Shown here one piece after another: positions 1-64,000 of a DNA stretch of 64,000 bases (position 1 is the stretch's first letter; every line of letters begins with the position of its first letter). The position numbers and the translations under genes are program-made. The stretch comes from Rhizobium sp. CCGE 510 (GTDB taxonomy: Bacteria; Pseudomonadota; Alphaproteobacteria; Rhizobiales; Rhizobiaceae), in contig NZ_AEYF01000008.1 in the NCBI RefSeq assembly GCF_000292525.1, positions 1-64,000 of the forward strand, in the 5' to 3' direction. The notes below the pieces were generated by a model, which did no database searches, was not told where the DNA came from, and saw nothing but the letters and a program-made list of their open reading frames with translations.

Positions 1-169
1 TCCTGATCGGTGGCGTTGTCAGCATTGAACTGCATGACGATGACGCCGGTCAGAGGACCATACTCGGTATCGCTCTTGGCGGTGAACTGAACCTGACCGC
101 GGGTAACCGCATCCCAGTCAGAATCGCCGCCGACATCTTCGCCAACGTTGACCTGGAAACGGATGTAGC
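1..169 (-). pseudogene. 5'-truncated rhizobial outer-membrane porin fragment (RopA/Omp2b type)
   Basis: Read on the minus strand, this stretch encodes an uninterrupted peptide beginning YIRFQVNVGEDVGGDSDW and continuing through GQVQFTAKSDTEYGPLTG to VMQFNADNATDQ. I recognise it as the segment just after the conserved N-terminal Cys-containing part of rhizobial porins of the porin_2 family (RopA, Brucella Omp2b), trimeric beta-barrel general porins. The signal peptide and first strand are missing: homology starts at about position 168, exactly where the neighbouring permease loses its own homology. The porin frame runs off the left edge, so the 3' part may be intact outside the window. The two genes are fused out of frame, so this copy cannot be made from the permease start. 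A real rearrangement and an assembly chimera at a multicopy porin are both possible. Confidence 0.85.
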
Positions 170-865
170 AAGGCCCGTCGAGGTGCCACTGCCGGCGACG
201 AATTCCGCCACGACGGCGCCGATGACCGACAGTCCCGACGAAACGCGGGCGCCGGACAGAATGAAGGGCAATGCCGCCGGCAATTGCAGGCGCAGGAGCC
301 GCTGCCAACGCGTGGCGCGATAAAGGGTGAAGACATTCTGCAGCCCGCGGTCGACGGATTTTATGCCGACGACGGTGGCCGAGAGCATCGGGAAGAAGGC
401 AACCAGCCAGGACAGGATCAGCAGTGCAAGCCATACCCTGGAAAGCCCGACCCAGATGATCACCAGCGGCGCAATCGCAATGATGGGCGTCACCTGCAGC
501 GCCACTGCGTAGGGCCAGACGATCTTTTCCATCGTCTTGAACAGTGCGATCAGAATGCCGAGGGCGATCCCGCTGATGGTCGCGAGCGAAAAGGCGCTCA
601 GCGTCACCAGTGCCGTGTTTCCCAGCGCGCGCATCAGCCCGCCGGCATTCGTCCACAGCGATTGGAAGATAACGCTCGGCGCTGGCAGAACATAAGGCGG
701 GATACCCCGCCAGCGGACGAAGAGTTCCCAGGCGACGAGGAAAACCACGCCGGCGATTAGGGGTGCGAACCGGTCGAGCACAAGACGCAGGGAAGCACGC
801 TCCCTTGCGATAGTGTCGATGACAGCATGTCCTATGGCGTCGTTTTGTCGAGCGGGTATCGTCAC
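170..865 (-). pseudogene. ABC transporter permease, SsuC/TauC/nitrate type, C-terminally truncated
   Basis: This is the inner-membrane component of an NMT1/SsuABC-like importer. Recognisable family sequence runs from the first membrane segment (LIAGVVFLVAWELFV) through the cytoplasmic loop near QLPAALPFILSGARV to VAEFVAGSGTSTGLA at about position 170. There it stops being permease and continues, out of frame, through porin DNA to a chance stop at 50. About 40 residues, including the last membrane helix, are therefore replaced. The likely start is GTG 865, which overlaps the amidase stop as GTGA and has a GAGAGG-like ribosome site; TTG 886 is an alternative. It ends the operon SBP-amidase-permease. 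No ATPase follows, so the transporter is probably non-functional unless the missing part exists elsewhere. Confidence 0.85.
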
Positions 866-2295
866 AGCTTTGGCCTCTCTTTCCAACTCGGCAATGCCGC
901 CTGGAGGATCCTTGCCACATCGAAAAGGCGCTCCTCCTCATGCCAGCGCGCCACAAACTGGATGCCGACGGGAATGCCCTCTGAAGTGAACCCGCAGGGC
1001 ACCGATATGGCCGGGTGTCCGGTAAGATTGAAGGGATAGAGCGCTGCCGCCCAGGCGGCATAGTCTTCGCCATGGACTGGACAGGGCGCATCAGCGGGCC
1101 CGGGTGACCGCGTCAGGCTCGGCATGGCGATGACGTCTACATGCCGAAAGGCCTGCTGCACGCGGCGGAACAGTGCCGTGCGCGCCTCTTGAGCCTGTGC
1201 GAGATCCGCAGCACTAAAGGACATGCCGAGGTCGACGATGTCCCTGAAGGTCTCACCCCACATCGACCGCGCGGATGCACCCAATTGGCGAAGGCGACCG
1301 GCATGGCCAACGGCACCGATGACCCTGTAGATGGCATGCGCGCCATGGAGAAGCTCCGGCTCGAGATCCCGTCTCAGGTTTTCTCCTGCCCTCTCCAGAA
1401 CACCAAGTGCGGTGATGCAGCGGTCGCTTATCTCCGCTTCGGCATGATAGCCGCCCGGATTTGCAAGCCACCCGATTCGGCTCGTAACAAGATCGCCGCC
1501 AAGGCTTCCGACTGCATCGCCTGTCAGCAGCGAAAGCGCATCGCGATCATTTGGACCGGACATGATCGAAAACATTGCCGCGAGATCCTCGACGGAGCGC
1601 GCCATCGGTCCCATCGACGAATAATTGCCAAAAGTGTCTGGAAAGCTCTCATGGGGGACACGCCCGACAGTCGGCTTTAAAGCCAGAGTTCCGGTGCAGG
1701 CGGCGGGACAGCGTAACGATCCGCCACCATCCGACCCGATTGCAATCGAGCCGATGCCCGCCGCCAATGCCGCCGCCGCGCCACCGCTCGAACCGCCCGG
1801 CGTATGATTGAAGGACCATGGGTTGCGGGTGACGCCGTGAAGGGCGGAATGCGTTGTGACCTCATGATAGAATTCCGGGGTCGCAGTTTTGCCGATGAGA
1901 ACAGCGCCGGCCGCCTTCAGTCGCGCCCAGACGATGTCGTCCCGTTGCGCGATGACGTCCACCATCGATAGCGATCCCAGGGTCTGTTGGTCGCCAGCCG
2001 TTGCGATACCGTCTTTCACGGTCACCGGCACGCCGCAGAGCAGCCCGGGATCTTCGCCCCGGGCAAGCGCTGAGTCCACGGAGCGGGCCTCTTCCAGCGC
2101 ACGTTCATAACGTGGCACCGCGATGCAGTTGAGGTCTGTCGCTGTGTCCTTGGCGCGCTGGATGGTCAGCGCCACGAGCGCCTCGGACGAGATACGGCCC
2201 TCACGCACCATCGCTGCCTGAGTGAGGGCGGACACGTAAAGCAGGTCGGTCCCGGCGATTGCAGGTTCTGCGATATCCCGAAGCATCGAACTCAC
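862..2295 (-). CDS. Amidase signature family hydrolase
   Basis: A 477-residue member of the amidase signature family (GatA/AtzF-like), which hydrolyses C-N bonds with a Ser-cisSer-Lys triad. Visible elements are the catalytic-lysine segment PVTVKDGIATAG, the glycine/serine-rich motif GGSSGGAAAALAAGIG and the nucleophile segment GSDGGGSLRCPA. The length is normal for the family. The start is GTG 2295, overlapping the preceding binding-protein stop as GTGA, or ATG 2286. It sits between a binding protein and a permease, so it probably hydrolyses an amide or carbamate brought in by that importer. The substrate cannot be read from sequence; aryl or acyl amides, ureido compounds and allophanate-like molecules are all possible. 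Both ends overlap neighbours by 3-4 nt, which points to translational coupling. Confidence 0.85.
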   Translation of the reverse strand: MSSMLRDIAEPAIAGTDLLYVSALTQAAMVREGRISSEALVALTIQRAKDTATDLNCIAVPRYERALEEARSVDSALARGEDPGLLCGVPVTVKDGIATAGDQQTLGSLSMVDVIAQRDDIVWARLKAAGAVLIGKTATPEFYHEVTTHSALHGVTRNPWSFNHTPGGSSGGAAAALAAGIGSIAIGSDGGGSLRCPAACTGTLALKPTVGRVPHESFPDTFGNYSSMGPMARSVEDLAAMFSIMSGPNDRDALSLLTGDAVGSLGGDLVTSRIGWLANPGGYHAEAEISDRCITALGVLERAGENLRRDLEPELLHGAHAIYRVIGAVGHAGRLRQLGASARSMWGETFRDIVDLGMSFSAADLAQAQEARTALFRRVQQAFRHVDVIAMPSLTRSPGPADAPCPVHGEDYAAWAAALYPFNLTGHPAISVPCGFTSEGIPVGIQFVARWHEEERLFDVARILQAALPSWKERPKL

Positions 2296-3284
2296 TTCGA
2301 CCCCGGAAGATAGGAGAGCGTATAGGCTTTCTTGAACTCCAGGTCGGCGGGATAAACACCTGCCTTCACCATGTCAGCGAAGAAGTCGGCCCAGCGCGCA
2401 TCCGTCATCGCACCTATGCTCCCGCCGGTCTCATTGGAGACGATATGGCGTTCCCGCATTTCGGTGATTGATGCCTTCCAAAGCCCCTCGCCATAAGCCG
2501 GGTCGGTGTTGATGGAGGTCGCGAGCTTCATCGCGGGTGTGTAGTCCCCGGTCATGCAGCTCTTCCAACCCTCGGCCGTAGCGCTCAGGAACGCCCTGAC
2601 CGCATGGGGGTGCGCCTCGATATAGCTGCTCATGCCAAAGACGGTCGTCGCATAGTTGAGATAGCCGTGATCTGCGAGCAGCATGATCACCGGCGGTTGG
2701 TCGAGCTGGTTGCCGAGGTAATGGGCGTCCGCGGTGACATACCCCTGCTGGATCGCGGTCTTGTCGGAGACGAAGACCGCGGAGCTGTAGGTGTAGGGGC
2801 GCAGCTGGTCGTCGGTGAAGCCGAAACGGTATTTGAGGAACTGCCAAAATTCGCCGCGGGCAAAGTCGGCCACCATCACCGGACGGCCCTTGACGTCCTC
2901 CAGTTTGGATATCCCCTGCCCTGCATGAGCGACGAGGGTCTGAGGATCCTTCTGGAAGAAGGCCGCAACTGTGACACCGGGTATACCCTGCTTGACCATA
3001 TTGAGCGTGGTGAAGCTCGAGCCCATGCCGAGATCTTGCTCACCGCCCGCCACCAGCATGGCGGTGTTGATGCCAGGGCCACCGGCGATCAGGTCCACGT
3101 CGAGGCCTGCCTTCTCGTAAAGCCCTGTCGCCTTGGCCTGGAAGAAGCCGCAATGTTCGGCCTCGGGCAGCCAGCCGAGACCGAAACGGATCTTGTCGAG
3201 TGCGGCGGCTGGACCACTGGCGCCGAGAAGAAGCGTTGCGGCCATCATTGCAAGCCCGCTGGCGCGGGTGGTCTTGGTTGACAT
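2292..3284 (-). CDS. ABC transporter substrate-binding protein, NMT1/THI5-like
   Basis: A 330-residue periplasmic binding protein of the NMT1/SsuA superfamily, which binds thiamine precursors, sulfonates, nitrate or pyrimidine-like ligands. The N-terminus is a signal peptide (MSTKTTRASGLAMMAATLLL followed by an Ala-rich cleavage region ending PAAA). It continues with the typical opening KIRFGLGWLPEAEHCGFFQAK, and GGPGINTAMLVAGGEQDLGMG is the usual ligand-loop region. It is the first gene of the minus-strand operon with the amidase and permease, and is divergent from the LysR gene across 122 bp that must hold both promoters. Together with the amidase, it suggests uptake of an amide-bearing heterocycle or similar compound; that is inference. 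Confidence 0.85.
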   Translation of the reverse strand: MSTKTTRASGLAMMAATLLLGASGPAAALDKIRFGLGWLPEAEHCGFFQAKATGLYEKAGLDVDLIAGGPGINTAMLVAGGEQDLGMGSSFTTLNMVKQGIPGVTVAAFFQKDPQTLVAHAGQGISKLEDVKGRPVMVADFARGEFWQFLKYRFGFTDDQLRPYTYSSAVFVSDKTAIQQGYVTADAHYLGNQLDQPPVIMLLADHGYLNYATTVFGMSSYIEAHPHAVRAFLSATAEGWKSCMTGDYTPAMKLATSINTDPAYGEGLWKASITEMRERHIVSNETGGSIGAMTDARWADFFADMVKAGVYPADLEFKKAYTLSYLPGSK

Positions 3285-3406
3285 TGTTGTTCCCCATCGT
3301 TGGTGTTGTGCGAGCAGGCTATGTCAACTATTGTCCTCATTACAGCGTCATTTTTGCGCATATCTGTCCCGATTTCTGCATCACAACGCTCACGAAAGAC
3401 GAGGCC

Positions 3407-4309
3407 ATGAACCAGAAGACCCTGCGGTTTCTCGAACAGGTCTCCCGCTTCGGATCTATGCGGAAGGCCGCCGAAAACCTCAACATCTCCTCCTCCGCGC
3501 TTAACCGGCAGATCTTGGCTCTGGAAGAAGAAGTCGGAATGCCCCTGTTCGAGCGGCTTCCTCGCAAGCTCCGGCTGACGGCGGCCGGCGAAGTGCTGGT
3601 CGCACATGCGCAAGCGGTGGAACGCGATTACCGCTTAACGATCGGCCGCATCGCCGCGCTGAAGGGGATGGAAAGAGGCACGATCCGGTTGTCCACTATG
3701 GGTGGGCTGATCTACGGCCCACTCCTGACCCTGGCCTGCGAATTCATCCGCCAGCACAGCCGCATGCTTGTGCGCGTCGAGATCCAGCCATCGCCCGAGG
3801 CGATCGCTGCACGTGTGATGTCGGGCGAAAGCGATATTGGGTTGGGTTACAACATACTGCCCAATCCCGGCCTTCGTATTCTACAAACCATCGACGTGGA
3901 GATCGGTGCCGTCGTTGCACCGGACCATCCCCTCACACAAAAGTCGGCTCTTCGCTTATCGGACTGCATTCAGTATCCGATCGTGACGGGAACCGACACG
4001 ATGGCGATCCGCAGCGTCATGGATCATGCCTTCGCCTCTGCCGAACTGCCCTTGCAGCCGACGGTGGAAACCGATTCGATCGAGGTCATCAAACAGTTCG
4101 CAATGAGTGGCAGCGCCATCACTTTCCTCAATCCCTTCGACATCAGTGCGGAGACCGAGCGCGGAGCGCTGATATGGCTGCCGCTCGTAGAGCGTTATTT
4201 CCCCATTCCTTCACTTCGCCTCGTCGTCCGCTCGAAAGGTGTGCTGGAGACGGCAGCGGCGAGGCTTGCTGAAAACATCAAGTCGCAGATGAGCGCGTAC
4301 AGCGGATGA
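3407..4309 (+). CDS. LysR-family transcriptional regulator
   Basis: A 300-residue LysR regulator. The N-terminal winged helix-turn-helix (about residues 4-63) includes VSRFGSMRKAAENLNISSSA and PLFERLPRKLRLTAAGE; the rest is a LysR-substrate domain. An open frame extends upstream to 3200, but that part overlaps the binding-protein coding region and is not LysR-like. ATG 3407 gives the family's normal N-terminus (MNQKTLRFLEQVSRFG). It is transcribed divergently from the amidase/NMT1 operon and is the obvious candidate regulator. Its own target site is not evident by eye in the 122-bp gap. Confidence 0.9.
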   Translation: MNQKTLRFLEQVSRFGSMRKAAENLNISSSALNRQILALEEEVGMPLFERLPRKLRLTAAGEVLVAHAQAVERDYRLTIGRIAALKGMERGTIRLSTMGGLIYGPLLTLACEFIRQHSRMLVRVEIQPSPEAIAARVMSGESDIGLGYNILPNPGLRILQTIDVEIGAVVAPDHPLTQKSALRLSDCIQYPIVTGTDTMAIRSVMDHAFASAELPLQPTVETDSIEVIKQFAMSGSAITFLNPFDISAETERGALIWLPLVERYFPIPSLRLVVRSKGVLETAAARLAENIKSQMSAYSG

Positions 4310-4378
4310 AGAGATGAAAAAAGTAGTGCCGAACGCAGGTCTTGTAAGGAATAGAACCGTTCATGGAATTCCTTGTGT

Positions 4379-4723
4379 CTAGGCCTGCGCCGCCGTGATC
4401 AGGATCTCGACCTTTAGACCCGGCCTCCCCACCCGGACTTCGCCGGATGCGCGAGCTGGTGCGTGTCCGTACGGCATCCACTCCTCCCAGATCTCATTCA
4501 CCGCAGCGAAGTCCCGCATGTCGTCGAGCCAAATCTCGGCGCGGAGTATCTGCTCGCGGGATGAATTTGACTCAGCGAGCAGCGCATCGATCTTCGCAAG
4601 GGTGTCACGGGTCTGCTTAGCGACATCATCGCCTGGCTCTCCCACCTGCCCCGCGAGGAAGACAAAGTTCTGGAATGATACGATCTGGCTCATGCGAGCG
4701 TTGGTGTGACTACGCGTGATCAT
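4379..4723 (-). CDS. RidA family enamine/imine deaminase
   Basis: A 114-residue RidA/YjgF/UK114-family protein. The family hydrolyses reactive 2-aminoacrylate-type enamines and imines released by PLP or FAD enzymes. The family core is visible in VSFQNFVFLAGQVGEPGDDV, RAEIWLDDMRDFAAVNEIWEEW and the ligand-Arg region PARASGEVRVG; canonical members have PARSTV-like sequence here. The start at 4723 has a strong GGGAGG ribosome site. It is the last gene of the importer operon, 18 nt after a permease. A FAD-dependent amino-acid dehydrogenase at 14788 in the same regulon would produce imines, which fits a detoxifying or pathway role. Confidence 0.88.
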   Translation of the reverse strand: MITRSHTNARMSQIVSFQNFVFLAGQVGEPGDDVAKQTRDTLAKIDALLAESNSSREQILRAEIWLDDMRDFAAVNEIWEEWMPYGHAPARASGEVRVGRPGLKVEILITAAQA

Positions 4724-4741
4724 GGTAGTGCCTCCCGTATT

Positions 4742-5410
4742 TCAGGTTGCTAGACGGCTGAGCACCCGTGTCTCCGCGAGCGAAACGAGGCGGGTTAGCA
4801 GGAAGCCGACAATGAAGTAGAGTATGCCCACCACCGTGAGGACTTCGATTGGACGTGCGGTCGAGTTCGCGATGTTCTGGCCGATGTACATGAGTTCCAC
4901 GGTGCCGACGGCGGACGCGAGCGAACTCTCCTTAAACAGAGCAACGGTGTTCGACAGTAGGTTGGGAATCGCGCGCATCACCATCAGAGGAATGACGACA
5001 TCGAGGATCCTCGACTTGTTGGTGAGCCCGAGCGCGGTGCAGGCGTCGTACTGTTCATGCGGGATCGACTTCAGGGCGGCGCGGAAGGACTCGCATGTCG
5101 CAGCCCCCATGAACAATGTCAGCGCAAGCGTGGACGACAGGAAGTTTCCAATTTCCAGGCCTGTCACCACCGGGAGACAGAAAAATATCCAGAACAGCAG
5201 TATGAGTACTGGCACCCCGCGGATGAGTTCGACATACATCCTGACAAAAGTGCGTACGAACGCGTTTGGCGAGCGCGACATCAACGCCAGAACCAAGCCA
5301 AGCAATGTTCCCGATAAGATGCAGATGGCAGTGAACTGAAGCGTGAGGCCCAGTCCCACCAGAAGGGTCTGCCAGTACTTCGCGACGAACGTGATATCAA
5401 AACTGGCCAT
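4742..5410 (-). CDS. Polar amino-acid ABC transporter permease (HisM/GlnP family)
   Basis: A 222-residue inner-membrane permease of the His/Glu/Gln/Arg/opine (HEQRo/PAAT) type. It opens with the cytoplasmic-membrane entry FDITFVAKYWQTLLVGLGLTL. The EAA-loop region EQYDACTALGLTNKSRILDVV and IPNLLSNTVALFKESSLAS are characteristic. It forms the second half of a heterodimeric channel with the 5419-6081 permease and lies 8 nt after it. The operon order is SBP, ATPase, permease, permease, RidA. Confidence 0.92.
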   Translation of the reverse strand: MASFDITFVAKYWQTLLVGLGLTLQFTAICILSGTLLGLVLALMSRSPNAFVRTFVRMYVELIRGVPVLILLFWIFFCLPVVTGLEIGNFLSSTLALTLFMGAATCESFRAALKSIPHEQYDACTALGLTNKSRILDVVIPLMVMRAIPNLLSNTVALFKESSLASAVGTVELMYIGQNIANSTARPIEVLTVVGILYFIVGFLLTRLVSLAETRVLSRLAT

Positions 5411-5418
5411 GGTCTGTC

Positions 5419-6081
5419 CTATCGATAAAGTTCGCTTCGCCGCTCAAGAAACCCCGCGACCTGGCCGAAGGTCACCGATATCACCAAGTAGATGAGCGCT
5501 ACGCTCGTATACGCTTCGATGGGGCGATAGGTCTGGGTCGACAGGAGCTTGCCCTGATACATGAGATCCGCGACGCCCACGAGGGCGACGAGAGCGCTCT
5601 GCTGGAACGCCCCGATGGCGTTTGTGACAAGCACGGGCATGGCGTTGCGAGCAGCCTGGGGCATGACGACATACAGCGCCGTTACCCGCCTCCCCAATCC
5701 GAGCGCGATCGCCGCGTCATGGTGGGCGGGCGGAATCCCCTGGATACTGGCCCGGTATGCTTCGGCATTGAACGCCGTCAGGTTCAGTCCGAGTATCAGC
5801 AGGCCCAGAAACTCGCCCGACCAGTAGACATTGAAGAGGATCGGGACGCAGAAGAAGAACCAGACGATCTGCAACAGGATCGGTGTACAGCGAAAGATCT
5901 CGACATAGGCGGTGTAGAGCCAGCGCAGCGGCCTGATTTGGGAAACGCCGACCAACGCCAGAAGGAACCCACAGGTAAGCCCGATGACGTTCGACCAGAT
6001 CGTCAGATACAAGGTGACCCAGAGGCCGTCGAGCAACTGGAGACCGGACGAGAGCGCGAAGTAGAAGTCGAGGTTCTGCAT
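5419..6081 (-). CDS. Polar amino-acid ABC transporter permease (HisQ/GlnP family)
   Basis: A 220-residue PAAT-family permease. I place the start at ATG 6081 (MQNLDFYFALSSGLQLLDG), preceded by a GAGG ribosome site inside the last codons of the ATPase region. The frame extends upstream to 6168, but the extra arginine-rich residues are antisense-like sequence inside the ATPase gene. Family features are VTLYLTIWSNVIGL, the EAA-loop stretch PPAHHDAAIALGLGRRVTA and TNAIGAFQQSALVALVG. It pairs with the downstream permease to form the channel. Confidence 0.9.
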   Translation of the reverse strand: MQNLDFYFALSSGLQLLDGLWVTLYLTIWSNVIGLTCGFLLALVGVSQIRPLRWLYTAYVEIFRCTPILLQIVWFFFCVPILFNVYWSGEFLGLLILGLNLTAFNAEAYRASIQGIPPAHHDAAIALGLGRRVTALYVVMPQAARNAMPVLVTNAIGAFQQSALVALVGVADLMYQGKLLSTQTYRPIEAYTSVALIYLVISVTFGQVAGFLERRSELYR

Positions 6082-6085
6082 GGCA

Positions 6086-6859
6086 CTACCTCGCGTGCAG
6101 GACGTTTTCGATGAAGTCGCGCGTTCTCTGGTTCTTCGGGTTTTCGAAGAATTCCTGCGGCGTGGCATCTTCCTGGATCACGCCGTCGGCGCAGAAGATG
6201 ACTCTCGTCGCCACCCTTCGCGCGAACCACATATCGTGGGTGACGATCATCATCGGAAGACCATTCTCCGCCAGCCCGATGATCATCTGCTCGACCTCGG
6301 AGACGAGTTCAGGATCGAGTGCCGACGTGACCTCGTCGAAAAGCATGAGTTTAGGATCCAGCATCATCGCCCGCGCAATGGCCACTCGTTGCTTTTGACC
6401 GCCGGAAAGACGGTTTGGATATTCATTTGCCTTCGCAGACAGGCCGAAGCGCTCAAGCAGTTCCCGCGCTCGCACGCTCGCGACTGCTTTCGAAACGCCG
6501 CGGCTCTTGACGGGGGCGAGTGTGAGATTCTGCATCACCGACAAGTGTGGAAAAAGCGTATAGCTCTGAAAGACCATCCCGATCGTGGAGCGAATGGTTG
6601 TGTCGATCGCTGTCCGTTTCTCCGAAGGGCCGCGTTTCACATATGCCTTCCCCTCCAGGCTGACGCTGCCAGAGTCTATCTGCTCAAGGCCCATTACGCA
6701 GCGGAGCAGAGTGCTCTTTCCTCCACCACTTGGGCCGATGACGACAACCCTGTCCTTGTTGTCCATCGATAGCGACAGGCCCTTGATGACCTGCACGTGC
6801 CCCTGCCCGTAGCTCTTATGCAGGTCACGAACCTCGATAAAACTTTGCCGATCATTCAT
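6086..6859 (-). CDS. Polar amino-acid ABC transporter ATPase (GlnQ/HisP family)
   Basis: A 257-residue ATP-binding subunit. Walker A is GPSGGGKST (residues 42-50), the signature is LSGGQKQR, Walker B is LMLFDEVTSALDPE and the H-loop is VTHDM. The Walker B continuation reads DEVTS rather than the usual DEPTS, a mild variant. It energises the two permeases encoded immediately downstream. It is separated from the preceding binding-protein gene by 105 nt containing a stem-loop (6912-6944), so its expression may be lower than that of the binding protein. Confidence 0.93.
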   Translation of the reverse strand: MNDRQSFIEVRDLHKSYGQGHVQVIKGLSLSMDNKDRVVVIGPSGGGKSTLLRCVMGLEQIDSGSVSLEGKAYVKRGPSEKRTAIDTTIRSTIGMVFQSYTLFPHLSVMQNLTLAPVKSRGVSKAVASVRARELLERFGLSAKANEYPNRLSGGQKQRVAIARAMMLDPKLMLFDEVTSALDPELVSEVEQMIIGLAENGLPMMIVTHDMWFARRVATRVIFCADGVIQEDATPQEFFENPKNQRTRDFIENVLHAR

Positions 6860-6911
6860 TCCCGGTATCCATCGCCGGAGCGGCGGCTAATTTGGCCGCT
6901 CAACTTCAAGC

Positions 6912-6944
6912 GTCGCTCCCGGGAGCATAAACTGCGGGAGCGAC
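6912..6944 (-). promoter_or_regulatory. Intercistronic stem-loop between binding-protein and ATPase genes
   Basis: A 9-bp inverted repeat, GTCGCTCCC and GGGAGCGAC, is separated by 15 nt inside the 105-nt gap after the binding-protein gene. No T-run follows on the transcribed strand, so it looks more like an mRNA-stabilising or partial-attenuation hairpin than a full terminator. Such elements commonly raise binding-protein output relative to membrane components. Confidence 0.6.
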
Positions 6945-6964
6945 CGTGATCTGAATCGACTCTA

Positions 6965-7780
6965 CTATTTCTGATCCAGCAACTTCTTTACGTAACCGTC
7001 GACGCTTGCCTTCATTTCACCCTTGGCGATCTTCTCCGCGAACAACAGATTGATCACGGCGAGATCCGCTCCGCTCACATTGCGCGGCAGACCCATGCCC
7101 ACGCCCTGCTTGGCGATCGCGGGCTCGGGAAGAACCGTGAGCCAATCCCCGCCGTTCTTGGTCGTGAAGAGAAGGTTGCTATCCGCATCGTCGACAAGGA
7201 CGTCCGCGCGACGAGACATCAGCGCCAGACGGGTGGCGTCATTGTCGGGAAGCCGGAGCATCGTCGCATTCTTGATCTGTGTCGACAGAATCTGCTCCTG
7301 CGCGGTCCCGGACATGATCGCGATCGTAACACCAGGCTTATCGAAATCTGCGAGGCTCTTCCAGCTCGCATCGATCTTCGGGTTCGCCTTGTTATGGACG
7401 ATGGACACCTGGTAGTCCCATGCGCTGTCCGTGAAGGCGATAGCAAGGGCGCGCTTCGGCGTGCGGTTCAACGCGAGCGACATGTCCCATCGGTCAGCTT
7501 GCAGGCCGGCAACGATGTTGTCCCAGCTCGTGTCGATCACCTCGGCTTTCACGCCGACGACATTTGCGATTTCCTTGCATAAATCGATGAAGGCGCCGCT
7601 AAACTCGCCGGAGACAGGATCGCGCATTACGTGTGGAGGAGCGACGGCTGCTCCGCATCTGAGAGATCCGCGGCTCTGGATTTTCTGCCAGTATCCAGGT
7701 TCCTGGGCCTGAGCGCCGGTGGCACAGAATACCAACAGACTGCCGATCGCAGCACTTCTTATTAAATTAAAAATTTTCAT
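6965..7780 (-). CDS. Polar amino-acid-type ABC substrate-binding protein (SBP_bac_3)
   Basis: A 271-residue periplasmic binding protein of the family 3 type. The signal peptide (FNLIRSAAIGSLLVFCATGA, cleavage near AQAQ) is followed by a mature N-terminus with IQSRGSLRCGAAVAPPHVMRD and SGEFSGAFIDLCKEIANVVG. The domain organisation and length are normal. It is the first gene of the minus-strand importer operon and is divergent from hyuA across a 230-bp promoter region with a palindromic operator at 7838-7860. Family members bind amino acids, opines or related zwitterions. The linked HyuAB and DadA-like genes suggest a cyclic amide or unusual amino acid as ligand, by inference. Confidence 0.9.
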   Translation of the reverse strand: MKIFNLIRSAAIGSLLVFCATGAQAQEPGYWQKIQSRGSLRCGAAVAPPHVMRDPVSGEFSGAFIDLCKEIANVVGVKAEVIDTSWDNIVAGLQADRWDMSLALNRTPKRALAIAFTDSAWDYQVSIVHNKANPKIDASWKSLADFDKPGVTIAIMSGTAQEQILSTQIKNATMLRLPDNDATRLALMSRRADVLVDDADSNLLFTTKNGGDWLTVLPEPAIAKQGVGMGLPRNVSGADLAVINLLFAEKIAKGEMKASVDGYVKKLLDQK

Positions 7781-7837
7781 CGTCGCTCTCCTCTGAGGTC
7801 TCCGGAAACTGATGTTCCGGTTATTAAAGACCCATCT

Positions 7838-7860
7838 ATTGTCGCTTTAATGTCGACAAT
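7838..7860. promoter_or_regulatory. Putative GntR operator, copy 1 (between SBP and hyuA)
   Basis: A 23-bp imperfect palindrome with outer arms ATTGTCG and CGACAAT and a central TAATG. Its right half closely matches the operator at 16880-16902 (AATGTCGACAAT against AATGTCGACCAT), with the same half-site spacing. It lies between the two divergent start codons. A degenerate further copy (TTGTCGACC, then ATCGACC) occurs at about 7960-7979. Binding by the GntR/FCD protein at 16050 is inferred. Confidence 0.6.
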
Positions 7861-8010
7861 GTCAAATGACTTTTTTCAATATTTTTCGTCATTCTAGAAT
7901 CGGAAATTGGACGCATATATCCCTTGACGTATGGGGATACTGATATTATCCAATTAAAATTGTCGACCAATGATCGACCGAAAACGACGATAATGGAGAG
8001 GGAATTTGCG

Positions 8011-10086
8011 ATGCGCACAGCCCGAATTGGGACGGACATTGGCGGAACTTTCACCGACCTCGTCCTGCTGGATAACCTTGGTCAGACTTTCTTCGCCAAG
8101 GTCTCATCCACACCTTCCGATCCCGGCGAAGCTGTTTTGACTGGAGTGAAGCAACTGCTTGAGATTGCCGGTCTGGACGTCGGCGCCGTAACGCACGTTC
8201 TTCACGGAACAACCGTAGGTTCAAATACGCTTCTTCAGCAACAGGGCGCTAAGTGTGGTCTCCTCACGACGCGCGGCTTCCGAGACATCCTTGAAATCGG
8301 TCGTCTTCGCACTCCGGTGATTTTCGACCTTCTTTGGGACAAGCCCGATCCACTGGTGGCGCGCCGCTATCGCGTCGGCATCGGCGAGCGAATGAGCGCT
8401 CAGGGTGAAGTCCTTGCTCCCGTCAATCGCGACGAAATCCTGAAAGCAGGCGAGTTCTTCAAGTCCGAAGGCGTGGAATCAGTCGCTATCTGCTTCCTCA
8501 ACTCCTACCGCAACCCCGAAAACGAGCTCGCTGCCGAGGCGATATTCCGCGAAGCTTTTCCGGATATCTGGGTCACTTCGTCCGTCTCTGTTCTTCCTGA
8601 AATCCGCGAATACGAGCGCACGTCGACGACAGCAGTCAACGCATACGTTCTCCCGTCCCTACGGAAGTATCTGCAACGTCTCGAGTCGGGACTTCGGGGT
8701 ATCGGTATCAACGCGCCGCTCCTGGTCAGCAATTCGAACGGTGGCCTTGCCACTGCTCCGATGGCACAGGAGAAGCCTGTATTCTTCATCACGTCCGGAC
8801 GCGCTGCAGGTGTTGTCGGTGCCGGACGATTGGGAAGTTCGGTCGGGATGTCCGACCTGATCGCGTTCGACATGGGCGGCACGACCGCATCGGCCTCGCT
8901 GGTTCAGAACGGCAAGCTGACGCGATCGAACGAGTATGAATTCCGTGCAGGGATTTCGACGCCGAGCCGCTTCATCAAGGCAGGCGGCTACCTCATGCGC
9001 GTCCCGAACGTAGACGTCGCCGAGGTTGGCAGCGGCGCCGGTTCTATTGCCGCGATCGATCAGGGCGGTCTGCTTCACGTAGGTCCCAGGTCGGCCGGTG
9101 CTGACCCGGGACCCGCATGCTACGGCATCGGCGGCACGGAGCCGACCGTCACCGACGCGAACGTCGTCCTCGGATACCTCCCGCCGGTTCTTGCTGGCGG
9201 CCAGATGAAGCTGGATGTCGAGGGCGCCCGCCACGCCATCGCAAGCCAGTTGGCGGGTCCTCTGGGGCTCGATATCGAAGCTGCTGCGGTCGGCGTACGT
9301 GAAGTTGCCAACGCGAACATGGCTCGCGCCATCCGGGCGGTGACTGTCGAACGCGGCGTCGATCCGCGCGACTTCACGTTGCTTGCATTCGGCGGCTCGG
9401 GTCCTGTTCACGCATGCGACCTGGCGCAGATGCTCGGCATCAAGAAAGTTCTCTTCCCGCGTGCCCCAGGCGTCTTCACCGCAATGGGAATGCTTGCCGG
9501 CAACGTCGAGCGCTATTTCATCAGAGCTCTTCCCGGATTTCTGCATGCGCTAGACACGGATGCAGCGAATACGGTGATCGACGACCTGGCAGAGCAGGCC
9601 CACCAGGCATTGAACAAGGAAGGGTATGACCGGGAAAACATGTCCCTGTCCTTCGAGCTCGACCTGCGGTTCCGCGGACAGGACTCGGAGGTACCCATCC
9701 AGATCCCGGCAAAGCTCAGCGATGCGGACCTGCCGAAGGTCCGGCAGGCCTTCCTCGATGCCTACATCGCCCTCTACGGCTACGCATCGACCGACCAGGT
9801 GGAGACAGTCAACATCAGGCTATCGGCAACCGTCGTTGGAGATATCCTCGATTTCAAGCGCCTCACGTCGAGCCAGTTCGAGGTCAGGAAAGGCACGATC
9901 GAGCACCGGAAGGTCTACTTCAGCCGTGAAAGCGGATGGGTTGACACACCGATCATCGACCGCGCGTCGTTCGATGGCGACGTCGCCGGCCCCGCCGTAC
10001 TGCAGAGCCCGGACTCGACGATCGTCGTTCCGCCCGGCGCCAAAGCGTCACTCGACGCTGCCCAAAACATCATTGTTTCGCTCTGA
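8011..10086 (+). CDS. Hydantoinase/oxoprolinase family protein, subunit A (HyuA-like)
   Basis: A 691-residue ATP-dependent HyuA-type subunit. It opens ARIGTDIGGTFTDLVLLD, the phosphate-binding turn of the actin/acetate-kinase fold, and carries a second such element near IAFDMGGTTASASLV. Related enzymes (N-methylhydantoinase, 5-oxoprolinase, caprolactamase, acetone/acetophenone carboxylase) couple ATP cleavage to lactam or imide ring opening, or to carboxylation. The frame is open from 7924, but ATG 8011 follows a GGAGAGG ribosome site and gives the standard N-terminus. The hyuB gene follows 16 nt later. Clustering with a FAD amino-acid dehydrogenase favours a cyclic amide or lactam substrate. 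The exact reaction is not readable from sequence. Confidence 0.9.
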   Translation: MRTARIGTDIGGTFTDLVLLDNLGQTFFAKVSSTPSDPGEAVLTGVKQLLEIAGLDVGAVTHVLHGTTVGSNTLLQQQGAKCGLLTTRGFRDILEIGRLRTPVIFDLLWDKPDPLVARRYRVGIGERMSAQGEVLAPVNRDEILKAGEFFKSEGVESVAICFLNSYRNPENELAAEAIFREAFPDIWVTSSVSVLPEIREYERTSTTAVNAYVLPSLRKYLQRLESGLRGIGINAPLLVSNSNGGLATAPMAQEKPVFFITSGRAAGVVGAGRLGSSVGMSDLIAFDMGGTTASASLVQNGKLTRSNEYEFRAGISTPSRFIKAGGYLMRVPNVDVAEVGSGAGSIAAIDQGGLLHVGPRSAGADPGPACYGIGGTEPTVTDANVVLGYLPPVLAGGQMKLDVEGARHAIASQLAGPLGLDIEAAAVGVREVANANMARAIRAVTVERGVDPRDFTLLAFGGSGPVHACDLAQMLGIKKVLFPRAPGVFTAMGMLAGNVERYFIRALPGFLHALDTDAANTVIDDLAEQAHQALNKEGYDRENMSLSFELDLRFRGQDSEVPIQIPAKLSDADLPKVRQAFLDAYIALYGYASTDQVETVNIRLSATVVGDILDFKRLTSSQFEVRKGTIEHRKVYFSRESGWVDTPIIDRASFDGDVAGPAVLQSPDSTIVVPPGAKASLDAAQNIIVSL

Positions 10087-10102
10087 ACGAAGGTGACCCC
10101 CC

Positions 10103-11836
10103 ATGAGCACTAGAAATATCGATCCCATCAGCTTCGCGGTCATCAAGAGCGCGCTCGACACCATCGTGGACGACATGGCCTACGCGGTCATGCGCACAGC
10201 CCGCTCGCCGATCGTCCGCGACATTCTCGACTATTCCGCGACGCTCTGCGACCGGGATGGCCGGATCCTGACACAGGCCAAGACCGTCGCGCTCCACCTG
10301 GGCGCGGTGCCGGACGCTATGGAGGTGATCACCAGCCGTTTCTCGGCAACCGCCCGCCCGGGCGACGTGTTCATCCTGAACGACCCCTACCAGGGCGGCA
10401 TGCATCTTCCGGATATCTTCATGTTCAAGCCTCTGTTCTTTAAGGACAAGATCGAGGGGTTCTCCGTTGTTATCTTCCATCACTGCGATGTCGGTGGCCG
10501 CGTTCCGGGTTCCAATGCAGCCGACTCCACGGAAATCTTCCAGGAGGGCCTCCGGATCCCGCCCGTCAAGCTGTACGACAAGGGCGAGCCGAACAATTGG
10601 ATCTTCGACATCATCCGCGAGAACGTGCGTCTTCCGGATCTCGTCATCGGCGACCTTGAATCGCAGCTTGCCACCTGCAACATCGGCGAGCGTGAATACC
10701 TGAAGCTGTTTGAACGTTACGGGTCGGACATCCTCAACGACTACTTCGACGAATTGATGGACTACGGCGAGCAGTTGACCCGCAAGGCAATCTCGTCTTG
10801 GCCGGACGGCGACTACGAGTTCACCGACTATGTGGACGGCGACGGCTTCAGCACTGCGCCGATTCCGATCAAATGCAAGATGACTGTCGCGGGCGATCAC
10901 CTTACCGTCGATTTCGAAGGAACGTCCCCCCAAGTCCGGGGCGCGATCAACCCGACATTCTCGTTCACGAAGTCGGCGACTTATCTGACGATTCGCTGCG
11001 CTCTCGACCAGGACGTGCCCAATAATGCGGGCGTCTATCGAGCGATCACCGTGAAGGCGCCGCTCGGCACCATCCTCAACCCGGTTTCCCCGGCTCCCGT
11101 CGCTGCCCGCGCCCTCACCGGATATCGCGTGATGGACACAGTCATGGGAGCCTTGGCGCAAGTTGCTCCGCACAAGGTCATCGCCGCCAGCGAAGGCGGC
11201 AATACCGTGATCGCGTTCGGCGGATACGACAAGAAGTCCGGCGAACCCTTCATTCTCGTTGACATGATCAACGGAGCATGGGGCGGCCGCTTCAACAAAG
11301 ACGGCATCGAGGGCGTCACCAATCCGGCACAGAACCTGTCGAACCTACCTGTCGAGAGCCTCGAGGCGCGCTACCCGCTGCGCATCGACGAATATTGCCT
11401 GCGTGACGATTCCTGCGGTGCGGGCGAATTCCGTGGTGGGCTCGGCCTTGCCCGCCAGTATCGTTTCCTCGCCGACGAGGCGATCCTGCAGATCCGTGCC
11501 GACCGATATGTCCACGCTCCATACGGCCTTTTCGGCGGGGAGCCTGCGGCATTGACACGCAACCTGCTCGATCCCGGCAGCGAGAGCGAAGTCCTGCTTC
11601 CCTCCAAGGTTACGCGTCAGGTGGAGAAGGGTCTCGTCTACCGGCATGAGCAATCGGGGGGCGGTGGCTACGGCGATCCGCTGAAGCGAAGCCTGGACCT
11701 GATCTCCAAGGATCTCGGCAACGGCAAGATCTCGCGCCGCTATGCCGAAGAGAAGCATGGCGTCGTTTTCGCCGGCGATGGCCTCGAGATCGACCGGCCG
11801 GCAACCGAAGCGGCCCGCAGTTCGCGGGCAGCGTAA
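10103..11836 (+). CDS. Hydantoinase B/oxoprolinase family protein (HyuB-like)
   Basis: A 577-residue HyuB-type subunit, the obligate partner of HyuA in two-subunit family members. Family features are the N-terminal region DPISFAVIKSALDTIVDDMA, DYSATLCDRDGRILTQ, FILNDPYQGGMHLPDIFMF and the C-terminal glycine-rich SGGGGYGDPLKRSLDL. The length is normal. It has a ribosome site GAAGGTGA and is co-transcribed with hyuA. The downstream isomerase and SDR genes are on the same strand after 182 nt that include a hairpin. Confidence 0.92.
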   Translation: MSTRNIDPISFAVIKSALDTIVDDMAYAVMRTARSPIVRDILDYSATLCDRDGRILTQAKTVALHLGAVPDAMEVITSRFSATARPGDVFILNDPYQGGMHLPDIFMFKPLFFKDKIEGFSVVIFHHCDVGGRVPGSNAADSTEIFQEGLRIPPVKLYDKGEPNNWIFDIIRENVRLPDLVIGDLESQLATCNIGEREYLKLFERYGSDILNDYFDELMDYGEQLTRKAISSWPDGDYEFTDYVDGDGFSTAPIPIKCKMTVAGDHLTVDFEGTSPQVRGAINPTFSFTKSATYLTIRCALDQDVPNNAGVYRAITVKAPLGTILNPVSPAPVAARALTGYRVMDTVMGALAQVAPHKVIAASEGGNTVIAFGGYDKKSGEPFILVDMINGAWGGRFNKDGIEGVTNPAQNLSNLPVESLEARYPLRIDEYCLRDDSCGAGEFRGGLGLARQYRFLADEAILQIRADRYVHAPYGLFGGEPAALTRNLLDPGSESEVLLPSKVTRQVEKGLVYRHEQSGGGGYGDPLKRSLDLISKDLGNGKISRRYAEEKHGVVFAGDGLEIDRPATEAARSSRAA

Positions 11837-11849
11837 GCTGTGACACGAT

Positions 11850-11872
11850 GAGACCCGAGCATCTCAGGTCTC
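11850..11872 (+). promoter_or_regulatory. Stem-loop in the hyuB-isomerase gap
   Basis: Nested complementary arms GAGACC...GGTCTC and GAG...CTC surround a CAT loop, with one mismatch. There is no T-run, so it may be a weak attenuator or mRNA-processing hairpin rather than a terminator. The other bases of the 11837-12018 gap show no gene I can support. Confidence 0.45.
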
Positions 11873-12018
11873 CCATCCACTGAGAGTTGCTCAAGTCGCG
11901 CGGTGGATCGTCATGGCTTTCCTCGCACGATCGCTGGCCCCACTTCTGAACCCAGCATGCGGAAACGAGACGCTCTCCATTTGGATCCCATGCAGATCAA
12001 TCCCAAAGGAGAATGCTT

Positions 12019-12864
12019 TTGGAACAGGACCTGTCACGTTTCGCGATCAATCAGATCACCACCAGATCATGGAACATGCCCGAGGCGATCGAAGGATATC
12101 GCCGGCATGGAGTTTCCGGAATCGCGATCTGGCGCGACAAGATGTACGACTACGGCGTGAAGCAGACTGCCCGTCATCTCCGTGACGCCGACATGTGGAT
12201 ACCGACCTTCTGCGCGACCGCGTGGATGAATCAGGCAGATGAGGCCGGGTTCAAGGCCACCCTCGATGAAAACAGGCAGGTACTTCGCGATGCGGCGGAA
12301 ATCGGCGCTCCAAACGTCGTATTCGTCACGGGAGGCCCGCCGCAGGGCATGAAGGATCTTCGCGGCTTTCGCTCAAGGATGCATGACGCGCTCGGCGAAC
12401 TCATCGTCACCGCCCGCGATGTCGGCATCAAGATCGGCATCGAACCCATTCACCCGATGTATGCGGGTGACCGCCATGTCATCAATACGATACGCCAGAC
12501 CAACGATCTGATCGACGAGTTCGGGGACATCCTCGGCATCGTTGCCGATGTCTATCATTGCTGGTGGGATCCGGAGTTCGAGAACGAACTGAGGCGCGCC
12601 GGACCTGAGCGAATTCTAACCTTCCATTATTGCGACTGGCTCGTTCCTACGCGCTCCTGGTTCGACCGCGGCATGGTCGGTGACGGGATTATCGATATCG
12701 CCCGCTACAAGCGTCTGCTGGACGAGATCGGTTACACAGGCCCGTTCGAGCTGGAGATCTTTTCCGATCTCGACTGGTGGAAGCGCGACCCAAACGAAAC
12801 GGTCCGGATCGGGATCGAGCGTTGCGCGCCTTTCGTCGCAAAGCTGCATAAGGGAGAGGTATAA
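12019..12864 (+). CDS. Sugar phosphate isomerase/epimerase-like TIM-barrel protein
   Basis: A protein of about 281 residues from the AP-endonuclease-2/xylose-isomerase-like TIM-barrel family, which usually binds a divalent metal. Typical metal/substrate strands are KIGIEPIHPMYAGDR, IVADVYHCWWDPE, ILTFHYCDW and GPFELEIFSDLDWW, giving Glu, Asp, His and Glu ligands. TTG 12019 is the likelier start: an AAAGGAGA ribosome site ends 6 nt before it, whereas ATG 12013 directly abuts that site. The next gene's ATG overlaps this stop (TAATG). Family members act on hydroxypyruvate, tetronates, inosose or keto sugars. Here it is a downstream enzyme of the HyuAB island, reaction unknown. Confidence 0.82.
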   Translation: MEQDLSRFAINQITTRSWNMPEAIEGYRRHGVSGIAIWRDKMYDYGVKQTARHLRDADMWIPTFCATAWMNQADEAGFKATLDENRQVLRDAAEIGAPNVVFVTGGPPQGMKDLRGFRSRMHDALGELIVTARDVGIKIGIEPIHPMYAGDRHVINTIRQTNDLIDEFGDILGIVADVYHCWWDPEFENELRRAGPERILTFHYCDWLVPTRSWFDRGMVGDGIIDIARYKRLLDEIGYTGPFELEIFSDLDWWKRDPNETVRIGIERCAPFVAKLHKGEV

Positions 12865-13631
12865 TGATGCACGCTGTCGTAACCGGCGGCGCCAGCGGGA
12901 TTGGAGAGGCAACAGCCCGTCTGCTCTCGAGAAACGGCGCCCACGTCACGCTGATCGACGTGAACGGCAAGCGCGGAGCACGTATCGCCGGCGAGATAAA
13001 CGCCGACGGGGGTAAGGCTGCTTTTCACCAGCTCGATGTGAGCAACGAGAAGGATCTGCTGGCGTTGGCAGCGGCACTCTTCGCGGAGAGGCCCGTCGAT
13101 GTACTGGTCAATTCAGCCGGGATATTGCAGAACGCTGTTCGGCTCAATGACATGGATTTGGGCGAGTTTGACCGCATAATTGATGTCAACCTAAAGGGAA
13201 CGGTCCTCGTCTGCCGCGCATTTGGAAGCCGGATGTGCGCGGCAGGTGCCGGATCAATCGTCAACCTGTGTTCGCTCACGTCGCTCACACCCTCGCCTCA
13301 GCTTGCCTACGGTATGTCCAAGGCCGCCGTCAAGATGCTGACCGAAAGCCTTGCTGCCGAACTCGGCCCATCGAACGTCAGGGTCAACGCCGTCGCGCCC
13401 GGCTACACGCTCACTCCGGCCATGCAGCAGCGTATCGACGAGGGAGCGCGAAACCCTGCGAAGATGATCGAGGCGGCCGCGCTGAGGAGACTCGTGTCTA
13501 TGGAAGACGTTGCGGAAGCGATCAATTTTCTCTCGAGCGACAAGGCATCGGCGATAACGGGCGTCGTTATTCCGGTCGATTGCGGTTTTTTGGTCGGCTC
13601 CGCCTACAATGCTTATGCCGCGCAGCCCTGA
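12864..13631 (+). CDS. SDR family NAD(P)-dependent oxidoreductase
   Basis: A 255-residue classical short-chain dehydrogenase. The cofactor motif TGGASGIGEATA is at residues 7-18, the NSAG strand is VDVLVNSAGIL, the catalytic Ser lies in NLCSLTS and the catalytic Tyr-Lys in YGMSKAAVK. The C-terminus (ITGVVIPVDCGFLVG) is the usual SDR ending. Its start overlaps the isomerase stop by 3 nt. It would oxidise a secondary alcohol, or reduce a ketone, made in the same pathway. It is the last gene of the hyuAB plus-strand unit and is followed by a hairpin. Confidence 0.9.
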   Translation: MMHAVVTGGASGIGEATARLLSRNGAHVTLIDVNGKRGARIAGEINADGGKAAFHQLDVSNEKDLLALAAALFAERPVDVLVNSAGILQNAVRLNDMDLGEFDRIIDVNLKGTVLVCRAFGSRMCAAGAGSIVNLCSLTSLTPSPQLAYGMSKAAVKMLTESLAAELGPSNVRVNAVAPGYTLTPAMQQRIDEGARNPAKMIEAAALRRLVSMEDVAEAINFLSSDKASAITGVVIPVDCGFLVGSAYNAYAAQP

Positions 13632-13636
13632 ACAAG

Positions 13637-13667
13637 ATGCCAGGAGATGCTTGCATCTCGGCATTTT
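13637..13667. terminator. Putative bidirectional terminator between convergent genes
   Basis: Arms GAGATGC and GCATCTC with a TT loop are nested in outer arms ATGCC and GGCAT, followed by TTTT on the plus strand. It lies in the 39-bp gap between the convergent SDR and shikimate-dehydrogenase-like genes. Confidence 0.6.
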
Positions 13668-13670
13668 CCT

Positions 13671-14468
13671 TCAAGCCTTCAGGCCAAAGAATTCCAGCGT
13701 CAGATCGCGTTGCATGTCGAGCATCCCGCCACCGTACCGTACATCGCACCCGATTTCCTTGGCTGCAGCGAGCAGTGGCGTAACGCGCGGCTTCATGATG
13801 ATGTCGGCTATGATCATGTCGGAGGAGATGTGATCGAGGTCGACGGGGATCGGGTCCGTCTCCGGATGCAGCCCGGACGGCGTTGCGTTGACGACGATGT
13901 CGTGCCCTCGCGGATCAATTCCGCCCAGCGTCACATTCGCCTTCGGGAAGCGCGCGAGGATCCTCTCGGCAAGATCAGTGGCGCGAGCAGTATCGAGATC
14001 GCCGAGCGTGATATGTTCGGCGCCCGCCTTCGCGAGCTGGAACCCGATCGAGGCGCCTGCTCCGCCTGCACCCACCAGAAGAACCGACTTTCCAGCAACT
14101 TCGTGAGGACCGTTAAGGACGCCCGCCATGAAGCCCGGTCCGTCGAAGTTCGCTCCCGTCAGACGTCCGTCCTCGTCACGCCGGACAGCGTTGACCGCGG
14201 TGACAAGTTCCGCTGTCTCGTCGTGTTCATCGCAAAGGAGGTAGGCCTTCTCCTTGTGCGGGACGCTCACCATGAATCCGCCGAGATTTGCAGTGCGGCG
14301 TAGGCCGTCCCACGCGGCTTCGAAATCATCAGGACGGTAATGTACCGGAATCATGATCGCATCAACCCCATTTGCCGCGAACCAGGGGTTGAACACCTCG
14401 GGCGAACGGACGTGGTCGATCGGGTGTGCGATCATGTAGAAGATCTTGGTCTTGCCTGTGATTTTCAA
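13671..14468 (-). CDS. Shikimate dehydrogenase-family protein (AroE-like)
   Basis: A protein of about 265 residues from the shikimate/quinate dehydrogenase family. Seen in order: the substrate Ser region IDHVRSPEVFN, the catalytic-Lys motif SVPHKEKAY, the partner Asp in NFDGPGF, the nucleotide-binding turn GAGGAGASIG and the C-terminal MLDMQRDLTLEFFG. TTG 14468 is the likelier start (LKITGKTKIFYMIAHPIDH) with an AGAGAGA site before it. An ATG at 14528 would place the coding start across the operator. The family also includes paralogues acting on other hydroxy acids, and clustering with catabolic genes argues against a housekeeping aroE. It is divergent from the tautomerase gene. Confidence 0.85.
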   Translation of the reverse strand: MKITGKTKIFYMIAHPIDHVRSPEVFNPWFAANGVDAIMIPVHYRPDDFEAAWDGLRRTANLGGFMVSVPHKEKAYLLCDEHDETAELVTAVNAVRRDEDGRLTGANFDGPGFMAGVLNGPHEVAGKSVLLVGAGGAGASIGFQLAKAGAEHITLGDLDTARATDLAERILARFPKANVTLGGIDPRGHDIVVNATPSGLHPETDPIPVDLDHISSDMIIADIIMKPRVTPLLAAAKEIGCDVRYGGGMLDMQRDLTLEFFGLKA

Positions 14469-14495
14469 CGCCGTGTCTCTCTTATTTTCAAGTTC

Positions 14496-14518
14496 GCGCT
14501 CGACATAATGTCGACATA
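14496..14518. promoter_or_regulatory. Putative GntR operator, copy 2 (between AroE-like and tautomerase genes)
   Basis: The core TCGACAT-A-ATGTCGA is a perfect palindrome identical to the core of the 16880-16902 site. It lies in the divergent gap between the TTG 14468 and ATG 14593 starts, so it can govern both directions. Confidence 0.7.
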
Positions 14519-14592
14519 TGATAAACAAAAGTCAGGACCGACGGCAAGCCGTAAAGAAGGTTCGATGAGAAAATCAATGTGCGAGAACGACT

Positions 14593-14784
14593 ATGCCGAT
14601 TTTGAAAGTGGAGATGCTCTCCGGGCGGACCAAGGAGCAGAAGCGTGAACTCGCAAAGGCTCTAACTGCCGAAATGGCAAGAGTGACAGGCAACAGACCG
14701 GAGACCATCCAAGTCATCTTCGCCGAGACATCCTCCGCGAACTGGGCGACCGGTGGCGTCCTTTTGGACGAACAGGGACATTGA
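14593..14784 (+). CDS. 4-oxalocrotonate tautomerase-family enzyme
   Basis: A 63-residue protein matching the small 4-OT family in length and start: MPILKVEMLSGRTKEQKREL leaves Pro as the N-terminal catalytic base once Met is removed. The conserved helix and NRPETIQVIFAE segment are present. The family tautomerises enols and 2-oxo acids or acts as a dehalogenase. The DadA-like gene starts 3 nt after the stop, so the two are co-transcribed. A tautomerase could convert the enol or imine products of that enzyme; this is inference. Confidence 0.87.
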   Translation: MPILKVEMLSGRTKEQKRELAKALTAEMARVTGNRPETIQVIFAETSSANWATGGVLLDEQGH

Positions 14785-14787
14785 TCA

Positions 14788-16038
14788 GTGGCGGCAATGG
14801 CAGACGTTACGATAGTCGGTGGCGGCATCATCGGACTGTGCTCTGCGGTGGCTTTGCAGGATCGCGGATACTCCGTCGAGATCATTGAACGCGGCGAAAT
14901 CGGTCAGGGTGCGTCTTACGGAAACTGCGGCCTTCTCGCACCCGGAGAGGTTGTACCCGTGTCGCGGCCTGGCGTCATCAAGAAGATACCGCGGTGGCTG
15001 CTTGATCCCGAGGGCCCTCTATTCGTGCGACCGGGCGCCCTGGCCCGCGACCTCACATGGCTGCTGAGATTTCTAAAGGCCGGACGTGCGGACACGGTTC
15101 GCCATATTGCTTCCTCCCTCACCCCCATGATGAAGAGGGTCAATGCCGATTACGGCGCGTTGCTTGAGCGGATCGGGCGGCCCGATCTCCTCTCGCAGGT
15201 CGAGAACCTGATGCTCTTCAATGATCGGTCAGAATACGAGCGCGATCGCTTCGTCTGGGATCTCCGGAGCGAACTAGGCTTCGGCCACACTTTCATATCT
15301 GGCCCAGAGGTCAGGCAACTGGAGCCCGCAATCGAAGGTCCCGTCACCTGCGGGGTGATCATGAAGGACTGGTATCATTTCACCGATCCTCTTGCGCTCA
15401 CGCAAGCTCTGGCGGAGGAAGTCGCCCAACGGGGCGGCAAGTTCGTGGCGGACGAGGCTCTCTCTTTTGAAAGCGAGCGCGGCCAAGTCCGCAGCGTGAA
15501 GCTACGAAGCGGAGACCGAATTGACACAAAGCAGATCGTGCTCGCTGCGGGTGCGTGGAGCGGGTCGCTCAGTCGCCAATTGGGACTGAGGATCCCACTT
15601 GCCCATCTCAGCGGATACCATGTCCACGCGCCGCATCCACAAGTCCATCTCGAGCGGGCGATCTACTATGCGTCCGGCGGATTCGTTCTTACTCCGATGG
15701 CGACAGGACTTCGGATCGGCGGAACCATCGAAATCGCCGGAGCGGATCCTGAGCCGAACTTTCGCCGGGCGGATGTTCTTGCTGAACGGGCGAAGACAAT
15801 CTTGCCCGCTCTCGACATCACCGGCAGCACTCGCTGGATGGGAGCGCGTCCCTTCATCACGGACACGATGCCGATCATCGGCAAGGCCCCGTCGTTCGGA
15901 AACGTCACACTGGCGTTCGGTCACGGACAGGTCGGGATGACGCTAGGCGCGACAACCGGACACGTTGTCGCCCAGATCATCGCCAACGAACGGCCCGTCG
16001 TCGATCTGTACCCGTTCCGCCCGCAGCGGTTTGCCTGA
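14788..16038 (+). CDS. FAD-dependent amino-acid dehydrogenase (DadA-like)
   Basis: A 416-residue DAO/DadA-family flavoprotein. The FAD-binding turn VTIVGGGIIGLCSAVALQDR is near the N-terminus. NCGLLAPGEVVP and the C-terminal WMGARPFITDTMPIIGKAP plus LAFGHGQVGMTLGATTG match D-amino-acid dehydrogenases. The start may be GTG 14788 or ATG 14797. It oxidises an amine to an imine and passes electrons to the membrane. The imino product fits the RidA at 4379, and the linked HyuAB could supply a ring-opened amino acid. It is convergent with the GntR gene, with only 11 nt between stops. Confidence 0.88.
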   Translation: MAAMADVTIVGGGIIGLCSAVALQDRGYSVEIIERGEIGQGASYGNCGLLAPGEVVPVSRPGVIKKIPRWLLDPEGPLFVRPGALARDLTWLLRFLKAGRADTVRHIASSLTPMMKRVNADYGALLERIGRPDLLSQVENLMLFNDRSEYERDRFVWDLRSELGFGHTFISGPEVRQLEPAIEGPVTCGVIMKDWYHFTDPLALTQALAEEVAQRGGKFVADEALSFESERGQVRSVKLRSGDRIDTKQIVLAAGAWSGSLSRQLGLRIPLAHLSGYHVHAPHPQVHLERAIYYASGGFVLTPMATGLRIGGTIEIAGADPEPNFRRADVLAERAKTILPALDITGSTRWMGARPFITDTMPIIGKAPSFGNVTLAFGHGQVGMTLGATTGHVVAQIIANERPVVDLYPFRPQRFA

Positions 16039-16049
16039 CGGTCTCCGCG

Positions 16050-16784
16050 TCAAGCGGTTGGTGTAAACTTCATCTTCGCTGTTACGCTCTGATCGTAATA
16101 TTCGAGGAAGCGTCCCTTGAACTGCATCGCATGTTCGTGAGCAACCAAGTCCGCATATTCGAGGTCCTTCGCCCGAATCGCCTCGATCATCTGGACGTGA
16201 TGAACTGCGACCTCCTCGAAAGACATATGTTCGGAAAGTGCCTGAAACTCGAAATGGAAGTGAAGCATGCGCCTGCCCTCGTCCAGCAGACGTTTGTAGA
16301 ACATCTGGAAATAGGTGTTCTTGCCCGCCTCGGCGATCGCCATATGGAAGTGGAAGTTGGCATCAATGTTGTAGATCGGATCCCGGGTTTTCAGGCTCTT
16401 ATTGAAACCCTTCTCGAACTCGCTCTGCAGTTTCTCGATCGTCCGGAGATCCGTATTCGTGCGGAACTGCGCCGCGAGCCTCGTCGTGGCCCGCTGCAGG
16501 AGGTCAAGGGAATCCAGATACTTCGGGACGTCTCTAAAATCGATTGGCGCCACGATCGTGCTTCTGTTCGGAAGGATATTTACGAACCCCTCGCTGGACA
16601 GGCGGACGAGCGCTTCACGAACTGGTGAACGAGAAAGGTCGAAGCGCTCGCTCAGGCTGTTTTCGTCAATCGGCGATCCCGGTGCAAGTTCGAGCCGCAG
16701 GATCTCATCTCGAAGCTGCGCGTATACGCGCGCACTTCCAGTGATCTTCTCGGCCCTATCAGATGCCGGCCCCATGTCAGCCAT
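16050..16784 (-). CDS. GntR/FadR (FCD) family transcriptional regulator
   Basis: A 244-residue regulator. The N-terminal winged helix includes SARVYAQLRDEILRLELAPG, SLSERFDLSRSPVREALVRL and the wing; a C-terminal FCD domain has metal/ligand histidines in NFHFHMAIAEAG and HHVQMIEA. It is divergent from the class II aldolase gene across 156 bp that contain the strongest operator (16880-16902). The two other copies of that operator lie in the other two divergent promoters of the island, so this is the likely local regulator and autoregulator. Confidence 0.9.
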   Translation of the reverse strand: MADMGPASDRAEKITGSARVYAQLRDEILRLELAPGSPIDENSLSERFDLSRSPVREALVRLSSEGFVNILPNRSTIVAPIDFRDVPKYLDSLDLLQRATTRLAAQFRTNTDLRTIEKLQSEFEKGFNKSLKTRDPIYNIDANFHFHMAIAEAGKNTYFQMFYKRLLDEGRRMLHFHFEFQALSEHMSFEEVAVHHVQMIEAIRAKDLEYADLVAHEHAMQFKGRFLEYYDQSVTAKMKFTPTA

Positions 16785-16879
16785 ACACTGTCACCCTCTC
16801 ATCACGCTTGAGAACACTCGTTAGCATCTCATCGGCTCTGCATCAAACAAAGCGAAAAACTCCACGCGACCATTACATA

Positions 16880-16902
16880 ATGGTCGACATAATGTCGACC
16901 AT
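16880..16902. promoter_or_regulatory. Putative GntR operator, copy 3 (perfect 23-bp palindrome)
   Basis: Arms ATGGTCGACAT and ATGTCGACCAT flank a central A. The palindrome is perfect and sits about 38 bp upstream of the aldolase start and about 95 bp upstream of the regulator start. It shares the TCGACAT-A-ATGTCGA core with the 14496 site and the right-half pattern with the 7838 site. Confidence 0.8.
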
Positions 16903-16940
16903 ATAATAGCATCCAGAGCAGAATTCCAAAAGGAGAGATC

Positions 16941-17732
16941 ATGGCACATGAGTTGAAGACCGATGCCGCCGCTCCGGCGGTTCTGAAGAACGCATCACTC
17001 GACACGCCGGAAATCATCGAAGCACGCCGGAATCTGGCTGCATGCTTCCGCATGGCCGCCAAGCTCGATCTGCAGGAAGGAATCTGCAATCACTTTTCGG
17101 CAGTTGTTCCGGGCCACTCGGACCTCTTCCTGGTCAATCCCTACGGATGGGCGTTCGCGGAAATCCGTGCATCGCAACTTCTCATCTGCGACTTCAACGG
17201 CAACGTTGTCTGCGGAGACGGCAAGCCGGAAGCCACTGCCTTCTACATTCACGCGCAGATCCACAAGGTGATGCCGCGTGCGACCGCAGCATTCCACACT
17301 CACATGCCGAATGCGACGGCGCTCTCGATGATCGAGGGAGACCCCTTTGTCTGGGCGGGCCAGACCTCGCTGAAGTTCTATGGGCGCACTGCGGTCGATG
17401 AGAACTACAACGGCCTCGCGCTGGGCTACGACGAGGGCCTCCGCATTGCCGAAGCGATAGCAGACGCAGACATCGTCTTCATGCGCAATCATGGCGTGAT
17501 GGTTCTCGGCCCGACGATTGCCGAAGCGTTCGACGATCTCTACTATCTGGAGCGCGCCGCCGAGGTGCAGCTCAAGGCAATGGGAAGCGGCCGCAGCCTT
17601 GTTCGTATCCCGCACGAGATTGCCCAGAAGGCCTATCTGGAAATGCGCGAGGGCGATCCGGAAAGCGCGCGACTCCATCTGGCCAGCGTCCGCCGACAGC
17701 TTCAGGCATCCGAACCTGAATACGCAGACTGA
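16941..17732 (+). CDS. Class II aldolase/adducin family protein
   Basis: A 263-residue zinc-dependent aldolase/decarboxylase-like enzyme (fuculose aldolase/AraD fold). Metal ligands are visible in AAFHTHMPNATAL and in FMRNHGVMVLG; EGICNHFSAVVPG is the usual first loop. The ATG has a strong AAAGGAGAG site. It is the only gene rightward from the GntR promoter before decayed DNA. Relatives cleave or decarboxylate sugar-acid or 2-oxo-acid intermediates, so it may perform the final carbon-carbon cleavage of the island's pathway (inference). Confidence 0.9.
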   Translation: MAHELKTDAAAPAVLKNASLDTPEIIEARRNLAACFRMAAKLDLQEGICNHFSAVVPGHSDLFLVNPYGWAFAEIRASQLLICDFNGNVVCGDGKPEATAFYIHAQIHKVMPRATAAFHTHMPNATALSMIEGDPFVWAGQTSLKFYGRTAVDENYNGLALGYDEGLRIAEAIADADIVFMRNHGVMVLGPTIAEAFDDLYYLERAAEVQLKAMGSGRSLVRIPHEIAQKAYLEMREGDPESARLHLASVRRQLQASEPEYAD

Positions 17733-18453
17733 TGCGCCCCAGATTCTGAATTGGGCAAAGACCGTGCCGTCGGCGGGAAGCCTCTGCGCATGTCCGTGGC
17801 CGGTCGCCAGCTAGACCTTCACACCAATAGGAACCGGGATCATCCCAGTACAACAACGAGGATGCGGCCCAACGCGTCCGTGTCGATGTTCTGGCTACCC
17901 GGACACGACGGCCCCGACCCACCCAGGTCAATCGTCACATCGCTGCGCTTCCGGCGGGCGGCTGGACTGACGCCAATGCCTGGAACCAAGGTTGCATCCC
18001 CTCCATATTGGAGGCGGCTGCCGCCTTCGAATGCCGGCGCCATGTTGCGCTGGAGCTTTGGCAAGTCGCGATAGATCATCATGGGCGAGATCCTGTTCGC
18101 CCACCACTCGGATGGCATCTTCGACGACAGGCTGTCGATCCGGCCGGGATCGACGCTGCCGCACGCCTTGGCAGGGATCATGCTCTGATCAGGGACCGCT
18201 TCGAGATGCTGATACCCAAGCTTTCGAAACGCGGAGTGTTCCATCCAGGCGGTCTGGCGGAACCAATCGCGCGTCGAGATCGGGTCTTCTACGTCTTGAT
18301 GTGATTTGAACCTCCGGCGTTCAGCTCACCGGTTGGCCTTCGATCGCGATGAGATCCTGAAGCGATGTTCTCGCTTGGAAAGGGTACAAAATCAATTGGT
18401 GCTACCGAACGTGCAAGCTCCAAATCCGAAGCGGCAGCCGGGCGGCAGCGGCC
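17733..18453 (-). pseudogene. 720-bp stretch with decayed, frame-broken coding sequence
   Basis: No intact gene is visible. The minus strand from about 18306 to 17840 carries a long run with rhizobial codon usage, including TRDWFRQTAWMEHSAFRKLG, PSEWWANRISPMMIYRDLP and LQYGGDATLVPG. Just upstream, another minus frame contains VPFPSENIASGSHRDRRP followed by a stop, and a third reads DLIAIEGQPVS then stop. No ATG with a ribosome site begins the run. This looks like a frameshifted remnant of a larger gene. I cannot name the family. Plus-strand frames also stay open, so the assignment is tentative. Confidence 0.4.
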
Positions 18454-19710
18454 TCAGACGTCGTCCTGAAGGTAGCGCTCCGCGAGCCTTGCCCACATTG
18501 CCGCGCCAACCGTCAGGCTGGCATCGGCGAAGTCGTATTTGGCGCTATGCAGCATGGCGGAATTCATGCCGTTGCCGAGACGCAGGAAGCTGCCAGGCTT
18601 GTGTTCGAGAAAGTGTGAAAAATCCTCGCTGCCGGGAATGAGCGGGCAGGTCGCGACCTTGTCCTCGCCGATCAGTTCAACCGCGACGATCCGGGCGAAA
18701 TCCGTCTCGACAGGCGAATTGACGACGACAGGATTTCCACGATCGTAGTCGATCTCAATGGAAGCATCGTGACCTTCGGCCACCGAGCGTGCCAGCTTGG
18801 TGATGCGCTCCTGCAGTAGATCGCGGATGCGCGGCTCGAAGGAGCGCACGCTCAATGCGAGCCTGGCATATTCCGGAATGACGTTGACCGCATCGCCGGC
18901 ATGAATCGTGCCGACGGTAACGACCGCCGTCTGGGTCGGATCGAGGTTGCGCGAGATGATCGTCTGCAGCGAGACGACGAGGTTGCATGCCACGACCACG
19001 GGATCGACGGTCAGGTGCGGGCGCGAGGCATGGCCGCCTTTGCCATTGATGGTGATATTGACAGTATCCGACGCCGCCATCATCGGGCCGGATCGCAGCA
19101 GAAGGGTGCCTTCGGGAGCGCCGGGGTGGTTGTGCAGACCAAAGATTGCGTCGAACGGAAACCGTTCGAACAGGCCGTCGGCGATCATCGCCTGGGCGCC
19201 GCTATTCTTGCCCGCCTCTTCCGCCGGTTGGAAGATCAGCGTCACTGTGCCGCTGAAGCGGCGGGTGCGGGCGAGATATTCGGCTGCGCCGAGCAGGACG
19301 GTTGTGTGGCCGTCATGGCCGCAGGCATGCATCTTACCGGGAGTGTTGCTGGCATAGGAAAGCCCGGTTTCTTCGATGATCGGCAAGGCATCCATATCGG
19401 CGCGGATGGCGATACCCTTGCCACCCTTGCCTGCGCTGAGCCGCGCGACAACGCCATGGCCACCGATATTGCGGGTGACGTCATAACCCCAGCCCTCGAG
19501 CTTTTCTGCGACGTAGCGCGCCGTTTCCGCTTCTTCGAAGGAGAGTTCTGGCCGGGAGTGCAGATACTGGCGGGTCGCCTTCAGCTCCGCCTCCATGGCT
19601 TCGAAATCGGAAACGCGGGCATAGGCATTGTCGAGAATGGGCATGAAAACATCCAGTATTGATCGAAGAACCATTGCTCCGGCCCGGAGGTCGAAGCAAC
19701 CGACTGACAT
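18454..19710 (-). CDS. M20 family amidohydrolase (hippurate hydrolase/N-acyl-amino-acid hydrolase-like)
   Basis: A zinc-dependent M20D-type peptidase, up to 418 residues. Metal and catalytic motifs are seen in order: IRADMDALPI, HACGHDGHTT, FQPAEEAGKNSGAQAM, GLHNHP and PGSEDFSHF near the C-terminus. The alternative start ATG 19644 (MPILDNAYARVSDFEAMEAE) gives a more usual N-terminus; the residues before it are poorly conserved-looking. It is the last gene of the PAAT importer operon and starts 3 nt after the ATPase gene if the longer form is used. It probably hydrolyses an N-acyl amino acid or amide brought in by that importer. Confidence 0.88.
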   Translation of the reverse strand: MSVGCFDLRAGAMVLRSILDVFMPILDNAYARVSDFEAMEAELKATRQYLHSRPELSFEEAETARYVAEKLEGWGYDVTRNIGGHGVVARLSAGKGGKGIAIRADMDALPIIEETGLSYASNTPGKMHACGHDGHTTVLLGAAEYLARTRRFSGTVTLIFQPAEEAGKNSGAQAMIADGLFERFPFDAIFGLHNHPGAPEGTLLLRSGPMMAASDTVNITINGKGGHASRPHLTVDPVVVACNLVVSLQTIISRNLDPTQTAVVTVGTIHAGDAVNVIPEYARLALSVRSFEPRIRDLLQERITKLARSVAEGHDASIEIDYDRGNPVVVNSPVETDFARIVAVELIGEDKVATCPLIPGSEDFSHFLEHKPGSFLRLGNGMNSAMLHSAKYDFADASLTVGAAMWARLAERYLQDDV

Positions 19711-19713
19711 CGG

Positions 19714-20493
19714 TCAGAGAAAACGGGCGAGAAAAGCCTGGGTCCGGGGATGTTGCGGATTGCCGATCACATCCTCAGGTTTGCCCATCTCGACGACATT
19801 GCCGCCGTCCATGAACACGACCCGATCGGCCGCCTCGCGGGCGAAACCGATTTCGTGGGTCACGACGATCATCGTCAGACCCTGCTTGGCGAGATCGCGC
19901 ATGGTGGCGAGCACTTCGCCGACCAGCTCCGGGTCGAGCGCAGAGGTGGGCTCGTCGAACAGCATCAGCTTCGGCTTGATCGCCAGGGCGCGGGCGATGG
20001 CGACGCGCTGCTGCTGACCGCCGGAGAGCTGGCGAGGATAGCTGCCCGCCTTTTCCGACAGACAGACCCGCTCCAAAAGCCGCATGGCATTCTCCGTCGC
20101 AGCCTTGCGACTTTCTCCGTGCACGCCGACCGGGGCCTCGACGATGTTCTGCAGCACCGTCATATGCGGATAGAGATTGAACTGCTGGAAGACCATGCCG
20201 ATCTTGCGCCGTTGCCGGGCGATCCTGTTGCTGGAGAGCTTTTCCAGTCGGTCCTTGCGGACGCGATAGCCGATCTGTTCGCCATCGACTTCGATGAAGC
20301 CCTTATTGATCGCTTCGAGATGGTTGATGCAGCGCAGGAAGGTCGATTTTCCCGATCCGGACGGGCCGAGCACCACGACGACTTCACCCGGCATGACGTC
20401 GAGGTCGATCCCCTTCAGCACGTCGAGCTGGTCGAAGGACTTGTGGACGTTGCGGGCCCTGACGAGGGGTTTTGTGGTTTCGGCGGCGGTCAA
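19714..20493 (-). CDS. Polar amino-acid ABC transporter ATPase
   Basis: A 259-residue GlnQ-type subunit. It has Walker [10 protein letters not shown], signature [15 protein letters not shown], Walker [15 protein letters not shown] and H-loop [15 protein letters not shown]. The open frame continues to 20805, but those residues are out-of-frame permease sequence. I assign the start to TTG 20493 ([20 protein letters not shown]), because a GGAGG site lies upstream and TTG overlaps the permease stop (TTGA). Confidence 0.92.
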
Positions 20494-21419
20494 TGGCTTG
20501 CCTCCTCGACAAGGGTCTCGGATTTGGCCGCGGCGGCGGTGTTGCGCCGTTCGCTGCGGCCGTAATAGGCCTCGATATAACTCTGGCCGAGATTGAGGAT
20601 CGAGGTGATGAAGAGGTACCAGAGGACCGCGACAAGCAGCATCGGCACGATCTCGAACGTACGATTGTAGATCGACTGGACGGAATAGAGCAGATCGGCC
20701 ATGGCGATGACGCTGACGAGCGAAGTCGCTTTTATCATGCTGATCAGCTGATTGCCCGTCGGCGGAACGATCGAGCGCATCGCCTGCGGAATGATGATCC
20801 GCCACAACGCCCTCGCCTTGGTCATGCCGAACGCTTCCGCCGTCTCGAACTGGCCGCGATCGACGGAGAGAAGGCCGCCGCGAATGATCTCGGCCATGTA
20901 GGCCGCTTCGTTCAAAGCCAAGCCGCCGATCGCCGCCGTCATTGGCGTGATCACCGAATTGGTTTCCCAGCTCGCCAGCGTCGGGCCGAACGGAATGGCG
21001 ATCGAAAGTTCGGGAAACAGGGTCGAGAGATTGTACCAGAAGATCAGCTGCACCAGCAGCGGCGTGCCGCGAAAGAACCAGATGAACAGCGATGCCAGCG
21101 ACCTTGCGAGCCGGTCATTCGACAGCCGGGCGATCGCCAGGGCGAGGCCGAGAACGATGCCGATGGCCATCGCGACCACAGTTAGGCCCAGGCTGACGTA
21201 AAGGCCGTTGATGACTGTCGGATCGAAGAAATAAGCTGCGACAACCGGCCAGCCGAAATTCTCGTTGTGGGCGACGATCCACAGGAAGTTCGCGGCTATG
21301 AGGAGCACGACCACCCACAGGACGAGCCGGCCGGTTCGAAAGGGCTTGTGGGCGTTGGCAACATCCCGAAAGTCCGCACCGCCCGAAAGCGGTGTGGCAG
21401 TCGTGCGGTCATTGCTCAT
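20490..21419 (-). CDS. Polar amino-acid ABC transporter permease
   Basis: A 309-residue single-type PAAT permease, longer than the usual 220 residues because of an N-terminal extension of about 70 residues with an extra helix ([18 protein letters not shown]). The EAA loop is [24 protein letters not shown], and [16 protein letters not shown] is the following helix. It overlaps the binding-protein stop by 4 nt. It probably homodimerises, because only one permease is encoded in this operon. Confidence 0.9.
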
Positions 21420-22306
21420 TTCGGCAAGGCTCCGCCAAGATTGAGGCCGGGCTGCTTGATCATGTTGTTCTCAAGACCCCACTTCTTCATGATGGCGGCA
21501 TAGGCGCCGTTGTCCATCAACGCCGTGATAGCGTCGAGCAGAACGGGGCCGAGCGGCGAGCCTTTCGGCACGACGGCGCCCTGATAGAGATCGTCGAACC
21601 CATTCTTCTGGCCGACGCCGCTCAGTTCCAGCTGGCCGTTTGCCTGAGACACGAAATAGGTCAGCGGCGCCTGCGAGGAGAAGAAGGCATCGGCGCGTTT
21701 GGAGCGGACGGCCAAGATCGAGCTCGGCTGGTCGGTGTAGGACTGCACTTCAAGTGCTGGCTTGCCGTCCGTCTTGCACTTTTCGACCTGAGCCTGGATC
21801 ACCTTTTCGGCGGAGCCGCCGGCCATGACGGCAATGCGATTGCCGCAGGCGCTGTCGAGTGAACCGATGGCCTTCGGATTGCCCTTCTGGACGGAAAAGA
21901 CCACGTATTCCTGAACCCAGTCGACGAAATCATTGGCCTCTTCGCGGGTCTTGAAGTCACCGATCGGGCCGAAGGCGAACTGGTATCGGCCGGAATTGAT
22001 GCCGGCGAGCAATGCGGTCAATCCGCTAACGGTCTCGTGCTCGATCTTGACGCCGAGCATCTGGCCGATCGCATCGGTAAGATCGGCGCTAGCGCCGGTC
22101 AGTTCCGTGCCGGTGACGATTTCATAAGGGGGAAAGGAACCATTGTTGACGGAGATCATCTTGCCGTCCGTGCGGATCTTCTCCGGCAAGCGGGCGCGAA
22201 GCGCGTCGTTGACGGTCTGTTTCGGAACGGCTGCCTCCTGGGCGAACACCGACGTCGTCATCATCAGGCCGAACAGGGCGGCGGAAGCGATCAGTTTCGA
22301 ATGCAT
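21416..22306 (-). CDS. Polar amino-acid ABC substrate-binding protein (SBP_bac_3)
   Basis: A 296-residue protein. ATG 22306 (MHSKLIASAALFGLMMTTSV, signal cleavage near VFAQ) has an AAGGGGAATG ribosome site and removes a lysine-rich extension present in the longer open frame. Family features are GKMISVNNGSFPPYEI, TGASADLTDAIGQMLGVK and GRYQFAFGPIGDFKTREE. It feeds the 20490 permease and 19714 ATPase. The neighbouring M20 hydrolase suggests an acylated amino acid ligand, by inference. Confidence 0.88.
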   Translation of the reverse strand: MHSKLIASAALFGLMMTTSVFAQEAAVPKQTVNDALRARLPEKIRTDGKMISVNNGSFPPYEIVTGTELTGASADLTDAIGQMLGVKIEHETVSGLTALLAGINSGRYQFAFGPIGDFKTREEANDFVDWVQEYVVFSVQKGNPKAIGSLDSACGNRIAVMAGGSAEKVIQAQVEKCKTDGKPALEVQSYTDQPSSILAVRSKRADAFFSSQAPLTYFVSQANGQLELSGVGQKNGFDDLYQGAVVPKGSPLGPVLLDAITALMDNGAYAAIMKKWGLENNMIKQPGLNLGGALPK

Positions 22307-22366
22307 GTCATTCCCCTTTTTGGTTTTTGCGAAATGGTGGCTCAACGATGAGGCCTGCGAGAAGTT

Positions 22367-23329
22367 TCACCGGGCCTTGGCGTGCCACGGAAACAGGTCG
22401 GCGGGTGTCAAAAGGCGCGGCATGATCTTCTGTTCGTAAAGTTCCTCGGCGAAGTCGGCGATCATCGCCTCGTTCTCGGCAAGCCCGCTGACGTTCCAGG
22501 TCGGCGGCAGGTCGGCTGCGCAGCGGCGCAGTTCGTCGATCATCCAGGGCGTGGTGTCCGCGTATTTCTCGCGCTTCTCCAACCAGATACGCTGGGACTC
22601 GTCGATCAGCTCGCTGAGTTCATCCATGATCCAGGGATGCTCCTTGACGATTTCCGCCTTGAAGCCGATCAGATGCATGCCCGGGATATAACCGACCTCG
22701 TGGAAGTAAGCGACTTCAGCGGAGCGGAAATCATCCAGCACCTGACGCAGCGGCGAACCCTGATCGAAAAAGCCCTTCGGCATGAAAGGCGTGAAAACGG
22801 CGTCCAGCCGACCATCCAACAACAGATCGACCATCGGGCGCTCGCCGGGAGCAGCTTCGATGCGGCCGGGCCGTCCAAAACCATCGAGCCGGTCGACGAC
22901 CGGATGAGCCTCCGTCAGGCGCCCGGCATACCACATGGCATTCTCGACACCGACGCCTTCGCGGCGCAACGCAGCGCGGGTCCAGGTGTTTCCGGAATCG
23001 CGCCAGCCGGTCACGCCGATATTCTTGCCGGCCAGATCGGAAAGCTTGCGGATCGGACTGCCCTTGGCTGTGATGATGCAGCGATGGCGGAAGCCGCGCA
23101 TGATGAAGTTCGGAATGCCGATGACCCGAGCATCGCCATCATGACGCAGCTGCGAATAGCGGCTGAAGGACATTTCCGCGGCATCATGAGCTTCGTCATC
23201 GGCGAGACTGGAGACCAGCGTGCCCACCCGATCCACTTTGATTTCGAGACGGGAAGACCTGACATCACCGAGCACCAGCGGTGTCATGTAATCCCAGTCT
23301 CTGAGGGCGATGCGAAGCGTGACAGGCAT
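22367..23329 (-). CDS. Binding-protein-fold protein, 4,5-dihydroxyphthalate decarboxylase/NMT1-like
   Basis: A 320-residue protein with the type-2 periplasmic-binding fold but no signal peptide: it begins directly with MPVTLRIALRDWDYMTPLVL. Motifs such as SDLAGKNIGVTGWRDSGNTW and AVFTPFMPKGFFDQGSPLR resemble 4,5-dihydroxyphthalate decarboxylase and NMT1-like proteins. A cytoplasmic enzyme or ligand-binding role is therefore more likely than transport. It is the first gene of the operon, divergent from the MocR regulator, and 60 nt before the true binding-protein gene. Confidence 0.75.
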   Translation of the reverse strand: MPVTLRIALRDWDYMTPLVLGDVRSSRLEIKVDRVGTLVSSLADDEAHDAAEMSFSRYSQLRHDGDARVIGIPNFIMRGFRHRCIITAKGSPIRKLSDLAGKNIGVTGWRDSGNTWTRAALRREGVGVENAMWYAGRLTEAHPVVDRLDGFGRPGRIEAAPGERPMVDLLLDGRLDAVFTPFMPKGFFDQGSPLRQVLDDFRSAEVAYFHEVGYIPGMHLIGFKAEIVKEHPWIMDELSELIDESQRIWLEKREKYADTTPWMIDELRRCAADLPPTWNVSGLAENEAMIADFAEELYEQKIMPRLLTPADLFPWHAKAR

Positions 23330-23365
23330 GCGAAGAACTCACGTAATTGCTCGACGAGGGGCAAA

Positions 23366-23417
23366 TTAAATGTTCAAATTAATGAGTACAAATGTTATTA
23401 CGTTATTGAACATTTAA
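23366..23417. promoter_or_regulatory. Putative MocR operator: 12-bp inverted repeat plus a third half-site
   Basis: TTAAATGTTCAA (23366-23377) and TTGAACATTTAA (23406-23417) are perfect reverse complements separated by 28 bp. A related element, AAATGTTATTA, lies between them at 23390-23400. The site ends 12 bp before the MocR start and covers the gap to the divergent gene. MocR proteins often bind such paired half-sites, and autoregulation is likely. Confidence 0.65.
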
Positions 23418-23429
23418 AGTGAGAACAAA

Positions 23430-24755
23430 ATGGGCGATGCGGTCGAAGCCTCCTGGTTTGCCGAAAAAATAACCGACCGCAGCATCCGCGGGATCGCCCT
23501 CGAAACGAGTGCACTGATCCGTGCCGGCGCCTTGCCCGTCGGCACGCGTCTGCCGGCGATCCGCGATATCGCCTATGAATTGCGCGTTAGCCCGGCAACG
23601 ATCTCAGAAGCCTGGAGTGAATTGCGGCGGCAGAAGATCGTCAGCGGCCGCGGGCGCAACGGTACCTGGGTCAGCGGCGACAGCTTTGTCGCCAAGCCGG
23701 AGCGTCTTGCGAGTTCGGGAAATTATGCGGCGGGTGTACTCGACCTTACCTCTGCCGGGCCGGATGCAGCGCTTCTTCCCGGTCTGGCCGAAGCGCTGGC
23801 CCATGGCGCGTCAGCCGCCGACCTCAACAGCTATGAGCGCAGCCGTATCGTGCCCGAGCTGAAGGATGTCATTTCGCAGCGATGGCCCTACGAGGCGGAA
23901 GCGTTTCTTGCCACCAATGGCGGTTACAACGCGGTCTATACGGTATTGCATGCGCTGGTCTCTCCGGGTTCGTCGGTCGCGATCGAACATCCGACCGCGA
24001 TGCGGCTGCTCGATATCCTGGAAGATCTGGGCGTCAGGATCATCCCCGTCGCCTGCGACAACGACGGTCTCTTGCCGGATATGCTTCGCGAGGCATTGCG
24101 ACAGCGGCCGGCAGCCTTCCTGTTTCAGCCGCGGCTGCATTCCGTGACAGGGATTACCGTCAGTGCATCCCGCCTCGATCAGCTCGGAGCCGTGCTGGAG
24201 GACAGCGATACGCTGATTATCGAGGACGATGGCGTCGGCGACGTGTCGGCAGCACCTGCGCATTCCCTAGGTGGTCGATTTGCGGAGCGGACGATCCATA
24301 TCCTGTCACACTCGAAAAGCCTCGGACCGGATCTGCGTCTCGCCGTCTTGTCGAGTTCTTCGCCTATCGTCGACCAGATCCAGTCTTACCGCTCCTTCAG
24401 CGCCGGCTGGACCAGCCGCATCCTGCAGGGGGCCGCCGCCTGGCTATTGCGTGATCCGGCAACCTGGCGGCTCATCGCCGAGGCGCGCGACCGCTATCAG
24501 CAGAGGCGCGATGCTCTTGCCGATGCGCTCAGCGAACGGGGAATATCGATACCCGCAGGCCAGGGCCTGTGTCTCTGGGTGCCCGTTGTGTCCGAACCAT
24601 TCGCGATGGTGACGCTCGCCGCACGCAATATCGCCGTCAATCCGGGCAGCAAGTTCTCCGTCTTGCCAAGCGGTCATATTCGTGTCGCGACCAGCACGCT
24701 CAGCGATCGCTGCGAGGAAGTCGCCGATGCGATCGCTCTGGCCCATGCACCATGA
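23430..24755 (+). CDS. MocR-type GntR/aminotransferase fusion regulator
   Basis: A 441-residue PdxR/MocR-family regulator. The N-terminal GntR helix-turn-helix includes LPAIRDIAYELRVSPATISE; a class I aminotransferase-like domain follows. EAFLATNGGYNAVYTVLHAL and the PLP-lysine region HILSHSKSLGPDLRLAV are recognisable. PLP and an amino compound usually act as effectors. It is divergent from the operon of binding-protein-like enzyme, PAAT importer and M20 hydrolase, which it probably controls through the 23366-23417 repeat. Confidence 0.9.
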   Translation: MGDAVEASWFAEKITDRSIRGIALETSALIRAGALPVGTRLPAIRDIAYELRVSPATISEAWSELRRQKIVSGRGRNGTWVSGDSFVAKPERLASSGNYAAGVLDLTSAGPDAALLPGLAEALAHGASAADLNSYERSRIVPELKDVISQRWPYEAEAFLATNGGYNAVYTVLHALVSPGSSVAIEHPTAMRLLDILEDLGVRIIPVACDNDGLLPDMLREALRQRPAAFLFQPRLHSVTGITVSASRLDQLGAVLEDSDTLIIEDDGVGDVSAAPAHSLGGRFAERTIHILSHSKSLGPDLRLAVLSSSSPIVDQIQSYRSFSAGWTSRILQGAAAWLLRDPATWRLIAEARDRYQQRRDALADALSERGISIPAGQGLCLWVPVVSEPFAMVTLAARNIAVNPGSKFSVLPSGHIRVATSTLSDRCEEVADAIALAHAP

Positions 24756-24773
24756 AAGGCCGGGACTAAACAC

Positions 24774-25055
24774 CTAATGAACCATTCCACCTGGTTTCGT
24801 CCTGTTGGAAAATTGGTGGACGAGCATGATGCCCTGCTCCAGGAGCAATTCGGCCGCCCGCAGATCGCGGGGGCCAAGCTCCCCCGATAGTCCCCGGATC
24901 GTATTGGCGATGCAGATGGAGTTGGCGACGAAGCGGGCGTCGCCCTCCCCTCCTGCCTCCTCAGCGGTTGCCTCAAGGGCGTCGGCGACGGTGTCGAGCA
25001 GGCTCGACCGTTCGACGAGCGTCATGTCGTTCAGGGTTTTCGAAATCTCGTTCAT
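24774..25055 (-). CDS. Small hypothetical protein
   Basis: A 93-residue, mostly helical and acidic protein: MNEISKTLNDMTLVERSSLL, then LEATAEEAGGEGDARFVANS. It has no signal peptide or recognised motif. ATG 25055 has a strong GAGGAGATAATC leader, so I prefer it to the 25079 start. It is convergent with the MocR gene. I do not recognise a family. Confidence 0.65.
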   Translation of the reverse strand: MNEISKTLNDMTLVERSSLLDTVADALEATAEEAGGEGDARFVANSICIANTIRGLSGELGPRDLRAAELLLEQGIMLVHQFSNRTKPGGMVH

Positions 25056-25228
25056 GATTATCTCCTCGCGCGTGCCCATGCCGGGTCGGAGCGCCGATTT
25101 TCTCGATGTGAGTCAGATGGCTTTGACTGTCAGATGGATATGGACGTCTATAGAGGCAACTCATAGCTGCCGCGCGCTTCACGCATGCGTGCGGCGAGAG
25201 GGGTGGCTCAATCAGTGGTCTCCGCCGA

Positions 25229-25693
25229 TCATTCCTGATGCTTCAGGAGGTCGGCAAGCATCGGTCGCTGGCCTTTCAAAAGCTTCGTTCCTGCGTCGGC
25301 GTGGGTAAACCAACCCGCCCGATCAACCTCCGGAAAGCTCTTTAGCCGGCCCGATTTCGGCGGCCATTCCATTTGAAATTCAGAGCTCCGTATCGCGTTC
25401 ACGTCCAATACCGGATCGGCTTCGATCGACCACGCGACGACGATCTTGCCGCCAGGCTGTCGGTATTCGCCAAGCGGTCGGAAGGTGCCGTCGACTGCTA
25501 CACCCAGCTCTTCGGCAGTCTCCCGCATTGCCGCCGCCAGTTCATCCTCTTTAGGCTCGACCAATCCCTTCGGGATCGACCAGGCAGCCTCGTCTTTCCT
25601 AGCCCAGAAGGGACCGCCTGGATGGACGAGGAGGACTTCGAGGTCATTGGACACGCGCCGATAAATCAGAAGTCCGGCGCTGCGGATTGCCAT
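25229..25693 (-). CDS. Nudix hydrolase
   Basis: A 154-residue Nudix protein with a full box, G-x5-E-x7-RE-x2-EE-x-G, seen as GLVEPKEDELAAAMRETAEE followed by LG. It begins SAGLLIYRRVSNDLEVLLVH and contains WSIPKG before the box, as in NTP/ADP-sugar-type Nudix proteins. It would hydrolyse a nucleoside diphosphate derivative, perhaps a damaged nucleotide. It is transcribed in the same direction as the mutagenesis cassette and lies just downstream of it. Confidence 0.88.
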   Translation of the reverse strand: MAIRSAGLLIYRRVSNDLEVLLVHPGGPFWARKDEAAWSIPKGLVEPKEDELAAAMRETAEELGVAVDGTFRPLGEYRQPGGKIVVAWSIEADPVLDVNAIRSSEFQMEWPPKSGRLKSFPEVDRAGWFTHADAGTKLLKGQRPMLADLLKHQE

Positions 25694-25717
25694 CGCGTTG
25701 TGCCCTTCTTGCGTTCA

Positions 25718-25885
25718 TCACGACGCCAGACATTCCTCGCAGATGCCACAGCCGTCGTCGTCCATCCATCGGCACCGGCGCTTACAACAAAGGCAAATAC
25801 GGCCATCGGGCTGGTCTTTTGTGTCTTCTGGAGGAATGATCTCGATCGTCGTATCGAATTGAGTGTCAGCCACAAGTTCCACCAT
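25718..25885 (-). CDS. Small Cys-rich (zinc-ribbon-like) protein
   Basis: A 55-residue protein too short for usual gene callers. A GGAG site 7 nt before ATG 25885 supports it. The C-terminal half holds two Cys clusters, ICLCCKRRCRWMDDDGC followed by GICEEC, consistent with a zinc-binding knuckle. The N-terminal half is acidic (FDTTIEIIPPEDTKDQPDG). It lies 24 nt upstream of the Nudix gene and 77 nt downstream of dnaE2, so it may belong to that transcript. Function unknown. Confidence 0.7.
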   Translation of the reverse strand: MVELVADTQFDTTIEIIPPEDTKDQPDGRICLCCKRRCRWMDDDGCGICEECLAS

Positions 25886-25962
25886 CTCGTCGCTCCATCG
25901 GTCTGTTCGACATGAGATAGGAGCGACTACCGCTGTCGGCAAGTTCCTGACAGGACCGGCAG

Positions 25963-28900
25963 TTATTGAAAATTGCGCGTCTTTACCTTGAGAGTGTCGA
26001 TATGAAGATCCGGGATGAATATGTCCCTTGGCTTTGCGGCCGCCAGCCTGTCCCGGGAATCCGGACTTCCTGGCGAGCCGTGAGCGAACTCGTCGCCGCG
26101 GCCGGTCGGCAGCCGGAATGGTCCGTCGCAATCGGCAAGGCCTGACAAATCCGCCGAGAGATCGAAGAGCTGCTGGGCGACCAGGTGAACAACCTCGCCT
26201 TCCCGTTGAATCCTGCCGTTGATCGCCATCATGCTGGCGCCAAGGACAATGCGGCGCGAGCGCTCGAAGAGCTTCGGCCAGACGACGATATTGGCAACGC
26301 CGGTCTCGTCCTCGATGGTGATGAACATCACCCCCTTCGCTGACCCGGGGCGCTGGCGCACCAGCACCAGACCGGCCGCCATCACCCATTGCCCGTCTCG
26401 GCCCGTCATCGCTTCGGCGCAAGTGGCGATCCGGCGGCTGTCGAGATCACTCCGCAGGAAACTCAAAGGGTGCTGCCGGAGGGTGAGGCCGGTATGGCTG
26501 TAATCCTCGACGACGTTATGGCCATCGGTCATCTGCCGCAGTTCGACGGCCGGCTCCTGCTGTTCGGCTATCGTCCGCGCCTCCCGTTGCGCCGCCGCGG
26601 TGAACAGCGGCAGCGGCTCGTCGCGCAACGCCTTGATCGCCCAGAGCGCATCGCGCCGCTCAAGACGGAGGGACGGCAGGAAGGCGTCGGCTTCGGCAAG
26701 CTCGACGAGCGAGGCCACCGGCACACCCGATCGCCGCCACATATCATCAACCGAGGTGAAGGCCTGATCGGCGCGGGCGGCAACGATGCGGGCCGCGTCG
26801 GCGGTCGCTAGTCCGCGTACCAGACGCATGCCGAGCCGCATCGCATGCCGGTCGGCGCCGTCGATCGGCTCCAGCGTGCAGTCCCAGCGCGAGCGATTGA
26901 TGCAGACGGGGCGCACTTCGACCCCGTGTTTTCTGGCGTCGGCGACGATCTGCGCCGGGGCATAAAAACCCATCGGCTGCGCGTTCAGCAGCGCTGCACA
27001 GAAGACCTCGGGGAAATGGCATTTGACGTAGCTGGATGCATAAGCGATCAACGCGAAGGAGGCGGCGTGGCTTTCGGGAAAACCATAGGAGCCGAAGCCT
27101 TCCAGCTGAGAGAATGTCTTTTGCGCGAACTCCGGCGAATAGCCGTTGCTGATCATGCCGGAGACAAGTTTGTCCTGGAATTTCGAGACGCCGCCGGTGA
27201 ACTTGAAGGTTGCCATGGCGCGACGGAGTTGATCGGCTTCGCCGGCCGTGAAGCCGGCGCAAATCATCGCCACCTTCATGGCGCTTTCCTGGAAGAGCGG
27301 TACGCCAAGGGTCTTTCCGAGCACGGCCTCCAGCTCGGGCGTCGGATATTCGACCTTTTCCTTGCCCTCTCTGCGACGGAGATAGGGATGCACCATGTCG
27401 CCCTGGATCGGGCCGGGGCGGACGATCGCCACCTGAATGACGAGGTCGTAGAATTGTCGTGGCTTCATGCGCGGCAGCATGGCCATTTGCGCCCGGCTTT
27501 CGATCTGGAAGGTGCCGAGCGTATCGGCCCTGCGGATCATCGCGTAGGTCGCCGGATCATCGGCAGGGATTGTCGCCAGGTCGAGATCGTCATGCTTGTG
27601 CGCTTTAATCAGAGCAAATGCCTTGGCCATGCAGGTCAGCATCCCGAGCGCCAGCACGTCGACCTTCATGAACTTCAACGCCTCGATGTCGTCCTTGTCC
27701 CATTCGATCACCTGGCGGTCGACCATGGTCGCCGGTTCGATCGGCACCAGGTCGTCGAGCCGCTCATGGGTGAGGACGAAGCCGCCCGGATGCTGACCGA
27801 GATGCCGCGGCGCTCCCATCAATTGCTGGGCGAGTTCCAACGTCAAAGCGAGCCGCCGGTCCTTAGGATTGAGGCCGAGCTCTGTGACCTGCCGTCCACC
27901 GACGACATCCGACCAGGCCCAGATGCCGGAGGAGAGCGCCTTGATTAGATCCTCCGGCAAACCGAGCGCCTTGCCGACATCGCGGATAGCACCTTTCGCC
28001 CGATAGCGGGTAACGGTCGAGCAGAGCGCCGCCTTATCGTGGCCGTAGGTCCTGTAGATCCACTGGATTACTTCCTCCCGCCGTTCGTGTTCGAAATCGA
28101 CATCGATATCCGGCGGCTCGTCGCGTTCCCTGGAGACAAACCGCTCGAACAGCAGATTGCCGCACTGGGGATCGATGGAGGTAATACCGAGTACGTAGCA
28201 GATGGCGGAATTGGCGGCCGACCCCCTGCCCTGACAGAGAATGCCTTGCGATCGGGCGTAGCGGACGATGGAGAAGACGGTCAGGAAATAGGGTGCGTAT
28301 CTCATCGCCTCGATCAGCGCCAGCTCATGGCGGATGGTCTTTTCGATACCCGCCGGCAGGCCATTGGGATAACGGGTTTTCGCGCATTCTGACGTGTAAT
28401 GCTCCAGCGACTGCTGCGCCGTCATGCCGGGGACAAGCGCCTCCTCGGGATATTGATAGGCCAATTCCTCCAACGAAAACCGGCAGCGCTCGACGATCTC
28501 CATCGTCCGCGTCAGAGCTTGTCGGTTGCGAGGAAAGAGACGCGCCATTTCCTCCGGCGGCTTGAGATACCGGTCGGCGTGCCGCTCACGCTGGAAGCCG
28601 ATATCGTCGATGGTGGTTCCATTGCGGATGCAGGTGACGACATCCTGCAGCTGCCGGCGCCCGGGTTCATGAAACAACACGTCATTGGTAACGACCGTCT
28701 TCACAGCATGTTTCACCGCCAGGTTCGACAGTTCATGCAGCCGCAGCTGATCATTCGGACGGCGGCGCAGGCAGAGCGAGACATAGGCGCGATCAGCGAA
28801 GACCTCCGCCATCTTCATGAGCTGCGAGGCGCAGGTGTCGTCCGCCAGATCCGGGACAAGAATGCCGATCAGGCCTTCGGCGTATAGCGCGACGTCATCG

Positions 28901-29223
28901 AGATGCAGGATGCAGTTGGCTTTCCCACCTCTGCTTTTGCCCAATGACAGCAGTCGTGTCAGCCGCGAATAGGCAGCGCGATCGGTGGGGTAGACGAGAA
29001 TCGACATGCCGCCTTGAAGATCGAGCTGACAGCCGACAACGAGCCGCAGGCCGGTCGCGCGCGAGGCCTCCAGTGCCCGGACGATGCCGGAAAGGCTATT
29101 GCGGTCGACGATGCCGAGCGCCTCGATGCCGAGCAGCTTTGCCGTCGCGAACAGTTCCTCGGCCGAACTTGCGCCTCTGAGGAACGAGAAATGCGTGGTG
29201 ACCTGAAGCTCTGCGTAGCGCAT
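25963..29223 (-). CDS. dnaE2: Error-prone DNA polymerase III alpha subunit DnaE2
   Basis: A 1086-residue C-family polymerase. The N-terminal PHP domain begins [20 protein letters not shown]. The catalytic aspartate motif is [16 protein letters not shown], and a C-terminal OB-fold region includes [20 protein letters not shown]. The start overlaps the imuB stop (TGATG). The arginine-rich extension of the open frame to 29355 is out-of-frame imuB sequence. In this widespread cassette DnaE2 performs damage-induced mutagenic bypass together with ImuA and ImuB. Confidence 0.96.
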
Positions 29224-30737
29224 CAAGCAAACACCCCGTGCAGAAACCATTCGTGCGATCCGGTGTCTGCATCGACACCGTCGCCGGATCGAAAGATCCA
29301 GAAGCGCTCGCCGCTGTCGTCCTCGACGACGAAATAGTCGCGGACGGCGATCCACTCAGCGCTACGTTTCCACCACTCCCCGAAAATGCGCTCCGGCCCG
29401 TCGGCGCGGCTTACCCGTCGCCGCTTGCCGCGCCAGGTAAAGGAGACCGGCGGATGATCGGGCAAAAGCGCAATCACCTCGATCGCTTCAGGACGCGGGA
29501 GAAGCCGGGGCGGCCGCAGCCATTGTAGCGGCCAGCTGGCGCCATCCTCCTCCGCGGTCGGCGCGATCCTCTGGACGCTGCGCTCGGGGACGTCGCTGGC
29601 GATCGGCGCAACGCGGAAAATCCGTTGGCCGCCGCGATTGCCGAGCACATCGATGAGCGGCGTCACGTCTGTTACCTGTTCTTCGATCAGCGACGAGGCC
29701 GACTGCGCTTCGCCAAATTCTTCGACGAGGATGGCGGCCAGGCTCAGCTTCTCGATACCGAAGCCGGGCTCGATCTTCTCGATGCGATCGCGGAAAAGTT
29801 TCGTCAGCCAGACGGTGTCGCGGGCCGGCTTGGCGGTGCCGGCCCTCAAGGCCTGAATGGTGTTGTCGACACGGTGGACGACAAGATCGGCGCGTCGCAC
29901 GCCAAGCCGGCGCTTTTCGAGTTCCAGACAGAGTCGCTGCACGAGGCGGGCGATGTACTTCTCGATGGTCTCCGGCGCGCCGATCGGTTCGGCAAAGAAT
30001 TTATGCACCTCGACGAGTTCAGCGGGTCGGATCGGCTCGATCGGCTCGGCAGCACGGCCGAAGGTCTGATCAAGGCGACGTCCGACCTCCGGTCCGAAGC
30101 GCAGCGTCAACGGCGCCCGCGGTGTTGCAGTCAGATCGCTGACGGTGAAGAAGCCGAGGGTTTGGAGTCCGGCGATGGTCTCGGCCGGCAATCGCAACGA
30201 CGACAGCGGCAACCGCCCAACCGCTTTGGCGACCCCACCGCGCGGCACGATCACCCATTCCTTCGCCGCCGCGCGCGCCACGGCATGCGCCGCGCCCCAG
30301 GTGTCGGCGATCGCCGCATGGGCCGCAAGGCCCCGGCTGCGGAGCCGGTTGACAAGACCGGAGAGCATCAGCTCCTCGCCACCTTGAAGATGGTCTGCGC
30401 CATCGGTGTCCAGGACGATGCCATCTGGAGGGTCCATGGCGACGACAGGGGAATATTGCGACAGTGCCCAGAGCGTCAACCGCTCCAACGCTTGCAGATC
30501 GGCGGAGGGATCGGCATCGGCCACCACCAACCCCTGGACGAGCGCCTGGGCTTTTGCCGCCGGCATGCCGACACGAAGGCCGAGTTTCAGAGCTGCCTTA
30601 TCGGCTGCTGCAATCCATCGCTTCGATCCGCTTCTGGCGATGACCACCAGCGGCGTGTCAGCGTGAAGCGATGGATCGGCTCGCCTGATCCTGTCGGTCG
30701 GCAACGTCGGAAGAAAGACGGATACGACCCTGGCCAT
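29223..30737 (-). CDS. imuB: ImuB, catalytically inactive Y-family polymerase homologue
   Basis: A 504-residue Y-family-like protein. The N-terminus [20 protein letters not shown] replaces the DxD-Y palm motif of active polymerases, as in ImuB generally, where the catalytic acids are missing. The family links DnaE2 to the sliding clamp. It overlaps imuA by 80 nt and dnaE2 by 1 nt, and is transcribed from the SOS promoter upstream of imuA. Confidence 0.94.
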
Positions 30738-31419
30738 CGCATGCTCCGATGATGAATTCGCTTCCCTGCCCGGCCCTTACCCGGATCAGCTCGGCCAGCC
30801 ACCGCGCCCGCCCGATGCCTGGAACCGGCAGCGGTTCGGATGGCAGCACGGAAATGCGCCACCGCGTTGCTGCCGCCGTCGGCGAGCCGAAGCCGGCGGC
30901 TTCAGTCTGTCGCCGCCATCGGCGGATCACCAAACCCAGTGTTCCCGACTTCTCGGCCGCCAATTGCAGCCGGCGCGATACCGGCATCGGAAGCCGCACC
31001 AACTCGGCAATAACGGCGCCGAGGCCGCCGTAACGCAAAGCCTCTTCGAAGCTCGCCAGCACCGTCTCTTCCTTGTCGCCCTCAACGAAGATGACGCGAT
31101 CGGGATGCAGCCCGATCTGGGCAAAGGCCGGGAAGAACAAATCAAAGCGCGTCAGGCACCAGACCACCTTGCCGGTCGTGCGGGCGGCGATGCCGCCAAC
31201 AAACAAGGCGGCCGCTGCGCCATCGATCGCGCCATTTCCACCGCCGGCGACCTCATGCAGCGCACCATAGGCCAATCCGCCTCCCGGAAGCTGCGCATCG
31301 ATGTTGCCGATGCCGAAGGGCAAAACGCTGCGCTTGCGGGGAGCCGCGCCCTGCAGATGCGCAATCTTCTCGCGGAGCTCATCGAGGATGGGATTCGGGG
31401 CGGCAGCGGCTGCGGTCAT
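30658..31419 (-). CDS. imuA: ImuA, SOS mutagenesis accessory protein
   Basis: A 253-residue RecA/SulA-like protein of the ImuA family: SVLPFGIGNIDAQLPGGGLA is the typical nucleotide-loop-like region, followed by YGALHEVAGGG and GKVVWCLTRFDLFFPAFAQ. It is first in imuA-imuB-dnaE2. A LexA box centred about 55 nt upstream indicates SOS control. Confidence 0.94.
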   Translation of the reverse strand: MTAAAAAPNPILDELREKIAHLQGAAPRKRSVLPFGIGNIDAQLPGGGLAYGALHEVAGGGNGAIDGAAAALFVGGIAARTTGKVVWCLTRFDLFFPAFAQIGLHPDRVIFVEGDKEETVLASFEEALRYGGLGAVIAELVRLPMPVSRRLQLAAEKSGTLGLVIRRWRRQTEAAGFGSPTAAATRWRISVLPSEPLPVPGIGRARWLAELIRVRAGQGSEFIIGACDGQGRIRLSSDVADRQDQASRSIASR

Positions 31420-31467
31420 GATCTCCTTCGACGGACAACCCGTTTTCGGCTTGAGAAACAGTCATAT

Positions 31468-31482
31468 GTTCTATATTTGTTC
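31468..31482. promoter_or_regulatory. LexA (SOS) box, GTTC-N7-GTTC
   Basis: GTTC-TATATTT-GTTC matches the alphaproteobacterial LexA consensus exactly. It lies 49 bp upstream of imuA and 111 bp upstream of the divergent small gene and dinB, so it may serve both directions. Confidence 0.85.
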
Positions 31483-31593
31483 CAATGAACTAAATGAGTC
31501 AATGCGTATATAGCTCGCGTAAGTTGATCAAAGGCGCCCTGCAGCGAATCTGCGAACAGATTCAAATCAATGGCGGGAAAGGAATATTTTCGT

Positions 31594-31857
31594 ATGCGCC
31601 GAAATCGGCTTGTGGATGATACGGTGCCGAAATTGCGGGATCATCGCGCGCCGATGGTCGAATTGACCTGCCGCAGCTGCGATCGGCATTGCTCGCATGA
31701 GCGCAAGCTATTGGTCAGAACATTTGGCGCCGGTGCCAGCTTGGCGGAAATCCGGCGCCGAATGGCCATGGGATGCGAGCGCATGCTGACGCCGGAGGGT
31801 GATAGATGCGGTGCGCATTTCCCATCTCTGGCTGATGAAGATCGCGATGGAACTTAG
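31594..31857 (+). CDS. Small Cys/His-containing protein preceding dinB
   Basis: An 87-residue basic protein. ATG 31594 has a GGGAAAGGAA leader, while the in-frame ATG at 31570 has none. The Cys pattern ELTCRSCDRHCSHERKLL and later MGCERM and DRCGAHFP suggests a small metal-binding fold. The stop is 3 nt before the dinB start, so it is probably co-transcribed with dinB. Similar small proteins are common in rhizobia, but I know no assigned function. Confidence 0.7.
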   Translation: MRRNRLVDDTVPKLRDHRAPMVELTCRSCDRHCSHERKLLVRTFGAGASLAEIRRRMAMGCERMLTPEGDRCGAHFPSLADEDRDGT

Positions 31858-31860
31858 GCC

Positions 31861-32952
31861 ATGACGAACGTTGCGGCGAGCGAGCGGCCACGCAAGATCG
31901 TGCATGTCGATATGGATGCGTTCTACGCATCCGTCGAGCAGCGCGACAATCCCGAACTGCGTGGGCTGCCGGTTGCCGTTGGCAGTCCGGCCGCCCGTGG
32001 CGTGGTGGCGGCCGCCAGCTACGAAGCACGAAGGTTTGGCGTTCATTCGGCCATGCCATCGGTCACGGCGCAAAGGAAGTGCCCTGGCCTTATCTTCGTC
32101 AAACCACGCTTCGATGTTTACAAAGCCGTGTCGTTACAGATCCGGGCGATCTTTGCCGAATACACGCCGATGATCGAACCGCTATCGCTCGACGAGGCCT
32201 ATCTCGACGTTACCGAAAACCTGAAGGGCATGGAAATCGCCACCGAGATCGCCGATGAGATCCGCGCCAAGATCAAGGCGACGACAGGGCTCACCGCCTC
32301 CGCCGGCATTTCCTACAACAAGTTCCTGGCGAAGATGGCCTCGGGGGAAAACAAGCCGAATGGCCAGTTCGTCATCACCCCGAAGAACGGCCCGGCCTTT
32401 GTCGAACGTCTCCCTGTCAAGAAATTCCATGGCGTTGGGCCGGCGACCGCCGAAAAGATGCATCGTCTCGGGATCGAGACCGGGGCTGACCTCAGGCGGA
32501 TGACCCTGGAGTTTCTTGTCGAACATTTCGGGAAGTCGGGGCCATATTTTCACGGAATTGCCCGCGGCCTCGACAATCGCCAGGTGAGGCCGGACCGGGT
32601 GCGCAAATCCGTCGGCGCCGAAGATACGTTCTCCAAGGATATTCACGCCTACGAACCAGCGCGCGAAGGTCTCCAGCCGCTGATCGAAAAAGTCTGGGAT
32701 TACTGCGAGGCCAATGAGATCGGCGGCAAGACGGTGACGCTCAAGGTCAAATATGCCGACTTCAGCCAGATCACCCGCAGCAAGACGGTTACGGCGCCTC
32801 TGCCTTCGGTCGGCGATCTCGAGGACTTGGTGGACCTGCTTCTGGTGGCGCTCTTTCCGTCACCGAAAGGCATACGCTTGCTTGGCGTGTCGCTGTCTTC
32901 GCTGGAACGGCGGAGACCTGAGACGCAACCGCAGTTGCGGCTGGCGCTTTAG
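31861..32952 (+). CDS. dinB: DNA polymerase IV (DinB), Y-family
   Basis: A 363-residue active Y-family translesion polymerase. The catalytic palm motifs are IVHVDMDAFYASVEQRDNP and SLDEAYLDV; the helix-hairpin-helix is near KFHGVGPATAEKMHRLGI and the little-finger domain follows. It is divergent from the imuA operon and shares the region holding the SOS box. No second LexA box is visible immediately upstream of dinB. Confidence 0.95.
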   Translation: MTNVAASERPRKIVHVDMDAFYASVEQRDNPELRGLPVAVGSPAARGVVAAASYEARRFGVHSAMPSVTAQRKCPGLIFVKPRFDVYKAVSLQIRAIFAEYTPMIEPLSLDEAYLDVTENLKGMEIATEIADEIRAKIKATTGLTASAGISYNKFLAKMASGENKPNGQFVITPKNGPAFVERLPVKKFHGVGPATAEKMHRLGIETGADLRRMTLEFLVEHFGKSGPYFHGIARGLDNRQVRPDRVRKSVGAEDTFSKDIHAYEPAREGLQPLIEKVWDYCEANEIGGKTVTLKVKYADFSQITRSKTVTAPLPSVGDLEDLVDLLLVALFPSPKGIRLLGVSLSSLERRRPETQPQLRLAL

Positions 32953-33133
32953 ATGGCCAGCATCGCCTTTGAGGGAGCGTGTGGCTGAGGTCTTCTCTAC
33001 ATCGCCGTCATGGCGTCTATGATGCCGCGGCGCTCATTGAACGGGGCCTCGGACTGGAAAACCTTCGCACTCATTATAGTTCGATCATAGCAGGAACATC
33101 ACCGCGAACAATCAGAACCGAAACGGAGGATGC

Positions 33134-33724
33134 ATGTGCAATGATTATCGCTTGATGGTGGATGTCGCCTCGATCGTCGAGGACTTCGCCGACCTCAAAA
33201 TCAAGATCCGTTTTGGTGAGGGTGCGCCGAACGTTGAAGCGCGCGAGGACATCAAGATTACCGACACGGCGCCGATCGTCAGGTCGATCGACGATAAAGG
33301 TGATGGTGGCGAACTCGTGCAGCGGCGCTGGAGCTGGCCTGGGCCGAACAAGCGGCCTGTCTATAATTTCCGCTCGGAAGGCCGGGAGTTTAGCTCGCAC
33401 CGTTGCCTGATCATCGCCGACGGCTTTTACGAATTCACCGATCCAAAGGATCCGACGAAAAAACGCAAAGACAAATGGCTGTTCACCAAAAAGGGCGGGC
33501 CGATCTTCTGCATCGCCGGGATCTGGCGCGAAACCGCTGAGGTCGGACAGGCCTTCACCATGCTGACGATGGAGCCGGGGCCGGACATCGCACCCTATCA
33601 CGATCGCCAAATCGCCATCCTGGAGCGGGGCGTCTGGGCCGACTGGCTCGATCCAACGGTCTCTGCGCAGTCGCTGATCAAGCCCCTTCCGGCCGGCACC
33701 TTAACCGTCGAACAGGTAGGCTAG
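33134..33724 (+). CDS. SRAP domain protein (YedK/HMCES family)
   Basis: A 196-residue SOS-response-associated peptidase-family protein. The catalytic Cys2 is generated from the N-terminal MCNDYR. The active-site Glu lies in CLIIADGFYEF and the conserved His near APYHDRQIAILE. The family forms a thiazolidine link with abasic sites in single-stranded DNA. It closes the repair block; the 181-nt gap before it holds no clear gene. Confidence 0.92.
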   Translation: MCNDYRLMVDVASIVEDFADLKIKIRFGEGAPNVEAREDIKITDTAPIVRSIDDKGDGGELVQRRWSWPGPNKRPVYNFRSEGREFSSHRCLIIADGFYEFTDPKDPTKKRKDKWLFTKKGGPIFCIAGIWRETAEVGQAFTMLTMEPGPDIAPYHDRQIAILERGVWADWLDPTVSAQSLIKPLPAGTLTVEQVG

Positions 33725-33779
33725 GCTAGCAAAATCGGGGCATGATGATGCCGATCCCAGGCCGCCGGGGCCGGCGATA

Positions 33780-34178
33780 TCATCTCCTTGCCGGAATTCG
33801 GGCGATAACCTTTATCTCGAAGTCGAAGCCGGCGAGCCAGTTGACGCCGAGCGCGGTCCAGTTCGGATAGGGCGGCTCGCTGAAAATCTGCTGCTTGACG
33901 GCCATGATCGTTGCGAACTGGTTTTCAGGGTCGGTGTGGAAGCTGGTGACATCAACGATATCGTCCACCGTGCACCCGGCTGCGCTGAGGGTCGCCTTCA
34001 GGTTTTCAAAAGCCAACCGGACCTGGCGTTCGAAATCGGGTTCGGGCGTTCCATCCAAACGGCTGCCAACTTGTCCGGACACAAATAGCAGATCACCGGA
34101 TCGGATCGCGGCGGAATAGCCGTGCTCTTCGTAAAGAGCGTGCCTGTCGGCAGGAAAGATTGCTTCGCGATGGGTCAT
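33780..34178 (-). CDS. RidA family protein
   Basis: A 132-residue RidA/YjgF-like protein. ATG 34178 (MTHREAIFPADRHALYEEHG) removes a long non-conserved frame extension that runs through the operator region. The core is YSAAIRSGDLLFVSGQVGSR, then NLKATLSAAGCTVDDIVDVT, and EIKVIARIP at the end. It is divergent from the tetR gene, and the 145-bp gap contains three operator copies, so it is probably the regulated target. Confidence 0.87.
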   Translation of the reverse strand: MTHREAIFPADRHALYEEHGYSAAIRSGDLLFVSGQVGSRLDGTPEPDFERQVRLAFENLKATLSAAGCTVDDIVDVTSFHTDPENQFATIMAVKQQIFSEPPYPNWTALGVNWLAGFDFEIKVIARIPARR

Positions 34179-34240
34179 TTTGATTTGTCTTTGTTGGTGA
34201 CGGCGACCGATACCCTTCACAAGCTCGTGCGAGATTTGAT

Positions 34241-34304
34241 ATACGGTACGTATGTGTAATAGCAAGCATACGGGGCGTATGTCAAATCCATATACGTTAC
34301 GTAT
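34241..34304. promoter_or_regulatory. Three TetR-type operators, ATACG-N3-CGTAT
   Basis: Perfect inverted half-sites ATACG and CGTAT with 3-bp spacers occur at 34241-34253, 34268-34280 and 34292-34304, spaced 27 and 24 bp apart. They fill the gap between ridA and tetR. Binding by the adjacent TetR protein is inferred. Confidence 0.8.
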
Positions 34305-34323
34305 GTGGAATGGGCAGGGTTGA

Positions 34324-34917
34324 ATGGCGAACAGACGCAGCGAATCGATGCAGGAGAACCGCCGCAAGTTAATCGCCGCGGCGCGAAAGGCTTTTGCGGA
34401 AAGGGGCTACACCGCAGCATCCATGGACGAGCTTACGGCTGACGCCGGCCTGACGCGGGGCGCGCTTTACCACAATTTCGGAGACAAGCGCGGGCTGCTG
34501 GCGGCGGTTGTCGATCAGATCGACATGGAAATGGCGGCGCGCGCAAAAGAGATTGGGGCTCTGGCGGGTAACGATTGGCAGGGGCTGCTCGCCGAGGGTG
34601 CTGCCTATATCGAGATGGCGCTCAATCCCGAAGTCCAACGCATCGTTCTGCTCGACGGCCCTGCGGTGTTAGGCGATCCCTCGCAATGGCCGAGCCAGAA
34701 CACGTGTCTGCAGGTGACCAAGAGCACCGTGGAACGCCTAATCGCCCAAGGCATCCTCAAGCAGCTTGACGCAGAGGCGACGGCTCGGTTGCTGAGCGGC
34801 GCGGCGCTCAATGCGGCCCTCTGGATCGCCGCCAGCGAAAATCCGCAAAACGTGCTGCCGAAAGCAGTCGAGGCCTTTCATGCCTTGGCGGCAGGTCTGC
34901 TTTTGCAGCGTTTGTGA
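34324..34917 (+). CDS. TetR family transcriptional repressor
   Basis: A 197-residue TetR protein with an N-terminal helix-turn-helix: AARKAFAERGYTAASMDELT and GLTRGALYHNFGDKRGLLAA. The C-terminal ligand domain is AcrR-like in length. It probably represses its own gene and the divergent ridA through the ATACG-N3-CGTAT sites. It is convergent with the peroxiredoxin gene, 14 bp between ends. Confidence 0.93.
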   Translation: MANRRSESMQENRRKLIAAARKAFAERGYTAASMDELTADAGLTRGALYHNFGDKRGLLAAVVDQIDMEMAARAKEIGALAGNDWQGLLAEGAAYIEMALNPEVQRIVLLDGPAVLGDPSQWPSQNTCLQVTKSTVERLIAQGILKQLDAEATARLLSGAALNAALWIAASENPQNVLPKAVEAFHALAAGLLLQRL

Positions 34918-34931
34918 TCGTTCGCTGCAGG

Positions 34932-35612
34932 TCAGCGTGCAAGGCTGCCGGCGGCGGCGATGATCTCCGCCGCGGTCGGGAAGATGGACAGGCTGTTCGG
35001 TCCGTCGAGCGCTTCGATTCGTGCCCAGCCGACGGTGCCGTTCGCATTGACCAGGAAGTGCCCGACGAGCTGGGTAGCGTGGGTCGCGAAGATCGCATGG
35101 TCGGCTTCGACAAGCTCGAAGCGGTCTTTGGCGTTGAGTATCGTGTTGGCTTCCATCGGGTGCAGCGGTTCCGGCAGTTCGCCGGTGGGGTTGATGCGTG
35201 CCGCCTGGAACTGCGTCATCGTTGCGCCATAGGGCCATTCGGGCTGCTCGCGGCTGCCATCGGGAAGGAACTCGGCATGCGGCACACCGTAGGCCCGATG
35301 CGTGCGGCAGTCCGGGTCACATAGAAGCGTAACCGGCGTCGGCCGGTGGCGGAAATACAGGCGGGCACGTTCGACCGGAGTGTTGATAACGGCCACGGTC
35401 TCCACCCCGGCGGCGCGCAGGGTCGGCTGGACGCCGGCAAGCTGTTCCAACTGACGCCGGCAGAACGGGCAGTGCAGCCCGCGAAAGAAACCGATCACGA
35501 ACGGGCGACCGCTCAAATCGGCGAAAGAGACCGTTCCGTCGAAGTTGGCCGTGGCCAGTGCGAATTCGGGCGCGGCTTCTCCGGGTTGCAGCGGGCGTTT
35601 CTGGTCCCCCAT
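34932..35612 (-). CDS. Peroxiredoxin (AhpC/TSA family)
   Basis: A 226-residue thioredoxin-fold peroxidase. It opens PLQPGEAAPEFALATANFDG and has the peroxidatic Cys region GFFRGLHCPFCRRQL, with Cys48 and Cys51 forming a CxxC. The usual peroxiredoxin PxxxTxxC is altered to RGLHCPFC, as in AhpC/TSA-like and SelL-like proteins. It would reduce peroxides. Confidence 0.87.
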   Translation of the reverse strand: MGDQKRPLQPGEAAPEFALATANFDGTVSFADLSGRPFVIGFFRGLHCPFCRRQLEQLAGVQPTLRAAGVETVAVINTPVERARLYFRHRPTPVTLLCDPDCRTHRAYGVPHAEFLPDGSREQPEWPYGATMTQFQAARINPTGELPEPLHPMEANTILNAKDRFELVEADHAIFATHATQLVGHFLVNANGTVGWARIEALDGPNSLSIFPTAAEIIAAAGSLAR

Positions 35613-35735
35613 GGAATATTCCTTTATCGTATCGTCCAGATGGACGACCGAAACTAACTATACCACGTGTCGCAACAAGGCCCAGTGCTCGACGTTGAGA
35701 CCGCCGAAAGTGGTTCGGCACGCCATTTGCCGCTG

Positions 35736-36653
35736 TCACTCCTTTACCGCACCCGTCATCGAGGACACGTAGTAATCCACGAAGAACGAATAGAGGATCA
35801 CCACCGGCAGCGAGCCGAATAGGGCTCCCGCCATCAGCGCCCCCCATTCGAAGACATCGCCGCGCACCAGTTCGGTCAGCACGCCGACGGGAATAGTTTT
35901 GTTCTCCGATGACTGAATGAACGTAAGGGCATAGATGAATTCGTTCCAGGACAGCGTGAAGGCGAAGATGCCGGCCGAAATCAGCCCCGGCACGGCGAGC
36001 GGCAGGATGATCTTGATCAAGATCTGCCACCGGTTGGCGCCATCCACCAGCGCGCTTTCCTCCAGCTCGAATGGGATCGAGCGGAAATAGCCCATCAGCA
36101 GCCAGGTGCAGAAGGGAATGAGGAAGGTCGGATAGGTGAAGATCAGCGCCAGCCGCGAGTCGTAGATCCCGAGCTTGAAGACGATGAAGGCGAGCGGGAT
36201 GAAGAGGATCGACGGCGGCACGAGATAGGCGAGGAAGATCACCAGGCCGACCGAACGCGAGCCGGTGAAGCGGACGCGCTCGATAGCATAGGCGCCCAAG
36301 ACCGATGCCACCAGCGAGAGGAAGGTCGAGCAGACCGCCACCAGCATCGTGTTCCACAGCCAGCCCGGATAGGATGTCTCGAGGAACAGGTATTTGATAT
36401 GCGCGAGCGTCGGTCCGACCACCCAGAAGGGGCTGTAATTGTTGTAGTCGGTCAGCTGGTCGTTGGGTTTCACCGCGGTGACCGCCATCCAGTAGAACGG
36501 GAAGAGCAGCACGAAGACGAAAACGGCCATCGGCAAATAGAGCATGACGATCCGCCGCGGCAGGCGGTTCAGATAGCTCATGCCTTCGGCATTGTCGGTC
36601 ACGACCTGATCGGCGGTGTTTGCCTGATCGGCGGTGTTTGAACGTGTCGACAT
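35736..36653 (-). CDS. Carbohydrate ABC transporter permease (MalG/UgpE family)
   Basis: A 305-residue CUT1-type permease. The start at ATG 36653 has a GGAGAATG site; the frame upstream of it is antisense-like sequence within the preceding permease. Family features are FYWMAVTAVKPNDQL, the EAA loop IPFELEESALVDGANRWQIL and the closing WGALMAGALFGSLPVVILYS. The N-terminal tail contains a tandem NTADQ repeat (36605-36640). It is the last gene of the sugar importer operon. Confidence 0.93.
   Translation of the reverse strand: MSTRSNTADQANTADQVVTDNAEGMSYLNRLPRRIVMLYLPMAVFVFVLLFPFYWMAVTAVKPNDQLTDYNNYSPFWVVGPTLAHIKYLFLETSYPGWLWNTMLVAVCSTFLSLVASVLGAYAIERVRFTGSRSVGLVIFLAYLVPPSILFIPLAFIVFKLGIYDSRLALIFTYPTFLIPFCTWLLMGYFRSIPFELEESALVDGANRWQILIKIILPLAVPGLISAGIFAFTLSWNEFIYALTFIQSSENKTIPVGVLTELVRGDVFEWGALMAGALFGSLPVVILYSFFVDYYVSSMTGAVKE
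36605..36640 (-). repeat. Two exact tandem copies of an 18-bp unit inside a permease gene
   Basis: CCTGATCGGCGGTGTTTG occurs at 36605-36622 and again at 36623-36640. It keeps frame and duplicates six residues (NTADQA then NTADQV) in the cytoplasmic N-terminal tail. A slippage hotspot is likely. Confidence 0.9.
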
Positions 36654-36675
36654 CGTCATTCTCCTAAACTTGAGC

Positions 36676-37608
36676 TCAATCCTGGCCGCCCTGCTGCCAT
36701 TTGCGCCGCTGCAGGCCAAAGAAGCTGAACATGATCGCGCCGAGCAGGAAGGGCACCATGGCGACTGCGATCGCCGCACCCTCGCCGAGCTGGCCGCCGG
36801 GAATGCCGCGCTGGAACGACAGCGTCGCCATCAGATGCGTGGCGTTGACGGGCCCACCCTTGGTCAGCACGTAGATCAGCTGGAAATCGGTAAAGGTGAA
36901 CAGCACCGAGAAGGTCATCACGACGGCGATGATCGGCGTCAGCATCGGCAGCGTCACATAGCGGAAACGCTGCCAGCTCGTGGCGCCGTCGAGCGAGGCT
37001 GCCTCCTGCAGCGACGCCGGGATCGTCTGCAGCCCGGCAAGCAGCGAGATCGCCACGAAGGGAATGCCGCGCCAGACATTGGCGACGATGACGGATATGC
37101 GCGCATTGATCGGGTCGCCGAGAAAGTTGATCGGTCCGCTGATCAGCCCCAGCTTCATCAGCGACCAGGAGATGATCGAGAACTGGGCATCGTAGATCCA
37201 CCAGAAGGCCAGCGCCGACAGCACCGTCGGCACCACCCAGGGCAGCAGGACGATGGCCCGGAAGAAGGATTTGTAGGGCAGATGCTGGTTGAGCAGCATC
37301 GCCAGCCAGAGGCCGAGCGCGAATTTCAGCACCGAGGCGACGGAGGTGTAGAGAATGGTGTTGAAGACCGACAGCCAGAAGACGGAGTCGTCCATCAGGA
37401 ACTGGTAGTTTTCCAGCCCGATGAAGATGCCGTCGCGGCCGATCCTCGTATCGGTGAAGCCGAGCCAGACGCCGAGCCCCAGCGGGTAGGTGAGAAAGCA
37501 GACGAGGAACACCGCCGCCGGCAGCATGAACAGGAAGCCGAGCACATTGTTGTTCTGCAGGAGCGAAGAGACCGGCCCACGTCTATCCCCCGAATTTGCC
37601 ATCGACAT
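36676..37608 (-). CDS. Carbohydrate ABC transporter permease (MalF/UgpA family)
   Basis: A 310-residue CUT1 permease. The first helix region NVLGFLFMLPAAVFLVCFLT and the EAA loop IPASLQEAASLDGATSWQRF are characteristic. ATG 37608 has a GGAGATAAG site. It partners with the 35736-36653 permease. It is separated from the binding-protein gene by 136 nt containing two strong hairpins. Confidence 0.93.
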   Translation of the reverse strand: MSMANSGDRRGPVSSLLQNNNVLGFLFMLPAAVFLVCFLTYPLGLGVWLGFTDTRIGRDGIFIGLENYQFLMDDSVFWLSVFNTILYTSVASVLKFALGLWLAMLLNQHLPYKSFFRAIVLLPWVVPTVLSALAFWWIYDAQFSIISWSLMKLGLISGPINFLGDPINARISVIVANVWRGIPFVAISLLAGLQTIPASLQEAASLDGATSWQRFRYVTLPMLTPIIAVVMTFSVLFTFTDFQLIYVLTKGGPVNATHLMATLSFQRGIPGGQLGEGAAIAVAMVPFLLGAIMFSFFGLQRRKWQQGGQD

Positions 37609-37649
37609 TGCTTATCTCCAGATCGCGTTTCGAACTCCCGGAGGAGTTT

Positions 37650-37734
37650 GCGGCATGCCGACAGCCGGCATGCCGCTTGTTTCCATGCATGTCGTTATCC
37701 CCGGAACCGCTGCACACTTCCGGGCGACATGCAT
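37650..37734 (-). promoter_or_regulatory. Two strong intercistronic hairpins after the sugar-binding-protein gene
   Basis: Hairpin A has perfect 11-bp arms GCGGCATGCCG (37650-37660) and CGGCATGCCGC (37666-37676) with a 5-nt loop. Hairpin B has outer arms ATGCATGTCG (37685-37694) and CGACATGCAT (37725-37734) plus inner arms CCCGGAA and TTCCGGG. There is no clear T-run, so mRNA stabilisation or partial termination is more likely than full stop. It would favour binding-protein expression over the permeases. Confidence 0.75.
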
Positions 37735-37744
37735 TAAGGATGGC

Positions 37745-39049
37745 TTAGACGCGATAGTAGCGGTTTGCCCGGCGTTCAGCTTCCTTCATCGCATCCTCCG
37801 GCGACATCTGGCCGGTGACGGCGGCGGCATACATGTCGACCAGAACATAGTCGGCCATGGTCGCTGCCGAGGCGTAGCCAAGCGGGCCGGCATAGCCGTT
37901 CGGGCGCAGTTTTTCCGAGGCGCGCGCATAGGGCGCGTGGATCGGATCGGCAGTCCAGATCGGGTTCTTGGCAAAGGCCTTGAGCGGCTGGCAGCAATAG
38001 GCGCTGGAGCCCTGGATCCAGGCATTCATCTGGTCGGCTTCCATCATGAACTTGATGTAGGCCTTGGCCGCTTCCGGATATTTGGTGTGTTTGAAGAGAA
38101 GCAGCGAGCTCGTCTGGCAAAGCTCGACGCTCTTGCCGACCGGGCCGATCGGGAAGTTTGTCGTGCGGATGTCCTTGGCGATCTCGGCGAGCTTCGGGTC
38201 GTTCTTGGCCGTGTAATAGACCGAGACGCCGTTGGCGATCAGCGATACCTGGCCGGCCAGGAAAGCGCGGTTGTTGTTGACGTCCTGCCAGCTCTCCGTG
38301 CCCGGAATGAAGGTCGCGTACAGCTCCTTGGCATAGTTGATCGATGCCAGCGTCTCGGCGCTGTTGATCGTAACCTTGCCGCCTTCATCGACCATCATGC
38401 CGTTATGGCTCCACAGCAGCCAGTGGGCGTAGTTGTTGCCGTCGCCGACGGCCTTGCCGTGCGGGAAGCCGGCCGGCGTGCCCTTTGCCTTCATCGCCTT
38501 GCACAGTTCGAGGAAGCCTGCGGTATCGTTGGGGAATTCGTTGAAACCGGCGGCCTTCACGTGGCTGTCGCGATAGACGACGGCATTGCCGATCGCCGTC
38601 AGTGGCATGGCGATGAAGGTGTCGCCGCGCGTCGCATAACCCTTCACTCCGTCGTACCAGCCCTCATACTTGTTGCCGAGATAATTGCCGAGCTCGGTGA
38701 GATCGACCAGCTTGTCCGGATACTGGTGCGCGTCGTCGAACCAGCACATGATGAGATCGGGACCGGAGCCGACATTGGCCGCAACCGCTGCCTTCGGACG
38801 TATGTCCTCCCAGCTCTCCTTGTCGATGCGTACTTCCACACCGGTCGCTTCAGTGAATTTCTTGGTATTGGCGATCCAGGCCTCTTCATCGCCCTTGACG
38901 AAAGGCGTCCAGCGCAGCAGCCGCAGGCTGGCGCCGCTTTCCGGCGTGTAGGTCGGTTCGGCCTGCGCGAAAGATGGCTTGATGCCGAAGCCGGCAGCAC
39001 CGGCAACGGCTGCCGATGCAGCAAGAAATTCACGTCTCTTGATCGTCAT
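37745..39049 (-). CDS. Sugar ABC transporter substrate-binding protein (SBP_bac_1)
   Basis: A 434-residue extracellular solute-binding protein family 1 member. The N-terminus MTIKRREFLAASAAVAGAAG has the RREFL twin-arginine pattern, so Tat export is likely. It continues GASLRLLRWTPFVKGDEEAW, typical of CUT1 binding proteins, and ALTAIGNAVVYRDSHVKAAG later. It has an AGGAGGATCTC ribosome site. The linked DenD-like dehydrogenase suggests a four-carbon sugar acid or similar ligand, by inference. Confidence 0.92.
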   Translation of the reverse strand: MTIKRREFLAASAAVAGAAGFGIKPSFAQAEPTYTPESGASLRLLRWTPFVKGDEEAWIANTKKFTEATGVEVRIDKESWEDIRPKAAVAANVGSGPDLIMCWFDDAHQYPDKLVDLTELGNYLGNKYEGWYDGVKGYATRGDTFIAMPLTAIGNAVVYRDSHVKAAGFNEFPNDTAGFLELCKAMKAKGTPAGFPHGKAVGDGNNYAHWLLWSHNGMMVDEGGKVTINSAETLASINYAKELYATFIPGTESWQDVNNNRAFLAGQVSLIANGVSVYYTAKNDPKLAEIAKDIRTTNFPIGPVGKSVELCQTSSLLLFKHTKYPEAAKAYIKFMMEADQMNAWIQGSSAYCCQPLKAFAKNPIWTADPIHAPYARASEKLRPNGYAGPLGYASAATMADYVLVDMYAAAVTGQMSPEDAMKEAERRANRYYRV

Positions 39050-39127
39050 GAGATCCTCCTCATTGAAACAGCGGGAGCAATTCCCCGGCGTCCACCTCCC
39101 GCTTGGGTAGACGGCGGCCTGGCATCC

Positions 39128-39164
39128 CCGGAGCGGAAACTCCCATGGAATGCTTGCGCTCCGG
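39128..39164 (-). promoter_or_regulatory. Stem-loop between ATPase and binding-protein genes
   Basis: CCGGAGCG and CGCTCCGG form an 8-bp stem with a 21-nt loop in the 156-nt gap between the ATPase stop and the binding-protein start. Possibly an mRNA-processing element or the leader of a second promoter; no T-run. Confidence 0.4.
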
Positions 39165-39205
39165 CGGCCGGGAAGACTCCTCCCCTCCCGTACCGCCGGA
39201 TGGCA

Positions 39206-40273
39206 TCAGTCGGTCAACCTTTGTCCGCCTTCGGCATCGAAGAGATGGACGTGCGAAGCGTCGATCGCCACGCGGATCGCTTCGCCCGGGCGGGCATTGA
39301 CACGCTCTCGGAACACGCAGCTGACATCGCTGCCGCCAAGGCGAACGTTCAAATGGGTTTCATAGCCGGTGGGTTCGATCACCACGATCTCGGCCGGCAC
39401 CCCGTTCGGATCGAGGGAGATATATTCGGGGCGCAGCCCATAGACGAGCTCACGGCCCACCGCACTCGCCGGCGGATTGGCAACGGGCAGCCGCGTGCCG
39501 TTGGCGGCGACGAACTGATGGGCGTCTTCCGGATCGAGCCTGCCCTTGATCATGTTCATCGCCGGGGAGCCGATGAAGCCGCCGACGAAGAGATTGGCGG
39601 GCTTGTCGTAAAGCTCGAGCGGTGTGCCGATCTGCTCGACGACGCCGTCATGCATGACGACGATCTTGTCGGCCATGGTCATTGCCTCGATCTGGTCGTG
39701 GGTGACGTAAACAGTCGTGGTTTTCAGCCGCTGGTGCAGCTCCTTGATCTCGGCGCGCATGGCGACGCGCAGCTTGGCATCGAGATTGGAGAGCGGTTCG
39801 TCGAACAGGAAGACCTCCGGATCGCGCACGATCGCCCGGCCCATGGCGACACGCTGGCGCTGGCCGCCGGAAAGCTGGCGCGGATAACGGTCGAGCAATT
39901 TATCGAGACCGAGGATGCCGGCGGCATATTTCACCCGCTTTTCGGCCTCGGCCTTCGGCGCCTTGTTGAGCATCAGCGAGAAGCCCATGTTCTGCTCCAC
40001 CGTCATATGCGGATAGAGCGCGTAGTTCTGGAACACCATGGCGATGTCGCGGTCCTTCGGCGGCAGCGTATTGACCACGCGCCCGCCGATCTTGATCTCG
40101 CCGCCGGAAATGTTCTCGAGCCCCGCCAGCATCCGCAGCAGTGTGGATTTGCCGCAGCCGGACGGGCCGACCAGGATGACGAATTCCCCATCGGCGATGT
40201 CGATATCCACGCCTTTGATGACCGGATGCACACCGAAGGATTTCCGCACATCCGCGAATTGAACGCCTGCCAT
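39206..40273 (-). CDS. Sugar ABC transporter ATPase (UgpC/MalK family)
   Basis: A 355-residue protein. Walker A GPSGCGKST is at about residues 36-44. The signature LSGGQRQRVAMGRAI and Walker B VFLFDEPLSNLDAKLR follow, then a C-terminal TOBE/MalK-like domain (GRELVYGLRPEYISL, SHVHLFDAEGGQRL). I take ATG 40273, 6 nt after a GGGAGGA site, rather than GTG 40279. It is the only ATPase in the operon and energises the 35736/36676 permease pair. Confidence 0.93.
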   Translation of the reverse strand: MAGVQFADVRKSFGVHPVIKGVDIDIADGEFVILVGPSGCGKSTLLRMLAGLENISGGEIKIGGRVVNTLPPKDRDIAMVFQNYALYPHMTVEQNMGFSLMLNKAPKAEAEKRVKYAAGILGLDKLLDRYPRQLSGGQRQRVAMGRAIVRDPEVFLFDEPLSNLDAKLRVAMRAEIKELHQRLKTTTVYVTHDQIEAMTMADKIVVMHDGVVEQIGTPLELYDKPANLFVGGFIGSPAMNMIKGRLDPEDAHQFVAANGTRLPVANPPASAVGRELVYGLRPEYISLDPNGVPAEIVVIEPTGYETHLNVRLGGSDVSCVFRERVNARPGEAIRVAIDASHVHLFDAEGGQRLTD

Positions 40274-40423
40274 ACTCACTCCTCCCAGAAATCGAGCGCC
40301 ATGCGCTTTAAGTATTCGTATCTCACTCTGTCTTGCCGGCCGCTGTCATCTCTCCCAAGTCCGTCAGCCACCGCAATCCCGCATCTGTGGGGGGTGCCCG
40401 CGCGGGACCTCCTTCGCGTCTCC

Positions 40424-41416
40424 TCAATCTCCTCGGGACGCAGCCGGAGCATCTTCGGCGAGGTAGACCTCGATCAGCTCGTCGACGCTGGCTTCGGCGG
40501 AAAAACCCAGTTGCGTCGCACGATCAGGCGCAAAGGATTTCGGCCATCCGGCGACGATCCCTTCGATGACCTCGTCGCGGCGACGGTCGATCAATTCGGC
40601 GGCCTCGGGGCCGGCGGCACGGCGCAACGCAGCAATCTGGTCGGCAACGGTGGCGGCGACCCCCGGCATGGTGAGCGTGCGCCGCGCACCCAGCGACGAT
40701 GTGTCGAGCGTCGCGGCGTGGATCAGAAATTTAACGGCGGAACGCGGGCTTGCCAGCCAGTGCTTGACCGTTTCCTCCACGGGGAGAACCGCCCGCTGGC
40801 CAGCCAGCGGCTCCCGCAGAATGCCGGAAAAGAAGCCGGACGCGGCGGCATTCGGGGCGCCCGGCCGGATCACGATGGTCGGCAGTCGAATTCCGACGCC
40901 GTCGACGAAGCCGCGGCGCGAATAGTCGGACAGCAGAAGCTCGGATATCGCCTTTTGCACGCCGTAGCTGGTGAGCGGCGCCTGGATGTAATCGTCGGGG
41001 ATCGGATCGGGAAACGGCGCGCCGTAGACCGCGATCGACGAGGTGAAGACGAGCCGGGGAACATAGGCTTGCCGGCTTCCTTCATGACGGATTGCTTCTA
41101 ACAAAGCTCGGGTGCCATCGAGATTGACCCGGTAGCCGAGTTCGAAATCGCGCTCGGCTTCGCCGGAAACGATCGCGGCGAGATGGAAGATCACGTCGGC
41201 CCGGCGAGCCGCCAGAGCTTCTGCGGCATTGCCTTCGGAAATATCGGCCGCCAGGGCTTCGACCGACGCAACGACGCCGGCTGGCACCGGCGGCGGCGCG
41301 ATATCGACAAGCGTCATGCGGGTGATCGTTTGAACGCCGAGCGAACCGCTGCGTGCCAAGCTGTTGGCGAGCTTCCGGCCGATCATGCCTCCCGCCCCGA
41401 TAATGAGAATATGCAT
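40424..41416 (-). CDS. NAD-dependent epimerase/dehydratase-family dehydrogenase, DenD-like (D-erythronate dehydrogenase)
   Basis: A 330-residue extended SDR. MHILIIGAGGMIGRKLANSL is the nucleotide turn, VIFHLAAIVSGEAERDFELG and the catalytic SSIAVYG plus YGVQKAISELL (Tyr-x3-Lys) follow. The pattern matches the DenD/D-erythronate dehydrogenase family, which oxidises tetronates. ATG 41416 has a GGGGGAATAGG site. Kinase, decarboxylase and isomerase partners (OtnK/C/I) are not in this operon, so the exact substrate remains uncertain. Confidence 0.82.
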   Translation of the reverse strand: MHILIIGAGGMIGRKLANSLARSGSLGVQTITRMTLVDIAPPPVPAGVVASVEALAADISEGNAAEALAARRADVIFHLAAIVSGEAERDFELGYRVNLDGTRALLEAIRHEGSRQAYVPRLVFTSSIAVYGAPFPDPIPDDYIQAPLTSYGVQKAISELLLSDYSRRGFVDGVGIRLPTIVIRPGAPNAAASGFFSGILREPLAGQRAVLPVEETVKHWLASPRSAVKFLIHAATLDTSSLGARRTLTMPGVAATVADQIAALRRAAGPEAAELIDRRRDEVIEGIVAGWPKSFAPDRATQLGFSAEASVDELIEVYLAEDAPAASRGD

Positions 41417-41467
41417 CCTATTCCCCCTGTGTTCGATTTCCTGTCTCACCTGTTCTTCGCCTGCGAA

Positions 41468-42202
41468 CTAGGCAAGGAGCAGTTTGGTTGTCGTGTAAAT
41501 GCGGGTTTCGTGGATCGCGAAGGCCGCGCATGCGGCGTCCGGGTCTCCGGTCTCCAGACCGGCGAGGATCAGCCGGTGATCGGCGATGCTGGTGGCGATC
41601 GTCCCGGGCTGCGAGACGACGCGCCTTCGGTGGCTGAGAAGGTAGGAATAGAGGTCGGCGGCCATGTCAGCCAGCACCGCGTTGCCGCTGGAGCGGTAGA
41701 TGGCGGTGTGAAATTCCCGGTCACAGATCAAGAAGCGAACAGGATCGTCACTGGCGGCTTCCTGTGCGGCGATCGACTGGCGGAGATAATCAAGCGTTGA
41801 AGGCTCCATCCTGACCGCGGCAGCCCTGACGACCTGCGCTTCGATCAACAGCCGCGCCTCATGAACATTGTCGAGACTGTAGGCCGCAATGTCGCGATAG
41901 CGCGCCGCCTGAACAGCCAATTCGCCGACATCTTCCGATGCCACCACCGTGCGCGTTCCCTGCGCAACCGAGAGAATTCCATGCGTGGAAAGGATAAGGA
42001 TCGCGCCACGGACGGTCTCACGGCTGACCGAGAGCGCGGCAGCCAGTTCACGTTCGCTGGGAAGCGGATCACCTGTCTTGAGGATGCCGGTGGCGATGAA
42101 GGTCGCAATCTTCTGGACGACGAAGTCTTTCATCGACTTCTTCGGCGCTCCCCCAAGCGTCGCAACGTCGTCTTCGAGCATTGCTCGAACATCCATCGCC
42201 AT
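41468..42202 (-). CDS. GntR/FCD family transcriptional regulator
   Basis: A 244-residue regulator. The helix-turn-helix is PSERELAAALSVSRETVRGA; the C-terminal FCD domain has DREFHTAIYRSSGNAVLADM. It sits upstream of the DenD/sugar importer operon (51 nt from the DenD start) and is its likely regulator. The start codon is at the end of a perfect 25-bp-arm inverted repeat (42201-42263), so its translation may be controlled by RNA folding. Confidence 0.9.
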   Translation of the reverse strand: MAMDVRAMLEDDVATLGGAPKKSMKDFVVQKIATFIATGILKTGDPLPSERELAAALSVSRETVRGAILILSTHGILSVAQGTRTVVASEDVGELAVQAARYRDIAAYSLDNVHEARLLIEAQVVRAAAVRMEPSTLDYLRQSIAAQEAASDDPVRFLICDREFHTAIYRSSGNAVLADMAADLYSYLLSHRRRVVSQPGTIATSIADHRLILAGLETGDPDAACAAFAIHETRIYTTTKLLLA

Positions 42203-42263
42203 CCCCTCCCCCTGAGGTCTACTGGTCCGGTAAGTGGGCCAGTAGACCTCAGGGGGAGGGGAT
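42201..42263 (-). promoter_or_regulatory. Perfect 25-bp inverted repeat over the GntR start codon and ribosome site
   Basis: Left arm 42201-42225 and right arm 42239-42263 are exact reverse complements over 25 bp, separated by 13 bp (TCCGGTAAGTGGG). On the GntR transcript the 3' arm ends GGGGGAGGGGAT, containing the ribosome site and the first two bases of the ATG. A hairpin of this strength would hide the site. Alternatively, or in addition, the centre is an operator (ACTGGTCC and GGGCCAGT). Confidence 0.85.
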
Positions 42264-42363
42264 TGTCAAACGCTTGATGTCGACATTCCACTCCGCTGTA
42301 ATTTGGAGCGGTTTGGCGAAGGGCAATACCGGCCCTCGGAGAAAATTCATTCCGACAGAACGC

Positions 42364-45009
42364 TCAAGCCGCCTTGGAGATTTTGCCAAGGCGTTTAATC
42401 GCTTGCTCCAGTGGCCGCTGGCCATCGCAGTAATCTTCCCAGGCTGACGACTTCGAAAGCAGCGCCGGCACGGTGCGGATGGTGAAACGTTTGGGGTCGA
42501 GATCCGATTTGACCTGGGTCCAGGTCAGCGGCATCGAGACGGTCGCGCCCGGCCGGGCGCGCGGCGACAAAGGCGCCACGGCCGTCGCCATCCGGTCGTT
42601 ACGGAGATAGTCGAGGAAGATGCGGCCGTTCCTCAGGCTCTTTGTCATCTTGATCAGATAAAGGTCTGGATTATCACGCGCCATCTGTTGGCAGACGTCG
42701 TGCGCGAAGCCCTTCGCTTCCGCCCAGGAAAGAGGTTTGCGCTTGTTGATCGCAAGCGGCGTGACGACGTGCAGGCCCTTGCCGCCGGTCGTCTTGCAAA
42801 AGCTGATCAGACCCAGCGCGTCGAGACGATCGCGCATTTCGCGAGCGGCGGAAACGACGGTGGAGAACGGCAGATCGGGGCCGGGGTCGAGGTCGAACAC
42901 CAGCCGGCCCGGCACCTCCGGCTTATGGGGTTCACAATTCCAGGGATGCAGCTCGACAGCGCCGATCTGTGCGACAGCAGCCAGACCCTCGACCCGGTCG
43001 ATCTGCAGATAGGGCTTTTTGTCACCGAAGACCTTGACCAGTTCGAGAAGGTTCGAGGTGCCGGGCATCGCATGGCGCTGGAAAAACTGCTCGCCGCCAA
43101 CCCCGTCCGGCGTGCGGATGATCGAACAGGGGCGACCCTTAATGTGCTCGATCATCCAGGCGCCGACGGCTTCGTAATAGCGGGCCAAGTCCTCCTTGGT
43201 CACCGCTCTGCGGTCATTGGCATCCGGCCACAGCGGCTTGTCCGGGTTGGAAATCAGCACGCCCATCACTTCGGCCTTGGCGCCTTTGCGGCGAACGGGC
43301 CGGGCCTTCGCCTCCACCGCGGGCTCGGGCACTTCAGTCTCTGCGGGCTTCGCAGGCCGTTCAGCCCTGACCTCCCTGGCCGGCTTGTCCTCGCGCAGAC
43401 CCTTGAAGGCGGCCTGGCGGGCCTGACCGTCGGCGGTCCAGCCGGCGAATTCGATTTCGGCGACCAGTTCCGGCTTCAGCCAGGTGACCTCGGCCTCCTT
43501 TTTTGGCGCGCCGATGCCGGTAAAGGGCGATTTTGCCGTCTCGAGCGCCTTCAGCTTCGGAAGCAGCGATTCCACTTTCTTCGCGCCATAGCCCGTGCCG
43601 ACGCGGCCGACATAGACGAAGTGGTCGCCACGGTAGACGCCGACCAGCAGGGATCGGAATTTGCCATTGGTCTTGGCATAGGCGCCGATCACCACTTCGT
43701 GGCCGGCGCGGCATTTGGACTTCGCCCAGCTTTCGGTGCGGCCGGATTGATAGGGTGCATCGCCCTGTTTGGAAACGATGCCTTCCAGTGAGAGCTTGCA
43801 GGCCGAGCGAAGCACCGCATCGCCGCCGGTTTCGAAATGTTCGACGAAACGCAGGCGGGGATCACCGCCGGCATCCGACAGGAAGTTTCGAAGCCGCGCC
43901 TTGCGTTCGATGAGAGGCAGAGATCGCAAGTCCTTGCCACCCTCATAAAGAAGATCGAAGGCGAAGTAGACGAGATCGCCGGTCCTGCCTTCGGAAATGG
44001 CTGCCTGCAGGGCTGCGAAATCCGGTGCGCCATGGTCGTCGAGGGCGCAGATCTCGCCGTCGATGATGGCGCCGGGCAGCGCCGATGCCGCCTCGGCGAT
44101 CTCCGGATATTTGCCGGTCCAGTCGAGCCCCTTCCGGGTCTTCAGCGTCGCCTCGCCCTCGAGCGTGCGCATCTGGATGCGGTAGCCGTCGAACTTGATC
44201 TCATGAATCCAGCCCGTGCCGGCCGGCGGCCGCTCCAGGGTTTGGCAAAGTTGCGGCTCAATGAAGTCCGGAAGGTCGACGGTCGGAACCTTCTTCTGCT
44301 TGCTTCCGGCTCGGCGGTCCTCTTTTCTCTCTTCGGCAGCCAGCCCGTGGTTGCTGTCCCAGATGGCATCCGCCTTGATATCACCGCCCTTGATCATGAA
44401 CGGTTTTGGCTTTCGGCCTTTGCCGGCGGCGATCGCGTCCATCGTTCGGCCGGAGGCCACCGAGGTGTCCTTCTCTTCCAGGATCGCCGCGCCATCCTCT
44501 TCGACCGAGAACTCGTCGTGGTGCTTGATCAACAGCCAGTTGGTGCGCTTGCCCCGATCGCGGTCATTGCGCATGCGCACCAGCACGAAGCTTCCGTGCA
44601 GCCTTTCGCCTTCCAGGGTGAACTTGAAGTCACCCTTGGCCAGGGCCTGCTCCGGGCTCTTGTTTCCCTCCGGCTCCCAATAGCCGCGGTCCCACAACAT
44701 CACCGTGCCGCCGCCATACTGCCCTTTCGGAATCGTGCCTTCGAAATCGCCATAGTCGAGCGGGTGATCCTCCACCTCGACGGCCAGCCGCTTGTCGTGC
44801 GGATCGAGCGATGGGCCTTTGGTGACCGCCCAGGATTTGAACACGCCGTCGAGTTCGAGCCGCAGGTCGTAATGCAGCCGGGTGGCATCATGTTTCTGGA
44901 TGATGAAGCGACGGCGATTGCTGCGCGCGATCTGCTTGTCGCCGCTCGGCTCCGCCGTCTTTTGAAAGTCGCGCTTCGATCGATATGTCGAGAGGTTGTC
45001 ACTGGCCAT
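42364..45009 (-). CDS. ligD: ATP-dependent DNA ligase D (LigD)
   Basis: An 881-residue three-domain NHEJ ligase. The N-terminal phosphoesterase domain has [20 protein letters not shown] and the central ligase has the nucleotidyl-lysine motif HEIKFDGYR. The C-terminal polymerase/primase domain has [12 protein letters not shown] and [22 protein letters not shown] 45009 follows a GGGGAACGACC leader; the upstream frame extension is not family sequence. LigD works with Ku at double-strand breaks. No ku gene is in the window. Confidence 0.95.
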
Positions 45010-45192
45010 GGTCGTTCCCCAAACAGCATATCCAAGCATGGAATGCCGGCTGGCGGCTGGAGGTTCCATGATGGCCTGCTCCCGCTGAATATTGGCAACA
45101 CGCGCAAAGCGGCAATACGGTGAAAAAAATTCGCCGTCGCGTCGTATCGTTCTCATGCTTCAAACGTTAATTGCTACCACCGGGATGCAGAC

Positions 45193-46959
45193 ATGCGCGT
45201 TGACCAATGGCTTTCCCTTCTCATCATCGCGCTCATGATGGGTGCCTTTGTATGGGGTCGTTATCGATACGATATCGTCGCCGTGAGTTCGCTGCTCGTT
45301 GCCATCATTGCCGGCATCGTCCCGGCCAAAAATGCCTTTTCCGGTTTTTCCGATGACATTGTCATCATCGTCGGCAGCGCGCTCATCGTCAGTGCGGCGA
45401 TATCGAGATCGGGAATCATGGATGTCGCGTTGCGCCGATTTTCTCCCGAAAGACGCGGGCCACGGACGCAGCTGATCATCCTGGTTGCCGTCGTCGCGGC
45501 CCTGTCGGCTTTCGTCAAAAATATCGGTGCGCTGGCGATCATGATCCCCGTTGCCGTGCAAATGGCTCGGAAATCACGCGTATCGCCGTCGATGTTCTTG
45601 ATGCCGATGTCTTTCGCCTCTCTGCTCGGCGGGTTGATGACGCAGATCGGCACATCGCCGAACATCATCGTCTCCCGGGTGCGTGAGGAGATCACCGGGC
45701 AGCCGTTCACGATGTTCGATTATACGCCTGTCGGCCTGGCGCTCGCGGTCGCCGGCGTTGTCTTTCTGGCGCTGTTTTACAAGCTGCTTCCGGAAAGAAC
45801 CCGGGCAGAAACCTCGATGGATGAGGCGGTGGCGATCAAAAACTACACGACCGAGGCCAAGGTCACCACGCCGTCGGCGGCGATCGGCCGGTCCGTCAGC
45901 TGGCTGCAGAAACCCGCCGGCGGCGATGCGATGGTGACCGCAATTATCGGTGGCAGCGGCCAGAGGCGAACGCCGCTTCCCGACACCGTGCTCAAGGATG
46001 GCGACCTTCTGATGATCGAGGGGGAGCAGAGCGCCCTCGACAAGATCGTCAGTGAAGCCAAGCTTCAACTGTCCGATCGCAAACACGAGCCGGAGACACG
46101 CCAGGACATCAGTTCTGTTGAAGCTATCGTCGGCGAACATTCCCGGCTGATCGGCGTCAGCGCAAAAGACGTCGCTCTCTTCCACAACACCGGCCTCAAC
46201 CTTCTTGCCGTCAGCCGCCGGGACAGGCGCTTCACCGAGCGTCTGGGCGAGATCAAGATCCGCAACGGCGACGTCGTGGTCTTGCAGGGCGACTTGCAGA
46301 AACTGCCGGATCTTTTACGCGAATGGGGATGTTTGCCGCTGGTCGAACGCGACTTGAAGCTCGGCAACGCCCGCAATGGCATGATCCCCGTCATCATCCT
46401 CCTGGCCACCATGGCGGCGACAGCCTTCGGCGGCATTCCTGTCGCGACGGCATTTTTTGCCGCCGCCTTTCTGATGGTGGTCAGCGGATCTATTCCGTTG
46501 CGTGAAGTCTATCATCATCTCGACGCGCCCATTCTGATCATGCTGGCCGCTCTCATCCCGATCAGCGATTCGCTGAGAACCACGGGAACCACCGACATCA
46601 TCGCCGACCTCCTCTCGCGGATCGCCGAAATGCTGCCGCCGTTCGGCGCGCTGGCTCTCATTCTGGTTGCGGCAATGGCCGTAACCCCATTTTTGAACAA
46701 CGCGGCGACCGTTCTGGTCATGGCTCCGATTGCCGCGACCTTTGCCGCCAAGTTGGGCTTTCAGCCCGATGCTTTTCTGATGGCGGTGGCGATCGGAGCC
46801 GGCTGTGATTTCCTCACACCCATCGGACACCAGTGCAACACGCTGGTCATGGGGCCGGGCGGCTATCGCTTTGGCGACTATGCGAGATTGGGCCTGCCAC
46901 TCTCGTTCATCGTCGTGCTTGTCAGTGTGCCGGCCCTGCTGGCCGTCTGGCCAATCTGA
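45193..46959 (+). CDS. SLC13/CitMHS-type anion transporter with two RCK_C (TrkA-C) domains
   Basis: A 588-residue membrane protein. N- and C-terminal halves of hydrophobic helices (YDIVAVSSLLVAIIAGIVPA, TFLNN-like VTPFLNNAATVLVMAP) flank a soluble central segment. That segment carries two regulatory modules around LPDTVLKDGDLLMIEGEQSA and IKIRNGDVVVLQGDLQKLPD. Conserved elements are FVKNIGALAIMIP and MTQIGTSPNIIVSRV. The family imports sulfate, dicarboxylates or related anions. It is divergent from ligD across 183 bp; no functional link is obvious. It is convergent with the NTF2-like gene, with one base between stops. Confidence 0.85.
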   Translation: MRVDQWLSLLIIALMMGAFVWGRYRYDIVAVSSLLVAIIAGIVPAKNAFSGFSDDIVIIVGSALIVSAAISRSGIMDVALRRFSPERRGPRTQLIILVAVVAALSAFVKNIGALAIMIPVAVQMARKSRVSPSMFLMPMSFASLLGGLMTQIGTSPNIIVSRVREEITGQPFTMFDYTPVGLALAVAGVVFLALFYKLLPERTRAETSMDEAVAIKNYTTEAKVTTPSAAIGRSVSWLQKPAGGDAMVTAIIGGSGQRRTPLPDTVLKDGDLLMIEGEQSALDKIVSEAKLQLSDRKHEPETRQDISSVEAIVGEHSRLIGVSAKDVALFHNTGLNLLAVSRRDRRFTERLGEIKIRNGDVVVLQGDLQKLPDLLREWGCLPLVERDLKLGNARNGMIPVIILLATMAATAFGGIPVATAFFAAAFLMVVSGSIPLREVYHHLDAPILIMLAALIPISDSLRTTGTTDIIADLLSRIAEMLPPFGALALILVAAMAVTPFLNNAATVLVMAPIAATFAAKLGFQPDAFLMAVAIGAGCDFLTPIGHQCNTLVMGPGGYRFGDYARLGLPLSFIVVLVSVPALLAVWPI

Positions 46960-46960
46960 C

Positions 46961-47335
46961 CTATGCCGTTTTTCTTTCGAGATGCCAAATCTTGGCAACA
47001 ATCCGCCAGCCGTCCTTGTCTTTCACAAGGCACAGATGATCGATGAAAACATTCTCATGAATGCGCAGCCGGACTTTGACGGTGGCAGAAACATCCGAGA
47101 GCCAGTGGATCAGAACAATCTCGTCTTCACGCGGTTGCGAGCGGCTGGAAGGCGAAATCCGCTCGGCGATGACCCGGCGGTAGGCCGCGATCGGATCAAC
47201 GACAATTGCGCCTTCATCAGCATCGAACAGGCTGCAGGCCGGGTGGAAAACCCTGTCGAACAGCTGGAGATCACAAGTATAAAGCGCATCGAAATAGATC
47301 TGGATGGCGCTTAGCAATTCGGTATTTCGTGACAT
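46961..47335 (-). CDS. NTF2-like (SnoaL-type) protein
   Basis: A 124-residue single-domain cone-fold protein, starting MSRNTELLSAIQIYFDALYT at the ATG with the better-spaced GGAGAG site. Features are the usual LFDRVFHPACSLF and a final strand GWRIVAKIWHLE. It is commonly annotated as a nuclear transport factor 2 family protein and may be enzymatic (isomerase or lyase) or ligand-binding. Substrate unknown. Confidence 0.78.
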   Translation of the reverse strand: MSRNTELLSAIQIYFDALYTCDLQLFDRVFHPACSLFDADEGAIVVDPIAAYRRVIAERISPSSRSQPREDEIVLIHWLSDVSATVKVRLRIHENVFIDHLCLVKDKDGWRIVAKIWHLERKTA

Positions 47336-47383
47336 CATCTCTCCTGGGGCAAACACGGTTCACGCGACGACATCGCATGGCTA

Positions 47384-47431
47384 GAGCATGATGCCGAAAA
47401 GTGTGAGCGGTTTTCGGACGACATCATGCTC
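47384..47431. repeat. RIME-like rhizobial intergenic palindrome
   Basis: GAGCATGATG at the left and CATCATGCTC at the right are outer arms around inner sequence containing CCGAAAAGTGTGAGCGG and TTTTCGG. This matches the palindromic RIME1-type intergenic repeats I know from Rhizobium genomes. It stands alone between the NTF2-like gene and a small hypothetical. Recognition is from memory of the family, without a search. Confidence 0.75.
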
Positions 47432-47532
47432 CAACTCTTTATCCTGTTCCGGGAGCCACGCTGCCAGTGGCAGAATGGCCAGATAGCGTGGCATTCGTGC
47501 CAAACTTCAGAAGTCCCCCATCAGGCTTGGTG

Positions 47533-47772
47533 TTACTTCCACTGCGTCCCGCCGCCGACGGCGCAGCCGTAGGGTGGCAGGGAACCGGCAAAGGTGATTT
47601 TCAGCTTGGCGCAGCCCCAGCTGTTGATTGGACCGGGCATGGCATTGTTGAGCGTGATGCCGATTTCGTCATAGGGGCTGTCGGTGTTGGAGATATAGCG
47701 ATACCAGCGGAAACCGGTAAAAATGACGATGGCTAGAGCGATCGTCAGCAGCAGGCGAACCAATTTTTTCAC
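47533..47772 (-). CDS. Small hypothetical secreted or membrane-anchored protein
   Basis: A 79-residue protein. GTG 47772 follows a GGAAATATC leader. It starts with a lysine pair and a hydrophobic helix (LVRLLLTIALAIVIFTGF), then a short soluble tail with two Cys (GCAKLKITFAGSLPPYGC) that could form a disulfide in the periplasm. No family recognised. Confidence 0.65.
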   Translation of the reverse strand: MKKLVRLLLTIALAIVIFTGFRWYRYISNTDSPYDEIGITLNNAMPGPINSWGCAKLKITFAGSLPPYGCAVGGGTQWK

Positions 47773-47950
47773 GATATTTCCTTTATATACAACCGGCGCC
47801 GTTTAGCACTCCGATGTCGAAGCCGAAAGCTCCAGCCGGGTGCAAGACGCGCCGATTATGCAGCGTCGTTGCGCGTCCTGAAAAGATGCGCCTGCTGTGG
47901 TAGCAATCTGAAAAATATCAGGCGCAATCGATTCTTTGACGGGATCTGCA

Positions 47951-48436
47951 ATGACCATCGACGCAGCACGTAATTCGCATCCCATCTACTTCATCGGAGC
48001 TTTTGCGACGGGTGGGCTCTTGACGTTCATGGTGCATCTCAACGGGGAGTTGGCACGGTATGGCAATCCGCTGTTCTCATCCTGGACTGCTCACGGCACA
48101 GGCATGGTCGCCGCCGCTATTCTTCTTTTAGCGCTCTACCGCCGACGCACTCCGACGGTGAGAAAAACCACCGGCGCGCCGTGGTGGGCCTATCTCGGTG
48201 GGGTATCCGGCGCCGCAACGGTCATTCTGACCTCGACGGCGGTCAACTCGCCGCTCGGGCTCTCCGGCACCTTGGCTCTGGGTTTGGCAGGCCAGGTCGC
48301 CTTCAGCCTGGCGGCCGACAGCTGGGGATTGTTCGGTCTGCCGAAGCGGCGGCCGGACATGCGAGACATTGCCGCGCTCGGCCTGGTCGTCACCGGCGGC
48401 GCGCTCATCATCCTGTTTGGGCGAGGTGCGGCATGA
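47951..48436 (+). CDS. YdcZ-family (DMT) transporter subunit 1
   Basis: A 161-residue, five-helix membrane protein of the YdcZ/DUF606 family. The opening YFIGAFATGGLLTFMVHLNG matches the conserved start of the family, in which Asn-Gly precedes the first loop, and PWWAYLGGVSGAATVILTST follows. Family members usually occur as pairs that make one DMT transporter. The stop overlaps the start of the partner (ATGA). Confidence 0.85.
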   Translation: MTIDAARNSHPIYFIGAFATGGLLTFMVHLNGELARYGNPLFSSWTAHGTGMVAAAILLLALYRRRTPTVRKTTGAPWWAYLGGVSGAATVILTSTAVNSPLGLSGTLALGLAGQVAFSLAADSWGLFGLPKRRPDMRDIAALGLVVTGGALIILFGRGAA

Positions 48437-48873
48437 CCGTGTTCGTTCTCCTGGCTTGCCTCGGCGGCGTGCTCGTCGGCCTCAGTCGCCAGCTCAATGG
48501 ACGGTTGAGCATATCCACCACGCCGTTGATCGCATCTTTCTGGAATCACGCCGTCGGTTTTGCCGTTCTCACATGCCTTGGCCTCTTTGTCGGCGGCCTG
48601 CTTCCTGTGGGCGCTGCCGAGGCGCCCTGGTATGTCTTTCTGGGTGGTCCGATCGGCGTCATCTTCGTGGCGGCAGGCAGCTGGGCGATCGCTCGCATCG
48701 GTGCGGTCAATGCAGCCCTGCTGATCATCGGCGGCCAGATGGTAACTGGGGTGGCATTCGATTATCTCAGCGCCGTTCCAACGTCGTTTTGGGCGAACGC
48801 GATCGGTATTGTTCTTATCGTCGGCGGAATGATGGTCAGCCGCAGGCGACGCAAAGCCGGCGGCTCGCACTAA
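48433..48873 (+). CDS. YdcZ-family (DMT) transporter subunit 2
   Basis: A 146-residue five-helix protein, MTVFVLLACLGGVLVGLSRQ then LNGRLSISTTPLIASFWNHA, and PWYVFLGGPIGVIFVAAGSW. It is the second half of a YdcZ pair with a 4-nt overlap. It ends RRRRKAGGSH. Exported substrate unknown. Confidence 0.85.
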   Translation: MTVFVLLACLGGVLVGLSRQLNGRLSISTTPLIASFWNHAVGFAVLTCLGLFVGGLLPVGAAEAPWYVFLGGPIGVIFVAAGSWAIARIGAVNAALLIIGGQMVTGVAFDYLSAVPTSFWANAIGIVLIVGGMMVSRRRRKAGGSH

Positions 48874-48899
48874 AGCATGTCGCGCAAAAGTGTGCGAAG
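48873..48899. repeat. Partial rhizobial intergenic repeat
   Basis: AAAGCATGTCGCGCAAAAGT, directly after the YdcZ2 stop, resembles the left half of a common rhizobial intergenic palindrome (arms of the GCATG/CATGC type). The right arm is absent, so it is a partial or decayed copy. Confidence 0.45.
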
Positions 48900-48912
48900 C
48901 AGTCGATAATCC

Positions 48913-49137
48913 CTAACGGCGGGCTCGTTCGTCCAGGGTGGAAAGAGCATCCTGCAGCCTCAGCGCCGCAAGTGCCTTCGTTGCCTCATCCGGAGACCAT
49001 CCTGCTTCCAGCGCCGCGGCCAGCACTAGCGTTTCCGTTTGAAGCTCGAGCTTCTCATACAGCGGCTCGATAGCTTCGAGCGCAGTGACGAGGTGCTGGT
49101 CCGGTGGAGTGATGGATGTCGCTGCAACCGTAGGCAT
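48913..49137 (-). CDS. Small hypothetical protein
   Basis: A 74-residue acidic helical protein with a strong AGGAGGAGC ribosome site: VTALEAIEPLYEKLELQTET and LAAALEAGWSPDEATKALAA. No signal peptide and no recognised family. Codon use is like its neighbours, so it looks genuine. Confidence 0.65.
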   Translation of the reverse strand: MPTVAATSITPPDQHLVTALEAIEPLYEKLELQTETLVLAAALEAGWSPDEATKALAALRLQDALSTLDERARR

Positions 49138-49325
49138 GAAATGCTCCTCCTATTGAACGCTAAGGTTCGAAACCCATTGGGGGCATCCTTGTTCCGTGCA
49201 CATCGCATTTGGCCTGATTGTCGATGACAGAACGTAATTTGAAATCCCGACGGTCGGTACTTCGTCGTTTGAGGCCGTCTCAGCGTCGAACGAAAACCTT
49301 CGCTCGATTTAAGCCAGCAGGCAGG

Positions 49326-49420
49326 CTACCGCATAATTGCTTAAATCGGAAGCGGCTTGAGGATTGTGCCGCGATTCAAGCTGTTGCAGTCCTCTTTGCG
49401 CGTCATGCGAGGAAGCCCAG
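49326..49420. repeat. Diverged rhizobial intergenic repeat in the 382-bp gap 49138-49519
   Basis: ACCGCATAATTGCTTAAATC, then GGAAGCGGCTTGAGGA, CGATTCAAGC and CTTTGCGCGTC, follow the layout of a widespread rhizobial intergenic element (a CATAATT.CTTAAATC block and a TTTGCGCGTC block). The similarity is imperfect and judged from memory. The rest of the 49138-49519 gap has no gene I can support. Confidence 0.4.
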
Positions 49421-49519
49421 CAGCACGAAGGTTCGTTCGCCTTTGGGCAGCATCGTATCTCCACGCTTGCAAGGCAGTGACAATCAAACATCCGCCAAGA
49501 CGTGCAAGATATCCTATCT

Positions 49520-51280
49520 CTACAAATCGATCACGATGTCGCCCTGGGGCTTCGAGCAGCAGATCAGCACGTTGCCATCCGCCGGCGCATCGACGGGGTC
49601 GGGCCGGTAGCCGACGCTCCCTGCGACAAGTCCGGTCTCGCAGGTGTGACAGACGCCGGTTCGGCACGACCATCGCACCGGCACGTCGCAGGCCTCCGCC
49701 AGTTCGAGCAGGCTCTGGAATGTCGGCTCCCAGCGCACATTGAGGCCGGTGCGCGCAAACGACACCATCGGCCCAGAGCCTGGAGACCCTGCCGGTAAAT
49801 GCGGCGGACGAGGCGGCGAAGCAGACATTCCGGGGGTTATCGACGCGCCGGCGCCGAACATCTCGCTGTGAATGCGCTCCGGGGCGATGCCCAGATCTGT
49901 CAGTCCAACGGTCAGATCGCTCATAAATGTCGAGGGGCCGCAGATATAGACATCGCAATCGCGCGGCAGGTCGAGCATTTTCAGCGCCTGAACATCCAGA
50001 CGGCCGTAAGCGTCGAAATCCAGCTCAGGCCGATCCTCCGGATCGGGCAAACTGTAGCGAATGTGGCTGCGATGGTGCGCGAGCGTTCCGAGCAGCCTGC
50101 GCGCCTCTTCGGCAAACGGATGTTCGCGGCCGTTGCGGGTAGCGTATAACCACCAGACTTGCCGGGTCGACGCTTCGGCCGCCAGAACGTGAAGCATCGC
50201 CAGCACCGGCGTCACGCCGATACCCGCACTCAAGAGAACAATGGGCGAGGCGCCCGGCCGCAACGTGAAACTGCCGCGCGCGGCGCTTGCCTGCACGATG
50301 TCTCCAACCTGCAGTTCGTCATCGATATAACCGCTGGCAAGGCCATGGGCCTCCCGTTTGACGCTGACGCGATAATGACTGGCGCTGGGCTCGCCTGACA
50401 GCGAATAGCTACGCATCATCGCCGGCGCAGAAGCTGGCCCGAGCCGCAGCACCACGAACTGCCCGGGCAGTGCCGCGGCAACGGCTTGGCCATCCGTCGG
50501 TTCGAGCAGGAGGGAGGTCACGCTGCCGCTTTCATGCACCTTACGCGACACACGCATAGGGCGGAAACCGCGCCATGCGGGAGGCGGACCGGATGCGCCG
50601 GCAAGCCCGGCATTTCCCGTCGCTGCTCCCTCCTCCCGCCCCTGCTTGAGCAGCGCCTCGAATGATCCTCGCCAACCGGCGCTGAGCGCCGGGATGTGCA
50701 TCGCGCGCTCCAACTGGTCACGAGGGTGGCCGGGCATGTAAAGCAGCGCGTTGATCGTAAAAATACTCATGCCTTCGGGGCCGGACATAACCTTCACGAT
50801 CTCGTCGCCTGCCCGCACTTCCCCTTCCTCCAGCACACGCAAGTAGAAGCCGGGACGGCCATGTTTGACCAGCAACGCGGCCATCTCCGGCTCGTCCATG
50901 CGTATGCCAAGCCGGTAGCAGGTGACGCGGGGCTGCGTCACCTCGAACAGTGCGGCGCCGATCCGATACCGGTCTCCAATGCAGACTTCTGCGTCGGGCA
51001 AACCATCGACGGTAAAATTCTCTCCGAACTGCCCGTAGACAAAGTCGTCGCGGCGCAACTGCTCCTGCCAGTACCGGTAGGAATCGATCTGGTAGACAAA
51101 GACCGCACGGCCTTCACCGCCATGGCCGGCGAGGTCGGCCTGTCCGTCGCCGTCCACGTTCAGTCGCCGCACCATGCGCGGACCGTCGACCGGCGTTTTC
51201 CAAATGGCGGTGTTGACGATCTTGCCTTGCCAAGTGATGTCGCGCGGCAGGCCCACATTGACGGAAAGCAAGCGTACCAT
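49520..51280 (-). CDS. MOSC domain - flavin reductase - 2Fe-2S ferredoxin fusion protein
   Basis: A 586-residue fusion. The N-terminal MOSC domain (YiiM-like: MVRLLSVNVGLPRDITWQGK, YGQFGENFTVDGL, TQPRVTCYRLGIRMDEPEMA) and an adjoining helical domain are followed by a ferredoxin-reductase-type module (FVVLRLGPASAP, then RSYSLSGEP, then VLLSAGIGVTPVLAMLH). A plant-type 2Fe-2S domain ends the protein (CRTGVCHTC, Cx4Cx2C, with a distal Cys at VLICCSKP). MOSC proteins with these partners use the molybdenum cofactor to reduce N-hydroxylated bases or similar compounds. The length and domain order are intact. It is a self-contained reductase; the physiological substrate is not determined. Confidence 0.9.
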   Translation of the reverse strand: MVRLLSVNVGLPRDITWQGKIVNTAIWKTPVDGPRMVRRLNVDGDGQADLAGHGGEGRAVFVYQIDSYRYWQEQLRRDDFVYGQFGENFTVDGLPDAEVCIGDRYRIGAALFEVTQPRVTCYRLGIRMDEPEMAALLVKHGRPGFYLRVLEEGEVRAGDEIVKVMSGPEGMSIFTINALLYMPGHPRDQLERAMHIPALSAGWRGSFEALLKQGREEGAATGNAGLAGASGPPPAWRGFRPMRVSRKVHESGSVTSLLLEPTDGQAVAAALPGQFVVLRLGPASAPAMMRSYSLSGEPSASHYRVSVKREAHGLASGYIDDELQVGDIVQASAARGSFTLRPGASPIVLLSAGIGVTPVLAMLHVLAAEASTRQVWWLYATRNGREHPFAEEARRLLGTLAHHRSHIRYSLPDPEDRPELDFDAYGRLDVQALKMLDLPRDCDVYICGPSTFMSDLTVGLTDLGIAPERIHSEMFGAGASITPGMSASPPRPPHLPAGSPGSGPMVSFARTGLNVRWEPTFQSLLELAEACDVPVRWSCRTGVCHTCETGLVAGSVGYRPDPVDAPADGNVLICCSKPQGDIVIDL

Positions 51281-51510
51281 GACATTTCTCCCGAATGGTG
51301 ATCACCGTAATTTCGAGATTGACAGAGGATGGCTGCAGCACGAGCCCGGCCCGTTCTCGAGGGTGCTCACAGCGGCTTTCGCGATAATAGGCTTGCCGAT
51401 AGAAACACAGAAGGGCTTTTCGATCGATCATACGATGGTGTTGCCGCCGGGATTCCGTTTAGTCCGCGAGCCGGCAAGCAAGGCGTGCCGTTCCCTGTTG
51501 ATCCCGGATT

Positions 51511-52671
51511 TCAATCTGGTCTTAGTCGCCCGGCCACATTCATAAGCATTCTGTCGGTGCTCTGCGCGCCGAGCAAGGAAAGCGAAACGTTCCCCGCGCA
51601 ACTGGCAGCTGGAAAAGCCAGCTGCGGGCAGCCGCTAAGGCCTGAGAGACACAGAAGCTTGATGCAGGCGGAACGAAATGCGGCGAAGCTTTCCGGCTGG
51701 GCATCGCGCGTTGGCGGGCTCATGGCCAATGTCGGAAGAGCGACAACCACATTTTCGCAGAGTAACCGGTCAATCTCCGCGGAAAGTAGCTTTCGGATCC
51801 TGTATGCCGCGCGCACCTCCTCATCGTCCAGGCGAGATCCTGATCGAAGACGCGCGGCGATATCGGGAGCAATGGCATCAGGACTCCGCTCGAAGAGCGT
51901 TTTGTTGCTTGTCCAGGCTTCCCTTTGGAGGATGGTGATAAACGCGACAGCAAGATCCGCGAGGCTGAATGAGGCGATAGAATCGATCTTGCGGATAGGC
52001 ATGGCCGAAGATCGAAGGCTGGCGATCATCTCATCGGCGATCGCACCATCGATGGTTTCGAAGATATCTTCGGGAATGAGAATAGATGATGGCCGGTCAT
52101 GTGCCGCGGGCATGCCGACGGCGCTCATCACCGCGGCCATGGGTTCCAGGCTTCTCGTCATGAAACCCGGCACATCGAAGCTTGGCGCCAGCGGACGCAG
52201 TGCCCTGTTGTCGAGGCTTCCATGTGTCGGCCGCCAGCCGATCAGGCCGTTGATGGCGGCGGGCAGCCGGATGGAGCCGGACGTGTCTGTTCCGAGGCCG
52301 AGATCCGCGAGGCCAGCGGCAACCGCGACGGCTGAGCCCGACGACGATCCGCCGGGAATGAGGGTGGGATCGCGTGGATTGATTGGCATGCCAAAATGGA
52401 TGTTGCCGCCGATCAGGGAATAGGCGAGTTCATCGGTATTGGTTTTGCCGACGAAACAGGCGCCGGTATCCAAGAGCGTCTGGACCAAGGGCGCTGTCGC
52501 TGTCTTGATGCCGGAGGCAGCGAGCACGGCGGGATTGCCGGCCGCAGTCGGATAGCCGGCAACGTCGAAGAGGTCCTTTACCGCCAGGCGAAGGCTGGAG
52601 AGCGGACCGGTGGGCGCGCGACCGACATCCGCGTCCGGATAGGGCATGAATGCATTCCACCGGTCCTGCAC
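51511..52671 (-). CDS. Amidase signature family hydrolase
   Basis: A 386-residue amidase. The Lys region is SLRLAVKDLFDVAGY, the Ser-rich loop PGGSSSGSAVAVAAGLAD and the nucleophile GTDTSGSIRLPAAINGLIG. It is shorter than the 470-residue family norm but keeps the triad. GTG 52671 follows a GGGAG site formed at the LivF stop, so translation is coupled. It is the last gene of the ANTAR-regulated amide operon and probably hydrolyses the amide imported by the Liv-type system. Confidence 0.87.
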   Translation of the reverse strand: MQDRWNAFMPYPDADVGRAPTGPLSSLRLAVKDLFDVAGYPTAAGNPAVLAASGIKTATAPLVQTLLDTGACFVGKTNTDELAYSLIGGNIHFGMPINPRDPTLIPGGSSSGSAVAVAAGLADLGLGTDTSGSIRLPAAINGLIGWRPTHGSLDNRALRPLAPSFDVPGFMTRSLEPMAAVMSAVGMPAAHDRPSSILIPEDIFETIDGAIADEMIASLRSSAMPIRKIDSIASFSLADLAVAFITILQREAWTSNKTLFERSPDAIAPDIAARLRSGSRLDDEEVRAAYRIRKLLSAEIDRLLCENVVVALPTLAMSPPTRDAQPESFAAFRSACIKLLCLSGLSGCPQLAFPAASCAGNVSLSLLGAQSTDRMLMNVAGRLRPD

Positions 52672-52681
52672 GTAACGCTCC

Positions 52682-53381
52682 CTAGATCTTCAAATGCTGC
52701 AGGACACGGTCGCGGCTGTCTGGATCATTGGGGCTTTCCTCTTCGATCGCTCCAAGTTTGAGAATGGCCCAGCGATCCGCCACCGAAAGGGCGAAATCCA
52801 GGTTCTGTTCGACCAGCAGGATGGTTGTGCCGCGTTGCTCACGGTCGTCCCTCAACGCCTTGGCGATGTTCTGGACGACGGAAGGCTGCAGGCCTTCGGA
52901 GATTTCGTCGATCAGCAGCAGCTTTGGCCGCAGCATCAGCGCCCGTGCCAGGATCAGCATTTTCTGCTCCCCGCCCGAAAGCGTGCCGGCCTTCTGGGTT
53001 AACCGGTTCTTGAGGAACGGAAAATAGCCGTAGACCCGCTCCAGCGCGGATGCCAGATCCCCATCGCCCTTCAGCGCCAGGCGCAGATTGTCGCGGATGG
53101 AGAGATCCTGAAACAACGGCAATTCCTGGGGCGCATAGCCTATCCCGGAAGAGATCAGCTCTGCGGGTTTCCTGTCGATGATAGGGGCACCATCGACCTC
53201 GATCTCGCCCCTGCCGACACGCAGGAAGCCGAGGATCGTCTTCAGCAGCGTCGTTTTGCCCATGCCATTCTTGCCCATGAGGGCGAAAATCTCGCCGGGC
53301 CGGATGGCGAGCGATACGCCATTGACGACATCGACCGCGCCATATCCGCTCGACACGCCGCTGAGCTTGAGTTTGAACACG

Positions 53382-53389
<8 letters not shown>
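52682..53389 (-). CDS. Branched-chain/urea-amide-type ABC ATPase (LivF/UrtE family)
   Basis: A 235-residue protein. It has Walker A MGKNGMGKTT, signature LSGGEQKMLILARAL, Walker B LLLIDEISEGLQP and H-loop LLVEQNLDF. ATG 53389 has an AGGAGGCGCCC site and overlaps the LivMG stop by 8 nt. It works with the ATPase part of the preceding fusion protein. Confidence 0.92.
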
Positions 53390-55131
<1,742 letters not shown>

Positions 55132-55145
<14 letters not shown>

Positions 55146-55965
55146 ATCCTTTCGGACGTATGCGCAGTGTGATCGCGCAGAGGACGGCCACGGTGATGCC
55201 GCCGAGGATTGGACTGAAATAGATGCTGACGAGCACCTGAGCGGCCCCGAAGATCAGGCAGGCGACCGCAAGCGCGCCAAAAGAAGAGCCCGCGACCATC
55301 ACCAGCATGAAGGCGCCGGTCAGCCAGGTGACGCCCATAGTGGGATCGACGCTGGTTAGCGGCGCGAGCAGCACGCCTGCAAGCGCGGCAAGGCCGGTGC
55401 CGATCATGAAGGTCGCCAGCCGCACCTTTTCGGTGTCGATACCGAGCCCGCGCGCCAGTGTTTCGTTCATGATGACCGCGCGGGCGGAAAGACCAAGCCT
55501 TGTCCCATCGAGCAGCAAGGTGAAGCCGAGGCCCAAACCGATGGCCGCGGCAATGGCGAAAAGGCGGTAGGCCGAGTAGCCGGTGCCAAAGAGATCGAAG
55601 GTGCCGGGCAGCAGGACCGGCGTGAACTGCACGTCGCGGCCGAACCAGAGCGTGATCAACTGGCCGATGACGATGCCAAGGCCCCAGGTTGCAAGAATGG
55701 CGTCGAGCGGCCGGCGATAGAGAGGCCGCACGATGAACCGTTCGGCAACACCGCCGAGGATCGCTCCGACCAGGAACGCGAAGGGAATGGCAAGCCACGG
55801 ATTAAGGCCGAACCCGCTGACGACGACAGCGCAGTAAGCCCCGATGGTCAGCCATGCGCCGTGGGCGAAATTGATGATCTTCAGCACGCCGAAGATCGCA
55901 AGCAGCCCGGCGGCAACGATGAAGAGAATGGCCGCAGTGCTGACGATATCGAGAAAGAGGGTCAT
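55132..55965 (-). CDS. Branched-chain/urea-amide-type ABC permease (LivH/UrtB family)
   Basis: A 277-residue permease. LLAIFGVLKIINFAHGAWLT is the family's first-loop motif; RALGIDTEK-like ARGLGIDTEKVRLATFMIGT is the central loop. ATG 55965 follows a GGAG site at 8 nt spacing; the upstream frame extension is inside the binding-protein gene end. Confidence 0.92.
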
Positions 55966-56015
55966 TTCTAGAACTCCGATGCTGGAGCGGGGCACCCTGC
56001 CCCGCCCCGCTGGTT

Positions 56016-57164
56016 TCAGAGATTCGGGCACTGATCGCCAGGATCGACGTCTTTGAAGCTATCGACCACTGCAACGCTGCCGTCGTCCTTCACTTGGCCA
56101 AGATACATCGTCAGCGGCGCATGGTGCTGCTTGTTCATCGAGATCTTGCCGCGCGGGCCGGTGAAGGAAACGTCAGGAAGGGCTTTGAGCACATCAGCCG
56201 TATCAGTGCTGCCGGCCTTCTCAACGGCTGCCTTGTAAAGGTAGATCGCCTCATATTGCGGCACGGAAAGATCGTTCGGCGTGCGCAGTTCCTTGCCGAA
56301 CTTCTTTTCCATGGCCGAGAGAAAAGCCTTGTTTTCCGGGCTGTCGATGCCGGTGACGTAGGATGCGGAGAGGAAGATGTCCTTGGCATCCGCGCCCATG
56401 CTCTTGGCGGTGCCTTCGTCGACCGCGAGATTGCCGTAAGGCAGGGTGACGCCGGACGAGCGCAACTGCTTGGTCAAGGTCACGTTCGGTGCGCCGCCGG
56501 CCGTCGAGGTAATGATGGCGTCGGCGCCGGAGGAGCGGACCTTGGAGATGATGGCCGTCCAGTCGCTGCCGTCCATCGGCAGATATTCCTCGCCAACGAC
56601 CTTCCCGCCGGACTTTTCGATATAGCCCTTGGCGAAGGTCAGCATGCCGCGTCCGAAAGAATAATCCGAACCGATCAGGAAGAACTTCTTGGCGCCCTGC
56701 TTGCTGATGAAATTGTCGACGACCGGCGGCACCTGCTGTTCCGGAACCCAGGCATCGACGAAAAGCTTGGCGTTGCAGGATTTGCCTTCGTAGAAAGACG
56801 TGTAGATATACGGCACGTCACCCTTGGAAATGATCGGCAATCCGGCATTGCGCGCAGCACTGGTTTCCATGGAGATGACGACGTTCACCTCCTTCTGGAA
56901 AACCAGGGAATCGAAGGCCTTTTGCGCGCCGGCCGCCCCGGAGGCATCGTCGGCGATCTCAAGCTCCAACGGGCGCCCGAGCACGCCGCCTTTGGCATTG
57001 ATTTCTTCAACGGCGAGTTCGGCAGCTTGGACGACGGACGGCGCGACCACGCTGTTTGCGCCCGAAAGCCCGACCGGCACGCCGATTTTGATTGGATCCT
57101 CGGCGAAAGCTGCGGTGGCGAATGCCACAGATGCCAGTGTCAGGATTATGGTTCTCATTTGCAT
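56016..57164 (-). CDS. Branched-chain/urea-amide-type ABC substrate-binding protein
   Basis: A 382-residue type-1 periplasmic-binding-fold protein. Signal peptide MQMRTIILTLASVAFATAAF is cleaved near FAED. Then IKIGVPVGLSGANSV, AVEEINAKGGVLGRPLELEI and a Tyr-rich ligand region VPYIYTSFYEGKSC resemble the UrtA/AmiC group more than leucine-binding LivK. It is probably for amides or urea-like solutes. It is homologous to the AmiC-like sensor at 58860, which lacks a signal peptide. Confidence 0.9.
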   Translation of the reverse strand: MQMRTIILTLASVAFATAAFAEDPIKIGVPVGLSGANSVVAPSVVQAAELAVEEINAKGGVLGRPLELEIADDASGAAGAQKAFDSLVFQKEVNVVISMETSAARNAGLPIISKGDVPYIYTSFYEGKSCNAKLFVDAWVPEQQVPPVVDNFISKQGAKKFFLIGSDYSFGRGMLTFAKGYIEKSGGKVVGEEYLPMDGSDWTAIISKVRSSGADAIITSTAGGAPNVTLTKQLRSSGVTLPYGNLAVDEGTAKSMGADAKDIFLSASYVTGIDSPENKAFLSAMEKKFGKELRTPNDLSVPQYEAIYLYKAAVEKAGSTDTADVLKALPDVSFTGPRGKISMNKQHHAPLTMYLGQVKDDGSVAVVDSFKDVDPGDQCPNL

Positions 57165-57194
57165 TTTGTTCCCCTTTCTTGAGTTGGGTCGATG

Positions 57195-58013
57195 TTATCC
57201 GTAGACATCGGCTCGGCGGTCGCCGAGCAGATGATTGAAGCTGTTGAGCGTACGGGTCTCGGTGACGCTCGACAGATCGATTTGTGCAAGGAGGATTTCC
57301 TCGCGATCGGCACTGGCCGGACCGGAGATGGGCCAGCCTTGCGGGCCGACGATAAGGCTGCGGCCGATGAAGGACTGGCCGCGCTCGACGCCGATCCGGT
57401 CGGCGCAGGCGATGTAAAGGCCGTTGGTGTGGGCGGCCGCCTTGTGCAGGATATTGGCCATCGGCTCCGCTACGCTTTCTGCGCCGGCCATCGGTACCCA
57501 GTTGGTGGGCACGCAGACCAGTTCCGCGCCGGCCAGCGCCAACTGGCGAAATGTTTCCGGAAACCAGCCGTCGTAGCAGATGGCGATGCCGATACGGCCG
57601 AAGGGCAGGTCAAATACCGGCAGCCCGATATCACCTTTTTTGAAGAGACGGTTTTCGTTATTCCACAGATGGAGCTTGCGGTATTTGCCGATATATCCGT
57701 CGGGACCACAGAGGAGAGCGCTGTTATAAAACCGGTCGCCATCCTGCTCGGCAACGCCGCTAACGATGTAAAGGCCAAGCTCCCCGGCAAGGCGGCAAAG
57801 CGTCTCGGCACTCGGGCCGCCGGGTACCGGGCCCGCCAATGCGGCAACCTCGTCGCCGTCACGGAAGCTATAGCCGCTGTCGGCCAGTTCCGGCAGAACG
57901 ACGATCTCCGCGCCCTTGGCCTTCGCTGCCCTCGCCAGCCGCTCGATGGCCGCGAGGTTATGGGCGCGATCACCGACGATCGGTTCGAACTGGACGGTTG
58001 CGACGGTTGCCAT
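57195..58013 (-). CDS. Carbon-nitrogen hydrolase (nitrilase superfamily)
   Basis: A CN-hydrolase of about 272 residues. The Glu-Lys-Cys triad is visible in VVLPELADSGYSF, YIGKYRKLHLWN and IAICYDGWFPE. The start is ATG 58013, or TTG 58040 with a GGAG site 6 nt ahead (inside the longer frame); the TTG at 58058 sits in the terminator T-run and is unlikely. It is the first structural gene after the ANTAR leader, so amide, carbamate or nitrile hydrolysis is likely. Confidence 0.88.
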   Translation of the reverse strand: MATVATVQFEPIVGDRAHNLAAIERLARAAKAKGAEIVVLPELADSGYSFRDGDEVAALAGPVPGGPSAETLCRLAGELGLYIVSGVAEQDGDRFYNSALLCGPDGYIGKYRKLHLWNNENRLFKKGDIGLPVFDLPFGRIGIAICYDGWFPETFRQLALAGAELVCVPTNWVPMAGAESVAEPMANILHKAAAHTNGLYIACADRIGVERGQSFIGRSLIVGPQGWPISGPASADREEILLAQIDLSSVTETRTLNSFNHLLGDRRADVYG

Positions 58014-58056
58014 CCGTGCGGTTGAGGTCTTGATGCTCAATCTCGTCTCCAAACGC

Positions 58057-58096
58057 AAAAAACCTCTGGCACGGAATTCAATCCGTGAACCAGAGG
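58057..58096 (-). terminator. Intrinsic terminator in the leader of the amide operon
   Basis: On the minus strand, CCTCTGG and CCAGAGG enclose a nested CACGGA/TCCGTG hairpin with a 6-nt loop, followed by TTTTTT. It lies between the antiterminator gene and the nitrilase gene. It would end transcription unless AmiR-like antitermination acts. Confidence 0.85.
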
Positions 58097-58117
58097 CTAC
58101 ATAGCCATGATGTGAAT

Positions 58118-58148
58118 GCGGCAGCCCTGCCGCTGAGCAAACCTGCTC
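58118..58148 (-). promoter_or_regulatory. Candidate ANTAR-target hexaloop hairpins upstream of the terminator
   Basis: On the minus strand GAGC-AGGTTT-GCTC (58135-58148) precedes GCGGC-AGGGCT-GCCGC (58118-58133). Both have 6-nt loops beginning with A; only the second also has G at loop position 4, as in known ANTAR targets. The first therefore fits less well. The terminator follows about 20 nt later. Confidence 0.55.
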
Positions 58149-58234
58149 GTTATCTGTAGGCTTGCACGAAAGAATGCGACCGTCAAGCCGCTCTATCGGG
58201 TATTTTCACGAGGCGCGCAGAGACAACGCAGGGT

Positions 58235-58858
58235 TTAAATATGAGGTTTTGCGCCGATGGACAGTCCAAGGCTTTTCATCGTGTCCTGCGCGGCAATGAC
58301 GGATTCGGCGATCGTCGCCATCGGAACGCGCTTTGACGTCGCCTGATCGCGCAAGAGCTTATAGGCCGCCGCCTCGTCGAGACCATTCATGACCCGCAGC
58401 GCCGAGACGGCTTTTTCCACAAGCCGGCGACTTTTCAAGGTTTCCTCGAGTTTCTGCACCTTTCCGGCGAGCCGTTTTTCGTAACTATGCCGATAGCGTG
58501 CAAGCGCAAATTGCGTCAGGATGCCGAGCGGCCGCAGCGGTTTGCTGATAACGCCGTGGGCGTTGAGATCGATGATCGCCTGGAGTGCTGTCGGGCTTTC
58601 ATAGGTCAGGATGGCGATGATCGCCGTCTGCTGCAGGTCGATAATCTCGAGCGCGTGCTCGACATGGACATCCTCGACATGCAGGAAGACGGTGTCGATG
58701 TCGGGCGGCAAAGCAGGCGGAAGCGGCCAGGTCGCGCGAACCTCGCAGCCAAGGCGCTTGAGGTGGGCGATCAGCAAGTTGCCGTCCTCGTCGCGTGGAT
58801 GAACAACCAGAACGCGTGCGCGCCGCAGATCCTGAACGATCCGGTTCGGTCCCGCCAT
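58235..58858 (-). CDS. ANTAR domain antiterminator (AmiR/NasT family)
   Basis: A 207-residue protein with an N-terminal receiver-like fold lacking the usual phosphoacceptor motif (ARVLVVHPRDEDGNLLIAHL), a coiled linker (GKVQKLEETLKSRRLVEKAV) and a C-terminal ANTAR domain (VSALRVMNGLDEAAAYKLLR). The family binds paired hairpins in mRNA leaders and prevents termination. It lies 1 nt after the AmiC-like gene and directly upstream of the leader it would act on. Confidence 0.9.
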   Translation of the reverse strand: MAGPNRIVQDLRRARVLVVHPRDEDGNLLIAHLKRLGCEVRATWPLPPALPPDIDTVFLHVEDVHVEHALEIIDLQQTAIIAILTYESPTALQAIIDLNAHGVISKPLRPLGILTQFALARYRHSYEKRLAGKVQKLEETLKSRRLVEKAVSALRVMNGLDEAAAYKLLRDQATSKRVPMATIAESVIAAQDTMKSLGLSIGAKPHI

Positions 58859-58859
58859 C

Positions 58860-59993
58860 TCAGGCCTCCAACCAGACGTCTTCGAACCGCGAAGCCGTCA
58901 GATAGGGGTCCGGCCGGATCGGTCCAGGCGCCTGCCAGGCAATGTCGAAAAGCCCGTCGGCCCGCGCCACGCCGATGCGGGGATGCAGCCAGAGATGTCG
59001 GGTATCGGCGTCGAAATTGATCCGCCCTTCCGGAGCAGAAAAATCCTCCAGGAGAATTTCCTCGGAAATGCGATGGGTCTCGAGCGAGCCGGCCCGGGCA
59101 AGCGCGCGGGCGAAAAGGTGAACCTGTGCATAGGCCGGCTGCGACCATACGCTGGTGGTGAAGTCCTGGCCGAAGCGGGCTTTGAACGCCGCTACGAAGC
59201 GCTCATTCGCCTCGTTCTCGACCGTCTGGAAATAGGTCGCCGAAAGAATATGGCCGGTGCAAGCGTCGGCTCCGATCTCGCGAATCTCACTCTCGGCCAT
59301 GGTCAGGCTGGCAATCGGAACCCGCTTGCGATCGATCCCCGCCTCGGCATACATGCGGTAGAACCGCTGCGCCGGCCGCCCGACGATCGTCGAGAAGATG
59401 GCATCAGGCTCGAGACGAACGATATCGGAAATAACCGAACGCAGCGTTTGCTCGTCGGCATGAAGAGGAAGATATCGTTCGCTGACGACTTCACCGCCCT
59501 TTGCCTCGAGCACATCCCGCATGACCCGATTGGATTCGCGCGGATAAATATAATCCGCGCCGACGAAGAGGATCCGGCGTCCATGATTGCGGAGCAGGTA
59601 TTCTGCGAGCGCGAACGTATTCTGATTGAGAGTGGCGCCGGTATAGACCACATTCTCCGAATACTCGAAACCTTCATACATCGACGGATAAAACAGCAGT
59701 CCGTTGTGCCGCTCGACAATCGGCAGCACGGCCTTTCGGCTGGCTGACATCGACGCGCCGAAAATGATGTTGACGTCGTCGTCGGCCAGCAGGCGCCGCG
59801 CCAGATTGCGATAGGCGGTCTGGTCTCCGCCCGGATCATAGGCGATCGGAACGATGGGTTTGCCAAGCACGCCGCCCGCCGCATTGACTTCCTCGATCGC
59901 AAGTGCGGTGCCAAGAAAGTGCTCTGTTTCCGTGACTTCGCTAATTCCGCTTCTGGAAAACAGCACTCCCACCCGCCATTCGGAGCTTGTCAT
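58860..59993 (-). CDS. AmiC-like amide sensor / negative regulator (periplasmic-binding fold, cytoplasmic)
   Basis: A 377-residue type-1 binding protein with no signal peptide: MTSSEWRVGVLFSRSGISEV. The central NEVNAAGGVLGKP-like AIEEVNAAGGVLGKPIVPIA and the ligand segment GLLFYPSMYEGFEYSENVVY match Pseudomonas AmiC. AmiC holds AmiR inactive until an amide binds. The gene is immediately followed by the ANTAR antiterminator, exactly the amiC-amiR arrangement. Confidence 0.9.
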   Translation of the reverse strand: MTSSEWRVGVLFSRSGISEVTETEHFLGTALAIEEVNAAGGVLGKPIVPIAYDPGGDQTAYRNLARRLLADDDVNIIFGASMSASRKAVLPIVERHNGLLFYPSMYEGFEYSENVVYTGATLNQNTFALAEYLLRNHGRRILFVGADYIYPRESNRVMRDVLEAKGGEVVSERYLPLHADEQTLRSVISDIVRLEPDAIFSTIVGRPAQRFYRMYAEAGIDRKRVPIASLTMAESEIREIGADACTGHILSATYFQTVENEANERFVAAFKARFGQDFTTSVWSQPAYAQVHLFARALARAGSLETHRISEEILLEDFSAPEGRINFDADTRHLWLHPRIGVARADGLFDIAWQAPGPIRPDPYLTASRFEDVWLEA

Positions 59994-60138
59994 CTTTGCC
60001 TTTTCCGACGTGTTGGAGGTTCGAAAGCGGTGAATGCCTCAGTTCCGCGATTTCGACTTCCATACCCTTAGTGCTTTTTCATGGGGTGCTGCAAGCGGGC
60101 ACGATGCAGGTCGCTGTCACGGCAGAAGGAGACGGGAA

Positions 60139-61587
60139 CTACCGGTTGTGAACCGTTGCGGGCATCACATTGTCGGGGATCGGGCATATATAAGCTTTGC
60201 CGCTGGTCTTTTCCCGCCACTCGGCCGTCGCGGCTGCCAGGAGGTCGGATGACGACATCAAGGCGAGACCCGTTGTCGCCAGCGTCTTGGCCGCATGCAC
60301 CATGGCTTTGTGCGCGACCGGGCTTTTTCCCTGCGCGACGACCTGCCAGGTATGGGGATTGGTGCCGATCGCCCAGGCTGGCGCCCAGCATTGCGCAGTC
60401 GGCGTCACCCAGCTGACGTCGCCGACATCGGTCGATCCGGCCCGGAAATGCGATTGTCCTTCGAAATCGCGCAGACCGGTGTGCAAGGGCGCCGAGCCAT
60501 CGACCTTGGCATTGGAGAACACATCGCCCTTGATCTGATAGAGACGGATGCTGCTGCTGATCGCTTCCTCAGTGAAGGTAGCCTGGATTTTCCTGGCGAA
60601 GGCGATGTCGGCCTCATCGAAGGCGATCGGCCCGAGCGCGACCATGTTTTCGTGCATTGCCGTTTCCAGCGTGATGTTGGGAAGAAGGTTCGTCGAGGCG
60701 GTGTCGAACACAATCTCCACCTTGGTTTCGGTCATCATCGCGGCACCGCGCGCAACTTTCTCGACGCGCCCGGCGAGCTCGAGCGCCTGCGGCATGTCAG
60801 GCGCCCTGATCAGATAGAGAACCTCGGCGCTGGCCTGCACGACATTGGCGGCCCTGCCGCCGGTGTCGGTGATCGCGTAGTGAACGCGACAATCCTGCGG
60901 CATGTGTTCACGCAGGAAATTGACCCCGACATTCATCAGTTCGACCGCATCGAGCGCCGAGCGGCCGAGATGGGCGCTGTTGGCAGCATGGGCCGCCACA
61001 CCCCTGAAGCGATAGTAATATTCGAGGACGGCAAGATTGTTCGTCGAGCGAACCCCGTTGAACGGAGCCGGATGCCAGGTCAGGGCGGCATCGACGTCGT
61101 CGAATGCGCCGGCGCGAACCATGAAGGTCTTGCCGGAACCGCCCTCCTCTCCCGGGCAGCCGTAATAACGCACCGTCCCGGGCAGCTTGTTCTCCTTGAG
61201 ATGGCGGGCAAGCGCAACCGCCGCCATCAGCGATCCGACGCCAAGCAGATTGTGCCCGCAGCCGTGGCCGGTCGCTCCCGCCGCCTCAGGACAAGGCTCG
61301 GCGACGTCGGCGGTCTGGCTCATTCCGGCCAGGGCATCGAATTCGCCGAGGAAAGCAATCACCGGCTTGCCGCTGCCTGATTCGCCGATGAAGGCCGTTT
61401 CCATGTCTGCGACGCCGCAGCGCACGGCAAAGCCGTTTTGCTCGAGTGTCCTTGCCAGCAATTGCGACGAGCGCCGCTCCTCGAATTTCAGTTCCGCGAA
61501 ATCCCAGATACTGTCGCTGAGCGCGATATAATCCGGCTTCATCTTTTCGATCGTCGCGGCAATGGAGCTGATCGCGTCAAGATTCAT
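60139..61587 (-). CDS. M20 family peptidase, AbgB-like (aminobenzoyl-glutamate utilisation type)
   Basis: A 482-residue M20 amidohydrolase. Metal motifs are GATGHGCGHNLLGVGSLM, YGCPGEEGGSGKTFMVRAGA and HPAPFNGVRSTNN; a dimerisation domain and C-terminal GDVSWVTPTAQ follow. The length and layout match AbgB. It would cleave an amide of an amino acid or peptide. It follows a dipeptide-type binding-protein gene by 135 nt with a stem-loop between. Confidence 0.88.
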   Translation of the reverse strand: MNLDAISSIAATIEKMKPDYIALSDSIWDFAELKFEERRSSQLLARTLEQNGFAVRCGVADMETAFIGESGSGKPVIAFLGEFDALAGMSQTADVAEPCPEAAGATGHGCGHNLLGVGSLMAAVALARHLKENKLPGTVRYYGCPGEEGGSGKTFMVRAGAFDDVDAALTWHPAPFNGVRSTNNLAVLEYYYRFRGVAAHAANSAHLGRSALDAVELMNVGVNFLREHMPQDCRVHYAITDTGGRAANVVQASAEVLYLIRAPDMPQALELAGRVEKVARGAAMMTETKVEIVFDTASTNLLPNITLETAMHENMVALGPIAFDEADIAFARKIQATFTEEAISSSIRLYQIKGDVFSNAKVDGSAPLHTGLRDFEGQSHFRAGSTDVGDVSWVTPTAQCWAPAWAIGTNPHTWQVVAQGKSPVAHKAMVHAAKTLATTGLALMSSSDLLAAATAEWREKTSGKAYICPIPDNVMPATVHNR

Positions 61588-61689
61588 GGCATTTCCTCGC
61601 TGTCTGTCCTGCCGCCACAGGGACGTGTTGCACCGGACCCGGCAGAACTGCCTGCCGGATCTCCTGTTGATTGTCGAAGCTGGATGGCT

Positions 61690-61710
61690 GCGCCCGAACC
61701 ATCCGGGCGC
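61690..61710 (-). promoter_or_regulatory. Intercistronic stem-loop after the peptide-binding-protein gene
   Basis: GCGCCCG and CGGGCGC are separated by 7 nt, 12 nt downstream of the binding-protein stop. No T-run follows on the minus strand. Partial attenuation or mRNA protection is likely. Confidence 0.55.
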
Positions 61711-61722
61711 GGCAGTTCAGGC

Positions 61723-63267
61723 TCAATTGTCGAGCGAAACTTCCCAAAGACGGGCATTCGACTGCCAGACGGGCTGACCCTTCAGCTTCTTGGTCGCGCC
61801 CCAGACGTCGACCATGTCATAGAGGAAGATGCCCGGCATATCCTTGAGCATCAGCGTGTGAAACTCGTCGAAAATCGCCTGACGCTTCGTCTGGTCGGCC
61901 TCCGCGTAGGCCGCCTTCATCAACTCGACTGCCTTTGGGTCATCCCACATCAAGGAAGCGTTCTTGTCCTTGTTGCCGACATAGAAACCGTACATCAGCG
62001 CCGGATCGAGCCGCGGCGCGACCGATTGCGAGATGATCTGGTAGTTGCCGGAGCGGCGACGATCGACCTGCGTCGCATAGTCGAGCACCTCGATCTGCAC
62101 ATTGAGACCTGCCTGCTGCATCATCGCCTGCGCCATCACCGCCGCCGGGAAGCTTGGCACGTTGCTGCGCTTGTTGGCGATGATGGTAATCGGCTCGCCC
62201 TTATAGCCGGCTGCCGCCAGTTCCTTCTTGGCGGCCTCGACGTCGTAGGGCAGACGTGTCTTCTGGACATCGTCGAAATAGAGCGAGTCTTGCGAAACCA
62301 TCGAACCGTTGGCGGCGCCGGTGCCATTGGAGGCGGCCTCGACGAGCTGGTCGAGATCGAGTGTCATCGCCATGGCGCGGCGCACGCCGGGATTGCTCAG
62401 AACCTTGTCGCGCGTCTGGATGTAGAACAGGTTTTTGCCGTTGTTGCGAGCCACGATCAGTTGCATCGTGTCGCTTGTTTTGAATTCGGGAATGAGATCC
62501 GGCGAAATCTCCGCGGTATCGAGCACGCCGGACTGGAGGCCGGCCTTGACGGTCGAAGCATCGGGAATGACCATGAACTTGATGCCATCGACGAGCGGGC
62601 GCTTGGAGCCGACCATGCCGTCGGGCTTGCCGTCATTCTCCGGCGAGACATAATCGTCGAACTTGGCGAGATGGATATATTCGCCCTTCTTCCATTCATC
62701 CCATTTGAAGGGTCCGGTGCCGATCGGCTTAATGAAGCTTCCGTCCGCGCCGACCGATTCCGGCGAGATCATCCCGGTGTAGCCGCATTCGGGGCGCGAC
62801 AGCAGGCCAAGGAAAACCGCCGATGGCTTTTCCAGCGTGATGGTGACTGTGGAAGCATCGGCTGCCTTGACCGCGGTAACATGCACGGTGCCGCTGCCGT
62901 CGAAATCGGGAAGGCAGGTCCATTTCGTTTCGGGCTTGAGATAGCGGCTCCAATTCCACACGACGTCATCGGCGGTCAACGTCTTGCCGTTGTGGAATTT
63001 GACGCCGTCACGCAATTTGAAGCTGTAGGTCAGCCCGTCCGCCGAGACTTCGAAGCTCTTTGCGAGCAGCGGCTTGACCTCGCCGTTGTTGGCATAGCCG
63101 ACGAGCCCTTCGACGATATGCAGGATGACGCCATCGGTATTGCCGTCGCGATTGACGCCCGGATTGTTGCTGCGCAGATCGGAGCTTTGAGCCACGACGA
63201 TGTCGCGGGCGTCGACCGCGCCGGTTACCGCCATCAACATGGTGCCTGCAAGAAGAAGCTTATGCAT
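61723..63267 (-). CDS. Peptide/nickel-type ABC substrate-binding protein (SBP_bac_5)
   Basis: A 514-residue family 5 binding protein. The signal peptide (MHKLLLAGTMLMAVTGAVDA) is followed by DLRSNNPGVNRDGNTDGVIL, the typical SFKLRDGVKFHNGKTLTADD and, later, RRAMAMTLDLDQLVEA. It binds peptides, opines or similar large solutes. No DppBCDF-like permease or ATPase genes are in the window; they may be elsewhere or beyond the right edge. Confidence 0.92.
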   Translation of the reverse strand: MHKLLLAGTMLMAVTGAVDARDIVVAQSSDLRSNNPGVNRDGNTDGVILHIVEGLVGYANNGEVKPLLAKSFEVSADGLTYSFKLRDGVKFHNGKTLTADDVVWNWSRYLKPETKWTCLPDFDGSGTVHVTAVKAADASTVTITLEKPSAVFLGLLSRPECGYTGMISPESVGADGSFIKPIGTGPFKWDEWKKGEYIHLAKFDDYVSPENDGKPDGMVGSKRPLVDGIKFMVIPDASTVKAGLQSGVLDTAEISPDLIPEFKTSDTMQLIVARNNGKNLFYIQTRDKVLSNPGVRRAMAMTLDLDQLVEAASNGTGAANGSMVSQDSLYFDDVQKTRLPYDVEAAKKELAAAGYKGEPITIIANKRSNVPSFPAAVMAQAMMQQAGLNVQIEVLDYATQVDRRRSGNYQIISQSVAPRLDPALMYGFYVGNKDKNASLMWDDPKAVELMKAAYAEADQTKRQAIFDEFHTLMLKDMPGIFLYDMVDVWGATKKLKGQPVWQSNARLWEVSLDN

Positions 63268-63291
63268 TGTTCTACCCTCTTTTATGGTTCG

Positions 63292-64000
63292 TCAGGATTG
63301 GAGTTGATCCCAGCAGGCGCGTGAAAGCCTGCCGATGGTTTCAAGCGCGACGGTGTAGCCGGGGGTGCCGTCCGGCATTTCCTGCGGTACGTCGTCGGTA
63401 TAGGCGGCGATGATGTAGAAGGGGGAAGCGTCGCGGTAGACGATACCGGCATTCATCCGGCCGCGCTTTCCCGTGCCGCCCTTATGGGCGACGAGCACAC
63501 CGAACGGCAGCCGGGAGGGAATGGCATAGCGCAGGATCTGGTTCTTCAGGGTTTGAAGCGCATAGGCGCTGAGCGCCTGCGAGCAGCCGAGCCGGTCCGC
63601 GGCTTCCAGCGAATCCTGCGCATCGAGGATGGTTTGCAGCAGATAGACCTGATCCCGCGCCGTCGTCGTCGTGACGGCCTTCAATGAATGATCGGGCGAC
63701 AGCGCCAAGGGCGGGATGAGGAAGCGATGGTTGGTGCCGGTCATGCCGATCGACTTGCAATAACCATCGACTTCTTCGAGCGTCAGTCTTTCGAAGACCA
63801 TCTTGGTGCAGACATTGTCGCTCAGCACCATCATGCCGGTGATGGCGTCGCGCAGCGATATGACTATACCGGGGCTGAGATAGCGGAACATCCCGCTCGC
63901 CACTTCCTCGGCGAAACGCTTTTCGTAGGTGATCCGTTCGTCGAGATCCAGGCGGCCCTCATGGGCGGCCTTCAAGGCCGCCATCATGATCGAGGTCTTT
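63292..64000 (-). CDS. Serine hydrolase, class A beta-lactamase-like (5' end beyond window)
   Basis: At least 236 residues, continuing off the right edge. From the edge inwards it reads KTSIMMAALKAAHEGRLDLD; the Lys is probably the K of the S-x-x-K active-site motif, with the Ser outside the window. MVLSDNVCTKMV supplies the SDN motif and VAHKGGTGKRG the KxG motif. This fits penicillin-binding/beta-lactamase-like hydrolases. Whether it hydrolyses beta-lactams or peptides cannot be told. It lies 24 nt before the peptide-binding-protein gene and is probably co-transcribed with it. Confidence 0.85.
   Translation of the reverse strand, partial: KTSIMMAALKAAHEGRLDLDERITYEKRFAEEVASGMFRYLSPGIVISLRDAITGMMVLSDNVCTKMVFERLTLEEVDGYCKSIGMTGTNHRFLIPPLALSPDHSLKAVTTTTARDQVYLLQTILDAQDSLEAADRLGCSQALSAYALQTLKNQILRYAIPSRLPFGVLVAHKGGTGKRGRMNAGIVYRDASPFYIIAAYTDDVPQEMPDGTPGYTVALETIGRLSRACWDQLQS

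Follow-up and report, generated by a model that had tools for sequence, protein, structure and literature searches.

White et al. reportedly described the HypR regulon in 2012, in Sinorhizobium meliloti and other proteobacteria. For FadR-subfamily regulators more generally, the available part of Suvorova et al. 2015 (PMC4494728) reports, for 13 groups of the subfamily, additional weaker half-sites at a distance of 7-12 nt from the centre of the site, and the available part of a study of Atu1419 (PMC7797058) has this protein binding a 10-bp palindrome, ATGTATACAT, with one dimer of its tetramer. A comparable combination of an FCD-type regulator with short palindromic boxes is found in the window (the whole 64-kb stretch of DNA that was analysed), within a catabolic island on which no paper, nor any on its operators, was found among the literature-search matches listed. 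The island consists of the following genes.

4379-4723, - strand: RidA family protein, closing the importer unit and annotated in orthologous islands
4742-6859, - strand: importer permeases and ATPase (ORFs 4742-5410, 5419-6168 and 6086-6859), following the annotation of orthologous islands
6965-7780, - strand: importer solute-binding protein, 57% identical to its counterpart in the genome's hyp-type island
8011-10086, + strand: hyuA (hydantoinase A/oxoprolinase), start as in an annotated orthologue of equal length
10103-11836, + strand: hyuB (hydantoinase B/oxoprolinase)
12013-12864, + strand: xylose-isomerase-like TIM barrel protein
12864-13631, + strand: SDR oxidoreductase, missing from the R. 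leguminosarum island
13671-14468, - strand: aroE-like shikimate dehydrogenase family protein, start from the length of an annotated orthologue
14593-14784, + strand: 4-oxalocrotonate tautomerase family protein
14788-16038, + strand: dadA-like FAD amino-acid dehydrogenase (38% identity to the HypO-like protein encoded in the same genome)
16050-16784, - strand: gntR, GntR regulator with an FCD domain, proposed to act as a repressor and placed as a sister group to HypR-type regulators
16941-17732, + strand: class II aldolase/adducin family protein (Pfam Aldolase_II; NCBIfam PRK06486 above cut-off)

Judged from its sequence, this gene set, which has four operator-like sites, is very probably switched on and off by one GntR-type repressor. 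The initial annotation had placed three such sites, each between divergent genes, and had called the one next to gntR a perfect 23-bp palindrome; both statements are confirmed in the sequence, while a fourth site, directly before hyuA, had been missed.

7838-7860, + strand: operator 1a, boxes 7841-7846 and 7852-7857, in the promoter of the divergent importer unit
7959-7981, - strand: operator 1b, boxes 7962-7967 and 7973-7978, directly 5' of hyuA
14496-14518, + strand: operator 2, boxes 14499-14504 and 14510-14515, between the aroE-like gene and tautomerase-dadA
16880-16902, + strand: operator 3, boxes 16883-16888 and 16894-16899, an exact pair between gntR and the aldolase gene

The element common to all four sites is two GTCGAC-type boxes at a spacing of 11 bp, and every site has at least one GT-CG-AC box, which corresponds to the FadR-subfamily operator core GT-N2/3-AC (TKGT/ACMA; PMC4494728) and is a putative binding site. 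An exact GTCGAC-N5-GTCGAC occurs in the genome only at operator 3, which is also the sole palindrome with 11/11 arm matches in the window (lengths 22 and 23 tested). Operator 1b reads GTCGAC-CAATG-ATCGAC and has a counterpart in both close orthologous islands, and operator 2 matches at 14/23 positions, its core 15-mer, TCGACATAATGTCGA, having perfect arms. Operator 1a is weaker, with 16/23 self-complementary positions and two mismatches in the core; the sites are related, as had been proposed, but the TCGAC arms said to be shared among them do not extend to the left arm of operator 1a, which is TCGCT. The distance between operators 1a and 1b is 121 bp (122 bp in both orthologues), for which DNA looping was considered; it is no tight helical multiple.

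These features point to a circuit that we consider likely, in which an autoregulated local repressor acts on four two-box operators and is released by an inducer. The GntR protein, of FCD type and FadR subfamily, would bind GTCGAC-type boxes of ~10 bp with one dimer per box, and because the boxes are 11 bp apart, two dimers, or one tetramer, could sit side by side on the same DNA face at each operator. The four operators, at three divergent promoters, are predicted to cover promoter or start regions and so to shut off the importer-ridA, hyuAB-TIM-SDR, aroE-like, tautomerase-dadA and aldolase units and gntR itself. Release is proposed to occur when an inducer, probably a cyclic amino acid or lactam that is either imported or made by the pathway, enters the FCD pocket.

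The sites are conserved blocks in an alignment with two plasmid-borne orthologous islands, with 85 of 92 columns invariant versus 262 of 418 outside (Fisher p 2.5e-9, columns treated as independent). In the three genomes, all 23 columns are invariant in operators 1a and 2, 17/23 in operator 1b, and 22/23 in operator 3, where the sole change is the central A/T. A Bosea island with a different gene order and a regulator 60% identical (the one locus used of six from a contig scan, the other five being 24-32% identical) has three sites, and two genomes of another family have an exact pair before hyuA. The gntR and tautomerase promoters of CB3060 and R. jaguaris (53-55% identity) combine one full box with a weak partner (2 or 3 mismatches); these two have no pair before hyuA, even at up to two mismatches. 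Of 15 sites, four from each of the three islands and a further three from Bosea, 10 make up the ungapped site set, and the five outside it are near repeats of those included.

The regulator belongs to the FadR subfamily (FCD type) of the GntR superfamily, with matches to Pfam PF00392 (GntR; 61.9 bits, 4.5e-17, cut-off 27) and PF07729 (FCD; 54.9 bits, 1.5e-14, cut-off 24.3). As sequence positions only, D141-A-N-F-H145 (metal motif D-x3-H) and histidines 195, 196, 216 and 218 are present. Relatives came from a family search in which the best 30 loci of 162 genomes with a match were taken, and the 45 rows analysed are the best-scoring loci fetched, an uneven sample with many close kin (L025 was dropped as the same record as L054). 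A box pair with at most one mismatch and at most 400 bp upstream was found in 27 of these 45 relatives, compared with a mean of 0.09 and a maximum of 1 in 200 shuffles. All 27 fall in one clade of 31 rows (support 98/91) that includes HypR-type hydroxyproline regulators, in which the remaining four rows have no pair at one mismatch, and none of the 14 relatives outside the clade has a pair upstream. The recognition-helix core is R-S-P or R-A-P in 31/31 clade rows and R-T-P in 10 of the other 14. The link that had been drawn between the GntR protein and the sites is supported, in that operator type tracks the regulator clade, that some islands whose genes are ordered differently again have the pair in front of hyuA, the importer or gntR, and that a genome-wide profile search, which scored 150 of its 4937 initial candidates, lists no further good site.

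Within this clade, the window GntR lies in an 8-row group (97/92) with proteins of S. fredii, R. leguminosarum, Bosea, CB3060 and R. jaguaris and two further proteins, and the HypR-like protein of the same genome is placed in another group. The window GntR is best read as a HypR paralogue; neither the tree nor the neighbouring genes indicate HypR orthology. Dihydrodipicolinate-synthase- and aldehyde-dehydrogenase-type genes adjoin the HypR-like gene on contig C45; proteins of these types or of the proline-racemase type were not found among the 10 island proteins scanned, and the island DadA is a distant HypO relative.

The presence of this paralogue raises the possibility of a two-regulator regulon, whose sites would be common to, or chiefly used by, the HypR-like regulator; the complete single-regulator regulon of the initial annotation is therefore a candidate reading. 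Two regulators are doubtful but retain some weight, given that the HypR-like protein, at 46-48% identity, shares the RSPVRE helix and the NRSTIVAPI wing with the window GntR, that box pairs occur at C45:779099 and C45:779128, and that the importer and dadA are paralogous to those of the HypR-like island. This reading is opposed by the spacer and flanks, which are AT-rich in the window but resemble CTNCG in the majority of the family's HypR-type sites, by the adjacency of each island's own regulator to its sites, and by the same profile search (150 of 4937 candidates scored), in which the window profile yielded no HypR sites at E up to 10. Other window genes were rejected as regulon members, the best off-site profile match being 6.8 bits versus 17.1-20.9 at the sites.

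The initial annotation took the operator unit to be one 23-bp palindrome, but most likely it consists of two 10-bp boxes spaced 11 bp apart. Seating of a single dimer on the whole palindrome, with the TCGAC arms as half-sites, is unlikely; it would fit the perfect symmetry of operator 3 over 23 bp and the retention of the left arm's outer TGT in weaker sites, but the box is itself palindromic, so a good box pair resembles a single large palindrome, and tandem copies of a palindromic box always yield one. In addition, the left box decays and the right GTCGAC stays whole both in HypR-type sites (these selected by core) and in the tautomerase promoters of CB3060 and R. jaguaris, and the HypR-group motif given in the available part of PMC4494728 is GT-N2-AC, that is, one box. 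Three relatives carry three boxes at 11-bp steps, an arrangement that a single dimer on one palindrome does not predict and that points to the box as the unit. An extension of the two-box reading, quite possible though short of probable, is that throughout the clade each operator consists of two or three 10-bp dimer boxes repeated every 11 bp in phase with the helix. Neighbouring dimers, or a tetramer, would fill such an array cooperatively, with box number and quality setting repression strength. The island would then be a second system, duplicated from the hydroxyproline system with its operator code kept, and cross-talk could occur.

It is quite improbable that the GntR protein is an activator, as FadR is at some promoters, where site position decides between repression and activation according to the available part of PMC6608401. 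We infer repression instead, since the sites overlap or abut promoter-like elements and the available part of PMC5343134 describes S. meliloti HypR, the closest relative to have been characterised, as a negative regulator. By consensus scan only, operator 1a lies inside a - strand match, TTGACA-16-GACAAT, operator 2 abuts the second hexamer of another - strand match with one base of overlap, and operator 3 takes in the first hexamer of TCGACA-17-TAGCAT together with most of its spacer.

The notion that the motif is particular to this locus holds for the exact 15-mer, of which the 6.92-Mb genome has two copies, both in the island, and only one other place with one mismatch, within a coding frame. 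It does not hold for the core pair with one mismatch, found at 57 genome places versus 23 for a reversed control pattern; because this core is not rare, the case rests on flanks, position and conservation. Twelve of the places outside the island, from among the 50 of the 57 that were listed, were inspected and fall within frames that stay open for 211 codons or more, a control that is not clean because the frames upstream of hyuA and aroE that contain operators 1b and 2 are open as well. With a held-out matrix trained on other loci, excluding the island and its near-copies, the five best window matches (17.5-31.8 bits) all fall on the four sites and the next place scores 12.9; the training sites were picked by the same core, so this ranking says more about flanks and position than about the core. 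A loose pattern with three mismatches (186 occurrences versus 128 expected) was of no use for specificity. Frequent loose matches and the 34 occurrences of GTCGAC in the window would suit chance palindromes in GC-rich DNA, an explanation rendered scarcely credible by the confinement of the 15-mer to the island, the conserved blocks, the held-out ranking and the association with one regulator clade.

The regulon is ordinary in kind and well supported, and the phased multi-box operator is the part of interest. A single regulator with four sites and six transcription units can be tested directly in rhizobia, and the gene set, with an importer and D-amino acid dehydrogenase akin to those of a hydroxyproline-type island beside an oxoprolinase/hydantoinase-type pair, suggests that the substrate is a cyclic amino acid or lactam. 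The window GntR and the HypR-like protein are a sister pair whose DNA codes are almost identical and which are encoded in the same genome, a clean case for studying how duplicated catabolic repressors keep or lose crosstalk. The operators with two or three boxes, repeated every 11 bp, offer a natural series for cooperativity in FCD-type GntR proteins.

The HypR regulon resembles this one in its sister-group regulator (about 46-50% identical), in the pair of boxes, again 11 bp apart, that precedes the regulator gene, in the importer and FAD dehydrogenase, which have paralogues in this genome's hyp-type island, and in negative autoregulation of a local regulon, reported for HypR in the available part of PMC5343134 and proposed for the island. 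Unlike the window sites, most HypR-type promoters of the family carry two pairs at a distance of 29 bp, and their spacer is richer in GC; the HypR island encodes HypD-, HypH- and racemase-like enzymes where the window island has hyuAB, aroE-like, tautomerase and aldolase genes. Atu1419 (VanR group, Agrobacterium fabrum; PDB 6z74, 6za0-6zab), an FCD regulator matched at E 1.4e-12 in a phmmer alignment of only residues 14-133 of 244, is similar in its compact 10-bp palindromic box with a G-T-N2-A-C core, and its repression of its own gene and catabolic genes from two boxes in one divergent promoter is likened to the role proposed for the window GntR. However, its boxes are 109-190 bp apart, where a tetramer can loop them, versus 11 bp in the window, and its effector is a folate, unlike the inducer proposed here. 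Escherichia coli NanR, according to the available part of PMC8012715, is likewise a FadR-subfamily repressor that fills closely spaced repeats cooperatively with several adjacent dimers, but it recognizes a GGTATA repeat and its cooperativity requires a 32-residue N-terminal extension, whereas the window GntR has about 17 residues ahead of its helix-turn-helix match. Compared with the weaker boxes of Suvorova et al. 2015, the second box is here often complete and fixed at 11 bp, and a third is present in three relatives.

The catabolic island running from ridA to the aldolase gene (4379-17732) is, as read from its sequence, a real local regulon, well conserved and familiar in type, whose predicted operators have a neat architecture; a literature search that covered few subscription journals found no description of it among the papers listed. 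The initial annotation had assigned three related palindromic operators to its GntR regulator, and their coordinates and location between divergent genes were confirmed, with a fourth site now added immediately before hyuA.

Predicted sites and regulator gene, with columns invariant among the window and two orthologous islands
7838-7860, site 1a: 23/23 columns invariant
7959-7981, site 1b, before hyuA: 17/23 columns invariant
14496-14518, site 2, between the aroE-like and tautomerase-dadA genes: 23/23 columns invariant
16880-16902, site 3, between gntR and the aldolase gene: 22/23 columns invariant
16050..16784, reverse strand: gntR (FCD type)

The palindromic character proposed for these sites holds throughout site 3 (11/11 arm positions match, the sole such site in the 64-kb window), is imperfect at site 1a (self-complementary at 16/23 positions), and at site 2 is confined to a 15-bp core whose arms are perfect. 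Common to all four sites are two GTCGAC-like hexamers, or boxes, whose starts lie 11 bp apart. Because GTCGAC is its own reverse complement, two good tandem copies make one longer palindrome, which accounts for the striking 23-bp palindrome of site 3. The initial annotation had half recognized this architecture and had missed the fourth site. The window also contains a 23-bp near-palindrome at 34287-34309, TCCATATACGTTACGTATGTGGA (10/11 arm positions match), that is unrelated to the GTCGAC motif.

The 6.92-Mb genome contains two exact copies of the 15-mer at the core of site 2, both within the island, and exact GTCGAC-N5-GTCGAC is found genome-wide only at site 3; once one mismatch is allowed, the core pair is no longer rare (57 genome places versus 23 for the reversed pattern). 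Ten sites, including the window's four, were used to build a profile, and a genome search with it ranked the four sites first (E 0.003-0.046; next other place, 1.9, with 150 of 4937 first-look candidates scored), a rank that arises partly by construction; the best profile match elsewhere in the window reached 6.8 bits. A held-out matrix used 39 training sites (35 from 18 fetched loci, plus four typed from Bosea and Rhizobium sp. CB3060), to which neither the window nor its two near-identical orthologues contributed. When the window was scanned with this matrix, whose training sites were themselves, except two, picked by core, the five best matches (17.5-31.8 bits) fell on the four sites, one of them, over site 2, being offset by 11 bp, and the next place scored 12.9.

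S. fredii NXT3 and R. leguminosarum WSM2304 also carry the island on plasmids, their regulators being 95% and 94% identical, respectively, and it may move as a unit together with its operators. Across three intergenic alignments of the window and these plasmids, 85/92 site columns were invariant versus 262/418 others (Fisher p 2.5e-9, treating columns as independent). The sole change in site 3 is at the central A/T and preserves symmetry, and in site 1b the spacer and flanks vary while the boxes are kept. Gene order from ridA to the aldolase gene is kept on both plasmids, the genes past the aldolase differ in all three islands, the gene past ridA is not the same in the window and in R. leguminosarum (the two compared), and the R. 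leguminosarum island is too short to accommodate the SDR gene.

Box pairs also accompany other gene orders. In Bosea (regulator 60% identical), three sites lie before hyuA, before the solute-binding protein gene and upstream of gntR. Two genomes from another family each have an exact pair ahead of hyuAB, in the interval separating gntR from hyuA, and a second pair before gntR that has one mismatch in the first genome and two in the second. The tautomerase promoter of CB3060 and R. jaguaris keeps one full box with a degenerate partner, and no pair at ≤2 mismatches was found before hyuA in either, suggesting that the regulon there is shrunken or has poorer sites. In CB3060 (L056), the window-type island adjoins a hydroxyproline-type island, with HypR-type box pairs at 9906 and 9934, between a hypD-like gene and a 591-aa ORF that we take to be aconitase X-like.

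A pair (≤1 mismatch, 11-bp spacing, ≤400 bp upstream) was found for 27 of 45 GntR rows, counting the window's own, although these rows are the best-scoring fetched loci, many of them close kin, and are not independent cases; 200 shuffles gave a mean of 0.09 and a maximum of 1. In a maximum-likelihood tree, rooted for drawing only, all 27 fall within one 31-row clade (98/91), and 0/14 rows outside it have a pair at the same mismatch and distance limits. The clade's exceptions are L086, whose pair has two mismatches, L056 and L057, each with a weak box beside a full one, and L040, where none was found. The recognition-helix core is R-S-P or R-A-P in 31/31 clade rows and R-T-P in 10/14 others; the remaining four have R-S-P, yet lack the pair. 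A second GntR group, with helix RTPIRE (L042-L047, L049-L051, L053), has no upstream GTCGAC pair at ≤1 mismatch and presumably uses a different operator. The clade itself splits into a window type and a HypR type, and HypR-type regulators adjoin genes matching the hydroxyproline set in S. meliloti and the source genome, the 'hyp' names being based on this resemblance and on one published report (PMC5343134).

Consensus-only scans for sigma-70-like promoters (2, 1 and 1 matches versus 0.7, 0.1 and 0.2 in shuffles) placed site 1a inside a match, site 3 overlapping one and site 2 abutting one by one base; a conserved CTTGAC, spotted by eye in the alignment, precedes site 1b. Together with the negative role reported for S. 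meliloti HypR (PMC5343134), these positions favour a GntR protein that would act as a repressor, blocking RNA polymerase and controlling its own transcription. The units so regulated would be importer-ridA, hyuAB-TIM-SDR, aroE-like, tautomerase-dadA, aldolase and gntR. Crosstalk with the genome's HypR-like protein is possible because that protein shares the helix core and box type.

Relative to the genome's own hyp-type island, importer parts are 53-66% and dadA 38% identical, which suggests a system related to hydroxyproline uptake and oxidation through duplication and re-tooling. For HyuAB, the closest NCBIfam models are those of caprolactamase subunits, with scores below cut-offs, and the inducer may reasonably be supposed, and no more than supposed, to be a cyclic amino acid or lactam.

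Site 3 could be read as a single 23-bp palindromic operator unit, but such a unit does not predict the arrays upstream of gntR in three HypR-type relatives from a third family, in which three boxes follow at 11-bp steps, exact in L088 and L089, whereas each outer box of L091 deviates at one position. These arrays fit a 10-11 bp unit with one dimer per unit. The FadR-subfamily motif GT-N2-AC reported for the HypR group (PMC4494728) corresponds to one GTCGAC-type box of the window sites. In the reported crystal structure of an Agrobacterium FCD regulator, a dimer occupies the 10-bp box ATGTATACAT (PMC7797058), and site 2 includes ATGTCGACAT, which has the same shape.
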